Assembly: GCA_028875855.1 (NCBI GenBank) | Contig: JAGWVA010000006.1 | Location: 27,340 to 91,339, forward strand | Source of the DNA: Paracoccaceae bacterium | Lineage (GTDB): Bacteria; Pseudomonadota; Alphaproteobacteria; Rhodobacterales; Rhodobacteraceae | Reading direction: 5' to 3' | Length of the DNA: 64,000 bases | Shown here: positions 1 through 64,000 of the stretch, piece by piece | Layout: each line of letters starts with the position of its first letter | Numbering within the stretch: the first letter of the stretch is position 1 | The notes under the pieces: generated by a model | Databases searched by the model: none | What the model saw: the letters and a program-made list of their open reading frames with translations, nothing else | Told to the model about the DNA's origin: nothing | Translations under genes and position numbers: made by a program

Positions 1-639
1 CTTGCCAAGAACGACGCCCATGCGCTTGGCAATCGCCGGGTGTTGCGCGCGCTTGGGGCCTATGCGGTCAACCTCGTGTCGTCGCCTGGTTCGGGGAAGA
101 CAACGCTTCTGGTGAAGACGATCGGGATGATGGGCGACAGTCCGCTGGCCGTGATCGAGGGCGACCAGCAGACCGAGAACGACGCCGACCGCATCCGCGC
201 CACCGGCGCCCCGGCGGTGCAGGTGAACACCGGCAAGGGCTGTCATCTGGACGGCCACATGGTCGGCCACGCGATGGATCATCTGAACCTCAAGCCCGGC
301 AGTTTCCTTTTCATCGAGAATGTCGGCAACCTCGTCTGCCCCGCCGCCTTCGATCTGGGCGAGGACGCCAAGGTCGCGATCCTTTCGGTGACGGAGGGCG
401 AGGACAAGCCGCTGAAATACCCCGACATGTTCACCGCCGCGAAGCTGGCCATCCTCAACAAGGTGGACCTGGCGCCCTATACGGATGCCGATCTCGACGC
501 TTACGAGGCGAACCTGCGCCGGGTGAACCCGCTGATCGAGATCCTGCGCGTCTCGGCGCGCACCGGCGAAGGGATGGAGGCGTGGGTCCGCTGGCTGAAA
601 TCCCGGCACGCGGCCAAGACGCTTGCGAAGGCCGGTTGA
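1..639 (+). CDS. hypB: HypB, hydrogenase nickel-incorporation GTPase (5' end cut off by window)
   Basis: HypB is the cytoplasmic GTPase that, with HypA, delivers nickel to the large subunit of [NiFe]-hydrogenases. The visible part has the P-loop [11 protein letters not shown], the ENVGNLVCP segment and the NKVDL guanine-specificity motif, all in the order expected for HypB. The ORF track starts at a GTG (position 40), but the frame is open to base 1 and those codons ([13 protein letters not shown]) match the normal HypB region before the P-loop. The gene therefore begins upstream, and any N-terminal His-rich metal-storage stretch lies outside the window. The stop is one base from the hypC start, so they are co-transcribed. 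Confidence 0.96.
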
Positions 640-640
640 G

Positions 641-931
641 ATGTGCCTTGGGATCCCCGGCCAGATCGTGGCCATCACTGATGCGGAACGGCTGATGGCG
701 CTGGCCGATGTCTCGGGCGTGCGGCGGGCGGTGAACGTGGCCTGCATCGCCGACGGGCGGCTGGAAAACCTGATTGGCTGCTGGACGCTGATCCACGTGG
801 GGTTTGCCATGAGCCGGATCGACGCGGACGAGGCCGCGAAGACGCTGGAGGCGCTGCGCGATCTGGGCGAAGCGCAGGAAGCCCTGGAGGCGATGGCCGA
901 GGGGCAAAGGGCGCTGGAGGGCAAGTCGTGA
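641..931 (+). CDS. hypC: HypC, hydrogenase maturation chaperone
   Basis: This is a 96-aa HypC/HupF family protein. It carries the Fe(CN)2CO group with HypD and chaperones the hydrogenase large-subunit precursor in the cytoplasm. The ORF track starts 18 bases upstream, but the family needs Met-Cys at the very N-terminus, because Cys2 is the functional ligand after Met removal. MCLGIPGQIV at 641 is therefore the start. The 3' end overlaps hypD by GTGA. A second HypC-family gene lies at 61287-61529, so the genome encodes at least two. Confidence 0.96.
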   Translation: MCLGIPGQIVAITDAERLMALADVSGVRRAVNVACIADGRLENLIGCWTLIHVGFAMSRIDADEAAKTLEALRDLGEAQEALEAMAEGQRALEGKS

Positions 932-2064
932 AATACGCGAGCGAATTCCGCGACCCCAAGGCGGCAAAGGCGATCCTTGCCGCCATCGCCCGGGCGGCCG
1001 ACTCCATAGGCGCCACCCGCGAGAGACCCGTGCACATCATGGAAATCTGCGGCGGCCACACGCATGCGATCTTCCGCTACGGGCTCGACAAGCTGGTGCA
1101 CGAGGGGGTGGAGTTCATCCACGGCCCGGGCTGCCCGGTCTGCGTGCTGCCGATGAGCCGGGTGGACGAATGCGTCGAGATCGCCGAGCGGCCGGAGGTG
1201 ATCTTTACCACCTTCGGCGACGCGATGCGGGTGCCCGGCACGAAACGCTCGCTTGTGCAGGCGAAGGCGGCGGGCGCGGATATCCGCATGGTCTATTCGC
1301 CGCTCGACGCGCTGGACCTCGCCCGGCGCAGCCCGGGGCGCGAAGTGGTGTTCTTCGGGCTGGGCTTCGAGACGACGACCCCCTCGACCGCGCTGTCGAT
1401 CCAGGCCGCCGCGCGCGAGGGGCTGACGAATTTCTCGGTCTTCTGCAACCACATCACGGTGCCCGAGCCGATCAGGGCGCTGCTGGACGATCCCCACATG
1501 ACGCTCGATGGCTTCATCGGGCCGGGGCATGTGTCGATGGTGATCGGCACCCATCCCTACGACTTCATCGCCCGCGACTACCGCAAGCCCATCGTGGTGG
1601 CGGGCTTCGAGCCGCTGGACCTTCTGCAATCCGTGCTGATGGTGCTGCGCCAGATCGAGGACGGCCGGGCGGAGGTCGAAAACCAGTATGCCCGCGTGGT
1701 GCCGGAACATGGCAACCCCGTGAGCCTTGCCGCCATCGCGGATGTCTATGAACGCCGTCCATCCTTCGAATGGCGGGGGCTGGGGGAAATCGACGCCTCG
1801 GGCCTGCGGATCCGGGCGAAATACGCGGCCTTCGATGCCGAGGAGAAATTCGGCATCGGTTATGCGGCGGGGCCAAGGCATGTGGCCGAACCCGAAGGCT
1901 GCGCCTGCGGGGCGGTGATGACCGGGCGGATCAAGCCCCCGGCCTGCCCGCACATCGGCAAGGGCTGCACCCCCGAGACGCCGCTGGGCGCGCTGATGGT
2001 GTCGTCCGAGGGGGCCTGCGCGGCCTATTGGCAGTATGGCGGGGTGCGGGCGGCAGCGGAGTAG
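928..2064 (+). CDS. hypD: HypD, Fe-S scaffold for the Fe(CN)2CO cofactor
   Basis: This 378-aa protein has the usual HypD length. HypD holds a [4Fe-4S] cluster and is the scaffold on which the Fe(CN)2CO group is built with HypC and HypE. Visible family motifs are MEICGGHTH near the N-terminus, GPGCPVCVLP, and a Cys-rich C-terminal third (EGCACGAVMTGRIKPPACPHIGKGC as the cluster region, in pieces). It starts at a GTG overlapping the hypC stop (GTGA), which indicates translational coupling. Confidence 0.97.
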   Translation: MKYASEFRDPKAAKAILAAIARAADSIGATRERPVHIMEICGGHTHAIFRYGLDKLVHEGVEFIHGPGCPVCVLPMSRVDECVEIAERPEVIFTTFGDAMRVPGTKRSLVQAKAAGADIRMVYSPLDALDLARRSPGREVVFFGLGFETTTPSTALSIQAAAREGLTNFSVFCNHITVPEPIRALLDDPHMTLDGFIGPGHVSMVIGTHPYDFIARDYRKPIVVAGFEPLDLLQSVLMVLRQIEDGRAEVENQYARVVPEHGNPVSLAAIADVYERRPSFEWRGLGEIDASGLRIRAKYAAFDAEEKFGIGYAAGPRHVAEPEGCACGAVMTGRIKPPACPHIGKGCTPETPLGALMVSSEGACAAYWQYGGVRAAAE

Positions 2065-2083
2065 AGGGGGGCGCTGCCCCCCT
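2065..2083. repeat. GC-rich hairpin between hypD and hypE
   Basis: A perfect 8-bp inverted repeat, AGGGGGGC-gct-GCCCCCCT, starts just after the hypD stop. It is followed by CCCCCCGGGATATTTCGGGACAG. This pairing of a G-tract/C-tract hairpin with a GATATTT tail looks like the short intergenic repeats common in Rhodobacteraceae. There is no T-run, so it is more likely an mRNA-stability or attenuation element than a strong terminator. Confidence 0.6.
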
Positions 2084-2133
2084 GTGACCCCCCGGGATAT
2101 TTCGGGACAGAAAATGAGCAGGCAGGAGGACCG

Positions 2134-3156
2134 ATGGCGCTGCGCGACACTCATGTGACGCTGGCCCATGGCGGCGGCGGAAAGGCGATGCGGGACCTGA
2201 TCGAAGAGGTCTTCACCGCCGTGTTCGATCCGCCCGGGATGGAAGATCAGGCGCGGCTGACGAATGAAGCCCTTGCCGAGCGCGGTGCGCGGCTGGCCTT
2301 TACCACCGACAGTTTCGTGGTGACGCCGGTTGAATTTCCCGGCGGCGATATCGGCAAGATCGCGGTCTGCGGAACGGTGAACGACCTTGCCGTGGGGGGC
2401 GCGCGGCCGCTCTGGCTGTCGGCGGCCTTCATTATCGAGGAGGGATGCGAGGTGGCGTTGCTGCGCCGCATCGTCGCCTCGATGGCGCGGGAGGCGACCG
2501 CCGCGGGGGTGCGGATCGTGACGGGGGACACCAAGGTCGTCGGGCGCGGATCGGCGGACAAGGTCTTCGTCACCACCTCGGGCGTGGGGGTGATCCCGCC
2601 GGGGCGGGACATGGCGGCGGGGCTGATCCGGCCCGGCGACGTGGCGATCGTGAACGGGCGACTGGGGGACCACGGAGCGGCGATCCTTGCGGCGCGGGGG
2701 GATCTGGCGCTGTCCACCGACCTGCAATCCGACTGCCGGAGCCTTTGGCATCTGATGGCGGCGGTTCTCGACGCGGCGCCGGGGACGCGGGCCGCGCGCG
2801 ATGCGACGCGCGGCGGCTTGGCGGCGGCTTTGAACGAGATGGCCGCTGCCGCGTGCGTCGGGATCGAGATCGACGAGGAGGCGCTGCCGCTGCATGACGA
2901 GGTGCGCGGGGTCTGCGAGATCCTTGGCCTCGATCCGCTCTATCTGGCGAACGAAGGCACGCTGGTGGCCTTTGTCCCCGAAGATCAGGCGACCGCCGCG
3001 CTGGCGGCAATGCAGGCGACCGAGGCGGGCCGGGGGGCGGCGATCATCGGGCGGGCCGTCGGCACGCATCCCGGGATGGTCACCCTGCGCACGGCATTTG
3101 GCGGCAGCCGCATCGTGGACATGCTGGTGGGAGAGCAGTTGCCGCGCATCTGCTGA
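2134..3156 (+). CDS. hypE: HypE, carbamoyl dehydratase (cyanide-ligand synthesis)
   Basis: This 340-aa member of the PurM/ThiL/SelD superfamily dehydrates the HypF-transferred thiocarbamoyl group on its C-terminal cysteine to thiocyanate, giving the CN ligands of the NiFe site. The protein ends exactly in LPRIC, the diagnostic HypE C-terminus with the reactive Cys. The N-terminal LAHGGGGKAM and the GTVNDLAVGGARP segment match the ATP-binding fold. A good Shine-Dalgarno (AGGAGG) precedes the ATG. A 69-bp gap with a hairpin separates it from hypD. HypF and HypA are not in the window. Confidence 0.97.
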   Translation: MALRDTHVTLAHGGGGKAMRDLIEEVFTAVFDPPGMEDQARLTNEALAERGARLAFTTDSFVVTPVEFPGGDIGKIAVCGTVNDLAVGGARPLWLSAAFIIEEGCEVALLRRIVASMAREATAAGVRIVTGDTKVVGRGSADKVFVTTSGVGVIPPGRDMAAGLIRPGDVAIVNGRLGDHGAAILAARGDLALSTDLQSDCRSLWHLMAAVLDAAPGTRAARDATRGGLAAALNEMAAAACVGIEIDEEALPLHDEVRGVCEILGLDPLYLANEGTLVAFVPEDQATAALAAMQATEAGRGAAIIGRAVGTHPGMVTLRTAFGGSRIVDMLVGEQLPRIC

Positions 3157-3177
3157 GACGGGCGGGCGATCCCGGCG

Positions 3178-3810
3178 TCAGCCTCCGCCCATACGCCGCC
3201 AGAAGCCCCGGGCGCGGCTGTCGGCCTCTTCCAGCACGTCGCTGACCTCTTCCAGAACGGGGGCGATGCGGCGGCGGCGGAAGCGGACCCAGACCCGGCG
3301 CAGGAACAGCAGGATCATGAGCAGACCGCCCAGCACGATCACGGTCACCCAGGGGAACACCGTGGCCTTCGGGTCCGCCACGACGCACAAGGCCACCGCA
3401 TTGGGGAAGATCGTCAGGAACTGGCTGCGCCAGCCGTAATAGGTGACCATCACCCATTTCGGCTTGTCCTGCGGGGAGATGTAGTTGCTGGCCTCGGTCT
3501 CGAGATCGAAGCTGTCGAACTTGAAATAGGGCGGCCAGCCCCAGCCGGTATCTTCGTTGCGAAAGACGATGGGTTGGCCGTTCGGGCGGATCGCCTGAAT
3601 GAACTTGATGTCGCGCCCGCTGCCGGACTTGTTCGTGCCGCTCGTGCCGGAGGCGGGCGGAGAGAAGAAGAAGCGGTTGGAGCCAAGGTCCATGCGCTGC
3701 GTGTTGGTCGCGACGATCCGCACGACGGAATGGCTGGGCAGGTTGTAGTCGAAGAACAGGAAGACGGTCAGCGCGAGCAGCGCGTAGAAGATCCATTTCA
3801 CCCAGCGCAT
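3178..3810 (-). CDS. DUF1523-like membrane-anchored protein
   Basis: This 210-aa protein has an N-terminal membrane anchor (about residues 5-22, WIFYALLALTVFLFF), a soluble domain with a WGWPPYFKFD segment, and a second hydrophobic stretch (about 150-175, VTVIVLGGLLMILLFL) followed by an Arg-rich cytoplasmic tail. It resembles the DUF1523 family of alphaproteobacteria, of unknown function. The 685-aa ORF in the track arises because the frame stays open upstream. The start was placed at MRWVKWIF, just before the first membrane segment. It converges on hypE and is not part of the hydrogenase operon. Confidence 0.8.
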   Translation of the reverse strand: MRWVKWIFYALLALTVFLFFDYNLPSHSVVRIVATNTQRMDLGSNRFFFSPPASGTSGTNKSGSGRDIKFIQAIRPNGQPIVFRNEDTGWGWPPYFKFDSFDLETEASNYISPQDKPKWVMVTYYGWRSQFLTIFPNAVALCVVADPKATVFPWVTVIVLGGLLMILLFLRRVWVRFRRRRIAPVLEEVSDVLEEADSRARGFWRRMGGG

Positions 3811-3936
3811 CGCGGACCCCTCACAAGGCGGGCCACCGGCGGCCCGCTTCCTATTTAGACGCTTGGTCCCGGTCGGGCAATCGCCGGGCCTGCGAAGCCC
3901 GTTGCCGGAGCGCAAAAGCCGCATTACGCTTGCCCC

Positions 3937-5226
3937 ATGACCGCTCCCCAAGCCGCCCTGATGAGCCAGATCGACGCACGCCGCGACCGCCTGATCGCGC
4001 TGACGCAGGGGCTGATCCGCATTCCCACGCTGAACCCTCCGGGGCTGCATTACCGCGAGATCTGCGACTACCTTGCAGAATGGCTCTCCCCGCTTGGCTT
4101 TCGCTGCGACATCCTGCGCGCCAGCGGGGCCATCGCGGACAGCGACCGGCATCCGCGCTGGAACCTTGTCGCCCGGCGCGAGGGGGCGCGGCCCGGCGAC
4201 TGCGTGCATTTCAACGGCCACCACGATGTCGTCGCGGTGGGCGAGGGATGGACGACCGATCCCTTTGGCGGCGAACTGAAGGACGGGCGCATCTACGGGC
4301 GCGGCGCCTGCGACATGAAGGGCGGCATCGCCAGCGCCGTCATCGCGGCCGAGGCCTTCATCGCCGCCCACCCCGATTACGCCGGCGCCATCGAGATCTC
4401 GGCCACCGCGGACGAGGAATCGGGCGGCTACGGAGGCGTCGCCTGGCTGGCCGAGCAGGGTCATTTCGACCCCGACCGCGTGCAGCATGTCATCATCCCC
4501 GAGCCGCTGAACAAGGACCGCATCTGCCTTGGCCATCGCGGCGTCTGGTGGGCCGAGATCGAGACGAAGGGCCGGATCGCGCATGGCTCCATGCCCTTCC
4601 TCGGCGACAGCGCGATCCGTCACATGGGGGCCGTGCTGGCCGAGATGGAGGAGGTGCTCTACCCGCTTCTCGCCGGGCGCACCACGGTGATGCCGGTGGT
4701 GCCGGAGGGGGCGCGGTCCTCCACGCTGAACGTCAACGCCATCCACGGCGGCGAGCCGGTGCAGGACGCGGACTACACCGGCCTTCCCGCCCCCTGCGTC
4801 GCCGACAGCTGCACCATCACGATCGACCGCCGCTTCCTGGTCGAAGAGGATATCGGCGCTGTGAAAGGCGAGATCGCCGCCCTGATGGAGCGCGTGAGGG
4901 CACGCCGCCCGACCTTCCGCTATGAGATCCGCGACCTTTTCGAAGTGCAGCCCAGCATGACCGACAAGGACGCCCCCATCGTCCGGTCCACCGCTGCCGC
5001 GATCGAGCGGGTTCTGGCGCGGCGGCCGGATTATGTCGTCTCGCCCGGGACCTACGACCAGAAACACATCGACCGGATCGGCAAGCTGAAGAACTGCATC
5101 GCCTACGGGCCCGGCATCCTCTACCTTGCGCACCAGCCCGACGAATGGGTGGGGGTGGACGACATGGTGGACTCGTCCCGCGTCATGGCGCTGGTGCTGG
5201 CGGATTTGCTCGCGCCACAGGGTTGA
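3937..5226 (+). CDS. M20 family deacylase (ArgE/DapE type)
   Basis: This is a 429-aa zinc-dependent M20 amidohydrolase. The metal and catalytic motifs appear in order: GHHDVV, GRGACDMKGG (bridging Asp), DEESGG (Glu general base and ligand), a later IIPEP ligand and a C-terminal AHQPDEW with the last His. The family includes acetylornithine deacetylase and succinyl-diaminopimelate desuccinylase. The substrate is not determined by sequence. The next gene is a peptide/opine-type ABC binding protein, so an N-acyl amino acid, opine or peptide substrate taken up from outside is a reasonable inference. Confidence 0.85.
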   Translation: MTAPQAALMSQIDARRDRLIALTQGLIRIPTLNPPGLHYREICDYLAEWLSPLGFRCDILRASGAIADSDRHPRWNLVARREGARPGDCVHFNGHHDVVAVGEGWTTDPFGGELKDGRIYGRGACDMKGGIASAVIAAEAFIAAHPDYAGAIEISATADEESGGYGGVAWLAEQGHFDPDRVQHVIIPEPLNKDRICLGHRGVWWAEIETKGRIAHGSMPFLGDSAIRHMGAVLAEMEEVLYPLLAGRTTVMPVVPEGARSSTLNVNAIHGGEPVQDADYTGLPAPCVADSCTITIDRRFLVEEDIGAVKGEIAALMERVRARRPTFRYEIRDLFEVQPSMTDKDAPIVRSTAAAIERVLARRPDYVVSPGTYDQKHIDRIGKLKNCIAYGPGILYLAHQPDEWVGVDDMVDSSRVMALVLADLLAPQG

Positions 5227-5337
5227 CGGGCCCATCCCATCGTGCCGGCCGGGCCCGCGACGAGTCCCTTGCCCGAAAGGCCGATCCCGTGGAACATGAA
5301 GCGACCGCTTGGCGGCCAGGAACCAGGGAGAGCCTCA

Positions 5338-6813
5338 ATGTTCAAACGTCTCATGCTTGCCGCGGCAGCGATCGCGCTGTCGGCGGGCACGGCCCTCGCC
5401 GTGAAGGACACGATCACCATCGGCATGCAACTGGAGCCGCCGATCCTTGATCCCACCGCAGGCGCCGCCGCCGCGATCAAGGAGGTCACCTATGCCAACG
5501 TGTTCGAAGGGCTGACCCGCGTCGTCGAGGACGGATCGATCAAGCCGGGCCTTGCGAAAAGCTGGGACGTGACGGATGGCGGCAAGGTCTGGACCTTCCA
5601 CCTTCAGACGGGCGTGACCTTTCAGGACGGGACGCCCTTCTCGGCGTCGGACGTGAAATTCAGCTTCGACCGCGCGCGGGGGCCGAACAGCCCGAACGCG
5701 CAGAAGCCGAAATATGCCGAGATCGAAAGCGTGGACGTGATCGACCCCGCCACCGTCCGCTTTACCCTCAAGCATCCCGACGGCAACTTCATCTTCGTGA
5801 CGGCGCTTGGCGACAGCGTCATCGTCTCGCCCAAGACGGTCGATCAGGACAAGACCCATCCCGTCGGCACCGGCCCGTTCGAATTCGTGGATTGGGTGAA
5901 GGGCGATCACATCGACCTGAAACGCTACGCCGGCTACTGGGGCAAGAAGCCCGCGCTGGCCAAGGCCACGTTCAAGTTCGTGGCGGACCCCAACGCGGCC
6001 TTTGCCGCCGTGATGTCGGGCGCGATCGACGCCTATCCCGCTTTCCCGGCGCCGGAGACGCTGGCGCAGTTCAAGTCGAACCCGCAGTTCAAGGTCATCG
6101 TCGGCACCACGCAGGGCGAGACGATCATGGCCATCAACAACCGCAACAAGCCGCTGAGCGATGTCCGCGTCCGCGAGGCGATTGCCCATGCGATCAACCG
6201 CAAGGACATCATCGACGGGGCGATGTTCGGCTACGGCACGCCGATCGGCACTCATTTTCCGCCGACCGACCCGAACTACGTCGATCTCACCGGCCTGTCG
6301 AACTACGACCCGGCGCTGTCGAAGAAGCTGCTGGCCGAGGCGGGGGTGACGACGCCGCTCAAGCTGCGCCTTGCGCTGCCGCCGCCGTCCTATGCCCGCC
6401 GGTCGGGCGAGATCATCCAGAACGAGCTGAAGGCGGTCGGCATCGACGCGACCATCACCAACATGGAATGGGCGCAATGGCTGAGCCAGGTCTTCAAGCA
6501 GCATGACTTCGACCTGACGATCGTCAGCCATACCGAGGCCAACGACATCGATATCTACGCCCGGCCCGACTATTACTTCGGCTACAACAACCCGAAGTTC
6601 CAGCACCTGATCCAGACGCTTCAGGCGACCTCGGACCCGGCCGAGCGGGCGAAGATGCTCAAAGAGGCGCAGACGATGATCGCCAAGGATTACGTGAACG
6701 CCTACCTGTTCCAGTATCCGAAGCTGGGCGTCGCCAATGCCCATATCCAGGGCCTCTGGGCCAATGCGCCGAACCAGTCGAACGACCTGACCGGCGTTTC
6801 GTGGGACCAGTGA
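5338..6813 (+). CDS. ABC transporter substrate-binding protein, family 5 (peptide/opine type)
   Basis: This 491-aa periplasmic solute-binding protein has a clear signal peptide (MFKRLMLAAAAIALSAGTALA) and the SBP_bac_5 layout, including FEGLTRV, SFDRAR and VREAIAHAINR. The start was moved from the track's 5242 to the ATG at 5338, where AGGGAG lies at a good distance and the signal peptide begins. No permease or ATPase genes are adjacent, so it is an orphan binding protein that must use a transporter elsewhere. It lies downstream of the M20 deacylase and upstream of a small cupin, a likely catabolic set. Confidence 0.92.
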   Translation: MFKRLMLAAAAIALSAGTALAVKDTITIGMQLEPPILDPTAGAAAAIKEVTYANVFEGLTRVVEDGSIKPGLAKSWDVTDGGKVWTFHLQTGVTFQDGTPFSASDVKFSFDRARGPNSPNAQKPKYAEIESVDVIDPATVRFTLKHPDGNFIFVTALGDSVIVSPKTVDQDKTHPVGTGPFEFVDWVKGDHIDLKRYAGYWGKKPALAKATFKFVADPNAAFAAVMSGAIDAYPAFPAPETLAQFKSNPQFKVIVGTTQGETIMAINNRNKPLSDVRVREAIAHAINRKDIIDGAMFGYGTPIGTHFPPTDPNYVDLTGLSNYDPALSKKLLAEAGVTTPLKLRLALPPPSYARRSGEIIQNELKAVGIDATITNMEWAQWLSQVFKQHDFDLTIVSHTEANDIDIYARPDYYFGYNNPKFQHLIQTLQATSDPAERAKMLKEAQTMIAKDYVNAYLFQYPKLGVANAHIQGLWANAPNQSNDLTGVSWDQ

Positions 6814-6821
6814 TCCTGCCC

Positions 6822-6841
6822 GGCGGCCCTTCGGGGCCGCC
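6822..6841 (+). terminator. GC hairpin with UUCG loop after the binding-protein gene
   Basis: A perfect 8-bp inverted repeat, GGCGGCCC-TTCG-GGGCCGCC, lies 8 bases after the stop. The stable UUCG tetraloop is typical of terminators, but only a weak C/T stretch follows. Partial read-through into the cupin gene 18 bases later is possible. Confidence 0.6.
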
Positions 6842-6859
6842 CCCTTCCCGGACGTGACC

Positions 6860-7201
6860 ATGCCGCACTTCCTGCCCGTTTCCCTTGACGGAATCCCGCC
6901 AGAGGTCAGCCACCCCGACCCCGCCCGCGTCACATCGGGCGATCCGGTCCATACGACGTGGAACATCGAGGAACGCGACGGGCTTTACTGCGGGATCTGG
7001 CAATCCACCCCCGGCGCATGGCGGGTAAACTACACGGAGTGGGAATATTGCCGCATCCTGTCCGGCGTCTCGATCCTGACCGAGGACGGGCAGCCGCCCG
7101 TCACGCTGCGGGCGGGCGACAGCTTCATCCTGCGTCCCGGCTTCACCGGCATCTGGGCGGTGATCGAAACCACGCGCAAGGACTATGTGATCCGCGTCTG
7201 A
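6860..7201 (+). CDS. Small cupin-domain protein
   Basis: This 113-aa single-domain cupin is of the type seen in DUF861/EutQ-like proteins (WEYCRILSGVSILTEDG then AGDSFILRPGFTGIW). The track begins at an in-frame GTG two codons earlier; the ATG at 6860 is preferred. No substrate can be assigned. Its position after the binding protein suggests a role in the same catabolic unit, but the hairpin between them weakens that link. Confidence 0.8.
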   Translation: MPHFLPVSLDGIPPEVSHPDPARVTSGDPVHTTWNIEERDGLYCGIWQSTPGAWRVNYTEWEYCRILSGVSILTEDGQPPVTLRAGDSFILRPGFTGIWAVIETTRKDYVIRV

Positions 7202-7281
7202 GGCAGGCCCGGAGCAAATTCCCCTTATCGTTTCCGCCAGAATGCCGCATCCTGCCCCAAACCCATAAGCGGAGGCAGATC

Positions 7282-7527
7282 ATGGGCATCCTCATCATGT
7301 TGATCGTCGGCGCGATTGCCGGCTGGCTGGCCGGCAAGATCGTCGCGGGCTACGGCTTCGGCCTGATCGGCAACATCGTCGTGGGCATCGTCGGCGCGGT
7401 GATCGCCGGGATGCTGCTGCCGCGGATCGGCGTCGGCATGGGCGGCGGCCTGCTCCGCCAGATCATCAGCGCGACGCTCGGCGCGGTGATCCTGCTGGTG
7501 CTGATCCGGCTGGTCAAACGGGTCTGA
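7282..7527 (+). CDS. GlsB/YeaQ/YmgE family stress-response membrane protein
   Basis: This 81-aa, very hydrophobic Gly-rich protein has three membrane-spanning stretches and the family signature AIAGWLAGKI...GLIGNIVVGIVGAVIAG. It is the size typical of the YeaQ/YmgE (transglycosylase-associated protein) family. Its biochemical role is unknown; relatives are linked to envelope or acid stress. The ATG at 7282 follows a GGAGG sequence. The track ORF begins upstream in non-coding sequence. A hairpin terminator follows. Confidence 0.85.
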   Translation: MGILIMLIVGAIAGWLAGKIVAGYGFGLIGNIVVGIVGAVIAGMLLPRIGVGMGGGLLRQIISATLGAVILLVLIRLVKRV

Positions 7528-7533
7528 GGCGGC

Positions 7534-7551
7534 GGGGGCCCGAAGGCCCCC
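7534..7551. terminator. Hairpin between convergent genes
   Basis: GGGGGCC-CGAA-GGCCCCC forms a perfect 7-bp stem with a stable CGAA loop in the 34-bp gap between the convergent GlsB-type and creatinase genes. It could serve as a bidirectional terminator. Confidence 0.65.
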
Positions 7552-7561
7552 ACCCTCTCGG

Positions 7562-8773
7562 TCAGCCGACCACGTTGAAGCCGGGGCCGTAGGGATAGCC
7601 GGTGATGTCCTCACCCCCGTCTTCCCCGATCACGAGGATGTCGTGCTCGCGGTAGCCGCCTGCGCCGGGCATCCCCTCGGGCAGGGTCAGCATCGGCTCC
7701 ATGCTGATGACCATGCCGGGTTCCAGCACCGTGTCGATATCCTCGCGCAGCTCCAGCCCGGCTTCGCGCCCGTAGTAATGCGACAGCACGCCGAAGGAAT
7801 GGCCATAGCCGAAGGTCCGGTATTGCAGCAGGTCGCGTTCGGCGAAGAAGTCGTTGATCCGCGCCGTCACCTCAGCACAGCTTATGCCCGGCTTGAGAAG
7901 GCTCATGCCGTATTCATGGGCGGCCACGTTCGCCTCCCATATCTTCAGGCTCGCGTCATCGACCTCGCCCACGAACATCGTGCGTTCCAGCGCGGTGTAA
8001 TAGCCCGAGATCATCGGGAAGCAGTTCAGGCTGAGGATGTCGCCGCGCTTCAGCTTGCGCCCCGTCACCGGATTATGCGCGCCGTCCGTGTTCAGCCCGG
8101 ACTGGAACCATACCCACGTGTCGCGGTATTCGGCATCGGGAAAACGCCTTGCGATCTCAAGCTCCATCGCGTCGCGGCCTGCCATGGCGATGTCGATCTC
8201 GCGCAGCCCTTCCTTCACCGCGTCGCGGATCGCATAGCCGCCGACGTCCGCCACCGCCGCGCCTGCGCGGATCAGCTCGATCTCGGCGGGCGATTTGACC
8301 ATCCGCTGCTGCATGGTCGCCGGCGCGATATCCATTCCCCGTTTGACCTTGAGGAAAGCGTTGAACTTCTCCGACTGCACAAGGGTCAGGTGATCCGCCT
8401 CGACCCCGACCGCCTTGCCGGTGCCCGTGACATGGGCCACCGCGCGCCAGAAGTTGTCGCGGGTCCAGTCGGTATAGGTCAGGCTGTCACCGTAGCTGCG
8501 CCGCCAGGGCTGGCCCGCGTCGATCCCGGCGCTGATCGTCACGCATTGGTCGGACGTCACCACCAGCGCATAGGGCCGCCCGAAGGAGCAGTAGAGAAAC
8601 CCCGAGTAATAGGCGATGTTGTGCATCGACGTCAGCACGACCGCATCGAGCGAATGCATCTCGAGGATATCGCGCAGACCGGCAAGACGGTCTTCGTATT
8701 CCTCGGGCGCGAAGGGCAGCGGGGCCTTGGCCCCGTTGTGGACGGCCGAGAATTCCGGGCGTTTCAGGTTCAT
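7562..8773 (-). CDS. Creatinase (creatine amidinohydrolase)
   Basis: This 403-aa protein of the pita-bread (M24-like) fold is the same length as well-known Pseudomonas creatinase and shares long, nearly identical stretches with it as I recall that sequence: SGFLYCSFGRPYALVVT, WFQSGLNTDGAHNPVT, GDILSLNCFPMISGYYTALE, LQYRTFGYGHSFG and LEPGMVISMEPM. Creatinase hydrolyses creatine to sarcosine and urea in the cytoplasm without a metal; the catalytic His sits in the GAHNPVT segment. No sarcosine oxidase, creatininase or urease genes are in the window, so the downstream steps must be encoded elsewhere. Confidence 0.93.
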   Translation of the reverse strand: MNLKRPEFSAVHNGAKAPLPFAPEEYEDRLAGLRDILEMHSLDAVVLTSMHNIAYYSGFLYCSFGRPYALVVTSDQCVTISAGIDAGQPWRRSYGDSLTYTDWTRDNFWRAVAHVTGTGKAVGVEADHLTLVQSEKFNAFLKVKRGMDIAPATMQQRMVKSPAEIELIRAGAAVADVGGYAIRDAVKEGLREIDIAMAGRDAMELEIARRFPDAEYRDTWVWFQSGLNTDGAHNPVTGRKLKRGDILSLNCFPMISGYYTALERTMFVGEVDDASLKIWEANVAAHEYGMSLLKPGISCAEVTARINDFFAERDLLQYRTFGYGHSFGVLSHYYGREAGLELREDIDTVLEPGMVISMEPMLTLPEGMPGAGGYREHDILVIGEDGGEDITGYPYGPGFNVVG

Positions 8774-8932
8774 GTCAGACCTCCGTCACGGGGTCTTTGA
8801 CCGGACCCCGAAAGGTCCCGGCGTACAGGACGGATGCGGGATGACCGCAAGCAGCGGGGCCGTGCCCCTGTGGCGACGCCATCGCCACGGCTCGGATGCA
8901 AGATGATCCAGAGGCCGGATTCCGGCAAGCCC

Positions 8933-8974
8933 GAATTTTCGCCGGAGAGTCGTTGTGATTTCTCGGCGGAAAAT
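8933..8974 (-). terminator. Imperfect hairpin after the SDR/enoyl-CoA hydratase operon
   Basis: GAATTTTCGCCGGAG and CTCGGCGGAAAATC form an imperfect inverted repeat just downstream (minus strand) of the enoyl-CoA hydratase stop. On the minus strand the stem begins with an A/T-rich arm. It could terminate the leftward operon before the creatinase promoter region. Confidence 0.4.
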
Positions 8975-8978
8975 CAGG

Positions 8979-9590
8979 TCAGATCAGGCCCTTGATGGCG
9001 CGGATATGCGCCAGATCGGCCGCCAGCACATCGGCGGTCAGAGCGGCGACCTCGTCCGTTAGCGCCTCCGGGGCCACGACGCGGTCGATCAGGCCCCAGT
9101 CGCGCGCCTCTTCCACCGTGACCTTGGCGCCCGCCATCAGGATCATCTTTGCCCGCGCGGGCCCGACAAGGGCCGCAAGCCGCCCCGGGTCCGACGGCTG
9201 CGGCAGGAACCCGAGCTTCATCACCGGGTAGAAGACCCTTGCCCCCGCCACGGCGATCCGCAGATCGCAGGCCAGCGCCATGCCCATCGCCCCGCCCGCA
9301 AGCGTTCCGTTCAGCGCGGCGATGCTCAGCCCCGGAAAGGCCGCGACGGCCGCCGACACCCGTTCCCAGACCGGATCGATGGCGAGCCCCGCCCGCGCCT
9401 CGTCCAGATCGGCACCCGCCGAAAAGACCTTGCCGCGTCCGGTCAGCACCAGCACCTTGGCACCGGCCTTGGTCGCCTCGGCCACGCCGGCCTCCAGCGC
9501 CAGAAGCATCTCGCGCGTCAGCGAATTCGCCTTGTCCGGGCGGTTCAGGATCAGGCGGTGCAGCCCGCCGTCGCGTTCGGCCTCGATCAC
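8979..9590 (-). CDS. Enoyl-CoA hydratase/isomerase family protein
   Basis: This 203-aa crotonase-fold protein is shorter than the usual 255-265 aa because it lacks most of the C-terminal helical part. The acyl-CoA and oxyanion-hole segments are present (FSAGADLDEA and NGTLAGGAMGMALACDLRIA). It starts at a GTG overlapping the SDR stop (GTGA), so the two are translationally coupled. The substrate is unknown; a short-chain 2-enoyl-CoA or related thioester is plausible. Confidence 0.85.
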   Translation of the reverse strand: MIEAERDGGLHRLILNRPDKANSLTREMLLALEAGVAEATKAGAKVLVLTGRGKVFSAGADLDEARAGLAIDPVWERVSAAVAAFPGLSIAALNGTLAGGAMGMALACDLRIAVAGARVFYPVMKLGFLPQPSDPGRLAALVGPARAKMILMAGAKVTVEEARDWGLIDRVVAPEALTDEVAALTADVLAADLAHIRAIKGLI

Positions 9591-10336
9591 GCGATGAGCC
9601 CCACGCGGCGGCGCACCTTATCGTCGCGCAACTGCACCTCCATGCCAAGGAAATCGTCGGCGTCTGCCGAACACATCCAGACCAGAGCGCGGGCTGGCCA
9701 ATCGGCGGGAATGTGGACCGAAGGATCAAGCTGGCTGACCGGGTTGATGCCGCTGGCCTTGATCTTCACCTGCATCTCGGTCGCCACCGTGCCGGGCGAC
9801 AGCCCCATGATCCGCACACCGGAGCCCGCCGCCTCCAGATGGGCGACGCGGGTCAGCATCGCGGCCCCGGCCTTTGACGTGCAATAGGCGCTCCAGCCCT
9901 CAAGCGGGTTGTGCGCGGCGCCGGAACTGACGGTGATGATCGTGCCCGACCGCCGTCCGATCATGCCGGGCAGAACGGCGTGCATCCCGTGAAAGACCCC
10001 CTTGAGGTTCACGTCGATATCGCGACCCCATTCCTCGGGCGAGGCGTCGGTGATGCGGGCGATCGGCTCGATCATGCCCGCGTTGTTGATGAGGATGTCG
10101 ATCGGGCCCAGATCGGTCTCGATCTTCGCCACCGCAGCCGCCACGGCCCCCGCGTCGGCCACGTCGCAGGCCACCGCAAGTCCGCCCACCTCGCCCGCAA
10201 GCGCGGCAATCGCATCGGCGGATCGCGCCAGCAACGCGACCTTCGCGCCCGCAGCCGCAAAGGCCCGCGCCGCCTCTGCCCCGATCCCCCGGCTTGCCCC
10301 GGTGATCGCCACGACCTTTCCTGCCAATCCGCTCAT
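9587..10336 (-). CDS. Short-chain dehydrogenase/reductase (SDR)
   Basis: This 249-aa classical SDR has the Rossmann motif TGASRGIG near residue 13, NNAG at about residue 86, and the catalytic Ser with Tyr-x3-Lys as YCTSK. It catalyses an NAD(P)-dependent alcohol/ketone conversion, with substrate unknown. It is the first gene of a two-gene leftward operon with the enoyl-CoA hydratase homologue, which suggests an acyl-CoA or related beta-oxidation-like step. Confidence 0.9.
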   Translation of the reverse strand: MSGLAGKVVAITGASRGIGAEAARAFAAAGAKVALLARSADAIAALAGEVGGLAVACDVADAGAVAAAVAKIETDLGPIDILINNAGMIEPIARITDASPEEWGRDIDVNLKGVFHGMHAVLPGMIGRRSGTIITVSSGAAHNPLEGWSAYCTSKAGAAMLTRVAHLEAAGSGVRIMGLSPGTVATEMQVKIKASGINPVSQLDPSVHIPADWPARALVWMCSADADDFLGMEVQLRDDKVRRRVGLIA

Positions 10337-10461
10337 CGATGCCTCCTCTCGCTCTCTTCCGGATTACCTCCATCCCGCGCCGGTGGGAATCCCTTGACCG
10401 CACCACCCCCCCGACAGAGGATATGCCGAACATGCTTTAACCCGTTCCAAAGGACCAGACG

Positions 10462-11961
10462 ATGAAGCAACTCCGCACCCTTGGCCTCGCGAGTGTCGCG
10501 ACGGTGCTTCTGGGCAGCACCGCGGCCCAGGCTCTTACGCCGGCCGACGTCTGGACCGCGATGAAGACCCGGCTCACGTCGATGGGTCAGACGATCAGTG
10601 TCGGAAGCCAGTCGGAGGCCGATGGCAAGCTTGCGCTTCGCAATGTCACGGGGCTGGTCAAGAAGCCCAACTCCACCGTTTCCTACGCCATCCCCGAGAT
10701 CGACCTTCAACAGGACAAGGACGGCAGCGTGACGGTGACGCTGTCGCCCGAGACGGACGTGGTCTTTTCGACCACCTCGCCGCAGGGCACGGTGACGGAA
10801 GGCACGCTGAAGCTGACCCAGGACGGGCTCAAGTCGGTGGTTGCCGGCACCGACGCAGACATGACCTACACGACCTCGGCCACCAGTGTCGGGATCGCGC
10901 TTGCCGGCCTGAAATCCGGCGGCAAGGACCAGCCGGTGAAGGTGGACGGCAAGATCCTCGGCATTCAGGGCACGGCGCATATCGTCACGAACGGGGCGAC
11001 CGATATCGACTCGTCGGGCAGCGCGGCCTCGGCCAACTTCACGGTGGATGCGACGACGACCGACAAGACGGGCAGTGCGACGATCCATGTGGACTTCGCC
11101 ACAAAGGCCCTTGCGACGGAAGCGAAGACCACCGTGCCCGTCGGCGTGAACATGCAGGACATCGCCGCGGCCCTTGGGGCGGGCTATGCCGCCAACACCA
11201 CCATTTCCTATGGGCCGACGACCTATGCCATCTCGCGCGTCGGGGGGCCTTCGTCCGGCACGCTGGACGGAAAGGTCGATGCCGGCACGATCCATGTCAC
11301 GATGGACAAGGGGCACCTGCAATACGACACCGACAGCAAGGGCCTTGACCTGAACGTGACGGCCCCTGTGCTGCCGGTCCCCTCGCTCGGCATCAAGCTG
11401 GCCGAGTCGGCGTTCCGGCTTCTCATGCCGGTCGAAAAGGCGGATGCGCCGCAGCCCTTTGGTCTGCTGCTGAAGCTCGACGGGCTGGAGATCAGCAAGG
11501 AGCTGTGGGGGATGTTCGACCCGAAGTCGATCCTGCCGCACGATCCGGCGACGCTGATCCTCGACCTCGCGGGGAAGGGAAACTGGGCCTACAATTTCTT
11601 CGACCCCGCACTGCAGAAATCCGCCCCCGTCATCCCGGGGCAGGTGGATGAGGTCTCTTTGAACCAGCTGAAGCTGGATGCTGTCGGCACCCATCTGATC
11701 GGCACCGGGACGCTGAAGATCGACAATTCCGATCCCGCCGTGCCGAAGCCGGACGGGGCGATCAACCTGACCCTGACGGGGGCCAACGGGCTTCTGGACA
11801 AACTGGGCGAGATGGGCCTTTTGCCGAAGGAACAGGGCATGGCCGCGCGGATGATGCTGGGCCTGTTTGCGCGCCCCGGCGGCGGGCCGGACGTGCTGAC
11901 CTCGCAGCTTGAGTTCAAGCCGGACGGGTCGATCCTCGCCAATGGCCAGCGGATCAAGTGA
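10462..11961 (+). CDS. DUF2125-like periplasmic protein
   Basis: This 499-aa protein has a signal peptide (about residues 1-24, ending AAQALTPADV) and an otherwise soluble, beta-rich Ser/Thr/Gly body. It resembles the DUF2125 family found mainly in Rhodobacterales, of unknown function. The late segment with KWNYNF-like and FDPKSILPHDPATL strings fits that family. It stands alone, with its own short upstream region containing TTTAACCC. Confidence 0.75.
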   Translation: MKQLRTLGLASVATVLLGSTAAQALTPADVWTAMKTRLTSMGQTISVGSQSEADGKLALRNVTGLVKKPNSTVSYAIPEIDLQQDKDGSVTVTLSPETDVVFSTTSPQGTVTEGTLKLTQDGLKSVVAGTDADMTYTTSATSVGIALAGLKSGGKDQPVKVDGKILGIQGTAHIVTNGATDIDSSGSAASANFTVDATTTDKTGSATIHVDFATKALATEAKTTVPVGVNMQDIAAALGAGYAANTTISYGPTTYAISRVGGPSSGTLDGKVDAGTIHVTMDKGHLQYDTDSKGLDLNVTAPVLPVPSLGIKLAESAFRLLMPVEKADAPQPFGLLLKLDGLEISKELWGMFDPKSILPHDPATLILDLAGKGNWAYNFFDPALQKSAPVIPGQVDEVSLNQLKLDAVGTHLIGTGTLKIDNSDPAVPKPDGAINLTLTGANGLLDKLGEMGLLPKEQGMAARMMLGLFARPGGGPDVLTSQLEFKPDGSILANGQRIK

Positions 11962-12019
11962 TGGACCGGCAGGAACGCAGCGCAAGGAAGCCGTCACGCA
12001 ACCGCAGAGGGAGACAGGC

Positions 12020-12442
12020 ATGAACACGCAGGCAATCACGATCGAAGCGACGATCGACGCGCCGGTCGAAACCGTCTGGACCTGCTTTACCGAGCCCGCG
12101 CACATCACCCAGTGGAACTTCGCATCCGACGACTGGCACTGCCCAAGCGCGGAAAACGACCTGCGCGTGGGCGGGCGGTGCAAGACGCGGATGGAGGCGA
12201 AGGACGGCAGCTTCGGCTTCGACCTCGAATATGTCTATGACGCGGTCGAGCCGATGGCGCTTCTGGCCTACAGGCTGATGGATGGGCGCAACGTGCGCAC
12301 GACCTTCGCGCCGATGGAAGGCCGGACACATGTGGTCACGGTCTTCGATCCCGAGGGCCTGCATTCGCTGGAACAGCAGCGCGAGGGCTGGGGGCAGATC
12401 CTGAAGTCGTTCAAACGCCATGCAGAGGCGCAGCGGGGCTAG
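12020..12442 (+). CDS. SRPBCC/AHSA1-family protein
   Basis: This 140-aa START-like protein of the Aha1 C-terminal (AHSA1) subfamily has the features IDAPVETVWTCFTEPAHITQWNF, a central GGRC turn and a C-terminal helix GWGQILKSFKRHAE. Such proteins bind hydrophobic ligands or act as Hsp90 co-factor-like proteins; the ligand is unknown. The start at 12020 (behind AGGGAGAC) was chosen over the track's upstream start, which runs into the preceding gene. Confidence 0.88.
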   Translation: MNTQAITIEATIDAPVETVWTCFTEPAHITQWNFASDDWHCPSAENDLRVGGRCKTRMEAKDGSFGFDLEYVYDAVEPMALLAYRLMDGRNVRTTFAPMEGRTHVVTVFDPEGLHSLEQQREGWGQILKSFKRHAEAQRG

Positions 12443-12538
12443 GACCCGGAGGCGCGTCAACGCTTTTTGCTCGGGTTCCGCTTGCAACACTTCGCAGGCG
12501 CCACTAGGTCCAAGCCATCCCCAGCAAGAGGTGCGCCC

Positions 12539-13885
12539 ATGTCCGAACCGCTCGAAACGCTCGCCCATGCCCTGCTTGACGCCGCCCGCAAGGCTGGCGC
12601 CGAGGCCGCCGATGCGATGGCGGTCGAGGGAACCTCGATCTCGATCGACGTGCGGCAGGGGCGGCTGGAACAGGCGGAACGGTCCGAAGGCGTGGACATC
12701 GGCCTGCGGGTGCTGATCGGCACGCGGCAGGCCTGCGTGTCGGCATCGGACACGCGCCCCGAGACGATGGCCGCGATGGCCGAACGCGCCGTGGCCATGG
12801 CGCGCGAAGCACCGGAAGACCCGACTATCGGGCTGGCAGATCCCTCCCAGCTGGCCAGGTCATGGGATCTGGCGGCGCTCGACCTCGTGGACCCGGCACC
12901 CGAGCCGTCGGCCGCGGACCTTGAGGAAGACGCGCGGCGGGCCGAAGCCGCCGCGCTCGCGGTGAAGGGCATCAGCCAGATCGACTCCGCCGGGGCAGGT
13001 TACGGCCGCCGGGCGCTGCACATGGCGATGTCGAACGGCTTTTCAGGCGGCTATGCGCGCACCTCGCGCTCGACCTCTTGCGTCGCGATCACCGGCAGCG
13101 GCACGGCGATGGAGCGGGATTATTTCGGGGACAGCCGCACCTACCAATCCGACCTGATCGACCCCGAGACCATCGGGCGGATCGCCGGCGAACGGGCCGT
13201 GGCCCGCGCGGGGGCGCGAAAGCCGAAGACCGGGGCCTATCCGGTGATCTACGACGAACGCGTCGCGGGATCGCTGATCGGGCACCTTCTGGGCGCGATC
13301 AACGGCGCGGCCGTCGCCCGGGGCGCAAGCTGGCTGCGCGACGCGATGGGCGAGGCCGTTCTGCCCAAGGGGCTGACGCTGACCGAAGACCCGCACCGCC
13401 CCCGCATCGGCGGCTCGCGCCCCTTCGATTCGGAGGGCCTGCCCAGCCTTCTGCGCGAGGTGGTGAAGGATGGCGTCCTGCAAAGCTGGACGCTGGACCT
13501 TGCGACCGGGCGCAAGCTCGGCCTGCCTTCGACGGGGAACGCGTCGCGCGGGACGTCCGGCCCGCCCTCGCCCTCGCCGTCCAACATCGCGCTGACGCAG
13601 GGCGCGCGCAGTCAGGAGGACCTGCTGCGCGAGATGGGCACGGGCCTTCTGATCACCTCGATGATCGGCAGTTCGATCAACCCGACCACGGGCGACTATT
13701 CCCGCGGCGCCTCGGGGTTCTGGGTCGAGAACGGCCAGATAGCCTATCCGGTGAACGAATGCACCGTGGCGGGCAACCTGCGCGACATGCTGAAGACGAT
13801 CGTGCCCGCCAACGACGCCCGCACGTGGTATGGGCTCGTGGTGCCGTCGCTCCTCGTGGAAGGTCTGACGCTTGCCGGCGAATGA
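12539..13885 (+). CDS. pmbA: PmbA/TldE-type metallopeptidase subunit
   Basis: This 448-aa protein is close in length to E. coli PmbA (TldE). It shows the family features GLRVLIGTRQA, MEREYFG-like MERDYFGD, SLIGHLLGAINGAAVARGASWL and a Gly/Ser-rich C-terminal part. PmbA partners with TldD to form a cytoplasmic protease that trims modified peptides. TldD is not in the window. The start at 12539 fits the N-terminus; the track start lies upstream. The 3' end overlaps the cysQ-like gene by 14 bases. Confidence 0.9.
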   Translation: MSEPLETLAHALLDAARKAGAEAADAMAVEGTSISIDVRQGRLEQAERSEGVDIGLRVLIGTRQACVSASDTRPETMAAMAERAVAMAREAPEDPTIGLADPSQLARSWDLAALDLVDPAPEPSAADLEEDARRAEAAALAVKGISQIDSAGAGYGRRALHMAMSNGFSGGYARTSRSTSCVAITGSGTAMERDYFGDSRTYQSDLIDPETIGRIAGERAVARAGARKPKTGAYPVIYDERVAGSLIGHLLGAINGAAVARGASWLRDAMGEAVLPKGLTLTEDPHRPRIGGSRPFDSEGLPSLLREVVKDGVLQSWTLDLATGRKLGLPSTGNASRGTSGPPSPSPSNIALTQGARSQEDLLREMGTGLLITSMIGSSINPTTGDYSRGASGFWVENGQIAYPVNECTVAGNLRDMLKTIVPANDARTWYGLVVPSLLVEGLTLAGE

Positions 13886-14672
13886 CCTCGACCTGCTGAT
13901 CGGCGCGGCCCGCGCGGCGGGGCAGATCGCCCTGCGCCATTGGGGCAAGTCGCCGCGGACATGGGAAAAGCCCGACGGCGCAGGCCCGGTGACGGAAGCC
14001 GATCTGGAGGTCGATCGCGCACTGGCCGACGCGCTGACAGGCGCGCGCCCGGGCTATGGCTGGCTGTCCGAGGAAAGCGAAGACAGCGCCCGGCGGCTAA
14101 ATTGCGAACGAACGTTCATCATTGACCCAATCGACGGGACCCGCGCCTTCATCAAGGGTGAGAAGGGCTTTTCCCATTCATTGGCCGTGGCTTGCAACGG
14201 CACGGTGGAAAGCGCCGTCGTATATCTGCCGGCGCTCGACCTGCTTTACACCGCTACGCGCGGCGGGCCGGCGCTGTTGAACGGCGCGCCGCTCACGCCG
14301 TCCTCGCCTCTTGGCTCGGAAGGCGTGTCGGCGCTGACCAATGCCACCGCGCTCCAGCCCGAGTTCTGGCCGGGCGGCGTGCCGAACCTGCACCGCGCCT
14401 TTCGCCCCTCGCTCGCCTGGCGCCTTTGCTTGGTGGCGGAGGGGGAACACGATGCGCTGATCACGCTGCGCGACGCGTGGGAATGGGACATCGCCGCCGG
14501 TTGCCTGATTGCCGAAGCCGCAGGCGTGCGGGTCACTGACCGCAACGGCGGCCCCCTGCGGTTCAATGCTCCCACGCCGCTGACCGCAGGCGTGATCGCC
14601 GCGCCCCCCCGCGCTGCACGCCGAGCTTCTGACCCGGCGGCAGGGAGCGTAATCGAACAATCGTTCAGCTAA
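13872..14672 (+). CDS. cysQ: CysQ-like inositol-phosphatase family enzyme
   Basis: This 266-aa FIG-superfamily phosphatase has the metal motifs in order: EESED, DPIDGTRAFIKG and WEWDIAAGCLIAEAAG. The RAFI(K)GE continuation is typical of CysQ 3'(2'),5'-bisphosphate nucleotidases, which remove PAP formed in sulfate assimilation, rather than of inositol monophosphatases. The start codon is TTG, overlapping the pmbA end, with GGAAGG about 8 bases upstream; no in-frame ATG exists nearby. The gene converges on the helicase with only one base between the stops. Confidence 0.85.
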   Translation: MPANDLDLLIGAARAAGQIALRHWGKSPRTWEKPDGAGPVTEADLEVDRALADALTGARPGYGWLSEESEDSARRLNCERTFIIDPIDGTRAFIKGEKGFSHSLAVACNGTVESAVVYLPALDLLYTATRGGPALLNGAPLTPSSPLGSEGVSALTNATALQPEFWPGGVPNLHRAFRPSLAWRLCLVAEGEHDALITLRDAWEWDIAAGCLIAEAAGVRVTDRNGGPLRFNAPTPLTAGVIAAPPRAARRASDPAAGSVIEQSFS

Positions 14673-14673
14673 C

Positions 14674-16986
14674 TTAGGTGCGGCCGCGCGGCTTGCCCCT
14701 GGGTTTCAGCCGTTGCGACGGATCGGCCGCGTTGAACGCCGGGCGCCGGGGGGCGGCATCTCCGGTTTTCGGCGCCTTTCCGGCATAACCCTTGCCGGGC
14801 TTGCCTTCGCCCGGCTTGCCGCCGAAGCGGCTTCCCTCGGGTTTGCCGCGCCCTTGCGGCTTGCCGGCAGAGGCGGGCCCGCGCTTTGCCTTGTCAGCGC
14901 CCGACCATCGGGCCTTGCGCGCGCCATCCTCGGCCGGACGTGCATCCCCGTCTGCCTTGCGAGGCTTGTAGGGGCGTTCCTCGCGCTCGCGCATCGGGAC
15001 GGTGGCGTTGTCGGGCTGCCAGCCGCTGTCCTGGCGTTCGGTATAGCCGCCAGCATCGCGATCCTCGCGCCGGGCGGGTTTCACGCCGACGCGACGGGCC
15101 GGTTTCACCGGACCACGCTCGGCATATTTCGCGGCGCGGAAAGCCTTCTTGCCCTGAATGCCCTCGGGCGCTTCGACGGCGGCCGGCGCTGGCTCTGCCT
15201 CACGCGCGGGGCGCGGCGCGGGACGGGGTGCCCGCACCTCGCGGGGAGCACGGTCTTCGCGGGGGGCGCGATCTTCCCGCTGTGCGCGCTCTTCGCGGGG
15301 GGCGCGCTCTTCGCGGGGCGGACGCGGGGCGCGATCTTCGCGCGGGGCGCGGGGTGCCGGCTCCGGGCGGCCCAGCACCGGCGCCTCGGCCAGACGCTGA
15401 ACGGCAAGGCCGGGTTCCAGTTCCTTGCCAGCGCCCAGGGCAGCTTCGAACCCGGCCGCCGCGGCAGCGGCAATCTGGACGAAGGTCCATTCCTGCTGCA
15501 CGCGGATCGCGCCGATCTCGGCCTTGGTGATCCGCCCGTGATCGCAAAGCTTGGGCAGGATCCAGCGGGCCTCGGCGCGGCCGCTGTGCCCGACCGAGAG
15601 GCGATACCAGACGGAATCGCCGAATTCCTCGCGCGGCTTGCGGGCCTCGGCCACGGCGGCGGCCGTCGGCGTGGCATGGCTGCGCAACTCCTCGGGCGCG
15701 GACCGCCCGGCACGCCACAGCCGCAGAAAGCCCGCGGCCAGACGCTCTGCCGGAAAGCGCGCGACAAGGGCCGCGACGGCCGCGGCCTCGTCCTCGGCAA
15801 CGTCAGCCTCGAATTCCGGCGTCGCCATCAGGCGGTCGTCGTCGCGCGCCATCACCTCGTCGGCCGAAGGCGCGGGCCCCCAGTTCGCCGTGACGCGCGC
15901 GCCTTGCAGCAGGCGGTTGGCCTTCTTGAATTCGCGCGGGGTCACGATGAGGGCCGACACGCCCTTGCGCCCCGCCCGGCCGGTGCGGCCGGAGCGATGC
16001 AACAGCACTTCCGAGTTCTGCGGCAGGTCGGCGTGGATCACCAGTTCCAGACCCGGCACGTCGATGCCGCGCGCGGCGACGTCGGTCGCGATGCAGACCC
16101 GCGCCCGGCCGTCACGCATCGCCTGCAACGCATGAAGCCGCTCGGTCTGCGACAACTCGCCCGACAGCGCCACGACCTGAAAGCCGCGATTGTGGAAACG
16201 GCCCATCAGCCGCGTCACCTCGGCCCGGGTCTTGCAGAAGACGATGGCCATCTGCGCCTCGTAATAGCGCAGGACGTTGATGATCGCGTGTTCGCGGTCA
16301 TCGGGCGACACGCTGAAGGCACGGTATTCGATGTCGGCATGCTGACGCGTCTCGGCCGCCGTGCGCACCCGCACCGCGTCGCGCTGATACTGCGTCGCCA
16401 GCTTGGAAATCTCGGGCGGGACGGTGGCCGAGAACATCAGCGTGCGGCGTCCCTCGGGGGCCGCGCCAAGGATGAACTCCAGATCCTCGGTGAACCCGAG
16501 GTCGAGCATCTCGTCGGCCTCGTCCAGCACCACGGCGCGCACCGCCGACAAGTCGAGCGAGCCGCGTTCGATGTGATCCTTCAACCGGCCGGGCGTGCCG
16601 ACGACGATCTGCGCCCCGCGTTCCAGCGCGCGCCGTTCGGTCCGGTAGTCCATGCCGCCCACGCAGGAGGCAAGCTGCGCCCCCGTCTCGGCGTAAAGCC
16701 ATTCCAGCTCGCGGCGGACCTGCAGGGCAAGTTCGCGCGTCGGCGCCACGATCAGCGCAAGCGGCGCGGCGGCATACAGAAAGCGTTCGTCTTCGCCCAG
16801 GATGTCGGGCGCGATGGCAAGGCCGAAGGCGACCGTCTTGCCCGACCCGGTCTGCGCCGAGACCAGCGCGTCGCGGCCCGCAAGTTCGGCGCCGATGGCG
16901 GCTTCCTGCACGGGTGTAAGGGTTTCATAGCCACGTTTCGTCAGGGCCGCGGCCAAAGGCGCCGCGATGCCGGAATGATCCGTCAT
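14674..16986 (-). CDS. DEAD-box RNA helicase with long charged C-terminal tail (DeaD/CsdA type)
   Basis: This 770-aa ATP-dependent RNA helicase has a Q motif (TPVQEAAI, about residue 24), Walker A AQTGSGKT (44-51), DEAD at 155-158, SAT, and HRSGRTGRAGRKG. A DbpA-like RNA-binding region follows. Beyond about residue 540 the protein is disordered and built of degenerate APRE(E/D)R repeats, then Gly/Lys/Arg-rich sequence ending KPRGKPRGRT. The tail resembles RNA-binding tails of cold-shock and degradosome helicases. The 1344-aa track ORF is an upstream extension; the true start is MTDHSGIAAP at 16986. Confidence 0.93.
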   Translation of the reverse strand: MTDHSGIAAPLAAALTKRGYETLTPVQEAAIGAELAGRDALVSAQTGSGKTVAFGLAIAPDILGEDERFLYAAAPLALIVAPTRELALQVRRELEWLYAETGAQLASCVGGMDYRTERRALERGAQIVVGTPGRLKDHIERGSLDLSAVRAVVLDEADEMLDLGFTEDLEFILGAAPEGRRTLMFSATVPPEISKLATQYQRDAVRVRTAAETRQHADIEYRAFSVSPDDREHAIINVLRYYEAQMAIVFCKTRAEVTRLMGRFHNRGFQVVALSGELSQTERLHALQAMRDGRARVCIATDVAARGIDVPGLELVIHADLPQNSEVLLHRSGRTGRAGRKGVSALIVTPREFKKANRLLQGARVTANWGPAPSADEVMARDDDRLMATPEFEADVAEDEAAAVAALVARFPAERLAAGFLRLWRAGRSAPEELRSHATPTAAAVAEARKPREEFGDSVWYRLSVGHSGRAEARWILPKLCDHGRITKAEIGAIRVQQEWTFVQIAAAAAAGFEAALGAGKELEPGLAVQRLAEAPVLGRPEPAPRAPREDRAPRPPREERAPREERAQREDRAPREDRAPREVRAPRPAPRPAREAEPAPAAVEAPEGIQGKKAFRAAKYAERGPVKPARRVGVKPARREDRDAGGYTERQDSGWQPDNATVPMREREERPYKPRKADGDARPAEDGARKARWSGADKAKRGPASAGKPQGRGKPEGSRFGGKPGEGKPGKGYAGKAPKTGDAAPRRPAFNAADPSQRLKPRGKPRGRT
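15205..15365. repeat. Degenerate tandem repeats coding the helicase APRE(E/D)R tract
   Basis: Repeated units around GCGCGCTCTTCGCGGGG and GCGCGATCTTCGCG occur about every 15-18 bases and encode Arg-Ala-Pro-Arg-Glu-Asp/Glu repeats on the minus strand. The unit number could vary by slippage. It is internal to the helicase gene and is not a CRISPR array, because units are contiguous and have no spacers. Confidence 0.75.
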
Positions 16987-17229
16987 GTTCCGTCTTTCCA
17001 AGGGGGCGCACCTTGCGCCCGGGTGATGGCCCACCCGTCCTTGACCGGGCCTCCCTGCCCGGCATCGCGGAAACCCGGAGCCCGAAGTCGTTGCACATAC
17101 GGGAAATCGGGGACCTTGTATAGGCGTTCCGGCTTGACCCTGTGCATGGCCGTCATGCGCCTTGCCCCGTCCGCTTGACCTGCCCCGCGCTTTGACTAGG
17201 GTGCGCCATCTCGAAAAGGGAGCCTCCTC

Positions 17230-17475
17230 ATGACACAACGCCTCCATCTCGTCTTCGGTGGCGAGTTGACGACCCCGTCCAAGACCACGTTCAAGGACGT
17301 CTCGAAGATCCACATCGTCGGCATGTTCCCCGACTATGCCTCGGCCCATGCGGCATGGAAGGCGGAAGCCCAGCGGACAGTGGACGATGCCCACATGCGC
17401 TACTTCATCGCCCATATCCACCGGCTGCGGGACGAAGAACAGCCCGGCGGACCGACGGAAGAACTCGGGGGCTGA
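17230..17475 (+). CDS. DUF4170-like small protein
   Basis: This 81-aa soluble protein (TTFKDVSKIHIVGMFPDYASAHAAWK) resembles the DUF4170 family, of unknown function. As I recall, it commonly precedes waaA in Rhodobacterales. It sits 9 bases upstream of waaA, so it is the first gene of the lipid A/Kdo operon. A good Shine-Dalgarno (AAGGGAGC) precedes the ATG. The 243-bp gap before it, divergent from the helicase, carries the promoter. Confidence 0.82.
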   Translation: MTQRLHLVFGGELTTPSKTTFKDVSKIHIVGMFPDYASAHAAWKAEAQRTVDDAHMRYFIAHIHRLRDEEQPGGPTEELGG

Positions 17476-17484
17476 GACAGGAAG

Positions 17485-18702
17485 ATGCGGCGCTCTCCCG
17501 CCTTGGGGCTTTATCTCGCGCTGTCCGGCTGGCGGCGCGACAAGGCCGCACGGGCAGAGACGCCGCCCCGGCCCAAGGGGCCGCTGCTCTGGCTTCACGC
17601 GCCCGATATCCTTGATTTTCCAGCCGTCGCGGACCTGCTGCGGCGGCTGGTCGATGAGCGGCCGGGAACACATGTTCTGCTGACCGCGCCCGATCCCGGC
17701 ACCGAGGCCCCGGCCCTGCCCCGCCGGGTGCATCTTGCCCCCCTGCCGCCCGGCGACAGGGCGGGTCTTGCCGCCTTCATCGCCCATTGGCAACCCGACG
17801 CCTTCGCGCAGGTGGGCGGGCCGCCGGACCCGCTGGTCCTGATGGCGGTGACCGGTCTTGGGCTGCGGCCCATCCTCGTGAACCTCGCGCCGGCCGGGCG
17901 GGCCTTCTCGCTCGTTCCCGGTCTCAGCCGCGGCGCCTTGGGGACGGCGGCGCGCATCCTTGTCTCCGATCCGATCGCGGCGCGGCGGATGCGGCGGCTC
18001 GTGGGCCCTGCCGCGCCGATCGAGACGATCGGGCCGCTGGAACCGGCGCCCCCCGCCTTGCCGCATACCGAGGCCGAACGCGAGGCCGTCGCCGGCAGCC
18101 TTGGCGGTCGGCCTGTCTGGCTTGCGGCGGCCCTTCCCCCCGACGAGGTCGAGGCCGTGATCGCGGCCCATCGCGCCGCGCTGCGTCTTGCCCATCGGCT
18201 GTTGCTGATCGTCGTGCCGCACGATCTGTCCGCCGCGCCCGCCCTTGTCACCCGCATGACAGAGACCGAGGGCTGGAACGTCGCGCTGCGCAGCAACGAA
18301 GAGGGGATAGAGGAAGACTGCCACGTCTATATCGCGGATACCGAAGGCGAGTTGGGCCTGTGGTTCCGCATCGCGCCGATCACCTACATGGGCGGCACCC
18401 TGTCGGATGCGGGCAGCCTGCGGCCCCCGACCGAACCCGCGGCGCTTGGCTCGGCGATCATTCACGGCCCCCGTCCCGGCCCGCACGAGAAAGCCTATGC
18501 CAACCTCCGCGCCGCCCGGGCCACGCGGGAATTGCGCAACCCCACCGATCTGGGCGAGGCGGTAGGCGACCTGCTGGCCCCCGACCGCGCCGCGCAACTG
18601 GCCCATAACGCCTGGGCCTCGACCACCAGCGGGGCGGAAGTGGCCGACCGCGTGCTGCGCCTGATCGTCGAGGCGCTGCGCGAGACAAGGGGGGCAGGAT
18701 GA
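17485..18702 (+). CDS. waaA: Kdo transferase (WaaA/KdtA-like)
   Basis: This 405-aa GT30-type transferase adds 3-deoxy-D-manno-octulosonic acid to lipid A precursor at the inner membrane. The N-terminal [12 protein letters not shown] aligns with the usual WIHAVSVGE segment, and the C-terminal part has [13 protein letters not shown] and [12 protein letters not shown] like other WaaA proteins. The normal catalytic Glu of the VGE segment appears to be Asp here. No strong N-terminal membrane anchor is visible. ATGA overlap with lpxK supports a common operon and function. Confidence 0.88.
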
Positions 18703-19694
18703 CGACACCCGCCTATTGGTTCACCCCGCCCGAAGCGCCCGCATGGCAGGCGCGCATCCTGTCACCGTTGGGCAGGCTTTATGCCGCAGCGACGGCCCGG
18801 CGGCTTGCACGGGGCGCGGGCCTCGGCCCCGGCGTTCCGGTGATCTGCATCGGCAACCTGAACGCGGGCGGAACGGGCAAGACGCCAACCACCATCGCGC
18901 TCCTTGAACGCCTGTCGGCGCGCGGGATCGCCGCCCATGTCGTCAGCCGCGGCCATGGCGGATCGCTGCAGGGCCCGGTTCAGGTGGATTTGCGCAAACA
19001 CAAGGCGGCCGAGGTGGGGGACGAGCCGCTCCTGCTCGCGGCCTTCACGCCGACCTGGGTCGCCAAGGACCGTGCGGCAGGTGCCAGGGCGGCGGCCTTG
19101 GCGGGCGCGCAGGTGATCCTGCTCGATGACGGGTTTCAGAATCCTTCCGTGAAGAAGGACCTGTCGATCGTCGTCGTCGATGCCGCGAAGGGCTTCGGCA
19201 ACGGGCGCTGCATTCCCGCGGGCCCCCTAAGGGAGCCGGTCGATGTCGGACTGCGCCGGGCAGACCTCGTCCTGTCGATCGGCAACGCAGATGCGCAGGC
19301 GCGGTTCTCGACGGTGTGGGGCGCCCGGATTGGCCTGCCGCACCTGACAGGCGAACTGCTGCCCCTTCAGACCGGCATGGACTGGCAGGACATGCGCGTC
19401 ATGGCCTTCGCCGGGATCGGCCACCCCGAGAAGTTCTTTGCCACCCTGCGCAGCCTTGGCGTGAAACTGCTGCGGACCGAGGCGCTGGCAGATCACCAGC
19501 CCCTGCCCACCGCCCTGATGCAGCGGCTCGAGGCAGATGCCTGGGCCAAGGGCGCGCAGTTGGTCACGACGGAAAAGGACGCGGTGCGCCTGCCGGAAAG
19601 CTTCCGTGCGCGCGTGTTGACATTGCCCGTTCGACTGCGGATCGACGATCCGACGGCGCTGGACGCAGCCCTCGACCGCCTGTTCCCGGTCTGA
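18699..19694 (+). CDS. lpxK: Tetraacyldisaccharide 4'-kinase
   Basis: This 331-aa LpxK phosphorylates the 4' position of the lipid A disaccharide at the inner membrane. The P-loop [13 protein letters not shown] and the [14 protein letters not shown] motif are both present and diagnostic. It overlaps waaA by ATGA. It ends the lipid A operon, followed by a palindromic terminator-like hairpin. Confidence 0.95.
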
Positions 19695-19718
19695 TCTTGC
19701 GGGCGAGAATCGGCCCCC

Positions 19719-19741
19719 GCGATTTTTCGTCGAAAAATCGC
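19719..19741. terminator. Perfect palindromic hairpin between lpxK and CoA-transferase
   Basis: GCGATTTTTCG-T-CGAAAAATCGC is an 11-bp perfect inverted repeat with a one-base centre (effective loop larger). The T5 and A5 runs on the two arms make it suited to terminate transcription from both sides, and it lies in the 48-bp gap of a convergent gene pair. Confidence 0.8.
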
Positions 19742-19742
19742 C

Positions 19743-20870
19743 TCAGCCCGCGATCTCGTCCTGATCCTGCCCGAGCTTCGGCGCGGGGCGGTTCAGGTCC
19801 AGTTCCGCCCCCGAGAAGGTGAAGGGCGACCGCACCCCCGGCACGCCATCGGGCGCGATCTTAAGCCCGCGCGCCACGACCTGCGGATCAGCAAAGACCT
19901 CGGCCAGATCGTTGATCGGCCCGGCAGGCACGCCCGCCGCCTCGCAGGCGGCCAGCAGGTCGGCCTTGGCCCATGTCTTCGTCGCCGCCGTCAACCGCCG
20001 GGTCATGTCTTCACGGTTGGCCACGCGGTCGGCATTGGTCAGGAAGTCCGGCGCCTCGGCCATGTCCAAAAGATGCAGGATCTGGCAGAGCCGGCGATAT
20101 TGCGAGTCATTCCCGGTGGCGATGATGATCCATCCGTCGGCGCAATCGAACACCGCATAGGGCGCAAGGTTGGGATGCGCGTTGCCCATCTTCACGGGCG
20201 CCGTCCCGGTCGCAAGGTAGTTCATCGCCTGATTGGCCATGATCGCCACTGCCACGTCCATCAGGGCCATGTCGATGTGCTGGCCCCTTCCGGTGGCGCC
20301 CCGCTGGTGCAGCGCGGCAAGGATCGCGGTCGATGCATAGATGCCGGTGAAGATATCCGTGACCGCCACGCCCACCTTCTGCGGCTGTCCGTCCGGGGCG
20401 CCGGTCACGCTCATCAGCCCGGCCATGCCCTGAATGATGAAGTCGTAGCCCGCGCGAGAGGCATAGGGACCGGTCTGCCCGAATCCGGTGATCGAGCAAT
20501 AGATGAGCCCGGGGTTGATCGCGGCGAGGCTTTCGTAATCCAGCCCGTATTTCTTCAGCCCGCCCAGCTTGAAGTTCTCGATCACGACGTCGGCGTCCGC
20601 GACAAGGCGCCGGACCAGCGCCTGCCCCTCGGGCGTGGTGAAATCCGCGGTGACGGATTTCTTGCCCCGGTTCGCGGCGTGGAAATAGGCGGCCGAGCGG
20701 TCGCCCTCGCGCTCGATGAACGGGGGGCCCCAGCGGCGGGTGTCGTCGCCCTCGGGCGCTTCGACCTTGATGACCTCGGCGCCAAGGTCGGCGAGCGTCT
20801 GACCGGCCCAGGGGCCAGCCAGGATGCGTGCCAGTTCGACGACTTTCACACCGCTGAGGGGAGACGCCAT
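19743..20870 (-). CDS. CaiB/BaiF family CoA-transferase
   Basis: This 375-aa class III CoA-transferase moves CoA between carboxylic acids through an aspartyl-CoA intermediate. Family features are SGVKVVELARILAGPWAGQ, DLGAEVIKVE, NRGKKSV, VVIENFK and the YDFIIQGMAGLMS segment around the catalytic Asp. The substrate cannot be assigned. The start at MASPLSG was chosen; the extra 17 residues in the track overlap the DsbA gene. It is one base downstream of the dsbA-like stop and likely co-transcribed. Confidence 0.9.
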   Translation of the reverse strand: MASPLSGVKVVELARILAGPWAGQTLADLGAEVIKVEAPEGDDTRRWGPPFIEREGDRSAAYFHAANRGKKSVTADFTTPEGQALVRRLVADADVVIENFKLGGLKKYGLDYESLAAINPGLIYCSITGFGQTGPYASRAGYDFIIQGMAGLMSVTGAPDGQPQKVGVAVTDIFTGIYASTAILAALHQRGATGRGQHIDMALMDVAVAIMANQAMNYLATGTAPVKMGNAHPNLAPYAVFDCADGWIIIATGNDSQYRRLCQILHLLDMAEAPDFLTNADRVANREDMTRRLTAATKTWAKADLLAACEAAGVPAGPINDLAEVFADPQVVARGLKIAPDGVPGVRSPFTFSGAELDLNRPAPKLGQDQDEIAG

Positions 20871-20871
20871 C

Positions 20872-21528
20872 TTACTTGGACTTCGCCAGTTCCGCGTCGA
20901 GGATCTTGGCGAATTCCTCATAGCCCATGTTCTGATGGGTCGTGCCGTCGATCACGAACGAGGGCGTGCCCTCGATGTGGTCGGCAGCCGTGTCCTTCTG
21001 GAACTTGGCAACCATGGCCTGCGCCATCTTCCCGTCGGTCATGCACTTGTCCAGATCGGCGCTGGAGATGCCGGCGGCAAGGCCGATCTTGCGCAGGTTG
21101 GCGACGGCCTGGTTCGGATCGCTGGTCCCGGCCCATTCGCGCTGCTTGTTATAGAGCATGTCCACGATGCCGAAGTAACGCATCGCACCGCCGCATTGCG
21201 CCATCATCCCGGCCCAGAGGCCGTATTTGTCGAAATAGACCTCGCGGATGGTGAAGCGGATCTTGCCGTTATCGATGTAGTTCTTCTTGATCTTCGGCCA
21301 GACGGTGGCGTGGAACTCCTCGCAATGCGGGCAGGTGAAGGACAGGTATTCGATCACATGCACCTTCGCATCGGGGTTCCCGATCGACATGTCGGGGATC
21401 GCGGGCAGGTCCTGCGTTGCGGATGCGGCCGCCGTGTCGGCCGCCATCGCGCGCTGCGGCGCCGCCATCCACAGGCCGCCCGCGATCAGCGCCGCGCCAA
21501 GCGCCAGAAGTGTCCGTTTGAATGCCAT
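20872..21528 (-). CDS. DsbA-family thiol oxidoreductase
   Basis: This 218-aa secreted thioredoxin-fold protein has a signal peptide (residues 1-29, ending QRAMAAD) and a CPHC active site in EYLSFTCPHCEEF. The cis-Pro loop is in EGTPSFVI. CPHC is the classic DsbA dithiol, so it probably introduces disulfides in periplasmic proteins, although the domain layout is closer to the DsbA/DsbG-like thioredoxin_4 group. It sits between the DUF721 gene and the CoA-transferase. Confidence 0.92.
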   Translation of the reverse strand: MAFKRTLLALGAALIAGGLWMAAPQRAMAADTAAASATQDLPAIPDMSIGNPDAKVHVIEYLSFTCPHCEEFHATVWPKIKKNYIDNGKIRFTIREVYFDKYGLWAGMMAQCGGAMRYFGIVDMLYNKQREWAGTSDPNQAVANLRKIGLAAGISSADLDKCMTDGKMAQAMVAKFQKDTAADHIEGTPSFVIDGTTHQNMGYEEFAKILDAELAKSK

Positions 21529-21532
21529 CTGT

Positions 21533-22069
21533 TCAGCCTTTCCGTTTCCCGGATCGTGTTAAGACGTTTTTTCCCAGTTCTTCAAGCGCAGCGCGCAGGC
21601 CTGCGTCCCGGATCGGCTCTGCCGCGCGGACAGCCGCCTGTTCCGCCACCGGATCGGGCCGAGGCGGCTCAGGGGGTTTCGGGGTGAAGGCCACCCGTCC
21701 CTCGGCAAAGCCCGTGGACGCCGTCTGGGTGATCAGGATGCGCGAGACGGCCGCATAGCCATAGCAGGCGTTCACCCTGTCGCGGATGCGGTCCTTCTGC
21801 ATCTCGATCAACGGGGCCTGCGCGCCGGTGGTCAGCAGCGTCAGCGTCGCCCCCATCGCGCCCCGGCCGTAGGCGATCTTGACCGGCAGGGCGGCGGCGG
21901 CGACATCGTCGCCCACCACCTCCGCCCAGTGGGTCAGAAGCCGCGACACCGCAAAGCCCCGGCTTTCGCCAGCCACGCGAATGCGGTCCTTCAGCAGGCC
22001 CGATGCCGCTTCGAAACCGCGCATCCGGCGGGCCGGGGGCGGGCCGGGGTTCTGGTTTCTCGGCGTCAT
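21533..22069 (-). CDS. DUF721 (DciA-like) protein
   Basis: This 178-aa protein has the DUF721 core LTHWAEVVGDDVAAAALPVKI, a central ARGAMGATLTLL-like strand and a C-terminal Pro-rich tail. DciA-type DUF721 proteins help load the replicative helicase DnaB; whether this short form does so is inference. It diverges from mutY and is 4 bases upstream of the dsbA-like gene. Confidence 0.8.
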   Translation of the reverse strand: MTPRNQNPGPPPARRMRGFEAASGLLKDRIRVAGESRGFAVSRLLTHWAEVVGDDVAAAALPVKIAYGRGAMGATLTLLTTGAQAPLIEMQKDRIRDRVNACYGYAAVSRILITQTASTGFAEGRVAFTPKPPEPPRPDPVAEQAAVRAAEPIRDAGLRAALEELGKNVLTRSGKRKG

Positions 22070-22153
22070 CCTCTGTCCATTCCCGAACTCACGGCTATTC
22101 TATCGCGGGGCTGGCGCGATGCCAGCGGAACGATCGAGACGAGGGCATAAAGA

Positions 22154-23215
22154 TTGTGTGACGGTTTGGCCATCTCGGCGCAGCTTCTGGGCTGGTATGA
22201 TCGCAACGCCCGCGTCATGCCCTGGCGCGTGGGCCCGGCCGAGCGCAAGGCAGGCCAGCGCCCCGATCCCTACCGGGTCTGGCTGTCCGAGGTGATGTTG
22301 CAGCAGACCACCGTGGCGGCCGTGCGCGACTACTTCCACCGCTTCACCGAACGCTGGCCCAGCGTCAGCGATCTGGCGGCGGCCGAGGATGCCAGTGTGA
22401 TGGCCGAATGGGCGGGCCTTGGCTACTACGCTCGCGCCCGCAACCTGCTGAAATGCGCCCGCGCGGTGGCAACCGAACACAAAGGGCGGTTTCCTCAGAC
22501 CCGCGACGGGCTGCTTGGCCTTCCGGGGATCGGCCCCTACACGGCCGCCGCCGTCGCGGCGATTGCCTTCGACGAGGCGGCCACCGTGGTGGATGGCAAT
22601 GTGGAACGCGTGGTGGCGCGGCTCTTTGCGGTGGAAACGCCCCTGCCCGCCGCCAAGCCCGAGCTCACACGCCTTGCAGCGACGCTCACGCCGCAAGACC
22701 GCCCCGGCGACCATGCGCAGGCGATGATGGACCTTGGCGCGACGATCTGCACGCCGCGCAAGCCCGCCTGCGGCATCTGCCCGCTGGTCGAACCCTGCGC
22801 GGCGCGCGCCGCCGGACTCGCGGCCGACTTGCCGCGCAAGGCGCCCAAGGCCGAGAAACCCACCCGTTTCGGCATCGCCTACCTCGCCCGGCGCAGCGAC
22901 GGCGCCTGGCTCCTGGAACGGCGACCGGACAGGGGCCTGCTGGGCGGCATGCTGGGCTGGCCCGGGTCGGACTGGTCCGCCGCCCCCACACCCGCCCCGC
23001 CCCTTGCCGCAGACTGGCGCGCGGGGCCAGCCGAGGTGCGCCATACCTTCACCCATTTTCACCTGCGGCTCAGCCTGCGGATCGCCGAGGTGGGCCCCGA
23101 TGCCGCGCCGGACCGCGGCGCCTTCCTTCCCCGGGACGCGTTCCGGCCTTCGGACCTTCCCACGGTGATGCGCAAGGCCTTTGACGTTGCGCAAGGCGCG
23201 TTTGGCGGGAATTGA
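22154..23215 (+). CDS. mutY: Adenine DNA glycosylase MutY
   Basis: This 353-aa enzyme removes adenine mispaired with 8-oxoguanine. It shows EVMLQQTTVAAV, the helix-hairpin-helix LPGIGPYTAAAVAAIAF with catalytic Asp in VVDGNVERV, and a [4Fe-4S] loop with spacing C-x6-C-x2-C-x5-C (CTPRKPACGICPLVEPC). A C-terminal NUDIX-like domain recognises 8-oxoG. The start is a TTG at 22154 with GAGGG upstream; another TTG 12 bases later is also possible. It diverges from the DUF721 gene. Confidence 0.95.
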   Translation: MCDGLAISAQLLGWYDRNARVMPWRVGPAERKAGQRPDPYRVWLSEVMLQQTTVAAVRDYFHRFTERWPSVSDLAAAEDASVMAEWAGLGYYARARNLLKCARAVATEHKGRFPQTRDGLLGLPGIGPYTAAAVAAIAFDEAATVVDGNVERVVARLFAVETPLPAAKPELTRLAATLTPQDRPGDHAQAMMDLGATICTPRKPACGICPLVEPCAARAAGLAADLPRKAPKAEKPTRFGIAYLARRSDGAWLLERRPDRGLLGGMLGWPGSDWSAAPTPAPPLAADWRAGPAEVRHTFTHFHLRLSLRIAEVGPDAAPDRGAFLPRDAFRPSDLPTVMRKAFDVAQGAFGGN

Positions 23216-23261
23216 GAAATCCTGCGGATGCGTGTTTGATACCGCAAAGGAGGATGGCCAG

Positions 23262-24404
23262 ATGATCCCGCCACAGCAGGTTTCCCGGATTTCCAGCGCC
23301 CTGCCCTTCTGGCTGTCGCTGGGAACGTTGCCGCTCGCGGTGATCGGCGCGGCGCAGGGCGGGTGGGCGGTTCTTCTGCTGCCGATCTACACCTGGGGGC
23401 TTTTTTCGCTTCTGGATGCCGTGACGGGGCTGAACCTCGAGAATGCGGACCCGACCATGCCCGAACAGGGTCTGTTCTGGTATCGCCTCATCACGCTGAT
23501 CTGGTTCCCGCTGGAATTCTGCGTGCTGTTCGGCACGATCTGGTATGTTACCCACAGCGGCCACCTGACCACGCTGGAAAAGGTGGGGCTGTTCTTCGGC
23601 ATGGGCGTGATCTCGGGCACCGTCGGCATCAACTACAGCCACGAGCTGATGCACCAGAAATCAAGGCTGGAACGCTGGTTCGGCGACCTGCTGCTGGCCT
23701 GCGTGCTTTACAGCCATTTCCGCACCGAACACCTGCGGGTGCATCACCCCTGGGTCGGCACGCCGCGCGACACGGTGACGGCGCGCTACAACGAGGGCTT
23801 TCACCGCTTCTTCCCCCGCGTGCTGGTCGATGGCTATGCCTCGGCGTTCCGCGCAGAAAAGGCGATGCTGGCGCGCAAGTCGCTGCCGTGGTGGCACCGC
23901 TCGAACCCGTTCTGGCGCTACTGGGTGCTGGAGGCCCTGATGATCGCGCTGGCCGTGATCCTTGGCGGCTGGCAGGGTCTCGCGCTTTTTCTCTGGCAGG
24001 CCTTCGTCGCAGTCTGGCAGCTGGAGCTTGTGAACTACATCGAACATTACGGCCTGACCCGCCGCCACCTGGGCGAGGGGAAATACGAACACGTCCTGCC
24101 GCAGCATTCTTGGAACGCGGCGCACCGGGCGTCGAACTGGCTGCTGATCAACCTGCAACGCCATTCCGACCACCATTACAAACCCGACCGCCGCTTTCCC
24201 CTGCTGCAAAACCGGCCCGAGGCGGAGGCGCCACAGCTTCCCTACGGCTATCCGGTGATGACGATGGCGGCGATGGTGCCGCCCCTGTGGAAACGGGTGA
24301 TGAACCCGCGCGTGAAGGCATGGCGGCAGCAGTATTATCCCGACATCGCCGATTGGAAGCCCTGCAACAAGGCCCGGAACCCGATGCCGCGCGGCGCGGT
24401 CTGA
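23262..24404 (+). CDS. alkB: Alkane 1-monooxygenase (AlkB-like membrane hydroxylase)
   Basis: This 380-aa integral-membrane di-iron hydroxylase of the fatty-acid-desaturase-like family carries the His boxes HELMHQ, EHLRVHH, LQRHSDHH and the AlkB signature NYIEHYGL. AlkB enzymes hydroxylate medium-chain alkanes with rubredoxin as electron donor. No rubredoxin or rubredoxin reductase is nearby. The start at 23262 (AAAGGAGG upstream) excludes the track's extension into mutY. It is followed 5 bases later by the cardiolipin synthase. Confidence 0.92.
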   Translation: MIPPQQVSRISSALPFWLSLGTLPLAVIGAAQGGWAVLLLPIYTWGLFSLLDAVTGLNLENADPTMPEQGLFWYRLITLIWFPLEFCVLFGTIWYVTHSGHLTTLEKVGLFFGMGVISGTVGINYSHELMHQKSRLERWFGDLLLACVLYSHFRTEHLRVHHPWVGTPRDTVTARYNEGFHRFFPRVLVDGYASAFRAEKAMLARKSLPWWHRSNPFWRYWVLEALMIALAVILGGWQGLALFLWQAFVAVWQLELVNYIEHYGLTRRHLGEGKYEHVLPQHSWNAAHRASNWLLINLQRHSDHHYKPDRRFPLLQNRPEAEAPQLPYGYPVMTMAAMVPPLWKRVMNPRVKAWRQQYYPDIADWKPCNKARNPMPRGAV

Positions 24405-24409
24405 GGCGC

Positions 24410-25828
24410 ATGGCGAGCTGGGTCTATCTTCTCGTCTATCTCGGGTTTCAGGTCGCGGCGCTTTTGTGCGTGCGCTCGGCCATCGCCAACGGGCGCACCC
24501 CTCAGGGCGCGGTCGGCTGGGTCGTCTTCCTCTTCGCGGCCCCCTACATTGCCGTGCCGGTCTTCCTGATCTTCGGTCATCGCCGCTATCCCGGCTACAT
24601 CAGCATTCGCCGCGCGCTGCGGACCGAGATCGCGGCGCTGCGCGACTTGGCCGCCCGGCACGCGCCCCCGCGCGAAGCGGGCGATCCGGGCGACGTGGGC
24701 CGGCTCAAGGCATTCGAACGGCTGGCGGGCGTCCCCTTCGCCAACGGCAATGCGCTTCGACTGCTCCTGAACGGCGAGGCGGCCTTTTCCGAGATCTTCG
24801 CCGCCATCGACAGGGCAGAACGCTATCTGCTGATCCAGTTCTACACGATCAATGACGATCATCTTGGCCGCGATCTTGCCGACCGGCTGATCGCGCGGGC
24901 GCGGGCGGGCGTGCATGTGCATGTGCTCTATGATGCGATCGGCAGCGAGGTCACGCGCCGCTACCTCGCCCGGCTGCGCGAGGCTGGGGTGCAGATCCGC
25001 GACTTCCACGCGATCCGCCGCAGCCGGGGCCGGTTGCAGATCAATTTCCGCAACCACCGCAAGATCGTGGTCGTCGATGGCGCCGTGGCCTTCACCGGCG
25101 GCCTGAACGTCGGAAACGAATATGTCGGTCGCCGGCCCGCGCTGTCGCCCTGGCGCGACACGATGGTGCGGGTCGAGGGGCCGAGCGTGGCGCAGCTTCA
25201 GTTCGTCTTTGCCGAGGACTGGCTTTGGTCCTCGGGCGAGAAACTGGCGCTGGACTGGGAGCCGCGGCCCGCGCGGGGCACGGCAACCGCGCTTGTCCTT
25301 CCGCCCGGCCCCGCCGATCCGCAGGAGACCGGCAGCCTGTATTTCGTCAACGCCATCGGCGCGGCGCAGGAGCGGATCTGGATCGCCAGCGCCTATTTCG
25401 TGCCCGACACCGATGTGCTGTCGGCCCTCAAGGTCGCGGTCCTGCGCGGGGTGGACGTGCGTCTTCTGATCCCGGACCGGCGCGATCACTGGCTGGTCTG
25501 GCTTGCCGCCTATGGCTTCGTGGACGAGGTGCGCCACGCGGGCGTGGGCGTCTGGCGCTATACCGAGGGGTTCATGCACCAGAAGGTGCTGCTGATCGAC
25601 GACGACATCGCCTCGGTCGGGTCGATCAACCTCGACAACCGGTCGTGCCGGCTGAACTTCGAGGTGACGCTGATCGCGGCCGACCGCCCCTTTGCCGCCG
25701 AAGTGGCTCAGATGCTTGAACAGGACTTCACCCGGGCCGAACCGGTCCGGGCGACGCTGTCCCACAGGCGGGAAAAGGCGGTGCAACTGGCCGCACCGCT
25801 GGCACGGTTGCTGGCGCCGCTGCTGTAA
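24410..25828 (+). CDS. cls: Cardiolipin synthase (phospholipase D family)
   Basis: This 472-aa membrane protein has two N-terminal transmembrane segments (VYLLVYLGFQVAALLC and GWVVFLFAAPYIAVPVFL) and two PLD active-site motifs, NHRKIVVVDG...GGLNVGNEY and MHQKVLLIDD...GSINLDNRS. It joins two phosphatidylglycerol molecules into cardiolipin at the inner membrane. The 821-aa track ORF is an artefact of an open upstream frame; the start is the ATG at 24410, right after alkB. Co-transcription with alkB may tie membrane composition to alkane metabolism, but that is inference. Confidence 0.93.
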   Translation: MASWVYLLVYLGFQVAALLCVRSAIANGRTPQGAVGWVVFLFAAPYIAVPVFLIFGHRRYPGYISIRRALRTEIAALRDLAARHAPPREAGDPGDVGRLKAFERLAGVPFANGNALRLLLNGEAAFSEIFAAIDRAERYLLIQFYTINDDHLGRDLADRLIARARAGVHVHVLYDAIGSEVTRRYLARLREAGVQIRDFHAIRRSRGRLQINFRNHRKIVVVDGAVAFTGGLNVGNEYVGRRPALSPWRDTMVRVEGPSVAQLQFVFAEDWLWSSGEKLALDWEPRPARGTATALVLPPGPADPQETGSLYFVNAIGAAQERIWIASAYFVPDTDVLSALKVAVLRGVDVRLLIPDRRDHWLVWLAAYGFVDEVRHAGVGVWRYTEGFMHQKVLLIDDDIASVGSINLDNRSCRLNFEVTLIAADRPFAAEVAQMLEQDFTRAEPVRATLSHRREKAVQLAAPLARLLAPLL

Positions 25829-25857
25829 TGCCGGAACCGTCGTCCCGGCACGCGGCG

Positions 25858-27059
<1,202 letters not shown>

Positions 27060-27081
27060 AATGGTTTACGGAAATGCCTTG

Positions 27082-27690
27082 TCACAACATCTTGTGCACG
27101 GGGGCAAAGGAACGCCTATGGTGTGGGGTCACCCCAAAATCTTGAAGCGCCTGCAGATGTGCCTTTGACCCGTAACCGGCGTTCGTCTCCCAGCCGTATC
27201 CGGGGTGCTGTTGCGCCAAATCCACCATGATCGCGTCGCGGGCCACCTTTGCCACGATCGAGGCGGCCGCGATGGACAGGACCCGCGCGTCGCCCTTCAC
27301 CACCGCCTCGGCCGGGATGGTCAGGCCCCGGGGGATCATGTTGCCGTCGATCAGAAGGTGATCGGGTGGGGCCCGCAGGCCCGCCACGGCCCGCTCCATC
27401 GCCAGATGACTTGCGCGCAGGATGTTCAGCCGGTCGATCTCTTCCACGCTGGCATGGGCGACCGACACCTCGGCCACCGCACGGATGGCCGCATCCAGCG
27501 CAAGCCGGCGCTTCGCGGTTAACGCCTTGGAATCGTTCAGGCCTTCGGGGATGCGACCGGGGTCGAGGATCACGGCGGCGGCGGTGACGGGACCGGCAAG
27601 GGAACCGCGTCCCACCTCGTCCAGCCCGGCAATGCGAAACAGCCCGCGGGCGCGGGCTGCGGTTTCGAAAGAGAAATCAGGTGCGGTCAT
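27082..27690 (-). CDS. rnhB: Ribonuclease HII
   Basis: This 202-aa RNase HII removes ribonucleotides and RNA primers from DNA. The catalytic carboxylates are in [16 protein letters not shown] and the DHLLIDGN region, followed by [14 protein letters not shown]. It lies 103 bases upstream of ccrM on the same strand, an arrangement I recall as common in alphaproteobacteria. Confidence 0.95.
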
Positions 27691-27738
27691 TGCGGCAGAT
27701 CACCCGATCCGCCGCCGCGCCGCAAGCCGCCTTGAGGA

Positions 27739-28020
27739 TCAATCCTCCCAGTGACGGTGCCAGCCATCATCGTGGCGCCACGCCCAGCGGCGATCCCGAC
27801 GCCAGCCCCAGCGATGTTCGGGCTCGCGGTAGCGTTCGACGACGACAACACGGCCGCGGTCATGGGCATGGGCGGCATCGGCGATGATCGCCAGAGCCGT
27901 GGCCCCGGCGATGAAGCCGAAAAGCCTGCCGTCATCCGCACGTGCGGGGGCGGCGGTGAAGCTGGCCATCAGCATCGCGCCGGCGGCGAGCGTCAGGGGG
28001 ACGAACTTGCGCATGGTCAT
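27739..28020 (-). CDS. Small secreted Arg/Trp/His-rich protein
   Basis: This 93-aa unrecognised protein has a signal peptide (about residues 1-28, ending PARADDG), a hydrophobic Ala-rich stretch, then a tail very rich in Arg, Trp and His (RWGWRRDRRWAWRHDDGWHRHWED). Such tails can bind metals or anionic polymers, but no function is claimed. A good SD (AAAGGA) precedes the ATG at 28020; a second ATG lies two codons later. It is divergent from the secreted-protein gene at 28192. Confidence 0.65.
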   Translation of the reverse strand: MTMRKFVPLTLAAGAMLMASFTAAPARADDGRLFGFIAGATALAIIADAAHAHDRGRVVVVERYREPEHRWGWRRDRRWAWRHDDGWHRHWED

Positions 28021-28120
28021 CTCGTGTTCCTTTCAACATTGCGGCGCGGCGAGGGGGACCCGCGTCCTCGATGGCTCAGAAGTGGGCCCGGACGCCTCTG
28101 CAGAGCAATATCGGGCGTTT

Positions 28121-28143
28121 GTTATACGATAACCGCAGCGGTT
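28121..28143. promoter_or_regulatory. Two overlapping palindromes, candidate operator
   Basis: GTTAT-ACG-ATAAC and AACCGC-A-GCGGTT overlap by three bases in the 171-bp region between two divergent genes. Back-to-back palindromes in a divergent promoter suggest a dimeric regulator. The membrane-bound winged-helix protein encoded just downstream is a candidate, by inference only. Confidence 0.4.
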
Positions 28144-28191
28144 TCTGCCGCCGTTATTGAATTGAACGGGCAGGTTGGCCATTGTCCGCCC

Positions 28192-28506
28192 ATGACACGA
28201 TCGCACCGCCCCCGCCTGACCCTTCTGCTGGCTGCGCCGCTTGTGGCGCTGGCTCTGGCAGGTCCCGCATCCGCGGCCGGATGCTATGCCGACTACAAGG
28301 CAAAGCGGGACAACCCGCTTCGCCTGCACTACGGAGTGATTGCCCTGAACGGCCCGGCCTGTCATGGCAGGGAAGCCGCCGCATCGGCAATTTCTCACCG
28401 GATCGCCAAGGGGGGCTGGACCTTGCTGGCGGTCCTGTCCATCTTCGGCCCCGACGGATTGGCCCAGAGGAAGCAGAGTGCCGGAGCCTTCTACCTCCGC
28501 TACTGA
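28192..28506 (+). CDS. Small secreted protein of unknown function
   Basis: This 104-aa protein has a signal peptide (about residues 1-28, ending GPASAAG). The mature part contains two Cys (GCYADY and PACHGREA), probably joined by a disulfide, and a DYKAKRDNPLRLHYGV stretch. I do not recognise the family. Its last 29 bases overlap the start of the membrane winged-helix gene, which indicates coupled translation and a possible partner role. Confidence 0.6.
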   Translation: MTRSHRPRLTLLLAAPLVALALAGPASAAGCYADYKAKRDNPLRLHYGVIALNGPACHGREAAASAISHRIAKGGWTLLAVLSIFGPDGLAQRKQSAGAFYLRY

Positions 28507-29182
28507 CAGCCTGCGCGCGGGAAACCGCGTCGTGGCCATCGGTATCGCCGCCATCGTCGCGATCCTCGCGCTGGCGGCGGTGTTGCTGTTCGTGAACCTG
28601 CCCGACGCCAACGCCTTCAACGCGCGCGTGGAACAGATCTTCGCGCAGAACAACGCGCTGACCTCGGCCAGCGACATCAAGCTGCTCGAAATCCTCGCGC
28701 AGTCCGGCACGGCGTTTTCAGACGTGCTCGCCTCCTACCGCGTGGTGATCTTCGTGCTGCTGGTCTTTGCCACCGGGCTTCTGATCGCCTCGCTGGTGTT
28801 TCTGGTGACCATCATCGCGCAGAACCGCCGCATCTCGGCCATTCAGGCGACGGGGATACAGGTCTCGTCGCTCGTCATCAGCCGGGCCGAGAACATGGTC
28901 TATCTCAACAGCCTTGGCTTCAAGCTGACGGAAGCGGCCATCGAAACGCTGTCGGCGCTGGCCGAGGCGCGGATGGACGACGACATCCTGTCGGGCGCGG
29001 ACCTCGAGGCGGTGATCACCGGCAAGTCCGCCGCCGATTGCGACGAGGCCGCGGGCGCCACCCGGATCAAGCGGCTGCGCGATACGCTGGGCAACCAGCT
29101 TGTCAGCGAACTGCTGGTCAAGAACATCGCGCGGCGGGGCTACATGCTGGCCATCGACAAGTCCGTGATCCGGATGGATTGA
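28478..29182 (+). CDS. Two-TM protein with C-terminal OmpR-like winged helix
   Basis: This 234-aa protein starts at a GTG preceded by AGAGGAAG and inside the end of the upstream gene. It has transmembrane helices at about residues 17-39 and 88-113, with a periplasmic loop of about 48 residues. The C-terminal part (about 140-226) reads like an OmpR/PhoB DNA-binding domain: FKLTEAAIETLSALAE, TRIKRLRDTLG and NIARRGYMLAI match its LTp-E, I-RLRkKLG and RGxGYxL landmarks. ToxR/CadC proteins have this domain N-terminal to the membrane helix, so the order is reversed. A membrane-tethered regulator is inferred. Confidence 0.65.
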   Translation: MPEPSTSATDSLRAGNRVVAIGIAAIVAILALAAVLLFVNLPDANAFNARVEQIFAQNNALTSASDIKLLEILAQSGTAFSDVLASYRVVIFVLLVFATGLLIASLVFLVTIIAQNRRISAIQATGIQVSSLVISRAENMVYLNSLGFKLTEAAIETLSALAEARMDDDILSGADLEAVITGKSAADCDEAAGATRIKRLRDTLGNQLVSELLVKNIARRGYMLAIDKSVIRMD

Positions 29183-29276
29183 CCCCCCGGGGGCGCTGGC
29201 GGGTTGCGCCGCGGGGCCGCCTCCCCTATACGCGCCCCTCGCTTGCCCGTGCCTTTGGCCCGTGGGGGATTCGCCT

Positions 29277-30374
29277 ATGCTGACGACGCCTTACTATCTG
29301 ATCGACCGTGCGGCGCTTGCGCGCAACATGGCCGTCATCGACCGGCTGCAGGCCGCATCGGGGGCCAAGGCTCTTCTCGCGCTGAAATGCTTCGCCACCT
29401 GGCCGGTGTTCGACACGATGCGGCCCCACATGGCCGGCACGACGTCTTCGTCGCTTTACGAACTCCGTCTGGGGCGCGAGAAATTCGGGGGCGAGACGCA
29501 TGCCTATTCCGTCGCCTGGGCCGAAGACGAGATCGACGAGGCGGTGAGTTACGCCGACAAGATCATCTTCAACTCGATCAGCCAGCTTGAGCGGTTCGCC
29601 GACCGTGCGTCCGGCATCGAACGCGGGCTGCGGTTGAATCCGCGCTTCTCGACCTCGGGCTTTGACCTTGCCGACCCGGCGCGGCCGTTCTCGCGGCTGG
29701 GCGAATGGGACGCGGACAAGATCATGGCCGTGATCGACCGCATCTCGGGCTTCATGATCCATTACAACTGCGAGAATGCGGATTTCGACCTGTTCGACCG
29801 CCAGCTTGGCCGGATCGAGGCCGAGTTCGCGCCGCTTCTGGAAAAGGTCCGCTGGGTCAGCCTTGGCGGCGGCATCCATTTCACCGGCAAGGACTACCCC
29901 GTCGAGGCGCTGGCCGCGCGGCTGAAGGCCTTTGCCGAGCGGTTCGGCGTGCAGGTTTATCTTGAACCCGGAGAGGCCGCGATCACCCAGACCACGACGC
30001 TTGAGGTGACGGTTCTCGACGTGCTGGAGAACGAGAAGAAGCTTGCCATTGTGGACAGCTCGATCGAGGCGCATATGCTCGACCTTCTGATCTACCGCGA
30101 AAGCGCGAAAATGGCGCCGAACGCGGGCGATCACGCCTACATGGTCTGCGGCAAGTCCTGCCTTGCGGGCGACATCTTCGGCGAGTTCCGCTTTGACCGC
30201 CCCCTGAAGGTTGGCGACCGGCTGTCGATGCTGGATGCGGCCGGTTACACAATGGTCAAGAAGAACTGGTTTAACGGCGTGAAGATGCCCGCGATCGCGA
30301 TCCGCGAGCTGGACGGCTCCATCACGGTCGCGCGGCAGTTCGGTTACGCGGATTATGAATCGAGCCTCGGCTGA
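29277..30374 (+). CDS. nspC: Carboxynorspermidine decarboxylase
   Basis: This 365-aa PLP-dependent fold-type III decarboxylase converts carboxynorspermidine or carboxyspermidine to norspermidine/spermidine. The PLP lysine is in LLALKCFATWP, with later GGGIHFTGKDYP, YLEPGEAA and the second-subunit Cys/Asp segment CGKSCLAGD. The start at MLTTPYYLID (29277) removes five upstream codons. The dehydrogenase that makes its substrate is the next gene, 35 bases downstream. Confidence 0.93.
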   Translation: MLTTPYYLIDRAALARNMAVIDRLQAASGAKALLALKCFATWPVFDTMRPHMAGTTSSSLYELRLGREKFGGETHAYSVAWAEDEIDEAVSYADKIIFNSISQLERFADRASGIERGLRLNPRFSTSGFDLADPARPFSRLGEWDADKIMAVIDRISGFMIHYNCENADFDLFDRQLGRIEAEFAPLLEKVRWVSLGGGIHFTGKDYPVEALAARLKAFAERFGVQVYLEPGEAAITQTTTLEVTVLDVLENEKKLAIVDSSIEAHMLDLLIYRESAKMAPNAGDHAYMVCGKSCLAGDIFGEFRFDRPLKVGDRLSMLDAAGYTMVKKNWFNGVKMPAIAIRELDGSITVARQFGYADYESSLG

Positions 30375-30409
30375 GGCATCCCCCTGTCCTGTCGAAAGGA
30401 GGTTCCCGG

Positions 30410-31648
30410 ATGAAACGGAACGTGCTGATCATCGGCGCCGGAGGCGTGGCCCAGGTCGTGGCGCAAAAATGCGCGCAGAACAACGACGTGCTGGTGGACT
30501 TGCACATCGCCAGCCGGACGCCGGCGAAATGCGAGGCGATCATCGCGGGCGTGCATGAGAAATCGGCGATGAAAGTCGCGGGCACCTTCTCTGCGCATCA
30601 GGTGGATGCGATGGACACCGCCGCCGTCGCCGCCCTGATCCGGCAGACCGGGGCGCAGATCGTCATCAACGTGGGCTCTGCCTTCGTGAACAAATACGTG
30701 CTCGACGCCTGCATCGAGACCGGGGCCGCCTATATCGACACGGCGATCCATGAAGAGCCCGACCGCATCTGCGAAACGCCGCCGTGGTATGGCAACTACG
30801 AATGGAAAAAGCGGGACGCCTGCGCCGCACGCGGCGTGACGGCGATCCTTGGCGCGGGCTTCGATCCGGGCGTGGTCAATGCCTATGCGCGACTGGCCGC
30901 CGATGACTATATCGACGAGATCGCCTCCATCGACATCGTGGACATCAACGCGGGCAGCCACGGGAAGTATTTCGCCACGAATTTCGACCCCGAGATCAAC
31001 TTCCGCGAATTCACCGGCACCGTCTATGCCTGGCAGGGCGGCACTTGGACCGAGAACGCGATGTTCGAGGTCGGCCGCGAATGGGACCTTCCGGTCGTCG
31101 GCAAGCAAAAGGCCTATCTGTCCGGCCATGACGAGGTGCATTCGCTGTCTGCGAATTACCCCAAGGCCGACGTGCGGTTCTGGATGGGCTTCGGCGACCA
31201 TTACATCAACGTCTTCACGGTGCTGAAGAACCTCGGCCTGCTGTCGGAACAGCCGGTGAAAACCGCCGAGGGGCAAGAGGTGATCCCGCTGAAGGTGGTC
31301 AAGGCCGTGCTGCCCGATCCGGCAAGCCTCGCGCCGGGCTACACCGGCAAGACCTGCATCGGCGATCTGGTGAAGGGCACCAAGGACGGCAAACCGGCCG
31401 AGGTGTTCATCTACAACGTCGCAGACCACAAGGAAGCCTTTGACGAGGTCGGCAGCCAGGGCATCAGCTACACCGCCGGCGTGCCGCCGGTCGCGGCGGC
31501 GATGCTGGTGGCGAACGGCACATGGGATGTGGGCCGCATGGCCAATGTCGAGGAACTCGACCCCCATCCGTTCCTTGGCCTTCTGAACGTCATGGGCCTG
31601 CCCACGTGCATCCGCGACGCCAAGGGCGACCGCCCGCTCAGGTTCTGA
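30410..31648 (+). CDS. Carboxynorspermidine/carboxyspermidine dehydrogenase
   Basis: This 412-aa saccharopine-dehydrogenase-like enzyme has N-terminal Rossmann motif VLIIGAGGVAQVVAQK. It reductively condenses a diamine with aspartate semialdehyde using NADPH. The pairing with nspC defines the alternative, S-adenosylmethionine-independent spermidine (or norspermidine/homospermidine) route. A very strong Shine-Dalgarno, AAAGGAGG, precedes the ATG. Confidence 0.93.
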   Translation: MKRNVLIIGAGGVAQVVAQKCAQNNDVLVDLHIASRTPAKCEAIIAGVHEKSAMKVAGTFSAHQVDAMDTAAVAALIRQTGAQIVINVGSAFVNKYVLDACIETGAAYIDTAIHEEPDRICETPPWYGNYEWKKRDACAARGVTAILGAGFDPGVVNAYARLAADDYIDEIASIDIVDINAGSHGKYFATNFDPEINFREFTGTVYAWQGGTWTENAMFEVGREWDLPVVGKQKAYLSGHDEVHSLSANYPKADVRFWMGFGDHYINVFTVLKNLGLLSEQPVKTAEGQEVIPLKVVKAVLPDPASLAPGYTGKTCIGDLVKGTKDGKPAEVFIYNVADHKEAFDEVGSQGISYTAGVPPVAAAMLVANGTWDVGRMANVEELDPHPFLGLLNVMGLPTCIRDAKGDRPLRF

Positions 31649-31669
31649 TCTGACGGTTCAAGGAAGAAC

Positions 31670-31746
31670 TGGCGACCCCGGCAGGACTTGAACCTGCAAC
31701 CTATCCCTTAGGAGGGGATTGCTCTATCCAGTTGAGCCACGGGGTC
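31670..31746 (-). tRNA. tRNA-Arg (anticodon CCT)
   Basis: A 77-nt cloverleaf on the minus strand. The 7-bp acceptor stem is GACCCCG/CGGGGTC, the D-stem GCTC/GAGC, the anticodon loop CTCCTAA (anticodon CCT, reads AGG), and the T-arm GCAGG-TTCAAGT-CCTGC, with discriminator G and encoded CCA. No integrase or att-like repeat is nearby. Confidence 0.96.
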
Positions 31747-32010
31747 GCACGCCGTTCTTTTGACGGCAAACATGGACTACTTCAACCGTCACCGAAGCGC
31801 GAGAGTGTTTTTGGGGAAGGAAAAGGGGGAGTGAATTTTGGCCCACCACTCCCCCTCATGGTCCAGTTCGTCACGGATAGAGAGCTTGCAGGACGCGCTG
31901 GATTCGGTCGGCTTGCTGCCGTTAGCGGTAACATAGCCTGTCATGAAGGCTTTCACAAGCCCACAGTTGGCGCTAACAATAGTTATCCACACTGAATTGG
32001 ACCGCGCCCC

Positions 32011-33048
32011 GTGACCAGTGATCCGCGCCTCGAGCCCCGCCGCACCCTGACGCTTCGCGATGTCTCCGAAGCCTCGGGCGTGAGCGAAATGACCGTCAGC
32101 CGGGTTCTGCGCAACCGGGGCGACGTTTCGGAGGCGACGCGCGAACGGGTTCTGAGCGCGGCGAAGGCGCTTGGCTATGTGCCCAACAAGATCGCGGGCG
32201 GGCTGGCCTCGCAGCGCGTGAACCTTGTCGCGGTCATCATCCCGTCGCTGTCGAACATGGTGTTTCCCGAGGTGCTCACCGGCATCTCGCAGGTGCTCGA
32301 CGACACAGGGTTGCAGCCCGTGGTCGGCGTGACGAACTATTCGCCCGAGCGCGAGGAGCAGGTGCTTTACGAAATGCTGTCGTGGCGGCCCTCGGGCGTG
32401 ATCGTCGCGGGGCTCGAGCATTCCGAGGCGTCCTGCGCGATGCTGCGCAACGCGGGCATCCCGATCGTCGAGATCATGGACGTGGATGGCGAGGCGATCG
32501 ACTCCGTAGTCGGCATCTCGCATCGCCGCGCGGGCCGCGAGATGGCAAGGACGATCCTTACCGCCGGCTATCGCAAGATCGGCTTTCTGGGCACGCAGAT
32601 GCCGCACGACCACCGCGCGCGCAAGCGGTTCGAGGGCTTCACCGCAGCCCTGGCAGAAGAGGGTCTGGACCTGCTGGCGACCGAATTCTATTCGGGCGGA
32701 TCGGCGCTTCTGAAGGGGCGCGAGATGACCCAGGCCATCCTTGCGCGGCGGCCCGATCTGGATTTCCTCTATTATTCGAACGACATGATCGGGGCCGGCG
32801 GGCTTCTGCACTGCCTTGACGCGGGGATCGACGTGCCGAACACGCTGGGGCTTGCCGGCTTCAACGGGGTGGAGTTGCTGGACGGCCTGCCGCGGCGGCT
32901 TGCGACGATGGACGCCTGCCGGCTGGAGATCGGGCGCGCGGCAGCCGAGATCCTGTCGGGCAAATCGCAGGACGGGCGCACCTCTGGCGTCCGCATCGAG
33001 CTGTCGCCGCGGCTCGACCCGGGCCAGACCATCCGGACGGCGCGCTAG
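32011..33048 (+). CDS. LacI-family transcriptional regulator
   Basis: This 345-aa regulator has a LacI N-terminal helix-turn-helix (LRDVSEASGVSEMTVSRVLR) and hinge (ALGYVPNKIAGGLAS), then a periplasmic-binding-protein-like sensor domain (VNLVAVIIPSLSNMVFPEVL). GntR (gluconate) or related sugar-acid repressors are the nearest functional type. No sugar catabolic genes are adjacent, so the effector is unknown. It starts at a GTG. It ends convergently with the DeoR gene; the stop codons overlap by four bases (CTAG). Confidence 0.9.
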   Translation: MTSDPRLEPRRTLTLRDVSEASGVSEMTVSRVLRNRGDVSEATRERVLSAAKALGYVPNKIAGGLASQRVNLVAVIIPSLSNMVFPEVLTGISQVLDDTGLQPVVGVTNYSPEREEQVLYEMLSWRPSGVIVAGLEHSEASCAMLRNAGIPIVEIMDVDGEAIDSVVGISHRRAGREMARTILTAGYRKIGFLGTQMPHDHRARKRFEGFTAALAEEGLDLLATEFYSGGSALLKGREMTQAILARRPDLDFLYYSNDMIGAGGLLHCLDAGIDVPNTLGLAGFNGVELLDGLPRRLATMDACRLEIGRAAAEILSGKSQDGRTSGVRIELSPRLDPGQTIRTAR

Positions 33049-33806
33049 GGCGCGACGACGATCTCGGTTCCCCAGGCAGCGCAGGCCGCGCGCACCTTGG
33101 CAGGCGGCGCTGCATCGGTGAAGAACTGGTCCACCTCTGCCAACGAGGCGATCCGCACCGGTGCGACACGGGTGAATTTCGACCGATCCGCCACAAGGAA
33201 CCGCTTGCGGGCCTGCGCGAGGATCGCCTGCGCCACCTTCACTTCGCGCACGTCGTAGTCGAGCAGGTCGCCCGCCTCGTCGATGGCCGAGGCGCCGATC
33301 ACCGCGACATCGACCTTGAACTGGCGCACGACCTCCATCGTCATGTCGCCGACCAGCCCGCCATCGGACCGGCGCAGCACGCCCCCCGCCACGATCACCT
33401 CGCAGCCCGCGTTCTGTGCAAGGATGTTGGCGGCGTTCAGATTGTTCGTCACCACCATCAGGCTGCGATGCCCCAGCAGCGCGCGGGCCACGGCCTCGGT
33501 CGTGGTGCCGATGTTGAGGAACAGCGACGCGCCATCCGGAATCGCCGCGGCACACAGTCGGCCGATACGGTCCTTTTCCTCGGGATGCAGGCCGCGCCGT
33601 TCCTGATAGCCGATGTTCGCCACGCCCGAGGTCAGCACCGCCCCGCCATAGACGCGGGTCAACTGACCGGCATCGCACAGTTCCGTCAGGTCGCGGCGCA
33701 CGGTCTGAAGCGTGACGCCAAAGCGGTTGGCAAGGTCTTCGACCAGCACCTTGCCCTCTGCCTGCGCGACCCTCAGGATCTCTCCCTGCCGGAAATTCTG
33801 CGCCAT
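33045..33806 (-). CDS. DeoR-family transcriptional regulator
   Basis: This 253-aa protein has a DeoR helix-turn-helix (VEDLANRFGVTLQTVRRDLTEL) and the DeoRC sensor domain with sugar-phosphate-binding features (LFLNIGTTTEAVA, VTNNLNAANIL, GGVLRRSDGGLVG). It resembles GlpR-type repressors of glycerol-3-phosphate or sugar utilisation. The start MAQNFRQGE (33806) was chosen over an upstream track start. It faces the LacI gene; no transporter operon is adjacent. Confidence 0.9.
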   Translation of the reverse strand: MAQNFRQGEILRVAQAEGKVLVEDLANRFGVTLQTVRRDLTELCDAGQLTRVYGGAVLTSGVANIGYQERRGLHPEEKDRIGRLCAAAIPDGASLFLNIGTTTEAVARALLGHRSLMVVTNNLNAANILAQNAGCEVIVAGGVLRRSDGGLVGDMTMEVVRQFKVDVAVIGASAIDEAGDLLDYDVREVKVAQAILAQARKRFLVADRSKFTRVAPVRIASLAEVDQFFTDAAPPAKVRAACAAWGTEIVVAP

Positions 33807-33891
33807 CCCCGCCTCCACCCGTCCTGCACCGTTCAAGCGCGACCATGAATAGTGGCCCAGCCCGCCTGAGCGCAAGGCAAAGCCGGCCCGG

Positions 33892-34800
33892 TCAGCCGGG
33901 CTGCGGTCCCTGTTCGCTCCAGACCCGTTGCACCAGCGCGCCAAGCTTGCCGAATTCCTCGGCCAGCGGGTTCGCGCGTCGCCAGACCATGCCGATGGTG
34001 CGCTTGGGCTGCGGCGCCCGCAACCGTTGCAGCGCGACCATGGCCGATCGCGTCTCCACCGGCAGGGCCATCTCTGGCAGCAGGGTCACGCCGATCCCCG
34101 CCCCCACCATCTGCACCAGGGTCGAGAGCGAGCTGCCCTCCATCAGGTCGCGCGGCGCGGTGTTCGGCGGGCCGCAGAAGGCCAGTGCCTGATCGCGGAA
34201 GCAGTGCCCCTCTTCCAGCAGCAGAAGGCGCATCTCGCGCAGGCCCTCGGCGCTTGGCACCGGGGCATCGGCCTCGTCGGGCGGGCGGACAAGGATGAAT
34301 TCCTCGTTGAACAGCGGCATCTCGGTCAGGCCCGGCTCCGAGACCGGCAGCGCGACAATCGCCGTATCCAGCCGCCCGGCGGTCAGATCCTCGATCAGGC
34401 GCTGCGTCACCGCCTCGCGCGGGCGCAGGTCAAGGCCGGGGTAGCGGTCCTGCAATGCCATGATGACGCGAGGCAGCAGATAGGGGGCAATGGTCGGAAT
34501 CACGCCGATCCGCAGCCGCCCCATGAGCGGACGGGCGCGCGCGCGCACGAGGTCCTCCAGCTCATCGACCGACCGCAGGATCTCATGCGCGCGCCGCGCG
34601 ATCTCCTCGCCCAGCCCCGTCAGCCGCGCTTGTCGCGCGCCCCGTTCCACCAGGGCCGCCCCCAGCAGCGCCTCCATCTCCTTGATCTGCATCGACAGTG
34701 CGGGCTGCGAGATCGCGCATTCCGCCGCCGCCCTGCCGAAATGGGCGTGGCGGGCCAGCGCATCGAAATATCGCAGGTGGCGCATGGACAGGGCAAGCAT
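33892..34800 (-). CDS. oxyR: OxyR, peroxide-sensing LysR regulator
   Basis: This 302-aa LysR-type regulator has an N-terminal helix-turn-helix (GRAAAECAISQPALSMQIKEME). Redox cysteines Cys200 and Cys209 lie in GHCFRDQALAFC, matching E. coli OxyR C199/C208. On peroxide it forms a disulfide and activates target genes. It diverges from katG, its classic target, across a 149-bp region. The start at 34800 has GGCAGGG upstream; a start at MRHLRYF 5 codons later is possible. Confidence 0.95.
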   Translation of the reverse strand: MLALSMRHLRYFDALARHAHFGRAAAECAISQPALSMQIKEMEALLGAALVERGARQARLTGLGEEIARRAHEILRSVDELEDLVRARARPLMGRLRIGVIPTIAPYLLPRVIMALQDRYPGLDLRPREAVTQRLIEDLTAGRLDTAIVALPVSEPGLTEMPLFNEEFILVRPPDEADAPVPSAEGLREMRLLLLEEGHCFRDQALAFCGPPNTAPRDLMEGSSLSTLVQMVGAGIGVTLLPEMALPVETRSAMVALQRLRAPQPKRTIGMVWRRANPLAEEFGKLGALVQRVWSEQGPQPG

Positions 34801-34809
34801 AAGCCCTGC

Positions 34810-34861
34810 CTATCGCAGAGTTCAGGAAATGCAATTAGAATTTATCAAAGCCCTCTGATAG
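34810..34861. promoter_or_regulatory. oxyR-katG divergent regulatory region with inverted repeat
   Basis: CTATCGCAGAG (34810-34820) and CTCTGATAG (34853-34861) form an interrupted inverted repeat around an AT-rich centre (AAATGCAATTAGAATTTATC). ATAG/CTAT elements are the core of OxyR sites. Location between oxyR and katG makes this the probable OxyR binding region. Confidence 0.5.
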
Positions 34862-34937
34862 CGTCGGGTGACACAAGGGAATCGATCCCCGCCCCATCGG
34901 CGGCGCGGGGGGCGTTCGTTTTGCAACAGCAGCTTGA

Positions 34938-37124
<2,187 letters not shown>

Positions 37125-37147
37125 TCCGATCTTCGGGAACACCATGC

Positions 37148-37173
37148 TCAGGGCCGCCTTCGGGCGGCCCTGA
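37148..37173 (+). terminator. Strong hairpin after katG
   Basis: TCAGGGCCGCC-TTCG-GGCGGCCCTGA is an 11-bp perfect stem with a UUCG tetraloop, 24 bases after the katG stop. A short CGCTTTG follows. It is a clear rho-independent-like terminator. Confidence 0.85.
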
Positions 37174-37264
37174 CGCTTTGCGGCGCCCGCCCCCGGCTTG
37201 TCCCTGATCAAGGCGAACTCCGGCCCGATCTGCCACGCTTCACCGCGGAATGGGGGCGAATGCG

Positions 37265-37972
37265 ATGGCCGGGGCCGTCTTTCACGTGCAGTCCGTCACG
37301 AAGACCTACACGACCGGCGCTGTCGAAGTGCTGGCGCTGCGCGGCATCGACCTCGAGCTTTACGAAGGCGAGCTGGTCGTTTTCCTCGGCGCGTCCGGGT
37401 CCGGCAAATCCACGCTTCTGAACATCCTCGGAGCGCTCGACAGGCCGTCGTCCGGCCATGTCCTGTTCCGCGGCACCGACCTCACGGGGCTCAGCGAGGC
37501 CGCGCTGACCGCCTTCCGGCGCGATCACGTGGGCTTTGTCTTCCAGTTCTACAACCTCGTCCCCAGCCTCACCGCGCGCGAGAACGTGGCGCTGGTGACC
37601 GAGATCGCGCGCGCGCCCATGCGCCCCGAAGAGGCGCTGGACCGCGTGGGGCTTGCCAACCGGATTGACCACTTCCCGGCCGAGCTTTCGGGCGGCGAAC
37701 AGCAGCGCGTGGCCATCGCCCGCGCCATCGCCAAGCGGCCTGACGTGCTCTTGTGCGACGAACCCACCGGGGCGCTCGACAGCAAGACCGGCGTCACCGT
37801 GCTCGAGGCGCTTTACGACGTGAACCGCGATCTTGGCACGGTGACCGCGCTCATCACCCATAACGCGGCGATCCGGCAGATGGCGAACCGCGTGATCCGC
37901 ATGGGCGACGGACGCATCGTGGGGGTCGAGGACAACGCCGCCCCGCAGCCGCCGACGGGGATCGAATGGTGA
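37265..37972 (+). CDS. ABC exporter ATPase (MacB/LolD type)
   Basis: This ATP-binding subunit of about 235 aa has Walker [10 protein letters not shown], signature LSGGEQQR, Walker [10 protein letters not shown] and the switch His in LITHN. The [14 protein letters not shown] segment after the Q-loop is typical of the LolD/MacB/FtsE group, which act by mechanotransmission rather than substrate channels. The start at MAGAV (37265) has GGGGG upstream; the track's in-frame ATG at 37250 is also possible. It overlaps the permease by 7 bases. Confidence 0.92.
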
Positions 37973-40335
37973 TGCGCGCGCTGGACCGCAAACTGCTGCG
38001 CGACCTGCGCAGGCTTTGGGCGCAGGCACTGGCCATCGCGCTGGTGCTGGGCTGCGGCGTCATGGTGCTGGTGCTGGCCACGGGGACCGAACGGTCGCTG
38101 CGGATGACCCGCGCGAGCTACTACGACCGCAGCCATTTCGCCGAGGTCTTTGCCCAGGCCACCCGCGCGCCGAAGGGGCTTGTGACCGACATCGCGCGCA
38201 TCCCCGGCGTGGCGCAGGTCGAGGCGCGCGTGGCGATGACGGTTCTTCTGGACCTGCCGGGGATGCTGCGCCCCGCGCAGGCCCGCGTCCTGTCGCTGCC
38301 CGCCACCGGCGCGCCGGTGCTGAACCGCCCCACATTGCGGCTTGGCCGCCTGCCCGACCCGGGCCAGACCGACGAGGTCGCGCTGTCGGAAAACTTTGCC
38401 GAGGCGAGCAACCTGCGCCCGGGCATGAGTTTCGCCGCAATCCTCAACGGTCAGCGCCGCGACCTGCGCGTGACCGGCCTCGTCCTGTCGCCCGAATTCA
38501 TCTACCTCATCGGCCCCGGCGCGCTTCTGCCCGACGACCGGCATTTCGGCGTGATCTGGATGAACGAAGACCCCGCCGCCGCCGCGGCCGGGCTGACCGG
38601 CGCCTTCAACGACGTGAGCCTGCGCCTTGTGCGCGGCGCGGTGGAACCGGCGGTCATCGCTGCGCTGGATCGCCTGCTTGCCCCCTACGGCGGCGCGGGC
38701 GCCTATGGCAGGGACCGCCAGATCTCGGACGTGTTCCTGTCAAGCGAGCTGGATCAGCTCCACGCGATGGCGGTGATCCTGCCGCCGATCTTCCTGATCG
38801 TCGCGGCCTTTCTGGTGAACATGGTGCTGGGCCGGCTGATCCTTCTGGAACGCCCGATCATCGGTCTGCTGAAAGCCTCGGGCTTCACCGGGCGGGAAAT
38901 CGCGGTGCATTACCTCAAGCTGTCGATCGGCATCGCGGTCCTCGGCGTGCTGCTCGGCTGGGGCGTCGGCTGGTGGCTGGGCCAGCAGATGACCGGGCTT
39001 TACGCGCAGTTCTACCGCTTCCCCTACCTGATCTACGCGCCGGGCAGCGCAAGCTTCGCGCTCTCGGGCGTGATGGGGATCGGCGCGGTGGTGCTGGGCG
39101 CGCTGCGGGCGGTTCGGGCCAGCGCGCGGCTCGCGCCCGCCACCGCCATGCTGCCGCCCGCGCCGCCCTTCTACCGCCGCAGCCTGATCGACCGGCTGGC
39201 CGAGGGTCTGCGCCTGCGTCAGACGACGATGATGATCCTGCGCTCCATCACCCGCTGGCCCGGCCGGGCGGCGGTCACTGTGCTGGGGGTGGCGGCGGCG
39301 ATCTCGGTCCTTGTGGCCTGCTTCTTCACCTTCGATTCCATCGACGCGGTGATCGACGAGGCCTTCACGCTGACGAACCGCCAGCATGTCACGCTGCAAC
39401 TGACCCGGAATGCGCCCGCCTCGGTCGCCGAGGACGCGGCCCACCTGCCCGGCGTGATGCGGGTCGAGGGCGCCTTTGGCCTGCCCGTCCGCCTGACCCA
39501 TGGCTGGCATTCTGCCCTGACCTCGGTCGAGGCGCAGGGACAGGGCACGATCCTGACCCGCGTTCTGGGCGAGGGCGGCCAGCCGCTCGTCGTCCCGCCG
39601 GAAGGGCTGGTCCTGCCCGAGACGCTGGCCCGGAAACTCGACCTGCGCGCGGGCGACCGGGTGACGATGGCGCTGCTTGCCCCGCCGCGCGACACGCTCA
39701 GCCTGCCCGTCGCCCGGATCATGCGCCAAAGCCTTGGCGAGACGGTGCAGATCGCCTCTCCCGCGCTGTTCCGCCTGATGCGCGAGGCGCCGCAGGTGAA
39801 CCGGCTGAACCTGCTGGTGGACCCGCGCCAGTTGCCCGCCTTCTACGCCGCGGTGAAGGCCGCGCCTGCGGTGGACGGCATCCTGCTCTGGACCGAGGTG
39901 CGCAAGCAGTTCGACGAGACGATCAACGAGAACATCCTGCGCTCGGTCATCGTCTATGCGATCCTCGGCATCCTCATCACCGTGGGCGTCATCTACAACG
40001 CCGCCCGCATCCAGCTTTCGGAACGGGCCTATGAACTGGCAAGCCTGCGCGTTCTGGGCTTCACACGGGCCGAGGTCGGATACGTGCTGGTGGGAGAGCT
40101 GATGTTGCTGACCGTCCTCGCCATTCCGTTGGGATTCCTCGGCGGCTACGGCTTTTCCGCGCTGATCTCGGCCGGGTTCTCGTCCGAGGTGGTGCGCATC
40201 CCGCTGGTCATCACGCGGCGCACCTATGCGATTGCGGGGCTGATCGCCTTCGTCTCGGCACTGGCCGCGACGCTGCTGGTCCGGCGCAGGCTGGACCGCG
40301 TGACCCTTGCCACCGCCCTGAAACAGAGGGAATGA
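37966..40335 (+). CDS. FtsX/MacB-like ABC permease
   Basis: This 789-aa permease has two FtsX-like units: TM near the N-terminus ([16 protein letters not shown]), a large periplasmic domain, a three-TM bundle (about residues 255-390), a further TM near 440 with another periplasmic domain, and a last three-TM bundle (about 655-775). This looks like a duplicated LolC/E-type protein in one chain. The family exports lipids, peptides or toxins or works on periplasmic factors. It sits between the ATPase and HlyD-type adaptor. Confidence 0.88.
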
Positions 40336-40336
40336 C

Positions 40337-41533
40337 ATGAAACGCCGCCTGTTCTCTGCGCTTGTCGCGATCCTAGCCCTCGCCGCGGCGCTGACGTGGG
40401 CCTTCTGGCCGGACCCGGTGCCGGTGGATATCGCCACCGTCGCCCGCGCCCCGATGGAAGTCACGGTCGCGGCCGACGGCGTGACCCATATCCGCAACCG
40501 TTACGACGTGACCGCGCCGCTGGCCGGCGTTGTGTCGCGCCTGCCGGTCGAGGTGGGCGACCGCGTGGAGGCGGGCACGACGGTCGTCGCCGCGATCCGG
40601 CCGCTGGAGCCTGCCTTCCTCGACGCCCGCGCCCGCGCGCAGGCCGAGGCGGCGGTGGAAGAGGCGAAGGCCAGCCTGCAGCTGGCGCGCGCCAAGCTCG
40701 CGCAGGCGCAGGCGGATCAGGCCAAGGCCGACAGCGACTTCGCCCGCGCCGAGGCGCTTGCCGCGCGCGGCACGATCCCGCAGCAGACGCTGGAAAGCGC
40801 GGATACCGCGCGCACATCGGCCCGGGCCGCCGTGGATGCCGCGCGCTCGGCGGTGGATCTTCAGCAGGCGACGCTGGACAGGGCGCAGGCGCAGCTTCTG
40901 GCGCCCGGCGGCACCGCGACCAGCGCCTGCTGCGTGGAGATCAAGGCCCCCGCCAGCGGCACCGTGCTGTCGCTTCCCAACGCCTCCGCCCGCCCGGTTC
41001 AGGCCGGCGAGACTCTGATGAGCATCGGCAGCCTTGGCGATCTGGAGGTGGTCGTGGACCTGCTGTCGTCGGATGCGGTGAAGGTCGCGCCCGGCGCGCG
41101 CGCGCATGTGGACCGCTGGGGCGGCCCGCAGCCGATCGAGGCGCGCGTGCGGCAGATCGAACCCGCCGCCTTCACCAAGGTCTCCGCCCTCGGGATCGAG
41201 GAACAGCGCGTGCGCGTGCGTCTCGACATCCTCACCCCGCCTGCGCAGCGGGCGGGGCTGGGCGACAATTACCGCGTCTTCGTGCGGATCGTGGTCTGGT
41301 CGGGCAAGGACGTCCTGCAGGTTCCGATCGGCGCGCTGTTCCAGTCGGGCGGCGGATGGGCCGTCTTCCGCGACCGCGACGGCCGCGCGGTGCTGACGCC
41401 GGTGACGCTGGGCCATCAGACCGACCTGATGGCCGAGGTCACATCCGGGCTGAGCGCGGGCGACAGGGTCGTGGCCTTCCCCGGCGCGCGGATCGTGACC
41501 GGCGTCCGCATCCGGGCGCTGCCCGGCGGCTAG
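40337..41533 (+). CDS. HlyD/MacA-type periplasmic adaptor
   Basis: This 398-aa membrane-fusion protein has an N-terminal signal-anchor (LFSALVAILALAAALTWAFW), a biotinyl-lipoyl half (GVVSRLPVEVGDRVEAGTTV), a long coiled-coil hairpin (about residues 95-190, AEAAVEEAKASLQLARAKLAQAQAD) and beta-barrel domains. With the ATPase and permease it completes a tripartite-style exporter. No outer-membrane TolC is in the operon, and the substrate is unknown. Confidence 0.9.
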   Translation: MKRRLFSALVAILALAAALTWAFWPDPVPVDIATVARAPMEVTVAADGVTHIRNRYDVTAPLAGVVSRLPVEVGDRVEAGTTVVAAIRPLEPAFLDARARAQAEAAVEEAKASLQLARAKLAQAQADQAKADSDFARAEALAARGTIPQQTLESADTARTSARAAVDAARSAVDLQQATLDRAQAQLLAPGGTATSACCVEIKAPASGTVLSLPNASARPVQAGETLMSIGSLGDLEVVVDLLSSDAVKVAPGARAHVDRWGGPQPIEARVRQIEPAAFTKVSALGIEEQRVRVRLDILTPPAQRAGLGDNYRVFVRIVVWSGKDVLQVPIGALFQSGGGWAVFRDRDGRAVLTPVTLGHQTDLMAEVTSGLSAGDRVVAFPGARIVTGVRIRALPGG

Positions 41534-41645
41534 GCTCGGCACGGTCCCGCCCGCCCCGGACGGGATTGCGGCGCGTCAATGCGGGGGCGGCAGCCCTCCC
41601 CGACGCTTCCCTCATTCGCAATCCCTGTCCCGGAAGGACCCTGCC

Positions 41646-42293
41646 ATGAGTGATCTGGACCTGAGACAATCCGTGCTGGACGAGCTGGAATTCGAACCCA
41701 GCCTGAACGCCGCCAACATTGCCGTGGCGGTCGAGGAAGGCATCGTGACCCTGACAGGCCATGTGCCCACCTTCGCCGAGAAGGTCGCCGCCGAACGCGC
41801 CACCGCGCGCGTGCGCGGCGTACGCGGCATCGCGCAGGAAATCGAGGTGCGCCCGCCCGGCAAGCATCCCACCGCCGATGACGAGATCGCCCGCCGGATC
41901 GCCGACGTGCTGCGCTGGAACACGGCCGTGCCCAAGGACGCGGTGAAGGTCAGCGTCTCGCGCGGCTGGGTCACCCTGACCGGGCAGGTCGAATGGAACT
42001 ATCAGCGCGACGCGGCGGAAAAGGCCGTGCGCGGGATGGCCGGCGTCACGGGGCTGTTCAACAACATCGCCGTCAGCCCCTCGGCCACCGTCTCGGACGT
42101 GCGCGGCCGGATCGAGAAGGCGCTAGCCCGCGATGCCGAACTCGAGGCCGCGGGCATCCGCGTGCAGGTCGCGCAGGACAAGGTGACGCTGGAGGGGCGC
42201 GTTCACAGCCTTTACGAGAAGCGCGCCGCCGAACGCGCGGCCTGGGCCGCCCCGGGCGTGCGCGCGGTCGAGGATCGGCTGATCGTCTCCTGA
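41646..42293 (+). CDS. Triple BON-domain protein
   Basis: This 215-aa protein contains three BON repeats: residues about 1-68 (VAVEEGIVTLTGHVP), 77-145 (VSVSRGWVTLTGQVEW) and 148-214 (VQVAQDKVTLEGRVHS). BON domains bind membranes or other hydrophobic partners, as in OsmY. No signal peptide is visible, so it is probably cytoplasmic. It converges, three bases apart, with the HPF-cold-shock gene in a stress-type block. Confidence 0.88.
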   Translation: MSDLDLRQSVLDELEFEPSLNAANIAVAVEEGIVTLTGHVPTFAEKVAAERATARVRGVRGIAQEIEVRPPGKHPTADDEIARRIADVLRWNTAVPKDAVKVSVSRGWVTLTGQVEWNYQRDAAEKAVRGMAGVTGLFNNIAVSPSATVSDVRGRIEKALARDAELEAAGIRVQVAQDKVTLEGRVHSLYEKRAAERAAWAAPGVRAVEDRLIVS

Positions 42294-42296
42294 CGG

Positions 42297-42845
42297 TCAG
42301 GCGCGGCTCACATCCACGGCGAAGGGGCCCTTTTCCCCCTCCGCCGTGCGAAAGCGCAGACGGTCGCCGGTCTTGAGCTGCCCCCAGACCGCGTCGCCAA
42401 GGGCATCGCGCTGAAAATAGACCTCGGCGCCGTCGTCGGCCCGCAGGAAGCCGTAGCCAAGCGCGGGTTCCAGTTCGACCACCTCGCCATGCAGCACGGG
42501 GGCGTGGTGCTTCACCTCCTTGGCGTCCATCACCCGCGCGCGTTCGCGCAGCCGCCCCTCGATCGCGTCGAAGGCCCGGTTCACCGCCAGCACCGCATCC
42601 GGGCCGCGATGTCCGTGGCGCACGCTGCGGGCAACGTCCAGATCCGGCCCCGGAAGCTCGACATGAAGGCGCACGTCCACCCCGCCCGCGGTGCGGTGCC
42701 GGTGGCCGGGCGCATCGACCCCGACGCGGCAACCGATCAGGTTGGGAAAGAACTTCTCCAACGCCGCGATGCGGTGCCGGATGACGGTCTCGACGGCGGG
42801 GGCCGGGTCGAGGTTGGTCCACGTGATCACTGGATCTTTTTGCAT
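42297..42845 (-). CDS. HPF/RaiA ribosome-hibernation domain fused to cold-shock domain
   Basis: This 182-aa protein has two parts. Residues about 8-105 resemble the HPF/RaiA (S30AE) fold (ETVIRHRIAALEKFFPNLIG ... VDVRLHVELPG). Residues about 118-182 are a cold-shock OB-fold (GEVVELEPALGYGFLRADDGAEVYFQRDAL). The pairing suggests a ribosome-bound protein that also touches RNA. The start MQKDPV at 42845 lies inside the end of the PRPP-synthetase-like gene (19-bp overlap), so translation is coupled. Confidence 0.88.
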   Translation of the reverse strand: MQKDPVITWTNLDPAPAVETVIRHRIAALEKFFPNLIGCRVGVDAPGHRHRTAGGVDVRLHVELPGPDLDVARSVRHGHRGPDAVLAVNRAFDAIEGRLRERARVMDAKEVKHHAPVLHGEVVELEPALGYGFLRADDGAEVYFQRDALGDAVWGQLKTGDRLRFRTAEGEKGPFAVDVSRA

Positions 42846-43843
42846 GATGTCCCTCCGGCGGCGGTGATGCAATCGGCCGACAACAGCGGCCCGATCGGCT
42901 GATCGAGATCGAGGCGCGAGATCACCCGCCCCAGAAGCGTGGCGACCGAGGCGATCTTCAGCCGCGATCCCAGAACCCTGGCGGCCTCGCCATCGACGCC
43001 CGCCGCATCCGTGACGGTGATGCTGTCGAGCCGGGCGGCGGCCAGCTTTTCGGCGGCGGCCTTTCCCATCAGCGCATGGGTCGCCAGCAGATGAACCCCG
43101 GCCGCGCCATGCGCCCGCACCGCTTCGGCCGCACGCAGCATCGTGTCGCCGCCCACGATCATGTCATCCACGATGAAGACCTGCCGCCCCTCGACCTCGC
43201 CCGCGAAGAGATCGCCCGAGATCACCCCGCCCGAGCGGTATTTCTCCATGAAGCCGAAGCCCGGCGCGATCCCTCCCGCCGCCGCCATCGCGTCGCGCAA
43301 GAGCGCCGCCCGCTTCACCCCGCCGCTGTCGGGCGAGAAGATGACCGGCACCGAACCTGCAGCCCGCGCCGCGATCTCGGCCGAGAACAGCGCCTGCGTG
43401 TCGAGGTTGATCGACCAGATGCGAAAGGCGTTCTGGAAGGATTGCAGGTTATGGATGTCCAGCGTCACGACGCAGTCCGTCCCCATCGCCTCGAAGAGTT
43501 GCGCGACATAGCGGATCGTCACCGGGTCGCGCGGCTTGGTGCGGCGGTCCTTGCGCGCATAGGCCATGTAGGGCACCACCGCCGTCACCCGCCGCGCGCC
43601 GTGATCGCGACAGGTCTGGATGAAGAACAGAAGCCGGCACAGCTTGTCGTTCGCGCTCAGATCCGCATCGCCGTTCAACGAGGACAGCACATAGACATCC
43701 TGCCGGCGGACCGACACCAGAGGCCGTCCCTTGTGCTCGCCCCCCTCGAAGGCGCGCTCTTCATGGGGCGACACGGTAAAGCCGCCCGCCTGCGCGAGGG
43801 CGCGGCCAAGGTCCCGGGAACTGTTGAGGGCAAAGAAACGCAT
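42827..43843 (-). CDS. PRPP-synthetase-like phosphoribosyltransferase-fold protein
   Basis: This 338-aa protein follows the ribose-phosphate pyrophosphokinase plan: PYMAYARKDRRTKPRDPVTIRYVAQLFE (as catalytic flexible loop region), VTLDIHN, SPDSGGVKRA, then the phosphoribosyl loop. That loop reads VDDMIVGGDTM where E. coli Prs has VDDMIDTGGT. The change at several positions may alter or remove PRPP synthesis. It lies upstream of, and overlaps, the HPF-cold-shock gene, so it belongs to a low-energy stress block rather than to general nucleotide synthesis. The start at 43843 (MRFFALNSS) was chosen. Confidence 0.85.
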   Translation of the reverse strand: MRFFALNSSRDLGRALAQAGGFTVSPHEERAFEGGEHKGRPLVSVRRQDVYVLSSLNGDADLSANDKLCRLLFFIQTCRDHGARRVTAVVPYMAYARKDRRTKPRDPVTIRYVAQLFEAMGTDCVVTLDIHNLQSFQNAFRIWSINLDTQALFSAEIAARAAGSVPVIFSPDSGGVKRAALLRDAMAAAGGIAPGFGFMEKYRSGGVISGDLFAGEVEGRQVFIVDDMIVGGDTMLRAAEAVRAHGAAGVHLLATHALMGKAAAEKLAAARLDSITVTDAAGVDGEAARVLGSRLKIASVATLLGRVISRLDLDQPIGPLLSADCITAAGGTSCKKIQ

Positions 43844-43948
43844 GGCTCGACGCTCTGCCACCGTCAGCCCTGCGGCAATGACGGCCATCAATGCCCCGCG
43901 CCACACGCTGTGCGAGAAATTCCCTGTGCAATGGCAATGGGGAAGTCC

Positions 43949-44374
43949 ATGCAACTGACACGTATCATCGCCCTCGACCACGCATCTCATGCTGCCGGGG
44001 AGTGGATCAGCGAGATTTCCGACGACCTTGGCTGGACGGACCGGCACCGCTGTTACCGGTTGCTGCGCGCAACCTTGCACGGGGTGCGCGACTACCTTGA
44101 TGTCAACGAGGCCGCAGCCCTTGGCGGGCAACTGCCGACGCTGATCCGGGGCATCTTCTACGAAGATTGGGACCCGAGCACCGGCCCCGCCCCGGAACAG
44201 GACATGGCCGGTTTCCTGGGCCATATCTGCGCCGAGTTCACCGATCCGCCGCTTGCAGACCCCGAGCGTGCGGTCGGCGCCGTGCTCGACCTCATCCGCC
44301 GCAAGATCACGCCAGGCGAATACCGGCAGATGCATGACGCCATGTCGCGCTCGGTGACCGGGATCTGGAAGTGA
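43949..44374 (+). CDS. DUF2267-like protein
   Basis: This 141-aa soluble protein (WTDRHRCYRLLRATLHGVRDYLDVNEAAALGGQLPTLIRGIFYEDW, in parts) resembles the DUF2267 family, often found near stress genes. Function is unknown. The ATG at 43949 has GGGGAAG as SD; the track's ATG 12 bases earlier overlaps that SD. GTGA overlap with the next gene shows coupling. Confidence 0.85.
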   Translation: MQLTRIIALDHASHAAGEWISEISDDLGWTDRHRCYRLLRATLHGVRDYLDVNEAAALGGQLPTLIRGIFYEDWDPSTGPAPEQDMAGFLGHICAEFTDPPLADPERAVGAVLDLIRRKITPGEYRQMHDAMSRSVTGIWK

Positions 44375-45432
44375 CCGGGGCAAGCCTGGACCTGCCGCGT
44401 TCCGGGTCGCGCGACGGGTCCGGGTCGCAGGCGGAACTGACGGCGACGCTGGCCTTCCTGCGGCGCGTTCTGCATCCGGATCGCGTGATCGAAACCCATG
44501 CCGCCTTCGTCCTTCTGGCCGGCCATCGGGCCTACAAGCTGAAGAAGCCGGTCAACCTCGGCGCCTTCGACCACCGCAGCCTTGCCGCGCGCGAGGCCGC
44601 CTGCCGCGAGGAACTGCGGCTGAACCGCGAGCTTGCCGGCCGGTCGGTCTATCTGGGCCTGCTGCCCGTCACCTCGCCCGGCGGGTCGGTGCTGCAACTG
44701 GGCGGCAGCGGCAGGCTGGTGGACTGGCTCGTGGTGATGCGCCGCCTGCCCGCGCAGCGGATGCTGGATGCGGTGCTGGCAACCGGCGGCCATCCGACGG
44801 CGGAAGAGATCGCGGCGCTGGCCGACGTGCTGATCCGGTTTTACGGGCGGCAAGGCCCCCGGGCCGGAACCGCGGGGCCCTATCTCGCGCATCTGCGGCG
44901 CGAGACAGAGACGAACCGCGCCGCCCTTCTGCACCACCGCAGCGCCCTGCCGGGTGCCGCGCTCGACCGTCTGACCGCCGCAGCGGCAGAGCTTGTCGAG
45001 GCGGCGGCCCCCGCCATCGCCGCGCGCGCCGCGGCCGGCCTGATCCTTGAGGGACACGGCGATCTGCGGCCCGAACATGTCTGCCTGACCCATCCACCGA
45101 CCATCTTCGACCGCGTGGAATTCTCGCCCGCGTTGCGGGTCATCGACATCGGGGACGAGGTGAACACGCTGGCGCTGGAATGCCGCCTGCTGGGCGCGCC
45201 CGAGATCGGCCCGGCGATTGCCGACCGCCTAGCCGCTGCGGGCTTTGCCCCGCTGACCTGTCCGCTCTGGCGCTGTTACACCGTGTTCCGCTGCCTGACC
45301 CGGGCGCGGCTCTGCATCAAGCATCTGGACGAGAGGCCGCCGCGGTCGCCCGAGACATGGCCCCCGCGCGCGATGACCTATCTGGCCGAGGCGGACCGGG
45401 TGCTGACGGCGCCCTGCCAGCCGGGGGCCTGA
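44371..45432 (+). CDS. Aminoglycoside-phosphotransferase-like kinase
   Basis: This 353-aa protein-kinase-like (APH family) protein has HAAFVLLAGHRAYKLKKPVNLGAFDHRSL at the ATP-binding lobe, LEGHGDLRPEHVCL as catalytic loop (HGDLxxxH) and VIDIGDEVN near the metal-binding region. Similar proteins often form the N-terminal half of larger kinase-ATPase fusions; here the P-loop half is absent. Substrate is unknown. It starts with a GTG that overlaps the DUF2267 stop. Confidence 0.8.
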   Translation: MTGASLDLPRSGSRDGSGSQAELTATLAFLRRVLHPDRVIETHAAFVLLAGHRAYKLKKPVNLGAFDHRSLAAREAACREELRLNRELAGRSVYLGLLPVTSPGGSVLQLGGSGRLVDWLVVMRRLPAQRMLDAVLATGGHPTAEEIAALADVLIRFYGRQGPRAGTAGPYLAHLRRETETNRAALLHHRSALPGAALDRLTAAAAELVEAAAPAIAARAAAGLILEGHGDLRPEHVCLTHPPTIFDRVEFSPALRVIDIGDEVNTLALECRLLGAPEIGPAIADRLAAAGFAPLTCPLWRCYTVFRCLTRARLCIKHLDERPPRSPETWPPRAMTYLAEADRVLTAPCQPGA

Positions 45433-45441
45433 GCCGGCTGG

Positions 45442-45795
45442 CTACCGGCTCTCCGGGGCGGGGCGGATCACCGTGGTCTCTTCGCCCCAGACGGACACGA
45501 TCACGCCAGAGCTTCCGCGCTTGCGCAGATGCGGCGGGATCAGTTCCACCAGCCGCACGCGGTAGAACTTGCCGGTCTTCACGCCGTCGTGGATCTGCTC
45601 CGCCGCCTCGGGTCCGAGCTGGCCGATGAAGACATGCCGCGGGCGCCTCCGGAAAAAGCCGGGGCGGGCGACCTCGGCCCAGACCTGCACCTGATCGGTT
45701 GCGTCGCCGGGCCGCAATTCAAGGCCCTGCCCCATCGTCAGAAGCCGGTCGTTTCGGGCGTCCAGAAGTTCGGTGCGTTGGATGATCGGGTGCAT
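45442..45795 (-). CDS. Hypothetical protein
   Basis: This 117-aa soluble protein (IIQRTELLDARNDRLLTMGQ; GFFRRRPRHVFIGQLGPEAAEQIHDGVKTG) has no signal peptide or membrane segment. I do not recognise the family. It converges on the kinase-like gene with a 9-bp gap and lies 117 bases below the glyoxalase gene. Codon use and GC look like those of its neighbours. Confidence 0.6.
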   Translation of the reverse strand: MHPIIQRTELLDARNDRLLTMGQGLELRPGDATDQVQVWAEVARPGFFRRRPRHVFIGQLGPEAAEQIHDGVKTGKFYRVRLVELIPPHLRKRGSSGVIVSVWGEETTVIRPAPESR

Positions 45796-45912
45796 GGTTC
45801 GGGTCTAATACAGGCCCTTCGGTCCTGCACCCCGAAGCCGCCGACCCTGCCCGGAATCGGCGGCGGACCGCACAAGACGAGGCGGCTTCCCGCCGACGGC
45901 ACCGTCACGGTG

Positions 45913-46308
45913 TCAGCGGAACCGGCCGGATCTTTCCAGAACCTCGATCTGATAACCGTCGGGGTCCGCGACAAAGAAGAACCGCGCGACGACCTCGCCC
46001 GCCGGCGCAAAGGAGACCAGCTTGCGCGGAGACAGCCCCTCGGCTTCGAAGCGGGCGTGTTCGGCGTCCAGATCATCGACGGACACGGCAAGATGACCGT
46101 AGCCGTCGCCCAGCTCATACGGGGCGGTGCGCCCTTTGTTGATGGTCAGCTCAAGCTCGAACCCGCTTTCGGGATTGCTAAGGTAAACCAGCGTGAAATC
46201 CGGGAAATCCAGCCGGTCGGCCACCTTGAGGCCGAAGGCCTTGTCATAGAAGGCGACGGATCGTGCCTCGTCCAGCACGCGGATCATGGAATGGATGGGC
46301 TTGGCCAA
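45913..46308 (-). CDS. gloA: Glyoxalase I family protein (VOC fold)
   Basis: This 131-aa VOC-fold enzyme is likely lactoylglutathione lyase, which detoxifies methylglyoxal with glutathione. It has the metal and fold features HSMIRVLDEARSVAFYDKAFG, YLSNPESGFELELT, GYGHLAVSVDDLD and FVADPDGYQIEVLE. The start codon is TTG at 46308 with GGAG at the right distance; the track extension upstream has no such signal. Length equals E. coli GloA (135 aa). Confidence 0.88.
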   Translation of the reverse strand: MAKPIHSMIRVLDEARSVAFYDKAFGLKVADRLDFPDFTLVYLSNPESGFELELTINKGRTAPYELGDGYGHLAVSVDDLDAEHARFEAEGLSPRKLVSFAPAGEVVARFFFVADPDGYQIEVLERSGRFR

Positions 46309-46373
46309 GGCTGTCTCCTGCGGATGGTCGCGTCTCAGGGTAAGACCGATCCGCCCGAAGGCAAGCCCGGCCG

Positions 46374-47018
46374 TCAGCCGTTGACGAGGTTCATCGTGCG
46401 GGCAATCAGCGCGGCATGGGTCCGGTTGCGCGCGCCAAGCTTGCGGCAGATCGACCGCATGTGCATCTTGATGGTGACTTCCTTCAGTTCCATGTCGCGC
46501 GCGATTTCCTTGTTGGCGCGACCTTCGCAAAGCGCCACCAGAACGCGGTATTCCTGCGTCGTCAGCTTTACGCCGCCCGCGGCTGCCGGGACCTGCGACG
46601 TCTCCATCATCTTCATCGGCATGTAGATTTCGCCCGAGGCGATGAAGTGGATCGCGTTGACCAACGACCGCGCGGCGAGCGTCTTGGGGATGTAGCCGCG
46701 GGCGCCCATGTCGATGGCGCGCCGCGCAAGATCCATGGACTGGGTGCCGGTCAGGACGACGACGAAGGCGCCATCCGACTTCTCGATTGCGGTTTCCAGA
46801 CCGCTCAGCCCATCCATCCCCGGCATCTGCAGGTCAAGCAGAACGACGTCGTAGGGTGTGGCGGACATCATCGTCAGCGCCTCGGGAAGATCGGAGGCGG
46901 AGTCGACTGATACATCGCCGCCCTCGCGCAGGTAATGCGCGATCGTCTCTCGAACCAACGCGTGATCGTCAGCGATGAGAACGGAAAGCGTAGATGCGCG
47001 AGGTGCAAAGTCTGTCAT
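46374..47018 (-). CDS. LuxR/NarL-type response regulator
   Basis: This 214-aa regulator has an N-terminal receiver (residues about 11-128; phospho-Asp in DVVLLDLQMPG, Lys in YIPKTL) and a C-terminal LuxR helix-turn-helix (KEIARDMELKEVTIKMHMRSICRKL). It lies divergent from, and 834 bases from, the periplasmic-protein/hybrid-kinase operon, so the kinase at 48398 is its likely partner. The FixJ/CsgD layout matters because curli genes follow 6 kb downstream. Confidence 0.92.
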   Translation of the reverse strand: MTDFAPRASTLSVLIADDHALVRETIAHYLREGGDVSVDSASDLPEALTMMSATPYDVVLLDLQMPGMDGLSGLETAIEKSDGAFVVVLTGTQSMDLARRAIDMGARGYIPKTLAARSLVNAIHFIASGEIYMPMKMMETSQVPAAAGGVKLTTQEYRVLVALCEGRANKEIARDMELKEVTIKMHMRSICRKLGARNRTHAALIARTMNLVNG

Positions 47019-47852
47019 GAGAGTCGTTTTCTGATCATTTCATTAATATATGGTTATTATGGCCCTTTGATCAAAAGATAGAGCCGCGTCAACCAGGAAC
47101 TGTAATCGACCGCTAAACACATGCCAACCGGCACTTATTCCCCATAAGCTCACGGCCCGATGCGCAACAATAGATACGAATGTCGGTATTTAGCTTCTTT
47201 GCCCATCGACAATTACCTTGTGACCGCGCGCGAATCAACCGAAACAGAGTGCCACCGCCCGGCACCGAGATCCGCTGCGGCTGCCGGGAAAACACGCCCC
47301 CGGCCGCGCCATTGACCATCTCGACGATTGACCCAGGAACCATACATGCATGGCCTATACCTGTTTTCGGGTCCCCACGCTGCCTTTCCCGACGCATGTC
47401 GGCCGCGCGACGACCTTCTTTCAAAGGGCGACGGCCGGCCAGACCGTGGTTTCGCAAGGTTCCCGAACCTTGGCCGGGGCAGGCACCTGACGTGAACCGC
47501 ACGGCGAAATGAGGGGAATAGCTCCCCTATAAGATTATATATCTAAGATATTAAATATCCCTTTGTATATATTTTCGGAAATGTCACTCGACCCCAGTTC
47601 TCTCGCGCCGAACTCTCGCGCTGAAACAGATTGATCCGAAATGAAAAATCCCGCGCGCGACGGATGATCGGCTGCCAAAGGAACGCCTTCGCATGCACCT
47701 GTTTACCGCGCCGGAGAAACTGCCTGCCAATCCCGCCGCAGGGGCCAACAGGGTTTCTTCCATCGAAACTGACCCAAGAGATATCCTGCATCTCTTAAGT
47801 ATATATAGCCTTTAGGCGATAAATCATGTAGCGCGTTTCAGACGTCTGTGAG
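47019..47852. other. 834-bp intergenic region with AT-rich blocks and hairpins
   Basis: No convincing gene is seen; short track ORFs here lack family features. It holds AT-rich blocks near 47030-47080, 47525-47580 and 47785-47830, unlike the GC-rich surroundings. It also has a palindrome TTTGATCAAA (47066-47075), hairpin AAGGTT-CCCG-AACCTT (47456-47471), hairpin AGGGGA-ATAGC-TCCCCT (47512-47528), palindrome GATATT-A-AATATC (near 47546) and CAGACGTCTG just before the next gene. Divergent promoters, regulator sites and possibly a small RNA are likely. Confidence 0.6.
47839..47848. promoter_or_regulatory. Perfect palindrome CAGACGTCTG upstream of the sensor operon
   Basis: A 10-bp perfect palindrome lies immediately before the first candidate start codon (47853), replacing a Shine-Dalgarno. 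A TATATA-rich -10-like block lies about 40 bases further upstream. It may be an operator overlapping the transcription start. Confidence 0.35.
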
Positions 47853-48401
47853 ATGGTATTAACCCGGGTGAGCACTGTGATATTGAATCCTCGATCGACA
47901 TCGCGCCTCTTCGTGGCGATCCTTCGGACCGCCTGCGCCATGCTTATCGTCGGCATGCTTGGCGCGGCACTGCCCGCCCGCGCGGCGGACGTGCTGTTGA
48001 AGGTGGACGCCACGGCCGTCGGTGGGCGCACGCTGAGCCTTGATCTTGCCGGGCTCGACGCCCTGCCGCAGGTCAGCTTCAGCTCATCCACCCCTTGGAC
48101 GCAGGGGGTCCACAAATTCTCCGGTCCGGCGCTCAAGACGATCCTCGACCTCGTCGGCGCCAAAAAGGGCATCGCGCTGGCGGTGGCGCTGAACAACTAC
48201 AGCGTCAAGATCCCGGTGAACGAGACCGAGGCCGAAGCGCCGGTCGTCGTCACGCGGATCGACGACAAGACATACGGGGTGCGCGACAAGGGGCCGCTCT
48301 GGGTGCTTTACCCCTTCGACAGCAGCCCCAAATACCGAACCGAAGTGAACGACGCACGCAGCATCTGGCAACTCACGAAACTGACCGTAGTCCCACAGTG
48401 A
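47853..48401 (+). CDS. Periplasmic SUOX-fold-like protein
   Basis: This 182-aa protein has a signal peptide (about residues 19-45, ending ALPARAAD). The mature part (FSSSTPWTQGVHKFSGPALKTILDLVG, then NNYSVKIPVNE) resembles the molybdopterin-oxidoreductase (SUOX/YedY) domain. The mature protein has no cysteine, so it cannot hold the molybdenum in the usual way and is probably a binding or sensing form. A GTG at 47868 is an alternative start. It overlaps the kinase by GTGA, suggesting it supplies the kinase signal. Confidence 0.75.
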   Translation: MVLTRVSTVILNPRSTSRLFVAILRTACAMLIVGMLGAALPARAADVLLKVDATAVGGRTLSLDLAGLDALPQVSFSSSTPWTQGVHKFSGPALKTILDLVGAKKGIALAVALNNYSVKIPVNETEAEAPVVVTRIDDKTYGVRDKGPLWVLYPFDSSPKYRTEVNDARSIWQLTKLTVVPQ

Positions 48402-50977
48402 CGACGCTTGTGCAGAAACTGTTGAAAGGACTGGGCGCCCCGAAGACCGGGCGCCTTGTTCCTTTTATCATCCTTGTTCCGGCCGCGATCGGCATCCTGA
48501 CGCTCGTGACCTTCATGGCGCGCATCAACGCGCAGATCGAACTGCAACGGACGGCCATCTCGGGCAATCTCACGTGGGAAGTCAGCCAGCTCGAGGTCGA
48601 TCTTCTGAATTTCCAGAACGCCGTGAACCAGGCGCGCGAGGATGGCATGACCATTCCCCACGACGCGCTGCAACGCGTGCGCAGGTACTACGACATCCTC
48701 TACAGCCGCGTGGCGATGCTGAAGGCGCGGCAATACCGGGAACTGTTGATGCCGGGCGACCCCTATCTGGGCGGGATCAGCAAGGACACGACCTATATTC
48801 TCAGTCTCGGCAACATGATGGACGGCTCGGACGCCGCCTTGTCGGCGTCGCTTGACGCCATAGACGCGCGGCTGTCGGAAGTTCATGCCCATATCCGCGA
48901 CAGCGTCGTGGCCACGCTGCAAAGCCTGATCCACGCGGCCGAGGACAAGCGGCTGGCGATCCAGAACCTTCTGGGCACCTTCACCCTGATCACGGCGCTG
49001 CTGATCCTGACGCTGGTGACGGCGGCCGTCGCCCTGATCATGCTGACCCGGACGGCGCGGCGCAGGGCGCTGGAAAGCGAACGGATTTCGGCTCACCTTC
49101 GGATGACCATCGAGGCCTCTCCCGATGCGGTGATCGTCGCGGACGAGGGTGGCCATGTCCTTGAGTTCAACAGCGCGGCCGAGGCGATCTTTGGCCATCT
49201 GCGGACTGATGCGCTGACGGCGCGGGTGATCGATCTGGGCATCGCGCGCGAGCTGGGCGACATCTGCCACCGCACCCGCAGCGAGCCCGCCCAGAACGGC
49301 TTCGTCGTGAAGGGGGCTGTGATGACCGGCCTGCGCCGCGACGGCAGCGCCTTCCCGCTGGAAACCACCATCGCCGCCGAACACGATCTGAACGGCGAAA
49401 AGCTCTACATCTGCTTCATGCGCGACATCTCCCCGCAGGTCGAGGCCGAACGCGGCCTGCGCGATGCCCGGGACGCGGCGCTGAAAAGCGAACAGGCCAA
49501 GTCGCGCTTCCTTGGCGTCATGAGCCACGAGATGCGGACGCCGCTTACCGGCGTCATCGCGGCGCTCGAGATGCTGCGGGATGCCTGCGTGCAGCCCGCG
49601 CACGAAGACTTCCTGCGCATCGCCCGCAGCTGCGCCCGCACCGCGCTGGAACAGGTCGAGGATCTCCTGGAAATCACGCGGCTCGATCAACCGACCCTGC
49701 GGGAAACGGCCACAAGCTTCGACCTTGTCGGCCAGATCCACGAGATCGTCGATCAGTATCGGCCCCTGGCCGAGCAGCGGGGCAACACGCTGACCTGCGA
49801 CGTCAGCGGCCTTGGCGACGGGCGCTTCGTCTCGTTCCGCCGCAGCATCGGACGGGTCGTCATGAACCTGCTCAGCAACGCCACGAAATTCACCCGCGAC
49901 GGCTCCATTCGTCTGGTTGCCACCTTCACGCCGGATGCGGCGCAGGGCGGGGCGCTGACGATCAGCGTGACGGATACGGGCATCGGCATACCGGCCGAAA
50001 TGCAGGACCGCATCTTCGAGAATTTCGAGACGGGCGATGCCTCCTATACCCGGCCGAACACCGGCACGGGCCTCGGCCTCGGCATCGTGCGGCTTGCGGT
50101 CGAGAAGATGGGCGGCACGATTGCCCTCGACAGCACGCCCGGCAAGGGAAGCCGGTTCGAGATCCGCATCCCCGTCTCCCGCGCGACGCCTGAACAGGCC
50201 ATGCCCACCGTGCGCCCTGCCAGCACGGCGGTCGAACACCAGCCTGCCGGCACGGGCCAGCGTCAGACCGTGCTTCTGGTCGAGGACAACGGCATCAACC
50301 GCACGATGATCCGGCGGATGATCGAACGCGCCGGCCATGCGGTGACCGAGGCCGGCAACGGCGCGGAGGCCGTCGCCGCCGCTGCAGGCCAAGCCTTCGA
50401 CGTGATCTTCATGGATGTCAGCATGCCCGTCATGGACGGCTTGCAGGCAACGCGCGAAATCCGCGCGGCCGGAGGACGGCAGCGCATCATCGGCCTGACC
50501 GCCCATGTCCTGCCCCAGCAGCGCAGCGAATGCCTTGAGGCCGGGATGGACGAGGTCGAGGCCAAACCCATCACCCTCGCCCGGATCGATGCCTTGCTGG
50601 GGGGCGCGCCGGCACCGGTCGCGGCCAGCGAACTGCTCGACCCCACCGTCCTGTCCGAAGCGTGCGAAATGCTTGGCCCCGAGATGATGGACAAGACGCT
50701 GCGTCTGGTCTTCGACGAGACGCAAGCCGTCCTGTCCGCGCTCGACGCCCATAAGGGAGAGGCCCCCGAGGATCTCGCCCGCGCGGTGCACCGGCTGGCG
50801 GGATCGGTCGGCATGGTGGGGGCAACCGCCGCCGCCCGGGCACTGTCCGAGGTCGAGGGCGCGCTGCTCGCGCGCGAGGGTGCCCAGCCCGTCGGGCCTT
50901 CGGTCGCACGGCTGAAGGATGTCTGGCAGCGCACCCATGACGCCCTGCAGGCGCCGATCGCCGCGCAGGGCCGCTAG
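48398..50977 (+). CDS. Hybrid sensor histidine kinase (PAS-HisKA-HATPase-REC-Hpt)
   Basis: This 859-aa inner-membrane kinase has TM helices at about 21-41 and 195-216 with a periplasmic domain of about 150 residues, a PAS domain (about 232-345), HisKA with His377 (SHEMRTP), HATPase (NATKF, DTGIGIP, GTGLGLGI), receiver with Asp673 (VIFMDVSMPVMDG) and C-terminal Hpt with His798 (AVHRLAGS). It can run a four-step phosphorelay to a separate response regulator, likely the LuxR-type protein at 46374. Start is a GTG overlapping the upstream gene. Confidence 0.94.
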   Translation: MTTLVQKLLKGLGAPKTGRLVPFIILVPAAIGILTLVTFMARINAQIELQRTAISGNLTWEVSQLEVDLLNFQNAVNQAREDGMTIPHDALQRVRRYYDILYSRVAMLKARQYRELLMPGDPYLGGISKDTTYILSLGNMMDGSDAALSASLDAIDARLSEVHAHIRDSVVATLQSLIHAAEDKRLAIQNLLGTFTLITALLILTLVTAAVALIMLTRTARRRALESERISAHLRMTIEASPDAVIVADEGGHVLEFNSAAEAIFGHLRTDALTARVIDLGIARELGDICHRTRSEPAQNGFVVKGAVMTGLRRDGSAFPLETTIAAEHDLNGEKLYICFMRDISPQVEAERGLRDARDAALKSEQAKSRFLGVMSHEMRTPLTGVIAALEMLRDACVQPAHEDFLRIARSCARTALEQVEDLLEITRLDQPTLRETATSFDLVGQIHEIVDQYRPLAEQRGNTLTCDVSGLGDGRFVSFRRSIGRVVMNLLSNATKFTRDGSIRLVATFTPDAAQGGALTISVTDTGIGIPAEMQDRIFENFETGDASYTRPNTGTGLGLGIVRLAVEKMGGTIALDSTPGKGSRFEIRIPVSRATPEQAMPTVRPASTAVEHQPAGTGQRQTVLLVEDNGINRTMIRRMIERAGHAVTEAGNGAEAVAAAAGQAFDVIFMDVSMPVMDGLQATREIRAAGGRQRIIGLTAHVLPQQRSECLEAGMDEVEAKPITLARIDALLGGAPAPVAASELLDPTVLSEACEMLGPEMMDKTLRLVFDETQAVLSALDAHKGEAPEDLARAVHRLAGSVGMVGATAAARALSEVEGALLAREGAQPVGPSVARLKDVWQRTHDALQAPIAAQGR

Positions 50978-50980
50978 GCC

Positions 50981-51643
50981 TCAGGCGTCGCGGCGAACCT
51001 TGCCGCTGCGCGGGCCGCGCCCTTGCCGGCGCGCGGCGACACCCGACAGCGCGCGCCATATCCCGACCACGCCCGCCCCCGCCAGCGCGCCCACCAGCCC
51101 GCCCGCAAGAATATCGCCAAGATAGTGCCATTGGCCAAGCATGAGCGCCCCCGCCATCACGGCAAAACCCGCCAGCATCACCAGGCGCAACCGGGGATAG
51201 AAGCTCCACATGACCGCCACGACCGAAGCCGCCTGCACCGAATGCCCCGAGGGGAAGGACTGGTAGGGCGAGCCGGACCGCAACCAGTGGAACCCGCTGA
51301 CATGCCCGCGCAATGCGACGCTTGGCACCACCCGGCCAAAGATCGGTTTGAGGACATCCTCCGTGACGTAAAGGCTCGTCAACAGCGCGACCGCGGCGAG
51401 GCTGCCCGCCACCAGCCAGCGGGGAAGCGGCCGCCCCGCCACCATCACCGCCAGCCCGAGGAACAGCACGGCCAGCGAAATCCCCGGCAGGATCGGCAGG
51501 CCCAGCGGCTTGCTGCGAAACAGCGCCCGCGCCACGTCGAAGCGCGCCAGCGCGCGCGCCAGCGGCATGTCGATCCAGAGCACGGCCACAACGATGGCAA
51601 TCAGCACTAGTGCGACAAGGCCGAGGGCGCGGGAAATGGTCAT
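50981..51643 (-). CDS. PAP2-family membrane phosphatase
   Basis: This 220-aa integral-membrane protein has about six hydrophobic helices and the three PAP2 acid-phosphatase motifs: KPIFGRVVP, PSGH, and GQWHYLGDILAG. It may dephosphorylate undecaprenyl pyrophosphate, phosphatidate or lipid A, but the substrate is not evident. It converges with the hybrid kinase with a 3-bp gap. Confidence 0.9.
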   Translation of the reverse strand: MTISRALGLVALVLIAIVVAVLWIDMPLARALARFDVARALFRSKPLGLPILPGISLAVLFLGLAVMVAGRPLPRWLVAGSLAAVALLTSLYVTEDVLKPIFGRVVPSVALRGHVSGFHWLRSGSPYQSFPSGHSVQAASVVAVMWSFYPRLRLVMLAGFAVMAGALMLGQWHYLGDILAGGLVGALAGAGVVGIWRALSGVAARRQGRGPRSGKVRRDA

Positions 51644-51832
51644 GTGTCGTGCGTCGCTTCAGCCAGGAGTTTCACAGGAGCTAAGCCGTCCCGACCGGAA
51701 GATCAATTCGCGCCGCCCCGGTTTCCCGTCACAATTCCACAACCGATGGCCGGACCGCATGCGCAAGCTGGCTTCGGCGCGGCCGATGCGGAATGGGGCG
51801 GCTGGGGCGGCGGGGGCAGACGGGTCCATGCG

Positions 51833-52126
51833 TCAGCGCGGCTCGCCCCGGCCTTTCGCGGGCCGCCGCGGCGCACCGTGAGGCCCGTCCGGCTCGGCGC
51901 CAAGCGCCCGCAACGCCGACAGGATTTCCGGCATGAGATCGTCGTCGCGGCCCGGCATGCCTTCGGATTCCGCCTGTTCGACCTCTTGCGCATCATAGGC
52001 CCACCGGCGCAGCACATCGACCTTTTCCGCCGGGCCGAGCGTGCGATCCGCCAGAACCGCAGCCGGCCGGTCGAAGACATCGGCGGGATCGACAAGCGCC
52101 CGGTTCAGGCGTGCCCGGTCGGTCAT
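51833..52126 (-). CDS. Small hypothetical protein
   Basis: This 97-aa soluble, acidic protein (VDPADVFDRPAAVLADRTLGPAEKVDVLRRWAYDA) has a helical N-terminal part and a basic Pro/Arg tail. I do not recognise a named family. It lies 34 bases downstream of the FNR-type regulator on the same strand and may be co-transcribed. Context suggests a role in low-oxygen stress, by inference only. Confidence 0.6.
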   Translation of the reverse strand: MTDRARLNRALVDPADVFDRPAAVLADRTLGPAEKVDVLRRWAYDAQEVEQAESEGMPGRDDDLMPEILSALRALGAEPDGPHGAPRRPAKGRGEPR

Positions 52127-52160
52127 GGGGTCCTCCGGTTTCGTGCGGGGACGCGCGCGG

Positions 52161-52946
52161 TCACAGGATACGCGCGCCCTCGGCCATGTCAGCGACGACG
52201 GGCGTACGGGCGGACCGCTTGCGCCACCCCCCGCGGGATGCGCCGACGGCCTCCAGCCGCTCCATGTCAGGGATATGGAAGGTCGCCGGATCGCGGATCT
52301 CGATCAATCCGGCAGACTGAAGCTTGTGCGCGATGCGGCTGATCGTCTCGCGCGTGGTGCCAAGGTAATCGGCAATGTCCGCCCGCGAAATCTCGATCCG
52401 CAGGATGCCGCCCTTGCCGACCGGCTGATAGGGCATCGTCTGCCGCGCGCTGGCAAGGAAGCCGCAAAACCGCTCTTCGGGGCTTTGCAGGCCCAGCGAC
52501 CATGTCACCCGGCGCAGGCTGTCGAGCCGCTCGACACATTGGCGATAGAAGGCGCGCCCGACCGAAGGCTCATCCTCCGACAGCCGCTCAAAGGTCCCGC
52601 GCTCCATCCGGCACAGCCTGACGGGCGTCGCCGTTTCAAGCGCGTAGCCGCTGCGGGTCTCGAAACCTTCGCCGATCAGCTCTCCCGGGGCGACGATGGC
52701 CATGATCTGGCGCCGCCCCTCGACGGAATAGCGCACCATCCGCAGGAAGCCCTTGCGCACGATGGCGACGAAGCCGGGGCGGCTTTCCTCGTCCCACAGC
52801 AATCGGTCCGCGGGATAATCCACGACGCGGGCGCCCTCGGCCAGTTTCCCGCGCACGCCGTCGGGCAGACCGCTGCACAGGCCGCCGCGCCGCGAAACGC
52901 AGTCGCTACAGATCGTCTCTGACTTCAATATCCTTGGTTCAGTCAT
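52161..52946 (-). CDS. FNR-type Crp-family regulator with candidate Fe-S cysteines
   Basis: This 261-aa Crp/Fnr protein has three N-terminal cysteines spaced C13-x2-C16-x7-C24 (CSDCVSRRGGLC) and a fourth at C112, the arrangement of oxygen-labile [4Fe-4S] FNR/FnrL proteins. The helix-turn-helix SRADIADYLGTTRETISRIAHKL keeps E-x2-S-R, which reads TTGAT half-sites. It would be active without oxygen. An FNR box lies at 61580 in front of the hydrogenase genes. A short C-terminal tail extends past the usual end. Confidence 0.88.
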   Translation of the reverse strand: MTEPRILKSETICSDCVSRRGGLCSGLPDGVRGKLAEGARVVDYPADRLLWDEESRPGFVAIVRKGFLRMVRYSVEGRRQIMAIVAPGELIGEGFETRSGYALETATPVRLCRMERGTFERLSEDEPSVGRAFYRQCVERLDSLRRVTWSLGLQSPEERFCGFLASARQTMPYQPVGKGGILRIEISRADIADYLGTTRETISRIAHKLQSAGLIEIRDPATFHIPDMERLEAVGASRGGWRKRSARTPVVADMAEGARIL

Positions 52947-53145
52947 GGCGCACCCGTCGAAACTGAGGAAGAATCAAAGGGACAGTATCTTCATCTATGG
53001 ATGTTAACCTTTGTGGCAGCGCCGCCGATGATGGCACGCAACGTCGGGCGCGGGCCGGCGGTCAGCCGCCCGCAGGACGCGCGGAAACCAGCCGACCGCA
53101 GCCGGTCACCCGGCGATCCGGTCGGCCCGGGGCGTGACGCCTGGC

Positions 53146-54618
53146 TCACAGCGGAATGGCGACATAGACCATCATGTCGGGGAAGTGGCTCGAGAGCGGC
53201 GCGATGGACAGACCGTTCACCGCCCCCTGCGACCGCGTCCAGTTCTGCCCGACGTCCATTCCGACGCGCGAGCCGTTCGGCAACAGCTTCTCCAGCCCGA
53301 CGGACAGGCGCAGGCCGCTGGTCACGAAGCGCTGCGCGAAGTTCACGCCCCCGGTGATCGACGACAGCGACGAATAGGGGATCGTCGATGCGGCGCCGAA
53401 GCTGCTTCTGAAATACGACAGGGTCACGTTGCCCTTCACGGTCGGCGACCAGATGTTCTCGAAGGACAGCATGGCCGTCATCCCGTCCGACAGGTGCAGG
53501 CCGCCGCGATTGTCCACCACGTAATCCGTCGCGAAATAAGGCGCCCCGAGATAGCCCATCGCGCCATGGGCAACCGCGATCGAACCGTAAAGCGATCCCG
53601 CGACACCCAGGGCCTTGGGCACCCGCTTGCCCAGCACGTCCGACCACAGGAACTTGTGTTCGAACGCGGCGATCCCGGCGAACCCGATGGGATGGTTCTG
53701 CGCCGACTGGCTGGACAGCCGGTCGGTGATCCGATGCGCCGCGCCCGCCAGCTGGACGATCGTCTTGCCCCACCCGATGCGCCCCTGCACCACCAGATCG
53801 GGCGTCCGGCTCCAGCCCGAGTAATTCAGGATGCCATCCTGCTGGACACGCGGATTGCCATCCTCCAGCGCGACGGACACCGAATAGGAATTGCCCTTGC
53901 GATAGGTATAGACGATCGACGACGTGGTGTTCTGCGGCGTGTAGCTCTTGCCGACGGAATAGCCCCCGTGCAGAAAATCGAACTTGGACGGCTGAATGCC
54001 GATCTGAAACTTCCAGAACCGCACCCAGGCTTCGTGCACCAGCCCGCCATTGCCCCCGTAAAGCGTCCAGTGCCGCGTGGCCGGGTTCCAGAAGTTCGTC
54101 CCGAGATGCGATGTCCCGTCCTGCGTGAACGACAGCTCCGGATTGGCGACAAGGCCGAGGTGGAACAGGATCGGTCCGACCGGCAACTGACCGATCACGT
54201 CAAGATTGTAGGCCAGGACGGTTCCCAGCTTGGGATACTTCGTTGCCCCCGACACGTTCTGCTTTTCGTAAAAGATCAGCGGCACAGAGTTCACCGTGCG
54301 CGACCCGTGCAGATAGATGTCACTGGTTGCGAAACTCTTGCTGAGATAGGTGAACGTCCCCGCGCCCGAGTGCTGGCAGAAGGTGGTGGAGCCAAGCGGC
54401 TTCCAGCCGGGGCCCAGCGGCTGGCAGGCATCGGGCTTCGCCGGCCGGGCCGTGGCGACGGTCGGCGTGTGGGCCACGAAAGCCGAAGGCGCCGCCGGGT
54501 GGGCAACTGCCACGGGCGGCTCCTGCACGGGGGCGCGCAGATCGCCCGCAAGGGCATTGGTCGTCGCAAGGCTCAGGGCAGCGACAAAGGCGATTGACCG
54601 GGACAGGATGTTACTCAC
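53146..54618 (-). CDS. Outer-membrane beta-barrel protein downstream of curlin-like genes
   Basis: This 490-aa secreted protein has a signal peptide (ILSRSIAFVAALSLATTNALAGD), a Pro/Ala-rich linker of about 60 residues, then a region with two Cys (DACQPLG and TTFCQH) and a long body of alternating polar/hydrophobic strands. It ends in MMVYVAIPL, Leu replacing the usual terminal Phe. It looks like a porin-type beta-barrel; the exact family is not certain. The start is a GTG at 54618, 7 bases after the curlin-like stop, so it belongs to that operon. It may export or anchor the small proteins (inference). Confidence 0.72.
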   Translation of the reverse strand: MSNILSRSIAFVAALSLATTNALAGDLRAPVQEPPVAVAHPAAPSAFVAHTPTVATARPAKPDACQPLGPGWKPLGSTTFCQHSGAGTFTYLSKSFATSDIYLHGSRTVNSVPLIFYEKQNVSGATKYPKLGTVLAYNLDVIGQLPVGPILFHLGLVANPELSFTQDGTSHLGTNFWNPATRHWTLYGGNGGLVHEAWVRFWKFQIGIQPSKFDFLHGGYSVGKSYTPQNTTSSIVYTYRKGNSYSVSVALEDGNPRVQQDGILNYSGWSRTPDLVVQGRIGWGKTIVQLAGAAHRITDRLSSQSAQNHPIGFAGIAAFEHKFLWSDVLGKRVPKALGVAGSLYGSIAVAHGAMGYLGAPYFATDYVVDNRGGLHLSDGMTAMLSFENIWSPTVKGNVTLSYFRSSFGAASTIPYSSLSSITGGVNFAQRFVTSGLRLSVGLEKLLPNGSRVGMDVGQNWTRSQGAVNGLSIAPLSSHFPDMMVYVAIPL

Positions 54619-54625
54619 ACCGAAC

Positions 54626-55099
54626 TCAATATCTGCGGCCAATCGTGCTGATGGAATTGGCCTTGCCAAAAAGGGTGATGCTCAGCGCATCGCTGGTAAA
54701 CGACGAAAGATATCCCCCTGCAACAGGTGCAGAAGTATAGGAAACGCCCGATCCAGATGAATTTCCGGCAGACGATCCGGAATTTCCACCGGCCGATTGC
54801 GTCGCAACGACGGCATTGGCCCCATTCGGGCTGGCGCTGATCTGCGACGAATTCAGGACATTTATCCTGCCCAATTGGGTGACGCCAAGGGACTGGCTGC
54901 CATTCTTCTCGGAATTGATCGCGATATTCGTATCGCCGATCTGTTTGACAGTAATCGTGTCCGAACCGCCATTATCCTGAAAGAACGACCATATATTGAC
55001 CTTCGATGTCTGCTGCATGGTCAGCGTTTCGGCATGGCAGGAAACTGTCATCAGGATCAAAAGGGAAATGAAAGATACCGCGATGGATCTGGATTTCAT
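54626..55099 (-). CDS. Secreted protein with curlin-type repeats (CsgA/B-like)
   Basis: This 157-aa protein has a signal peptide (about residues 1-23, LILMTVSCHAET). Its N-terminal half shows curlin-type repeat units: VKQIGDTNIAINSE and VTQLGRINVLNSSQ follow Q-x-G-x2-N-x5-(Q/E). The second half is Ser/Gly/Asn-rich (SAGGNSGSSAGNSSGSG). This is the sequence style of amyloid curli subunits such as CsgA and CsgB. GGAGG precedes the ATG. A hairpin separates it from the paralogue upstream. Confidence 0.72.
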   Translation of the reverse strand: MKSRSIAVSFISLLILMTVSCHAETLTMQQTSKVNIWSFFQDNGGSDTITVKQIGDTNIAINSEKNGSQSLGVTQLGRINVLNSSQISASPNGANAVVATQSAGGNSGSSAGNSSGSGVSYTSAPVAGGYLSSFTSDALSITLFGKANSISTIGRRY

Positions 55100-55214
55100 G
55101 ACTGCCTCCGGTTCTGGAACCGCAAGCTGACTTGGGCAGAGACCTGCCGCCCGGCGTCAGTTATCGTTAAGGGAAACGGCCGCGGATGGCCCATACGCGA
55201 AAGGCGGTGTCCGA

Positions 55215-55249
55215 ACCTCATCCGCACGGGAGATCGCGGCGGATGAGGT
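55215..55249 (-). terminator. Intercistronic hairpin in the curlin-like operon
   Basis: ACCTCATCCGC and GCGGATGAGGT form an 11-bp perfect stem with a 13-base loop, immediately after the third paralogue's stop. No T-run follows on the minus strand. It probably limits read-through or protects upstream mRNA, so that the small-protein genes are expressed more strongly than the curlin-like and barrel genes. Confidence 0.6.
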
Positions 55250-55255
55250 CAGGCC

Positions 55256-55639
55256 TCAGTTCGAAGCATCGCCGATCGAATTCGTGCTGTTCAGCAGGCT
55301 GAACATGCCCGACATGTTGATCGACCCGCCACCGGTCAGGCTGACGACGGGGCTCTGGATATTGATGAAGCTGCCGTTCCCGGGCGCGTTCACCGTTGCC
55401 GTGTTGCCCGCCTGGGCCACGAAGGCGCCGTTCACCATCCCGGCCTGCACGATCGACACGCTGTTCACGGCCGAATCCGTCGAACCCGTCATGTTCGGCC
55501 CGGTATAGACCGTGGTGTTGTTGTTGCCGATGCCGGTTGAAGAACCGGAGACGGTCGCCCCCGCCGAAGAGGTCGTCGTGGCCCAGGCCCCCGAGGCGGC
55601 AAGGGCCAGAACGACAGCGGTTCCAAGCAAGATCTTCAT
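55256..55639 (-). CDS. Small secreted Asn/Thr/Ser-rich protein, paralogue 3
   Basis: This 127-aa protein has a signal peptide ending SGAWATT. The mature part shares the paralogue pattern: TGIGNNNTTVY, AVNSVSIVQAGMVNGAFVAQAGN and C-terminal NMSGMFSLLNSTNSIG plus four residues. QAGMVNGAFVAQ fits the curlin unit Q-x-G-x2-N-x-A-x3-Q exactly. The ATG at 55639 has AGGAG 8 bases upstream; the track start two codons earlier is too close to it. It is the most divergent of the three. Confidence 0.75.
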   Translation of the reverse strand: MKILLGTAVVLALAASGAWATTTSSAGATVSGSSTGIGNNNTTVYTGPNMTGSTDSAVNSVSIVQAGMVNGAFVAQAGNTATVNAPGNGSFINIQSPVVSLTGGGSINMSGMFSLLNSTNSIGDASN

Positions 55640-55753
55640 TCGCATAACTCCTGTTTCGCGGGCTGTCTTCTCCCGCGCGCGAGCCCGGCCCGGCGCGGAC
55701 GGATGGCCCGGATCGGGGCGACCGGACCGGCCGCCCCATCGCAGGCCACTGGC

Positions 55754-56194
55754 TTAGTTGCCGATCGAGTTGGTGGTGTTCATCAGCTGGAACATGCCGC
55801 TCATGTTGATCGTGCCACCCGCCGAAGCGTTCTGGTTGTGATCGCCGTGGTTGTCGCCCTGCTGGCCTTGGCTCGGCGCACCGACGGACACTTGAACCAG
55901 CGGCGCGTCCACGCTGATTTCACCCGCATTCGCGGTCGCCTCTTCGCCGGCTTGGGCCGAAACGAAGCTGTTCAGGAAACCGGCCTGGGTGTTCGACGCG
56001 CTGTTGACGGCCGAGTCATGCGAGTTCGTCACGGAAGCGCCCTGATAGACGGTCGTGGCGTTGTTCCCGATCCCCGACGAGTCGCCGTGGACAGAGGCGC
56101 CGATCGTCGGAACGGCCGGGGCGTTGTAGCCATCGGCATAGGCAGCGCCGGCAGCAAGCAGAACGATCGCGGTGGTGGTGAAAAGCTTCTTCAT
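55754..56194 (-). CDS. Small secreted Asn/Thr/Ser-rich protein, paralogue 2
   Basis: This 146-aa protein has a signal peptide (LLAAGAAYA-DGYNA). The mature part reads SGIGNNATTVYQGASVTNS, then AVNSASNTQAGFLNSFVSAQAG with a curlin-like Q-x-G-x2-N-x5-Q unit, then an insert rich in Gln/Asn/His (SQGQQGDNHGDHNQNASAGG) and the shared C-terminal tail INMSGMFQLMNTTNSIGN. The insert is absent from the other paralogues. Clean SD AAAGGA. Confidence 0.78.
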   Translation of the reverse strand: MKKLFTTTAIVLLAAGAAYADGYNAPAVPTIGASVHGDSSGIGNNATTVYQGASVTNSHDSAVNSASNTQAGFLNSFVSAQAGEEATANAGEISVDAPLVQVSVGAPSQGQQGDNHGDHNQNASAGGTINMSGMFQLMNTTNSIGN

Positions 56195-56302
56195 GGTGTT
56201 TTCCTTTCGTTTTCTTGATGTGGAAACGTGGCTCGGCGGATCAGTTGCCGATCGAGTTGGTGGTGTTCATCAGCTGGAACATGCCGCTCATGTTGACCGT
56301 GC
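55757..56302. repeat. Near-identical DNA copies of the C-terminal tail in two paralogues
   Basis: The sequence beginning GTTGCCGATCGAGTTGGTGG is almost the same for about 55 bases at 55757-55812 and again at 56244-56299, encoding the shared tail NMSGMFQLMNTTNSIGN. The middle regions of the two genes also match well. This shows a recent tandem duplication, with possible gene conversion. Confidence 0.85.
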
Positions 56303-56627
56303 CGCCGTTGCCGACCGTCGCGCTCAGCAGCGGGGCCTCGACGCTCACGTCGCCGGCGTGCACTTCGGCGCTTTGCCCGGCCTGAGCCGAAACGAAGGTG
56401 TTCAGAAAGCCCGCCTGCGTGCTCGACGCGCTGTTGACGGCAGCGTTTTCGGAATTGGAAACCGAAGCGCCCTGATAAACCGTCGTGGCGTTGTTGTTGA
56501 TGCCACCCGAATTCCCGCCAATCGACGCACCGATTGCGGGTGCGGCCGGGGCGTTGTTATAGCCATCGGCAAAAGCGGCGCCGGCGGCAAGCAGAACGAT
56601 CGTGGTGGAGGCAATGAGTTTCTTCAT
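56241..56627 (-). CDS. Small secreted Asn/Thr/Ser-rich protein, paralogue 1
   Basis: This 128-aa protein has a signal peptide (LLAAGAAFA-DGYNN). The mature part reads SGGINNNATTVYQGASVSNS, AVNSASSTQAGFLNTFVSAQAGQ with the curlin-like unit Q-x-G-x2-N-x5-Q, and the C-terminal tail VNMSGMFQLMNTTNSIGN. It is the first gene of the leftward five-gene operon, with AAGGAAAAG as SD. I know no named family. A secreted fibre subunit or surface coat is inferred from the repeats. Confidence 0.78.
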   Translation of the reverse strand: MKKLIASTTIVLLAAGAAFADGYNNAPAAPAIGASIGGNSGGINNNATTVYQGASVSNSENAAVNSASSTQAGFLNTFVSAQAGQSAEVHAGDVSVEAPLLSATVGNGGTVNMSGMFQLMNTTNSIGN

Positions 56628-57221
56628 GGTCTTTTCCTTCAGTTTGGTGTCACACTTAAAAATCAGGCACGCTTACAACCAATTGAAACGGCTTTGCCGC
56701 TCTCTCGGCCCCAGTCCCGATGACTTGATCTGCCGGGAAAATCGCCGCAGCGTCGATTTATCGAAGGGCGTGGGCGTCATTAACCAATCGGCGAGCGCAA
56801 TGCGCGAAAGGTCATATCGCGAGGCCCTTGCCGGGCTTCGCGACTCGGGCAAGAACGCGATAACGGACGAATTCGGCCAGATTTTCAGAGACGAAACAGC
56901 CTGCGATTGCAGGGGTCCGCTTCCTTTCGGTCAAGACTTTGCCATTATTTCCCGGCGCGTCAGGGCAGGGCGAAAAATACCGGCCCGCATGAGGCAAAGA
57001 GGCAATTCGTGAATTCTTCGTTCATTAACCAAGAACATTCAGGCCGTTTGAAAGCCGCAGGGAAAGGCGCGCAGCGACCGAACAGGAAACAGTCATGGGA
57101 CGGCCAATGGAATTGTTCTTGAACCTGGGGCGTAGGCAGGGCGTCCATTAACGAATCGTTAATCTTAGGAGCCGAACGAAAGGGGCTGCGCCGCCCCTGC
57201 CCCCGTCCCGGCCTTCCCGGA
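56628..57221. other. 594-bp upstream region of the curlin-like operon
   Basis: No supported gene; track ORFs on both strands lack start signals and family features. The region is the control zone for the leftward operon. It has TTAACC half-sites near 56780 and 57022 (ATTAACCAATCGG, ATTAACCAAG), a full TTAA-N7-TTAA palindrome at 57148 and an AT-rich block near 56645-56690. The length is unusual for this compact genome and suggests complex regulation. Confidence 0.6.
57148..57162. promoter_or_regulatory. Candidate CtrA binding site (TTAA-N7-TTAA)
   Basis: TTAACGAATCGTTAA matches the CtrA consensus TTAA-N7-TTAA and is a perfect palindrome with flanking bases (ATTAACGA-A-TCGTTAAT). CtrA is the alphaproteobacterial cell-cycle and motility regulator. 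It lies about 520 bases upstream of the first paralogue and 75 bases before the cupin-gene end. Confidence 0.5.
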
Positions 57222-58316
57222 TCAGGCCTGAAGCGTCGTCGTGAAATCGCCGCGCAGCGCGACCTCGAGAAGTTCAAGATCGTCCGTGCAGTCGCGGTAG
57301 GCGACCGTCAGCCCCGGCGGAATGACGAAGGCGTCGCCCGCTTCCAGCGTGCGGCTTTCCTCGCCCTCGGCCTCCAGCCGCAGGCCGCCATCCATCACGA
57401 AGGTGAAATGGATGTCGGCGTCATGGCGGGCGGGCACCGGCGTGCCCTCGCCCCGCCGCACCACCTGAATGCCGGCAACGCCCTTCGTCCCGGCGCTCAT
57501 GCCGGTGTCGCGGGCAATGAACCCGGGGATGCGGAAGGGCGTCCATGTCGCGCCCTCCTTCACATGATGGACGAAGCGCTGCCCGTCCCATTCCCGCGTC
57601 GGATCGCCCTTGCCGTTGGGAAGGGTCATCGCGTGGTCGATGGTCGTCATATGCTCCGCCGGCACCCCGATCTCGATCACCTCGATATTGGGAGAGGCCT
57701 CGCAGACGCGGTGCCGGATGCCCGGCGGCTGGTTGACGCAATCGCCCGCATGCAGGCGGATCATCTCGCCCTGATCCTCGTAAAGCACATCGACCCAGCC
57801 GCGGTAGCAGAAGATCAGCTGAAACCCGACCGTGTGATAATGCACCATGTCCGGCACCGGCCCGCCGTCGGGAATGCGGATATGGCTTGCGATCACCGCC
57901 CCGCCAAGCCGCGAGGGGATCAGGTCGCGGTAATGCATCCCGGCCCGCCCGATGATCCAGGGCGCGCCGTCGCGCAGGCGGCGGGCGATGAACTGGTGTT
58001 CGGTCGCCGGCTGTTCGACGCGGGGGGTCAGTGGCACGACCTCGACCCGGGTTCCGTTCGGCGCGGTCAGCACCCGCGCCCCACCCGCGAAATCGTCAGG
58101 CCGGTCGGTCAGGATGCGCAAGAGCCCGGGCGCAAGATCGGCGCCCTTCTCGATGCGCAGGCGCAGCCCATGTCCCGAGAAGCTCGCCACCGCCGGATTG
58201 TCGGCCGGCGAGATATTCTCCAGCCGCATCCCCAGCGTTTTCGTGAAAAAGGGAATGTCGTCGCGCAGTTCCCGCGTGGGCAGCACGATTTCGGCAAGGA
58301 TCTGCGTCTCGGCCAT
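57222..58316 (-). CDS. VOC-like domain fused to two cupin domains
   Basis: This 364-aa protein has an N-terminal VOC-like module (residues about 1-95, ILAEIVLPTRELRDDIPFFTKTLGMRLE), a first cupin (about 145-220, with YHTVGFQLIFCYRGWVDVLYEDQGE) and a second cupin (about 290-355, DADIHFTFVMDGGLRLEAEGEE). Several His/Glu positions fit a metal-dependent dioxygenase or isomerase of aromatic compounds. No such activity can be proved from sequence. The start at 58316 is one of two adjacent ATGs behind GGGGGAA. Confidence 0.78.
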   Translation of the reverse strand: MAETQILAEIVLPTRELRDDIPFFTKTLGMRLENISPADNPAVASFSGHGLRLRIEKGADLAPGLLRILTDRPDDFAGGARVLTAPNGTRVEVVPLTPRVEQPATEHQFIARRLRDGAPWIIGRAGMHYRDLIPSRLGGAVIASHIRIPDGGPVPDMVHYHTVGFQLIFCYRGWVDVLYEDQGEMIRLHAGDCVNQPPGIRHRVCEASPNIEVIEIGVPAEHMTTIDHAMTLPNGKGDPTREWDGQRFVHHVKEGATWTPFRIPGFIARDTGMSAGTKGVAGIQVVRRGEGTPVPARHDADIHFTFVMDGGLRLEAEGEESRTLEAGDAFVIPPGLTVAYRDCTDDLELLEVALRGDFTTTLQA

Positions 58317-58379
58317 CATTTCCCCCTGATCTGGCAGAGGTATCCGGCGCGATCCCCACCGCCTTGTCAAGGGCGCCCC

Positions 58380-59060
58380 CTACTGGGGCAGGGGCAGCAC
58401 ATCGGGATGCTGAAGGGGTGCATCCTTCATCCAGACCTGTGCGCCCTGCGGGCCGACGGACGCCGCCAGCATGTGCCCGGCGGGCAGCCGCAGCCAGCCT
58501 TGCGGCCCCATCCGGTCCCCATCGACGCTGAGCGACCCCGACAGCACGAGCAGTTCCAGCCCCCGGATATTCTCGACCCGCACAAGCGCGCCGGGCTGCC
58601 AATCCTCGATCACCACGCGCTCGGCGCCATCGGCGAACAGCACCCGCGCCGCCTTTGCGCCCAGGCGGGGCGGGGTCGGCGCACCTTCCCCCGGTTGCCG
58701 CACGATCTGCGCCGCATCACCCTGCCGGAACTGCCAGAGCCGCACGAAGATCGTGCAGCCGTCCTTTGCCGCGGGACTGTGCGAGGTGCCGGGCGGATTC
58801 CGGAAATAGCTGCCGGCAGGATAGTCGCCGTGTTCGTCCTGAAACGTCCCCTCCAGCACAAGGATCTCTTCCCCGCCGGTGTGGACATGGGCGGGAAAGG
58901 CGCTGTCCGGGGCATAGCGCACGATCGACGTTGCCCGCGCGACCTCGTCCCCCACGCGGTAAAGCATCCGCCGGTCCACGCCTTTCGCCGGGCTCGGCAC
59001 CCAGTCGAGGCGGCCCGCATGAACAAGGGCGGGCCGGGTCAGATCGTCGTTGATGCGCAT
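58380..59060 (-). CDS. Tandem cupin protein (ChrR-cupin-like)
   Basis: This 226-aa protein contains two cupin modules. The first (about 40-112) has PAHVHTGGEEILVLEGTFQDEHGDY, matching the H-x-H-x4-E metal motif of ChrR-type cupins. The second (about 140-210) is degenerate (GLELLVLSGSLSVDG). There is no anti-sigma zinc domain. It lies 63 bases upstream of the VOC-cupin gene on the same strand, so the two probably form one unit. Confidence 0.82.
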   Translation of the reverse strand: MRINDDLTRPALVHAGRLDWVPSPAKGVDRRMLYRVGDEVARATSIVRYAPDSAFPAHVHTGGEEILVLEGTFQDEHGDYPAGSYFRNPPGTSHSPAAKDGCTIFVRLWQFRQGDAAQIVRQPGEGAPTPPRLGAKAARVLFADGAERVVIEDWQPGALVRVENIRGLELLVLSGSLSVDGDRMGPQGWLRLPAGHMLAASVGPQGAQVWMKDAPLQHPDVLPLPQ

Positions 59061-59105
59061 CGCTGCCTCCGTCTTCTGCGCCCGAAGGCGCCATTGGGGG
59101 CCAAG

Positions 59106-60038
59106 CTAGCCCCGCACAGGGGGAAGCCAAGCCCGCCCATGGCGCAGGGCGGCCACCTTTGCGCGCAGGTCCAGCCGCTCCTCGCGCAGCATCCCCAGCG
59201 CGGACAGCCGCGACAGCGCATCCGGCGTGGCGACCTGCGTGCGCAGGTAGAAGTCGCTCAGAACCGGCGGGGCGGCCTCGCGGAAGAAGGCCTGCACCTC
59301 CGGCAGCGTCCGGTAGGCGCCCTGTTCCACCCGAAACGGCAACCGCGCCAGCCAGCGCTCGGGGTCTTCGGCATGGAAATGCAAAAGCGCCAGCCCCGGC
59401 TCGATCGGCCCGGCATTCAGGCGCTTGCCGCCCAGCCGCGCGGAATGGATCGACGGCTCGAGCCCGGGGATGCCGGTGCGGAAAAAGCACTTCCCCGCGC
59501 TGTGGCCCAGAAGCCCGCGCGGCAGCAGGCCCGCGAAGGGGCCATGCAGATCGTCCAGCAGGCCGGGGTCCTCGGCCCGGCGCAGCGGGCGGCGGAAATA
59601 GCGGCCGCGATAGATGTCATCGGGTGCGCCCGGATCGTGCAGGGCGTCCCATGGCTCGACCCGGACAATCGGGCGGCCCGGCGCGGCGGTGCCCAAAAGC
59701 TCGGCCACGGGGCGGTCGGCCAGCAGGAATTCGTCCACATCGATATGCAAGAGCCAGTCGAGGCCGGTCTGTGCATAGACCCGCTGGGCATTCAGCGCCT
59801 GTCGGTATTGGTGCCGCTGCGGCCGGCGGCCCTGCACGGCCTGCCAATAGGCCGCGTCGCAGCGCACGGCCGTCACGCCCGCGATCCCGCCCAGCGCCGC
59901 GGCGACCGGATCGTCGGCGTCGTCCAGATGCACCCAGACATGGGCGGCCCCAAGGCCAAGGTGATGGGCGACAAAGGCCAGCACGTGATCGGCCGGGGCC
60001 TTGGCCGTCGTGACGATCCCCCAGTCGGTCACCGTCAC
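59106..60038 (-). CDS. Family 2-type glycosyltransferase
   Basis: This 310-aa protein has the start of a GT-A glycosyltransferase fold (IVTTAKAPADHVLAFVAHHLGLGAAHVWVHLDDADD) and a metal/nucleotide motif DWLLHIDVDEFLL (DxD-like). It resembles bacterial GT2/GT92-like enzymes acting on surface polysaccharide. The acceptor is unknown. Its start overlaps the transglycosylase stop by 4 bases, so both are translated together. Confidence 0.82.
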   Translation of the reverse strand: MTVTDWGIVTTAKAPADHVLAFVAHHLGLGAAHVWVHLDDADDPVAAALGGIAGVTAVRCDAAYWQAVQGRRPQRHQYRQALNAQRVYAQTGLDWLLHIDVDEFLLADRPVAELLGTAAPGRPIVRVEPWDALHDPGAPDDIYRGRYFRRPLRRAEDPGLLDDLHGPFAGLLPRGLLGHSAGKCFFRTGIPGLEPSIHSARLGGKRLNAGPIEPGLALLHFHAEDPERWLARLPFRVEQGAYRTLPEVQAFFREAAPPVLSDFYLRTQVATPDALSRLSALGMLREERLDLRAKVAALRHGRAWLPPVRG

Positions 60039-61231
60039 AGCCGCTCCAGCAACGCCCGCGTGGGCCAGCCATCCGCCGGCAGGCCCAGCCGCGACTGCTC
60101 GGCCCGCACCGCGGCGCGGGTCGCCGCGCCAAGGATGCCGTCCACCTTGCCCACCGTATAGCCCCGCGCCAGCAGGCCCTTTTGCAGCGCGATGGTGTCC
60201 TGCAGGCTCAGTTCCGGGTCCGGGTGGCCGGGGTCGAACACGGGCGCGCCCTCCATCCGCATGGCGAAATAGGCAATCGTCAGGTCATAGGTCAGGCTTT
60301 TGTTCCAGTCCGTCAGCACGCGGAAATTGTCGAACACCATGAAGGCCGGCCCCTTGCGCCCCTGCGGCAAGAGGATCGAGGCCGCCAGATCGCCCCCCGG
60401 CCAGGCCCCCGACCGTGGCTTGACCCCCATCGCCGCCCATTTCGACACCGGCAGCCGCGTCTCCAGCCCGGTCTGCACCCAGTCCATCTGCGCGGGCACC
60501 TTCACCTCGACCATCCACGGCTGATGCGGTTTCCAGCCGAAGGTCTGAAGCATGTGCGCCGCCGACAGGATCGCATCGGGCACTGAGGTCTTGAGGCTGA
60601 CCTTGCCGTCGCCGTCGCCATCCACCCCGCGTTCAAGGATGTCCTTTGGCAACATCTGCACCATGCCGATCTCGCCCGCCCAGGCGCCGGTGGTGTGCAG
60701 CGGATCGAACTCGCCCTTTTCGAACAGCGACAGCGCCGCCAGCACCTGCGGCTGGAAGATATCCGGGCGGCGGCAATTGTGCGCCAGCGTCACCAGCGCG
60801 TTGCGGGTATTGAAGTTGCCCTGAAACGATCCGTAGTCGGTCTCGAAGGCCCAGAAGGCCAGAAGGATGCCCTTGGGCACGCCGTAGCTCTGGTCGGCGC
60901 GGGCGAAAAGCCCGGCGTATTTGCGACCGTTCTCGATCCCCCGCTCATACCGGCTCTTGCTGATCAGCATGCGCGAGAAATCGGTGAAGGTCTTGCGAAA
61001 CACGCCCTGCGCCTGATCGGCCTGAAGAACCTTCTCGTCGTTCTCCACCCCGGCGAAGAACCGCTCCACCGCGGCGGGCTTGTGTCCCTGCGCAACGGCT
61101 TCGGCCTTCATCGCCTGAACGAAGGCCGGGAAAGGGCCACCGCAGGGCACCAGCGCCTCTGCCCCCGGCGCGGAAAGGGCCAGAAGGGCAAGGACGGGAA
61201 AGGCGAGAACCGGGGAAATCGTCAACCGCAT
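60035..61231 (-). CDS. Lytic murein transglycosylase (MltB type) with PG-binding domain
   Basis: This 398-aa periplasmic enzyme has a signal peptide (ending APGAEALVP, no clear lipobox), an SLT_2 domain with catalytic Glu in LAFWAFETDYGSFQGN and GEIGMVQMLPKDILERGVDGDGDG, and a C-terminal peptidoglycan-binding domain (about 335-395, LQKGLLARGYTVGKVDGILGAATRAAV). It cleaves peptidoglycan to 1,6-anhydro-muropeptides. Confidence 0.93.
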   Translation of the reverse strand: MRLTISPVLAFPVLALLALSAPGAEALVPCGGPFPAFVQAMKAEAVAQGHKPAAVERFFAGVENDEKVLQADQAQGVFRKTFTDFSRMLISKSRYERGIENGRKYAGLFARADQSYGVPKGILLAFWAFETDYGSFQGNFNTRNALVTLAHNCRRPDIFQPQVLAALSLFEKGEFDPLHTTGAWAGEIGMVQMLPKDILERGVDGDGDGKVSLKTSVPDAILSAAHMLQTFGWKPHQPWMVEVKVPAQMDWVQTGLETRLPVSKWAAMGVKPRSGAWPGGDLAASILLPQGRKGPAFMVFDNFRVLTDWNKSLTYDLTIAYFAMRMEGAPVFDPGHPDPELSLQDTIALQKGLLARGYTVGKVDGILGAATRAAVRAEQSRLGLPADGWPTRALLERL

Positions 61232-61286
61232 GGGAACCTCCGCTTGGGCGCGCGAAGCTTACCAAGGCGCCATGAGCAGACAAGCC

Positions 61287-61529
61287 TCAGCCCTGCCGGC
61301 TGGCGTCTTCCCGCGCGAAGATCTCGTCATAAAGCGCCCATGTCTCGGCGGCGTCCTGCGCCGAGACCTTCTGCGTGACATGGCCCGACTGCACCAGCAC
61401 ATGATCGCCGACCACAATCCCTTCATGCTGGATCAGGAACAGGCTGGCCTGCCGCGTGATCCCGCGCGCGGCGCAATGCGCCGTGGTTCCCTCGATCGCG
61501 GTGACGGTCATCGGCACGGCAAGGCACAT
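61287..61529 (-). CDS. Second HypC/HupF family hydrogenase chaperone
   Basis: This 80-aa paralogue of HypC begins MCLAVPMTV with the essential Cys2. The start was taken at the Met-Cys, behind AAGGGAG; the track ORF is 13 codons longer. It is divergent from the hydrogenase maturation protease across a 124-bp region with an FNR box. As with HupF in other hydrogenase operons, it may protect the large subunit or serve this hydrogenase specifically. Confidence 0.9.
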   Translation of the reverse strand: MCLAVPMTVTAIEGTTAHCAARGITRQASLFLIQHEGIVVGDHVLVQSGHVTQKVSAQDAAETWALYDEIFAREDASRQG

Positions 61530-61579
61530 GCGGTTCTCCCTTCGTCCGAGGGGGTAACACCTGAACAAAACGGAATGCG

Positions 61580-61593
61580 TTGACCCAAATCAA
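61580..61593. promoter_or_regulatory. FNR/FnrL box
   Basis: TTGACCCAAATCAA matches the FNR consensus TTGAT-N4-ATCAA except for one base (C for T). It lies midway between the divergent hypC-type and maturation-protease genes, 60 bases before the protease ATG. It predicts anaerobic activation by an FNR-type protein such as that at 52161-52946. Confidence 0.7.
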
Positions 61594-61653
61594 GGACAGC
61601 CCGCGGCGCGGGGCAGAGGCTCCGGCGGAACCCGACGCAAGCGATGCGGTCCC

Positions 61654-62157
61654 ATGCAGACCAGCCCCGAACAGATCCTTGCCCCCTCTGCCGCGCCTGT
61701 CGTGCTTGGTATCGGCAACAGCCTTCTGACGGACGACGGGATCGGCATCCATGTCACCACGGCGCTCGCGCGCCACCCCGACGGCGGGGCGCTGCGGCTC
61801 TGTGACGGCGGCACCATCGGCCTGTCCTTGCTGGCCGAGATCGACGCCCACGCCCCCCTGATCGCGGTGGACGCGATGGAGCTTCATGCCCCGCCGGGAA
61901 CGCTTGCCGTCTTCACCGGCGCGGCGATGGACCGGCAGTTGACCGGCACCAAGCGGTCGGCGCACGAAGTGGCGCTGGCGGACCTGATGCAGGCGGCCGA
62001 CCTTTCGGGCATTCTTCCGGCCCGCCGCGCGCTGGTCGCGATCCAGCCCGAGGTGACGACCTGGGGCCTTGCCCCGACCCCCGCCGTGGCCGCCGCGATC
62101 CCGCGGGCCGTGGCGGCAATCCTGACCCTTGTGAAGGACTGGTCCGATGCCGACTGA
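61654..62157 (+). CDS. [NiFe]-hydrogenase maturation protease (HybD/HupD type)
   Basis: This 167-aa endopeptidase removes the C-terminal tail of the large subunit after nickel insertion. It has GIGNSLLTDDGIGIHV (HybD uses Glu16 where Asp is seen here), the second metal ligand in VDAMELHAPPG and His in AHEVALADLM. The gene starts a plus-strand hydrogenase operon and overlaps the next gene by 11 bases. The large-subunit gene is outside the window. Confidence 0.93.
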   Translation: MQTSPEQILAPSAAPVVLGIGNSLLTDDGIGIHVTTALARHPDGGALRLCDGGTIGLSLLAEIDAHAPLIAVDAMELHAPPGTLAVFTGAAMDRQLTGTKRSAHEVALADLMQAADLSGILPARRALVAIQPEVTTWGLAPTPAVAAAIPRAVAAILTLVKDWSDAD

Positions 62158-62536
62158 CAGCCCCCGCACCGGCCTCGCGCAAAGCCTGCTTCAGGAAATC
62201 GCCCGCGCACTGACCGCGCTGGCCGAGACCGGCGAGACGGCCGCCATCGACCTGCGCAGCCTGCCGCTCACGGACGGCGACCGCGCGGATCTGGCCGAGG
62301 CGCTTGGACGGGGCGAGGTCGTGGCGACGGTTCAAGCCGCCGGCCCCACCGACCTGCACGAGACCGCCTTTCCCGGCATCTGGTGGATATGTCACCGGAA
62401 CGCCGACAGCCGCATCGCCGCCGAGACGATCGAGGTCACGCCCTGCCCCGACATCCTCGCGGCCCATCCCGACGACATCCGCGCCGCCGCGGCCCGCCTT
62501 GCCACCGCCCAGACGAAGGAGACGGCCCATGTTTGA
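62147..62536 (+). CDS. HupH-type hydrogenase expression/formation protein
   Basis: This 129-aa protein matches the C-terminal domain of HupH-type proteins (GRGEVVATVQAAGPTDLHET, GIWWICHRNADSRIAAETIEV). Full HupH proteins are about twice this length, so this is a one-domain form. The family is thought to help mature the small subunit. It overlaps both neighbours (11 and 8 bases), confirming a hydrogenase operon. Confidence 0.85.
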   Translation: MPTDSPRTGLAQSLLQEIARALTALAETGETAAIDLRSLPLTDGDRADLAEALGRGEVVATVQAAGPTDLHETAFPGIWWICHRNADSRIAAETIEVTPCPDILAAHPDDIRAAAARLATAQTKETAHV

Positions 62537-63665
62537 CCGCAGGCCCCCAAGTCCGCCCGGCACCATCGGAGAGGCGCTTTCCCGGCAGGGCATCTCGCGA
62601 CGGGCGCTGTTGCAATACACGGGCTACCTTGCCTCGATCCTCGCCCTGCCGCCGATGGCGTCCCGCGCGATGGCCGAGGCGCTGGCGAAAAGCCAGCGGC
62701 AATCTGTGATCTGGCTGTCGTTTCAGGAATGCACGGGCTGCACGGAGTCGCTCACCCGGTCCTTCAACCCGACGCTGGAGGACATGATCTTCAACCTGAT
62801 CTCGCTCGATTACCACGAGACGCTCATGGCGGTCTCGGGTGCCGCCGCCGAAGAGGCGATGCAGGCCGCCCGCGCCGCGAACAAGGGCAAGTATGTTCTG
62901 GTCGTCGATGGCTCGGTCTCGACTGCGCTCAACGGGATCTATTCGACCAACGCGGGGAAATCGAACCTCGCCACGCTCAAAGAGGTGGCCGCCGATGCCG
63001 CCGCCGTCCTGTCGGTCGGCACCTGCGCGTCCTTTGGCGGCATCCCGCATGCAAACCCCAACCCGACGGGCGCCGTGGCAGTGGCCGAGATCGTCAAGGA
63101 CAAGCCGGTGGTGAACATTCCCGGCTGCCCCCCGATCCCCGAGGCGATCGCGGGCACGGTGGCCTATTTCGTCACCTTCGGCAAACTGCCCGCGCTCGAT
63201 CACCTGAACCGGCCCAAGGCCTTCTTCGGCGACACGATCCACGACCGCTGCTACCGCCGCCCGTTCTACGATCAGGGCAAGTTCGCCAAATCCTTCGACG
63301 ACGAGGGCGCCCGCAACGGCTGGTGCCTCTACGAAGTCGGTTGCAAGGGCCCGGTCACCCACAACGCCTGCGCCACGCTGAAATGGAACGGCGGCGTCAG
63401 CTTCCCGATCCAGTCGGGCCACGGCTGCCTTGGCTGCTCGGAACCCGACTTCTGGGATCGCGGCAGCTTCTACAAGCCGCTGTCGTCCGCCGTCATGGGC
63501 AATCGCGGCATCCTCGGGGGCGCGGCGCTGGCCGGGGTTGTCGCCGGCGCCGCGAGTGTAGCCCGCGCCCGCAAGCGCCGCGCCGCCGCACTGGCCGAAC
63601 AGAAGGCACTGGCCGAACAGAACGCGCAATCCGCCCAATCGACCCCCGGGGAGACGCAAACATGA
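62529..63665 (+). CDS. [NiFe]-hydrogenase small subunit (Tat-exported)
   Basis: This 378-aa protein has a Tat signal (SRRALLQYTGYLASILAL) and Fe-S ligands of a group 1 small subunit: ECTGCTES (Cys68, Cys71), GTCASFGG, NIPGCPP, then HDRC, GWCLYEVGCKG and GHGCLGCSEPDFWD. Gly70 replaces the extra Cys of oxygen-tolerant MBH (CTCCSES), so a standard proximal [4Fe-4S] cluster is expected. A short C-terminal hydrophobic stretch (about 330-350) may anchor it. It is followed by an Isp1-like gene with ATGA overlap, the HynS layout. The track ORF starts too early. Confidence 0.93.
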   Translation: MFDRRPPSPPGTIGEALSRQGISRRALLQYTGYLASILALPPMASRAMAEALAKSQRQSVIWLSFQECTGCTESLTRSFNPTLEDMIFNLISLDYHETLMAVSGAAAEEAMQAARAANKGKYVLVVDGSVSTALNGIYSTNAGKSNLATLKEVAADAAAVLSVGTCASFGGIPHANPNPTGAVAVAEIVKDKPVVNIPGCPPIPEAIAGTVAYFVTFGKLPALDHLNRPKAFFGDTIHDRCYRRPFYDQGKFAKSFDDEGARNGWCLYEVGCKGPVTHNACATLKWNGGVSFPIQSGHGCLGCSEPDFWDRGSFYKPLSSAVMGNRGILGGAALAGVVAGAASVARARKRRAAALAEQKALAEQNAQSAQSTPGETQT

Positions 63666-64000
63666 GCCTTCTGGATTTCGCCCGCGGCCCCGCCATCACC
63701 GTCGCGCTCGACCTATTCAGCCTTGGTGTCCTGTGGCGGCTGATCTCGCTTCTGGGCCTGCCCTGGGCCAAAGACCGCAGCCTTCGGCGCCCCGGCGCGG
63801 GGTCGGACCTTGCCAACGCGCTCAGCGGTTTCGTCCGCCACCTCTGGGTGCCGAAGGGGATAGGCCTCACCTCGCGCTTCGCGATGATCAACGGCTATGT
63901 CTTCCACCTTGGCCTTGCCGTGATCGTCTTCGGCTTCGCGCAGCACATCCTGTTCCTGCGCGGGCTGTTCGGGGTCGGCTGGCCCGGTCTGCCCACGTCG
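63662..64000 (+). CDS. Isp1-like membrane cytochrome b subunit (3' end cut off by window)
   Basis: The visible 113 codons encode a membrane protein with two hydrophobic segments (ITVALDLFSLGVLWRLISLL and GYVFHLGLAVIVFGFAQHILFL). Two His (VFHLGL, FAQHIL) are placed as possible haem b ligands on one helix. This resembles Isp1/NarI/DsrM-type cytochromes that follow hynS in Isp-type hydrogenase operons. It overlaps the small-subunit stop by ATGA and runs off the window. Confidence 0.75.
   Translation, partial: MSLLDFARGPAITVALDLFSLGVLWRLISLLGLPWAKDRSLRRPGAGSDLANALSGFVRHLWVPKGIGLTSRFAMINGYVFHLGLAVIVFGFAQHILFLRGLFGVGWPGLPTS

Follow-up and report, generated by a model that had tools for sequence, protein, structure and literature searches.

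What do three adjacent genes do whose secreted products differ in the middle and end in almost the same residues, and what might this common ending be for? The question arises from the window (the whole 64-kb stretch of alphaproteobacterial DNA that was analysed), for which a first-pass annotation had reported three such paralogues at 55256-56627. Exactly three complete minus-strand ORFs occupy that span, here called P3, P2 and P1, and downstream of P1 they are followed on the same strand by two further genes, P4 and P5. In our view, P3-P2-P1-P4-P5 is probably a curli-like extracellular-fibre operon, in which P5 has a functional part, and belongs to an alphaproteobacterium that lacks CsgG. Curli are adhesive protein fibres by which bacteria stick to one another.

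Organisation of the locus

The features of the unit are the following:

56241..56627, minus strand: P3, secreted paralogue of 128 aa, first gene of the unit (basis: ORF, alignment, curlin unit)
55754..56194, minus strand: P2, secreted paralogue of 146 aa (basis: ORF, alignment, curlin unit)
55256..55645, minus strand: P1, secreted paralogue of 129 aa, the most diverged (basis: ORF, alignment, curlin unit, weak Curlin_rpt match)
55216..55248, minus strand: 10-bp inverted repeat (hairpin) between P1 and P4 (basis: sequence)
54626..55099, minus strand: P4, CsgB-like curlin of 157 aa with the C-terminal motif [YF]LSxFxxxxxSI...GRx[HY]
53146..54618, minus strand: P5, Porin_2-type outer-membrane beta-barrel of ~490 aa, whose GTG start codon lies 7 nt past the stop of P4

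The five genes lie on one strand with gaps of 46, 108, 156 and 7 nt and therefore fit an operon; no sigma-70 promoter pattern was found. The hairpin region that separates P1 from P4 (z = -3.1 over a folded stretch of 141 nt) possibly represents an attenuator or an mRNA stabiliser and could lower the expression of P4-P5 relative to the subunits. The spacer between P2 and P1 (55646-55753) folds as well, into two strong hairpins rich in GC (-62.6 kcal/mol, z -2.0), and these may influence how strongly the subunits are expressed relative to one another.

An N-terminal signal peptide was recognised by eye on each of P1, P2 and P3. Over their full length, P3 shares 75% identity with P2 and 48% with P1, and P2 possesses an extra Q/N/H/G-rich insert ahead of the tail.

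The conserved C-terminal tail

The tail reads GG[TS][IV]NMSGMFxLxNxTNSIG. Its segment N-M-S-G-M-F-x-L-x-N-x-T-N-S-I-G is invariant in the alignment save for the x positions, and the middle of the proteins is variable. The three proteins had been described as near-identical over their last 17 residues; the tail is shared, but it spans ~20 residues once the preceding GG is included, and P1 adds DASN after it.

56247..56306, minus strand: conserved tail of P3, GGTVNMSGMFQLMNTTNSIG
55760..55819, minus strand: conserved tail of P2, GGTINMSGMFQLMNTTNSIG
55271..55330, minus strand: conserved tail of P1, GGSINMSGMFSLLNSTNSIG

Scanned in six frames, the window showed the tail motif in these three ORFs only, and the paralogue profile gave three matches in all in the window's genome, with no fourth protein. 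Further afield, the P1-P3 profile produced no credible match in six further congeneric genomes (best E 0.09), nothing in 198 other genomes sampled from the family and chance-like matches only among 385 genomes sampled from the class, the family and class samples being limited draws. Eight of the class-wide matches (E 4e-4 to 0.05) were inspected and turned out to be signal peptides, out-of-frame or unrelated proteins. Relatives were likewise absent from genome-contig, plasmid and viral-contig collections. Since none of these searches returned a credible match, the tail is, as far as searched, private to this lineage; its absence from every other genome searched, the six congeners included, is an outcome that the first-pass annotation had taken to speak against its own proposal. 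The expectation that no named family carries this tail was borne out in Pfam and NCBIfam.

At the DNA level, a near-identity of about 55 bases had been reported for two of the copies, and indeed the longest identical run of P2 and P3 measures 54 nt and lies in the tail. Among shared residues, P2 and P3 differ synonymously at 0/16 sites of the tail and at 27/59 sites of the core (Fisher p = 3e-4), so that gene conversion or a recent partial duplication of this stretch is likely, in keeping with the earlier suggestion. In its tail, P1 has changed at 4 of 12-13 synonymous sites and still keeps 14-15 of 20 residues; its conservation as a protein is therefore not a matter of mere recency. By eye, the tail resembles the C-terminal motif of the P4 family (GG-V-N-I/M), but a profile of the latter scored P1-P3 no better than shuffled sequences, and this equation was dropped.

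A curlin unit within P1-P3

Each mature paralogue contains one strict curlin unit, N-x5-Q-x-G-x2-N-x5-Q, which the first-pass annotation, while right about the shared tail, had missed in the core along with the neighbouring P4-P5 pair:

56382..56435, minus strand: curlin unit of P3, NSASSTQAGFLNTFVSAQ, which carries the profile signal
55952..56005, minus strand: curlin unit of P2, NSASNTQAGFLNSFVSAQ
55412..55465, minus strand: curlin unit of P1, NSVSIVQAGMVNGAFVAQ, which overlaps the Curlin_rpt match

Scored as [NST]-x5-Q-x-G-x2-N-x5-[QN], such a unit arises by chance in 0.3-0.7% of shuffled mature P1-P3 sequences. Curlin_rpt (PF07012) stayed below the Pfam gathering score on all three proteins, with P1 the best (13.2 bits versus 20.7 needed, E 0.087), and across the whole genome the only other matches at E<=10 came from a curlin-CsgH locus of contig C10. 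When a profile of mature P1-P3 was run against 3,173 ORFs from 22 loci, the top six were all curlin-like, 13 such ORFs existing in that set. None of 60 column-shuffled profiles gave all-curlin top ranks, the reversed profile found no curlin-like ORF, and deleting the curlin unit abolished the rank signal. Because this profile scores low (best 10.6 bits), the curlin claim for P1-P3 rests on the rank and its controls and not on any one E-value. A profile comparison of P1-P3 with the P4 family was weak (E 0.087), a search of the P1-P3 profile against the PDB gave chance matches only, and AlphaFold2 returned no usable model of P3 (pLDDT 31, input of three sequences). By sequence, P1-P3 are marginal as curlin-repeat subunits.

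P4 and P5 are curlin and porin kin

On its own, P4 matched the CsgA model weakly (E 0.0046). A family alignment was built from the window's P4 and six relatives found beside P5-type porins, and the resulting profile retrieved curlins only from the PDB (8c50, E 7.8e-42; CsgA in 8enq, E 7.2e-9). Five of the relatives were scanned individually and matched CsgB, four of them at E 3e-11 to 5e-9. The family shares a C-terminal motif, [YF]LSxYxxGGVSI...GRxH, which P4 carries at 10.9 bits, a score that 0 of 500 shuffles reached. By the test for curlin-repeat subunits of the CsgA/B type, P4 is one of them, and its sequence places it as curlin kin.

P5 falls within Porin_2 (PF02530; 25.6 bits against a gathering score of 22, E 9.9e-6) and is, judged by sequence, porin kin. 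Its AlphaFold2 model is a beta-barrel (pLDDT 69, pTM 0.70) for which Foldseek listed trimeric porins (DcaP, OmpT, PorB), with FapF and CsgG absent from the top 50 structural matches. We know of no protein-export role for the trimeric-porin fold. One protein of the window's genome (L034), a 41% match to the P5 N-terminus, was considered as a relative and rejected as an unrelated short signal-peptide protein.

A P5 clade linked to curlin genes

No P5 relatives were present in 198 other genomes sampled from the window's family, and the class sample yielded one strong relative, in genome G273. With a profile of P5 and two relatives, we searched 199 genomes of the alphaproteobacterial family to which G273 belongs, of which eight carried a member of the P5 clade at >190 bits, ordinary porins scoring <92 bits. 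The neighbourhoods of P5-clade genes were then compared with those of 13 ordinary porins, an ORF with two or more QxGxxN motifs being taken as curlin-like. Such ORFs occurred near the P5-clade gene at 6/6 loci with enough flank (L080-L085, five genera) and at 0/13 loci of ordinary porins, bar one porin ORF itself (Fisher p = 4e-5; 5e-4 if the short contigs L032 and L057 count as negatives). P4 adjoins P5 at most loci. The two genes run in the same direction in the window and at L083 and L085; they converge at L081 and L082, diverge at L084 and are ~5 kb apart at L080. The linkage survives rearrangement, which argues for a shared function. P4 and P5 form the conserved core of the other P5-clade loci, at which no recognisable full-length relatives of P1-P3 were found.

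These loci show further features. In two genera, a small secreted protein with the motif ACLGGxLAxxxxEDYL is encoded directly upstream of P4 (L083:11221-11520, L085:7967-8236); it matched no family and is a candidate accessory factor. Three or more secreted proteins that consist almost wholly of NGN/GNGNxNxG repeats accompany the curlin and P5 genes at L080:5199-7330 and L081:11708-14146, and L032 and L057 contain related ones. Besides, four P5-clade genomes encode response-regulator/LuxR-type regulators, reminiscent of CsgD, directly upstream of the P5 gene (the Pfam check covered L036 only):

L036:4531-5897, upstream regulator
L081:7427-8897, upstream regulator
L057:399-1211, upstream regulator
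L032:3429-4774, upstream regulator

Absence of CsgG and of other curli components

A search for CsgG (PF03783) returned nothing at E<=1 in the window's genome (G000, 99.97% complete), and the positive controls were detected. No match passed the cut-off in any of the nine P5-clade genomes (the window's and the eight others, including the single-contig G773). Two incomplete ones gave short sub-threshold matches (E 0.01 and 0.5), and the absence is weak in three of the nine because each of these is <90% complete. In contrast, G199, from the window's genus, encodes a clear CsgG-family protein (E 3e-56; L053, G199:C49:45674-46318), so the family is detectable in this group. HfaB, the CsgG-family member of the holdfast anchor (Hfa) proteins, was not found in the window's genome, and the Caulobacter control was detected. 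Among the five operon proteins, neither CsgE or CsgF (Pfam, NCBIfam) nor a CsgC/CsgH chaperone gave a match.

The same genome harbours a second curlin locus (L006:7371-8642, on G000:C10), in which two curlin-like genes are followed by CsgH (L006:8232-8642; PF21112, E 3e-17) and a PAS/LuxR-type regulator, with no P5 relative beside it. Downstream lies a 439-aa ORF (L006:9974-11293) without a Pfam match and with a barrel-like end (...GLVYRF), by sequence a possible barrel partner of this second locus.

Discussion

From what the sequence establishes, namely the paralogy of P1-P3, their tail and its conversion-like identity at the DNA level, the curlin unit, the kinships of P4 and P5, the P5-curlin linkage and the absence of CsgG, we infer a fibre system. 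P1-P3 would be its subunits, each with one canonical curlin unit and the shared C-terminal element, and P4 a CsgB-like minor subunit. P1-P4 would cross the inner membrane by Sec, would be helped by P5 across the outer membrane or retained by it there, and would assemble into curli-like fibres that P4 nucleates or anchors. P5 itself would act as a dedicated outer-membrane barrel in place of CsgG, as exporter or as surface anchor; that it is the export pore itself we regard as rather doubtful. The tail is most likely a beta element at the end of the subunits, which might stack on the next subunit or dock to P4 or P5, with gene conversion keeping it uniform. The earlier idea of a polymer interface, as a possible role of the tail, agrees with the apparent curli-like fibre locus.

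Like the curli (Csg) proteins, P1-P4 are small, Sec-secreted and rich in N/Q/G/S. The P4 family matches solved curlins as well as the models of CsgB and CsgA, whereas P1-P3 hold a single N-x5-Q-x-G-x2-N-x5-Q unit plus a private tail and E. coli CsgA has five repeats. Unlike the Csg system, the genome lacks CsgG, and the operon lacks CsgH and has a Porin_2-type barrel. In outline, the operon is akin to Fap, in which the amyloid genes share an operon with an outer-membrane barrel of their own (FapF). However, Fap families matched none of the five operon proteins at E<=10 (Pfam, NCBIfam), so neither a Fap subunit nor a FapF/FapD homologue was found. In the alphaproteobacterium Rhizobium leguminosarum, porin-like outer-membrane proteins, RopA and RopB, are likewise tied to a surface amyloid (PMC6920782); there the porin-like protein itself is the amyloid, whereas the window's barrel accompanies curlin-like subunits.

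Alphaproteobacterial loci of curlin and CsgH without csgG have been described, with curlin subunits lacking a CsgG exporter (PMC3521004). The window's genome contains such a locus as well (L006:7371-8642), and our operon differs from this type by having a P4-P5 pair and no CsgH. According to this 2012 survey, curlin subunits are all that can be identified in many alphaproteobacteria, and alternative proteins must fill the missing export and accessory roles (PMC3521004). A porin partner for curlin is not described in the passages of the survey that were consulted, and a literature search by title and abstract found no paper on one.

The operon might instead make curli-like proteins while P5 is a porin for nutrients, regulated together with biofilm growth, the subunits leaving the cell otherwise and P5 neither exporting nor anchoring them. 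Its Porin_2 membership and a model that resembles general porins, with neither FapF nor CsgG among the top 50 matches, suit such a role, and so does the CsgH-containing locus, whose two curlin genes have no P5 relative adjoining, so that some P5-independent route may exist. Yet the P5 clade is specifically linked to curlin despite changing orientation, a link that 13 ordinary porins of this family do not show, and P4 and P5 are adjacent at most loci (7 nt apart in the window), and we consider this role for P5 unlikely.

Doubt could also fall on the paralogues, which might be lineage-specific secreted surface or matrix proteins that reached a curlin-like unit by convergence, their tail being a small beta hairpin with some role in binding. 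This would explain the single unit under the Pfam cut-off in each, the confinement of relatives to the window's genome in the collections searched and the lack of a structure signal; the profile-rank test with its shuffled and reversed controls and the position of the genes directly upstream of the CsgB-like P4 speak against it, and we give it limited credence. Far less probable is that a dedicated sortase-like or secretion machine recognises the tail as a C-terminal signal for sorting or processing. What speaks for this is the almost invariant C-terminus that three secreted proteins, variable elsewhere, have in common, but none of the NCBIfam CTERM models passed the cut-off on P1-P3 (the best, PID_CTERM, at E 5.4 and on the N-terminus), the tail has no hydrophobic plus basic segment, and the profile found no fourth protein in the genome.

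Within the fibre reading that we prefer, a bolder version would have the Porin_2-type clade as the dedicated exporter of curlin-like subunits where CsgG is lacking, a third kind of pore that carries functional amyloid across the outer membrane besides CsgG and FapF, and would see in the tail of P1-P3 an element peculiar to this lineage that serves for docking or stacking; this we put forward tentatively, as an improbable extension. The barrel clade is linked to curlin across two families and in several arrangements, always in genomes without CsgG over the cut-off. The P4-P5 pair is therewith a concrete, rare and testable candidate for the missing export role raised in PMC3521004. If P5 exports or anchors fibres, this would answer the question of the missing exporter for one group of bacteria and add a porin-fold route of amyloid secretion. 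The pairing of P5 with curlin, found also in distantly related bacteria, may explain how bacteria that lack the usual pore make curli.
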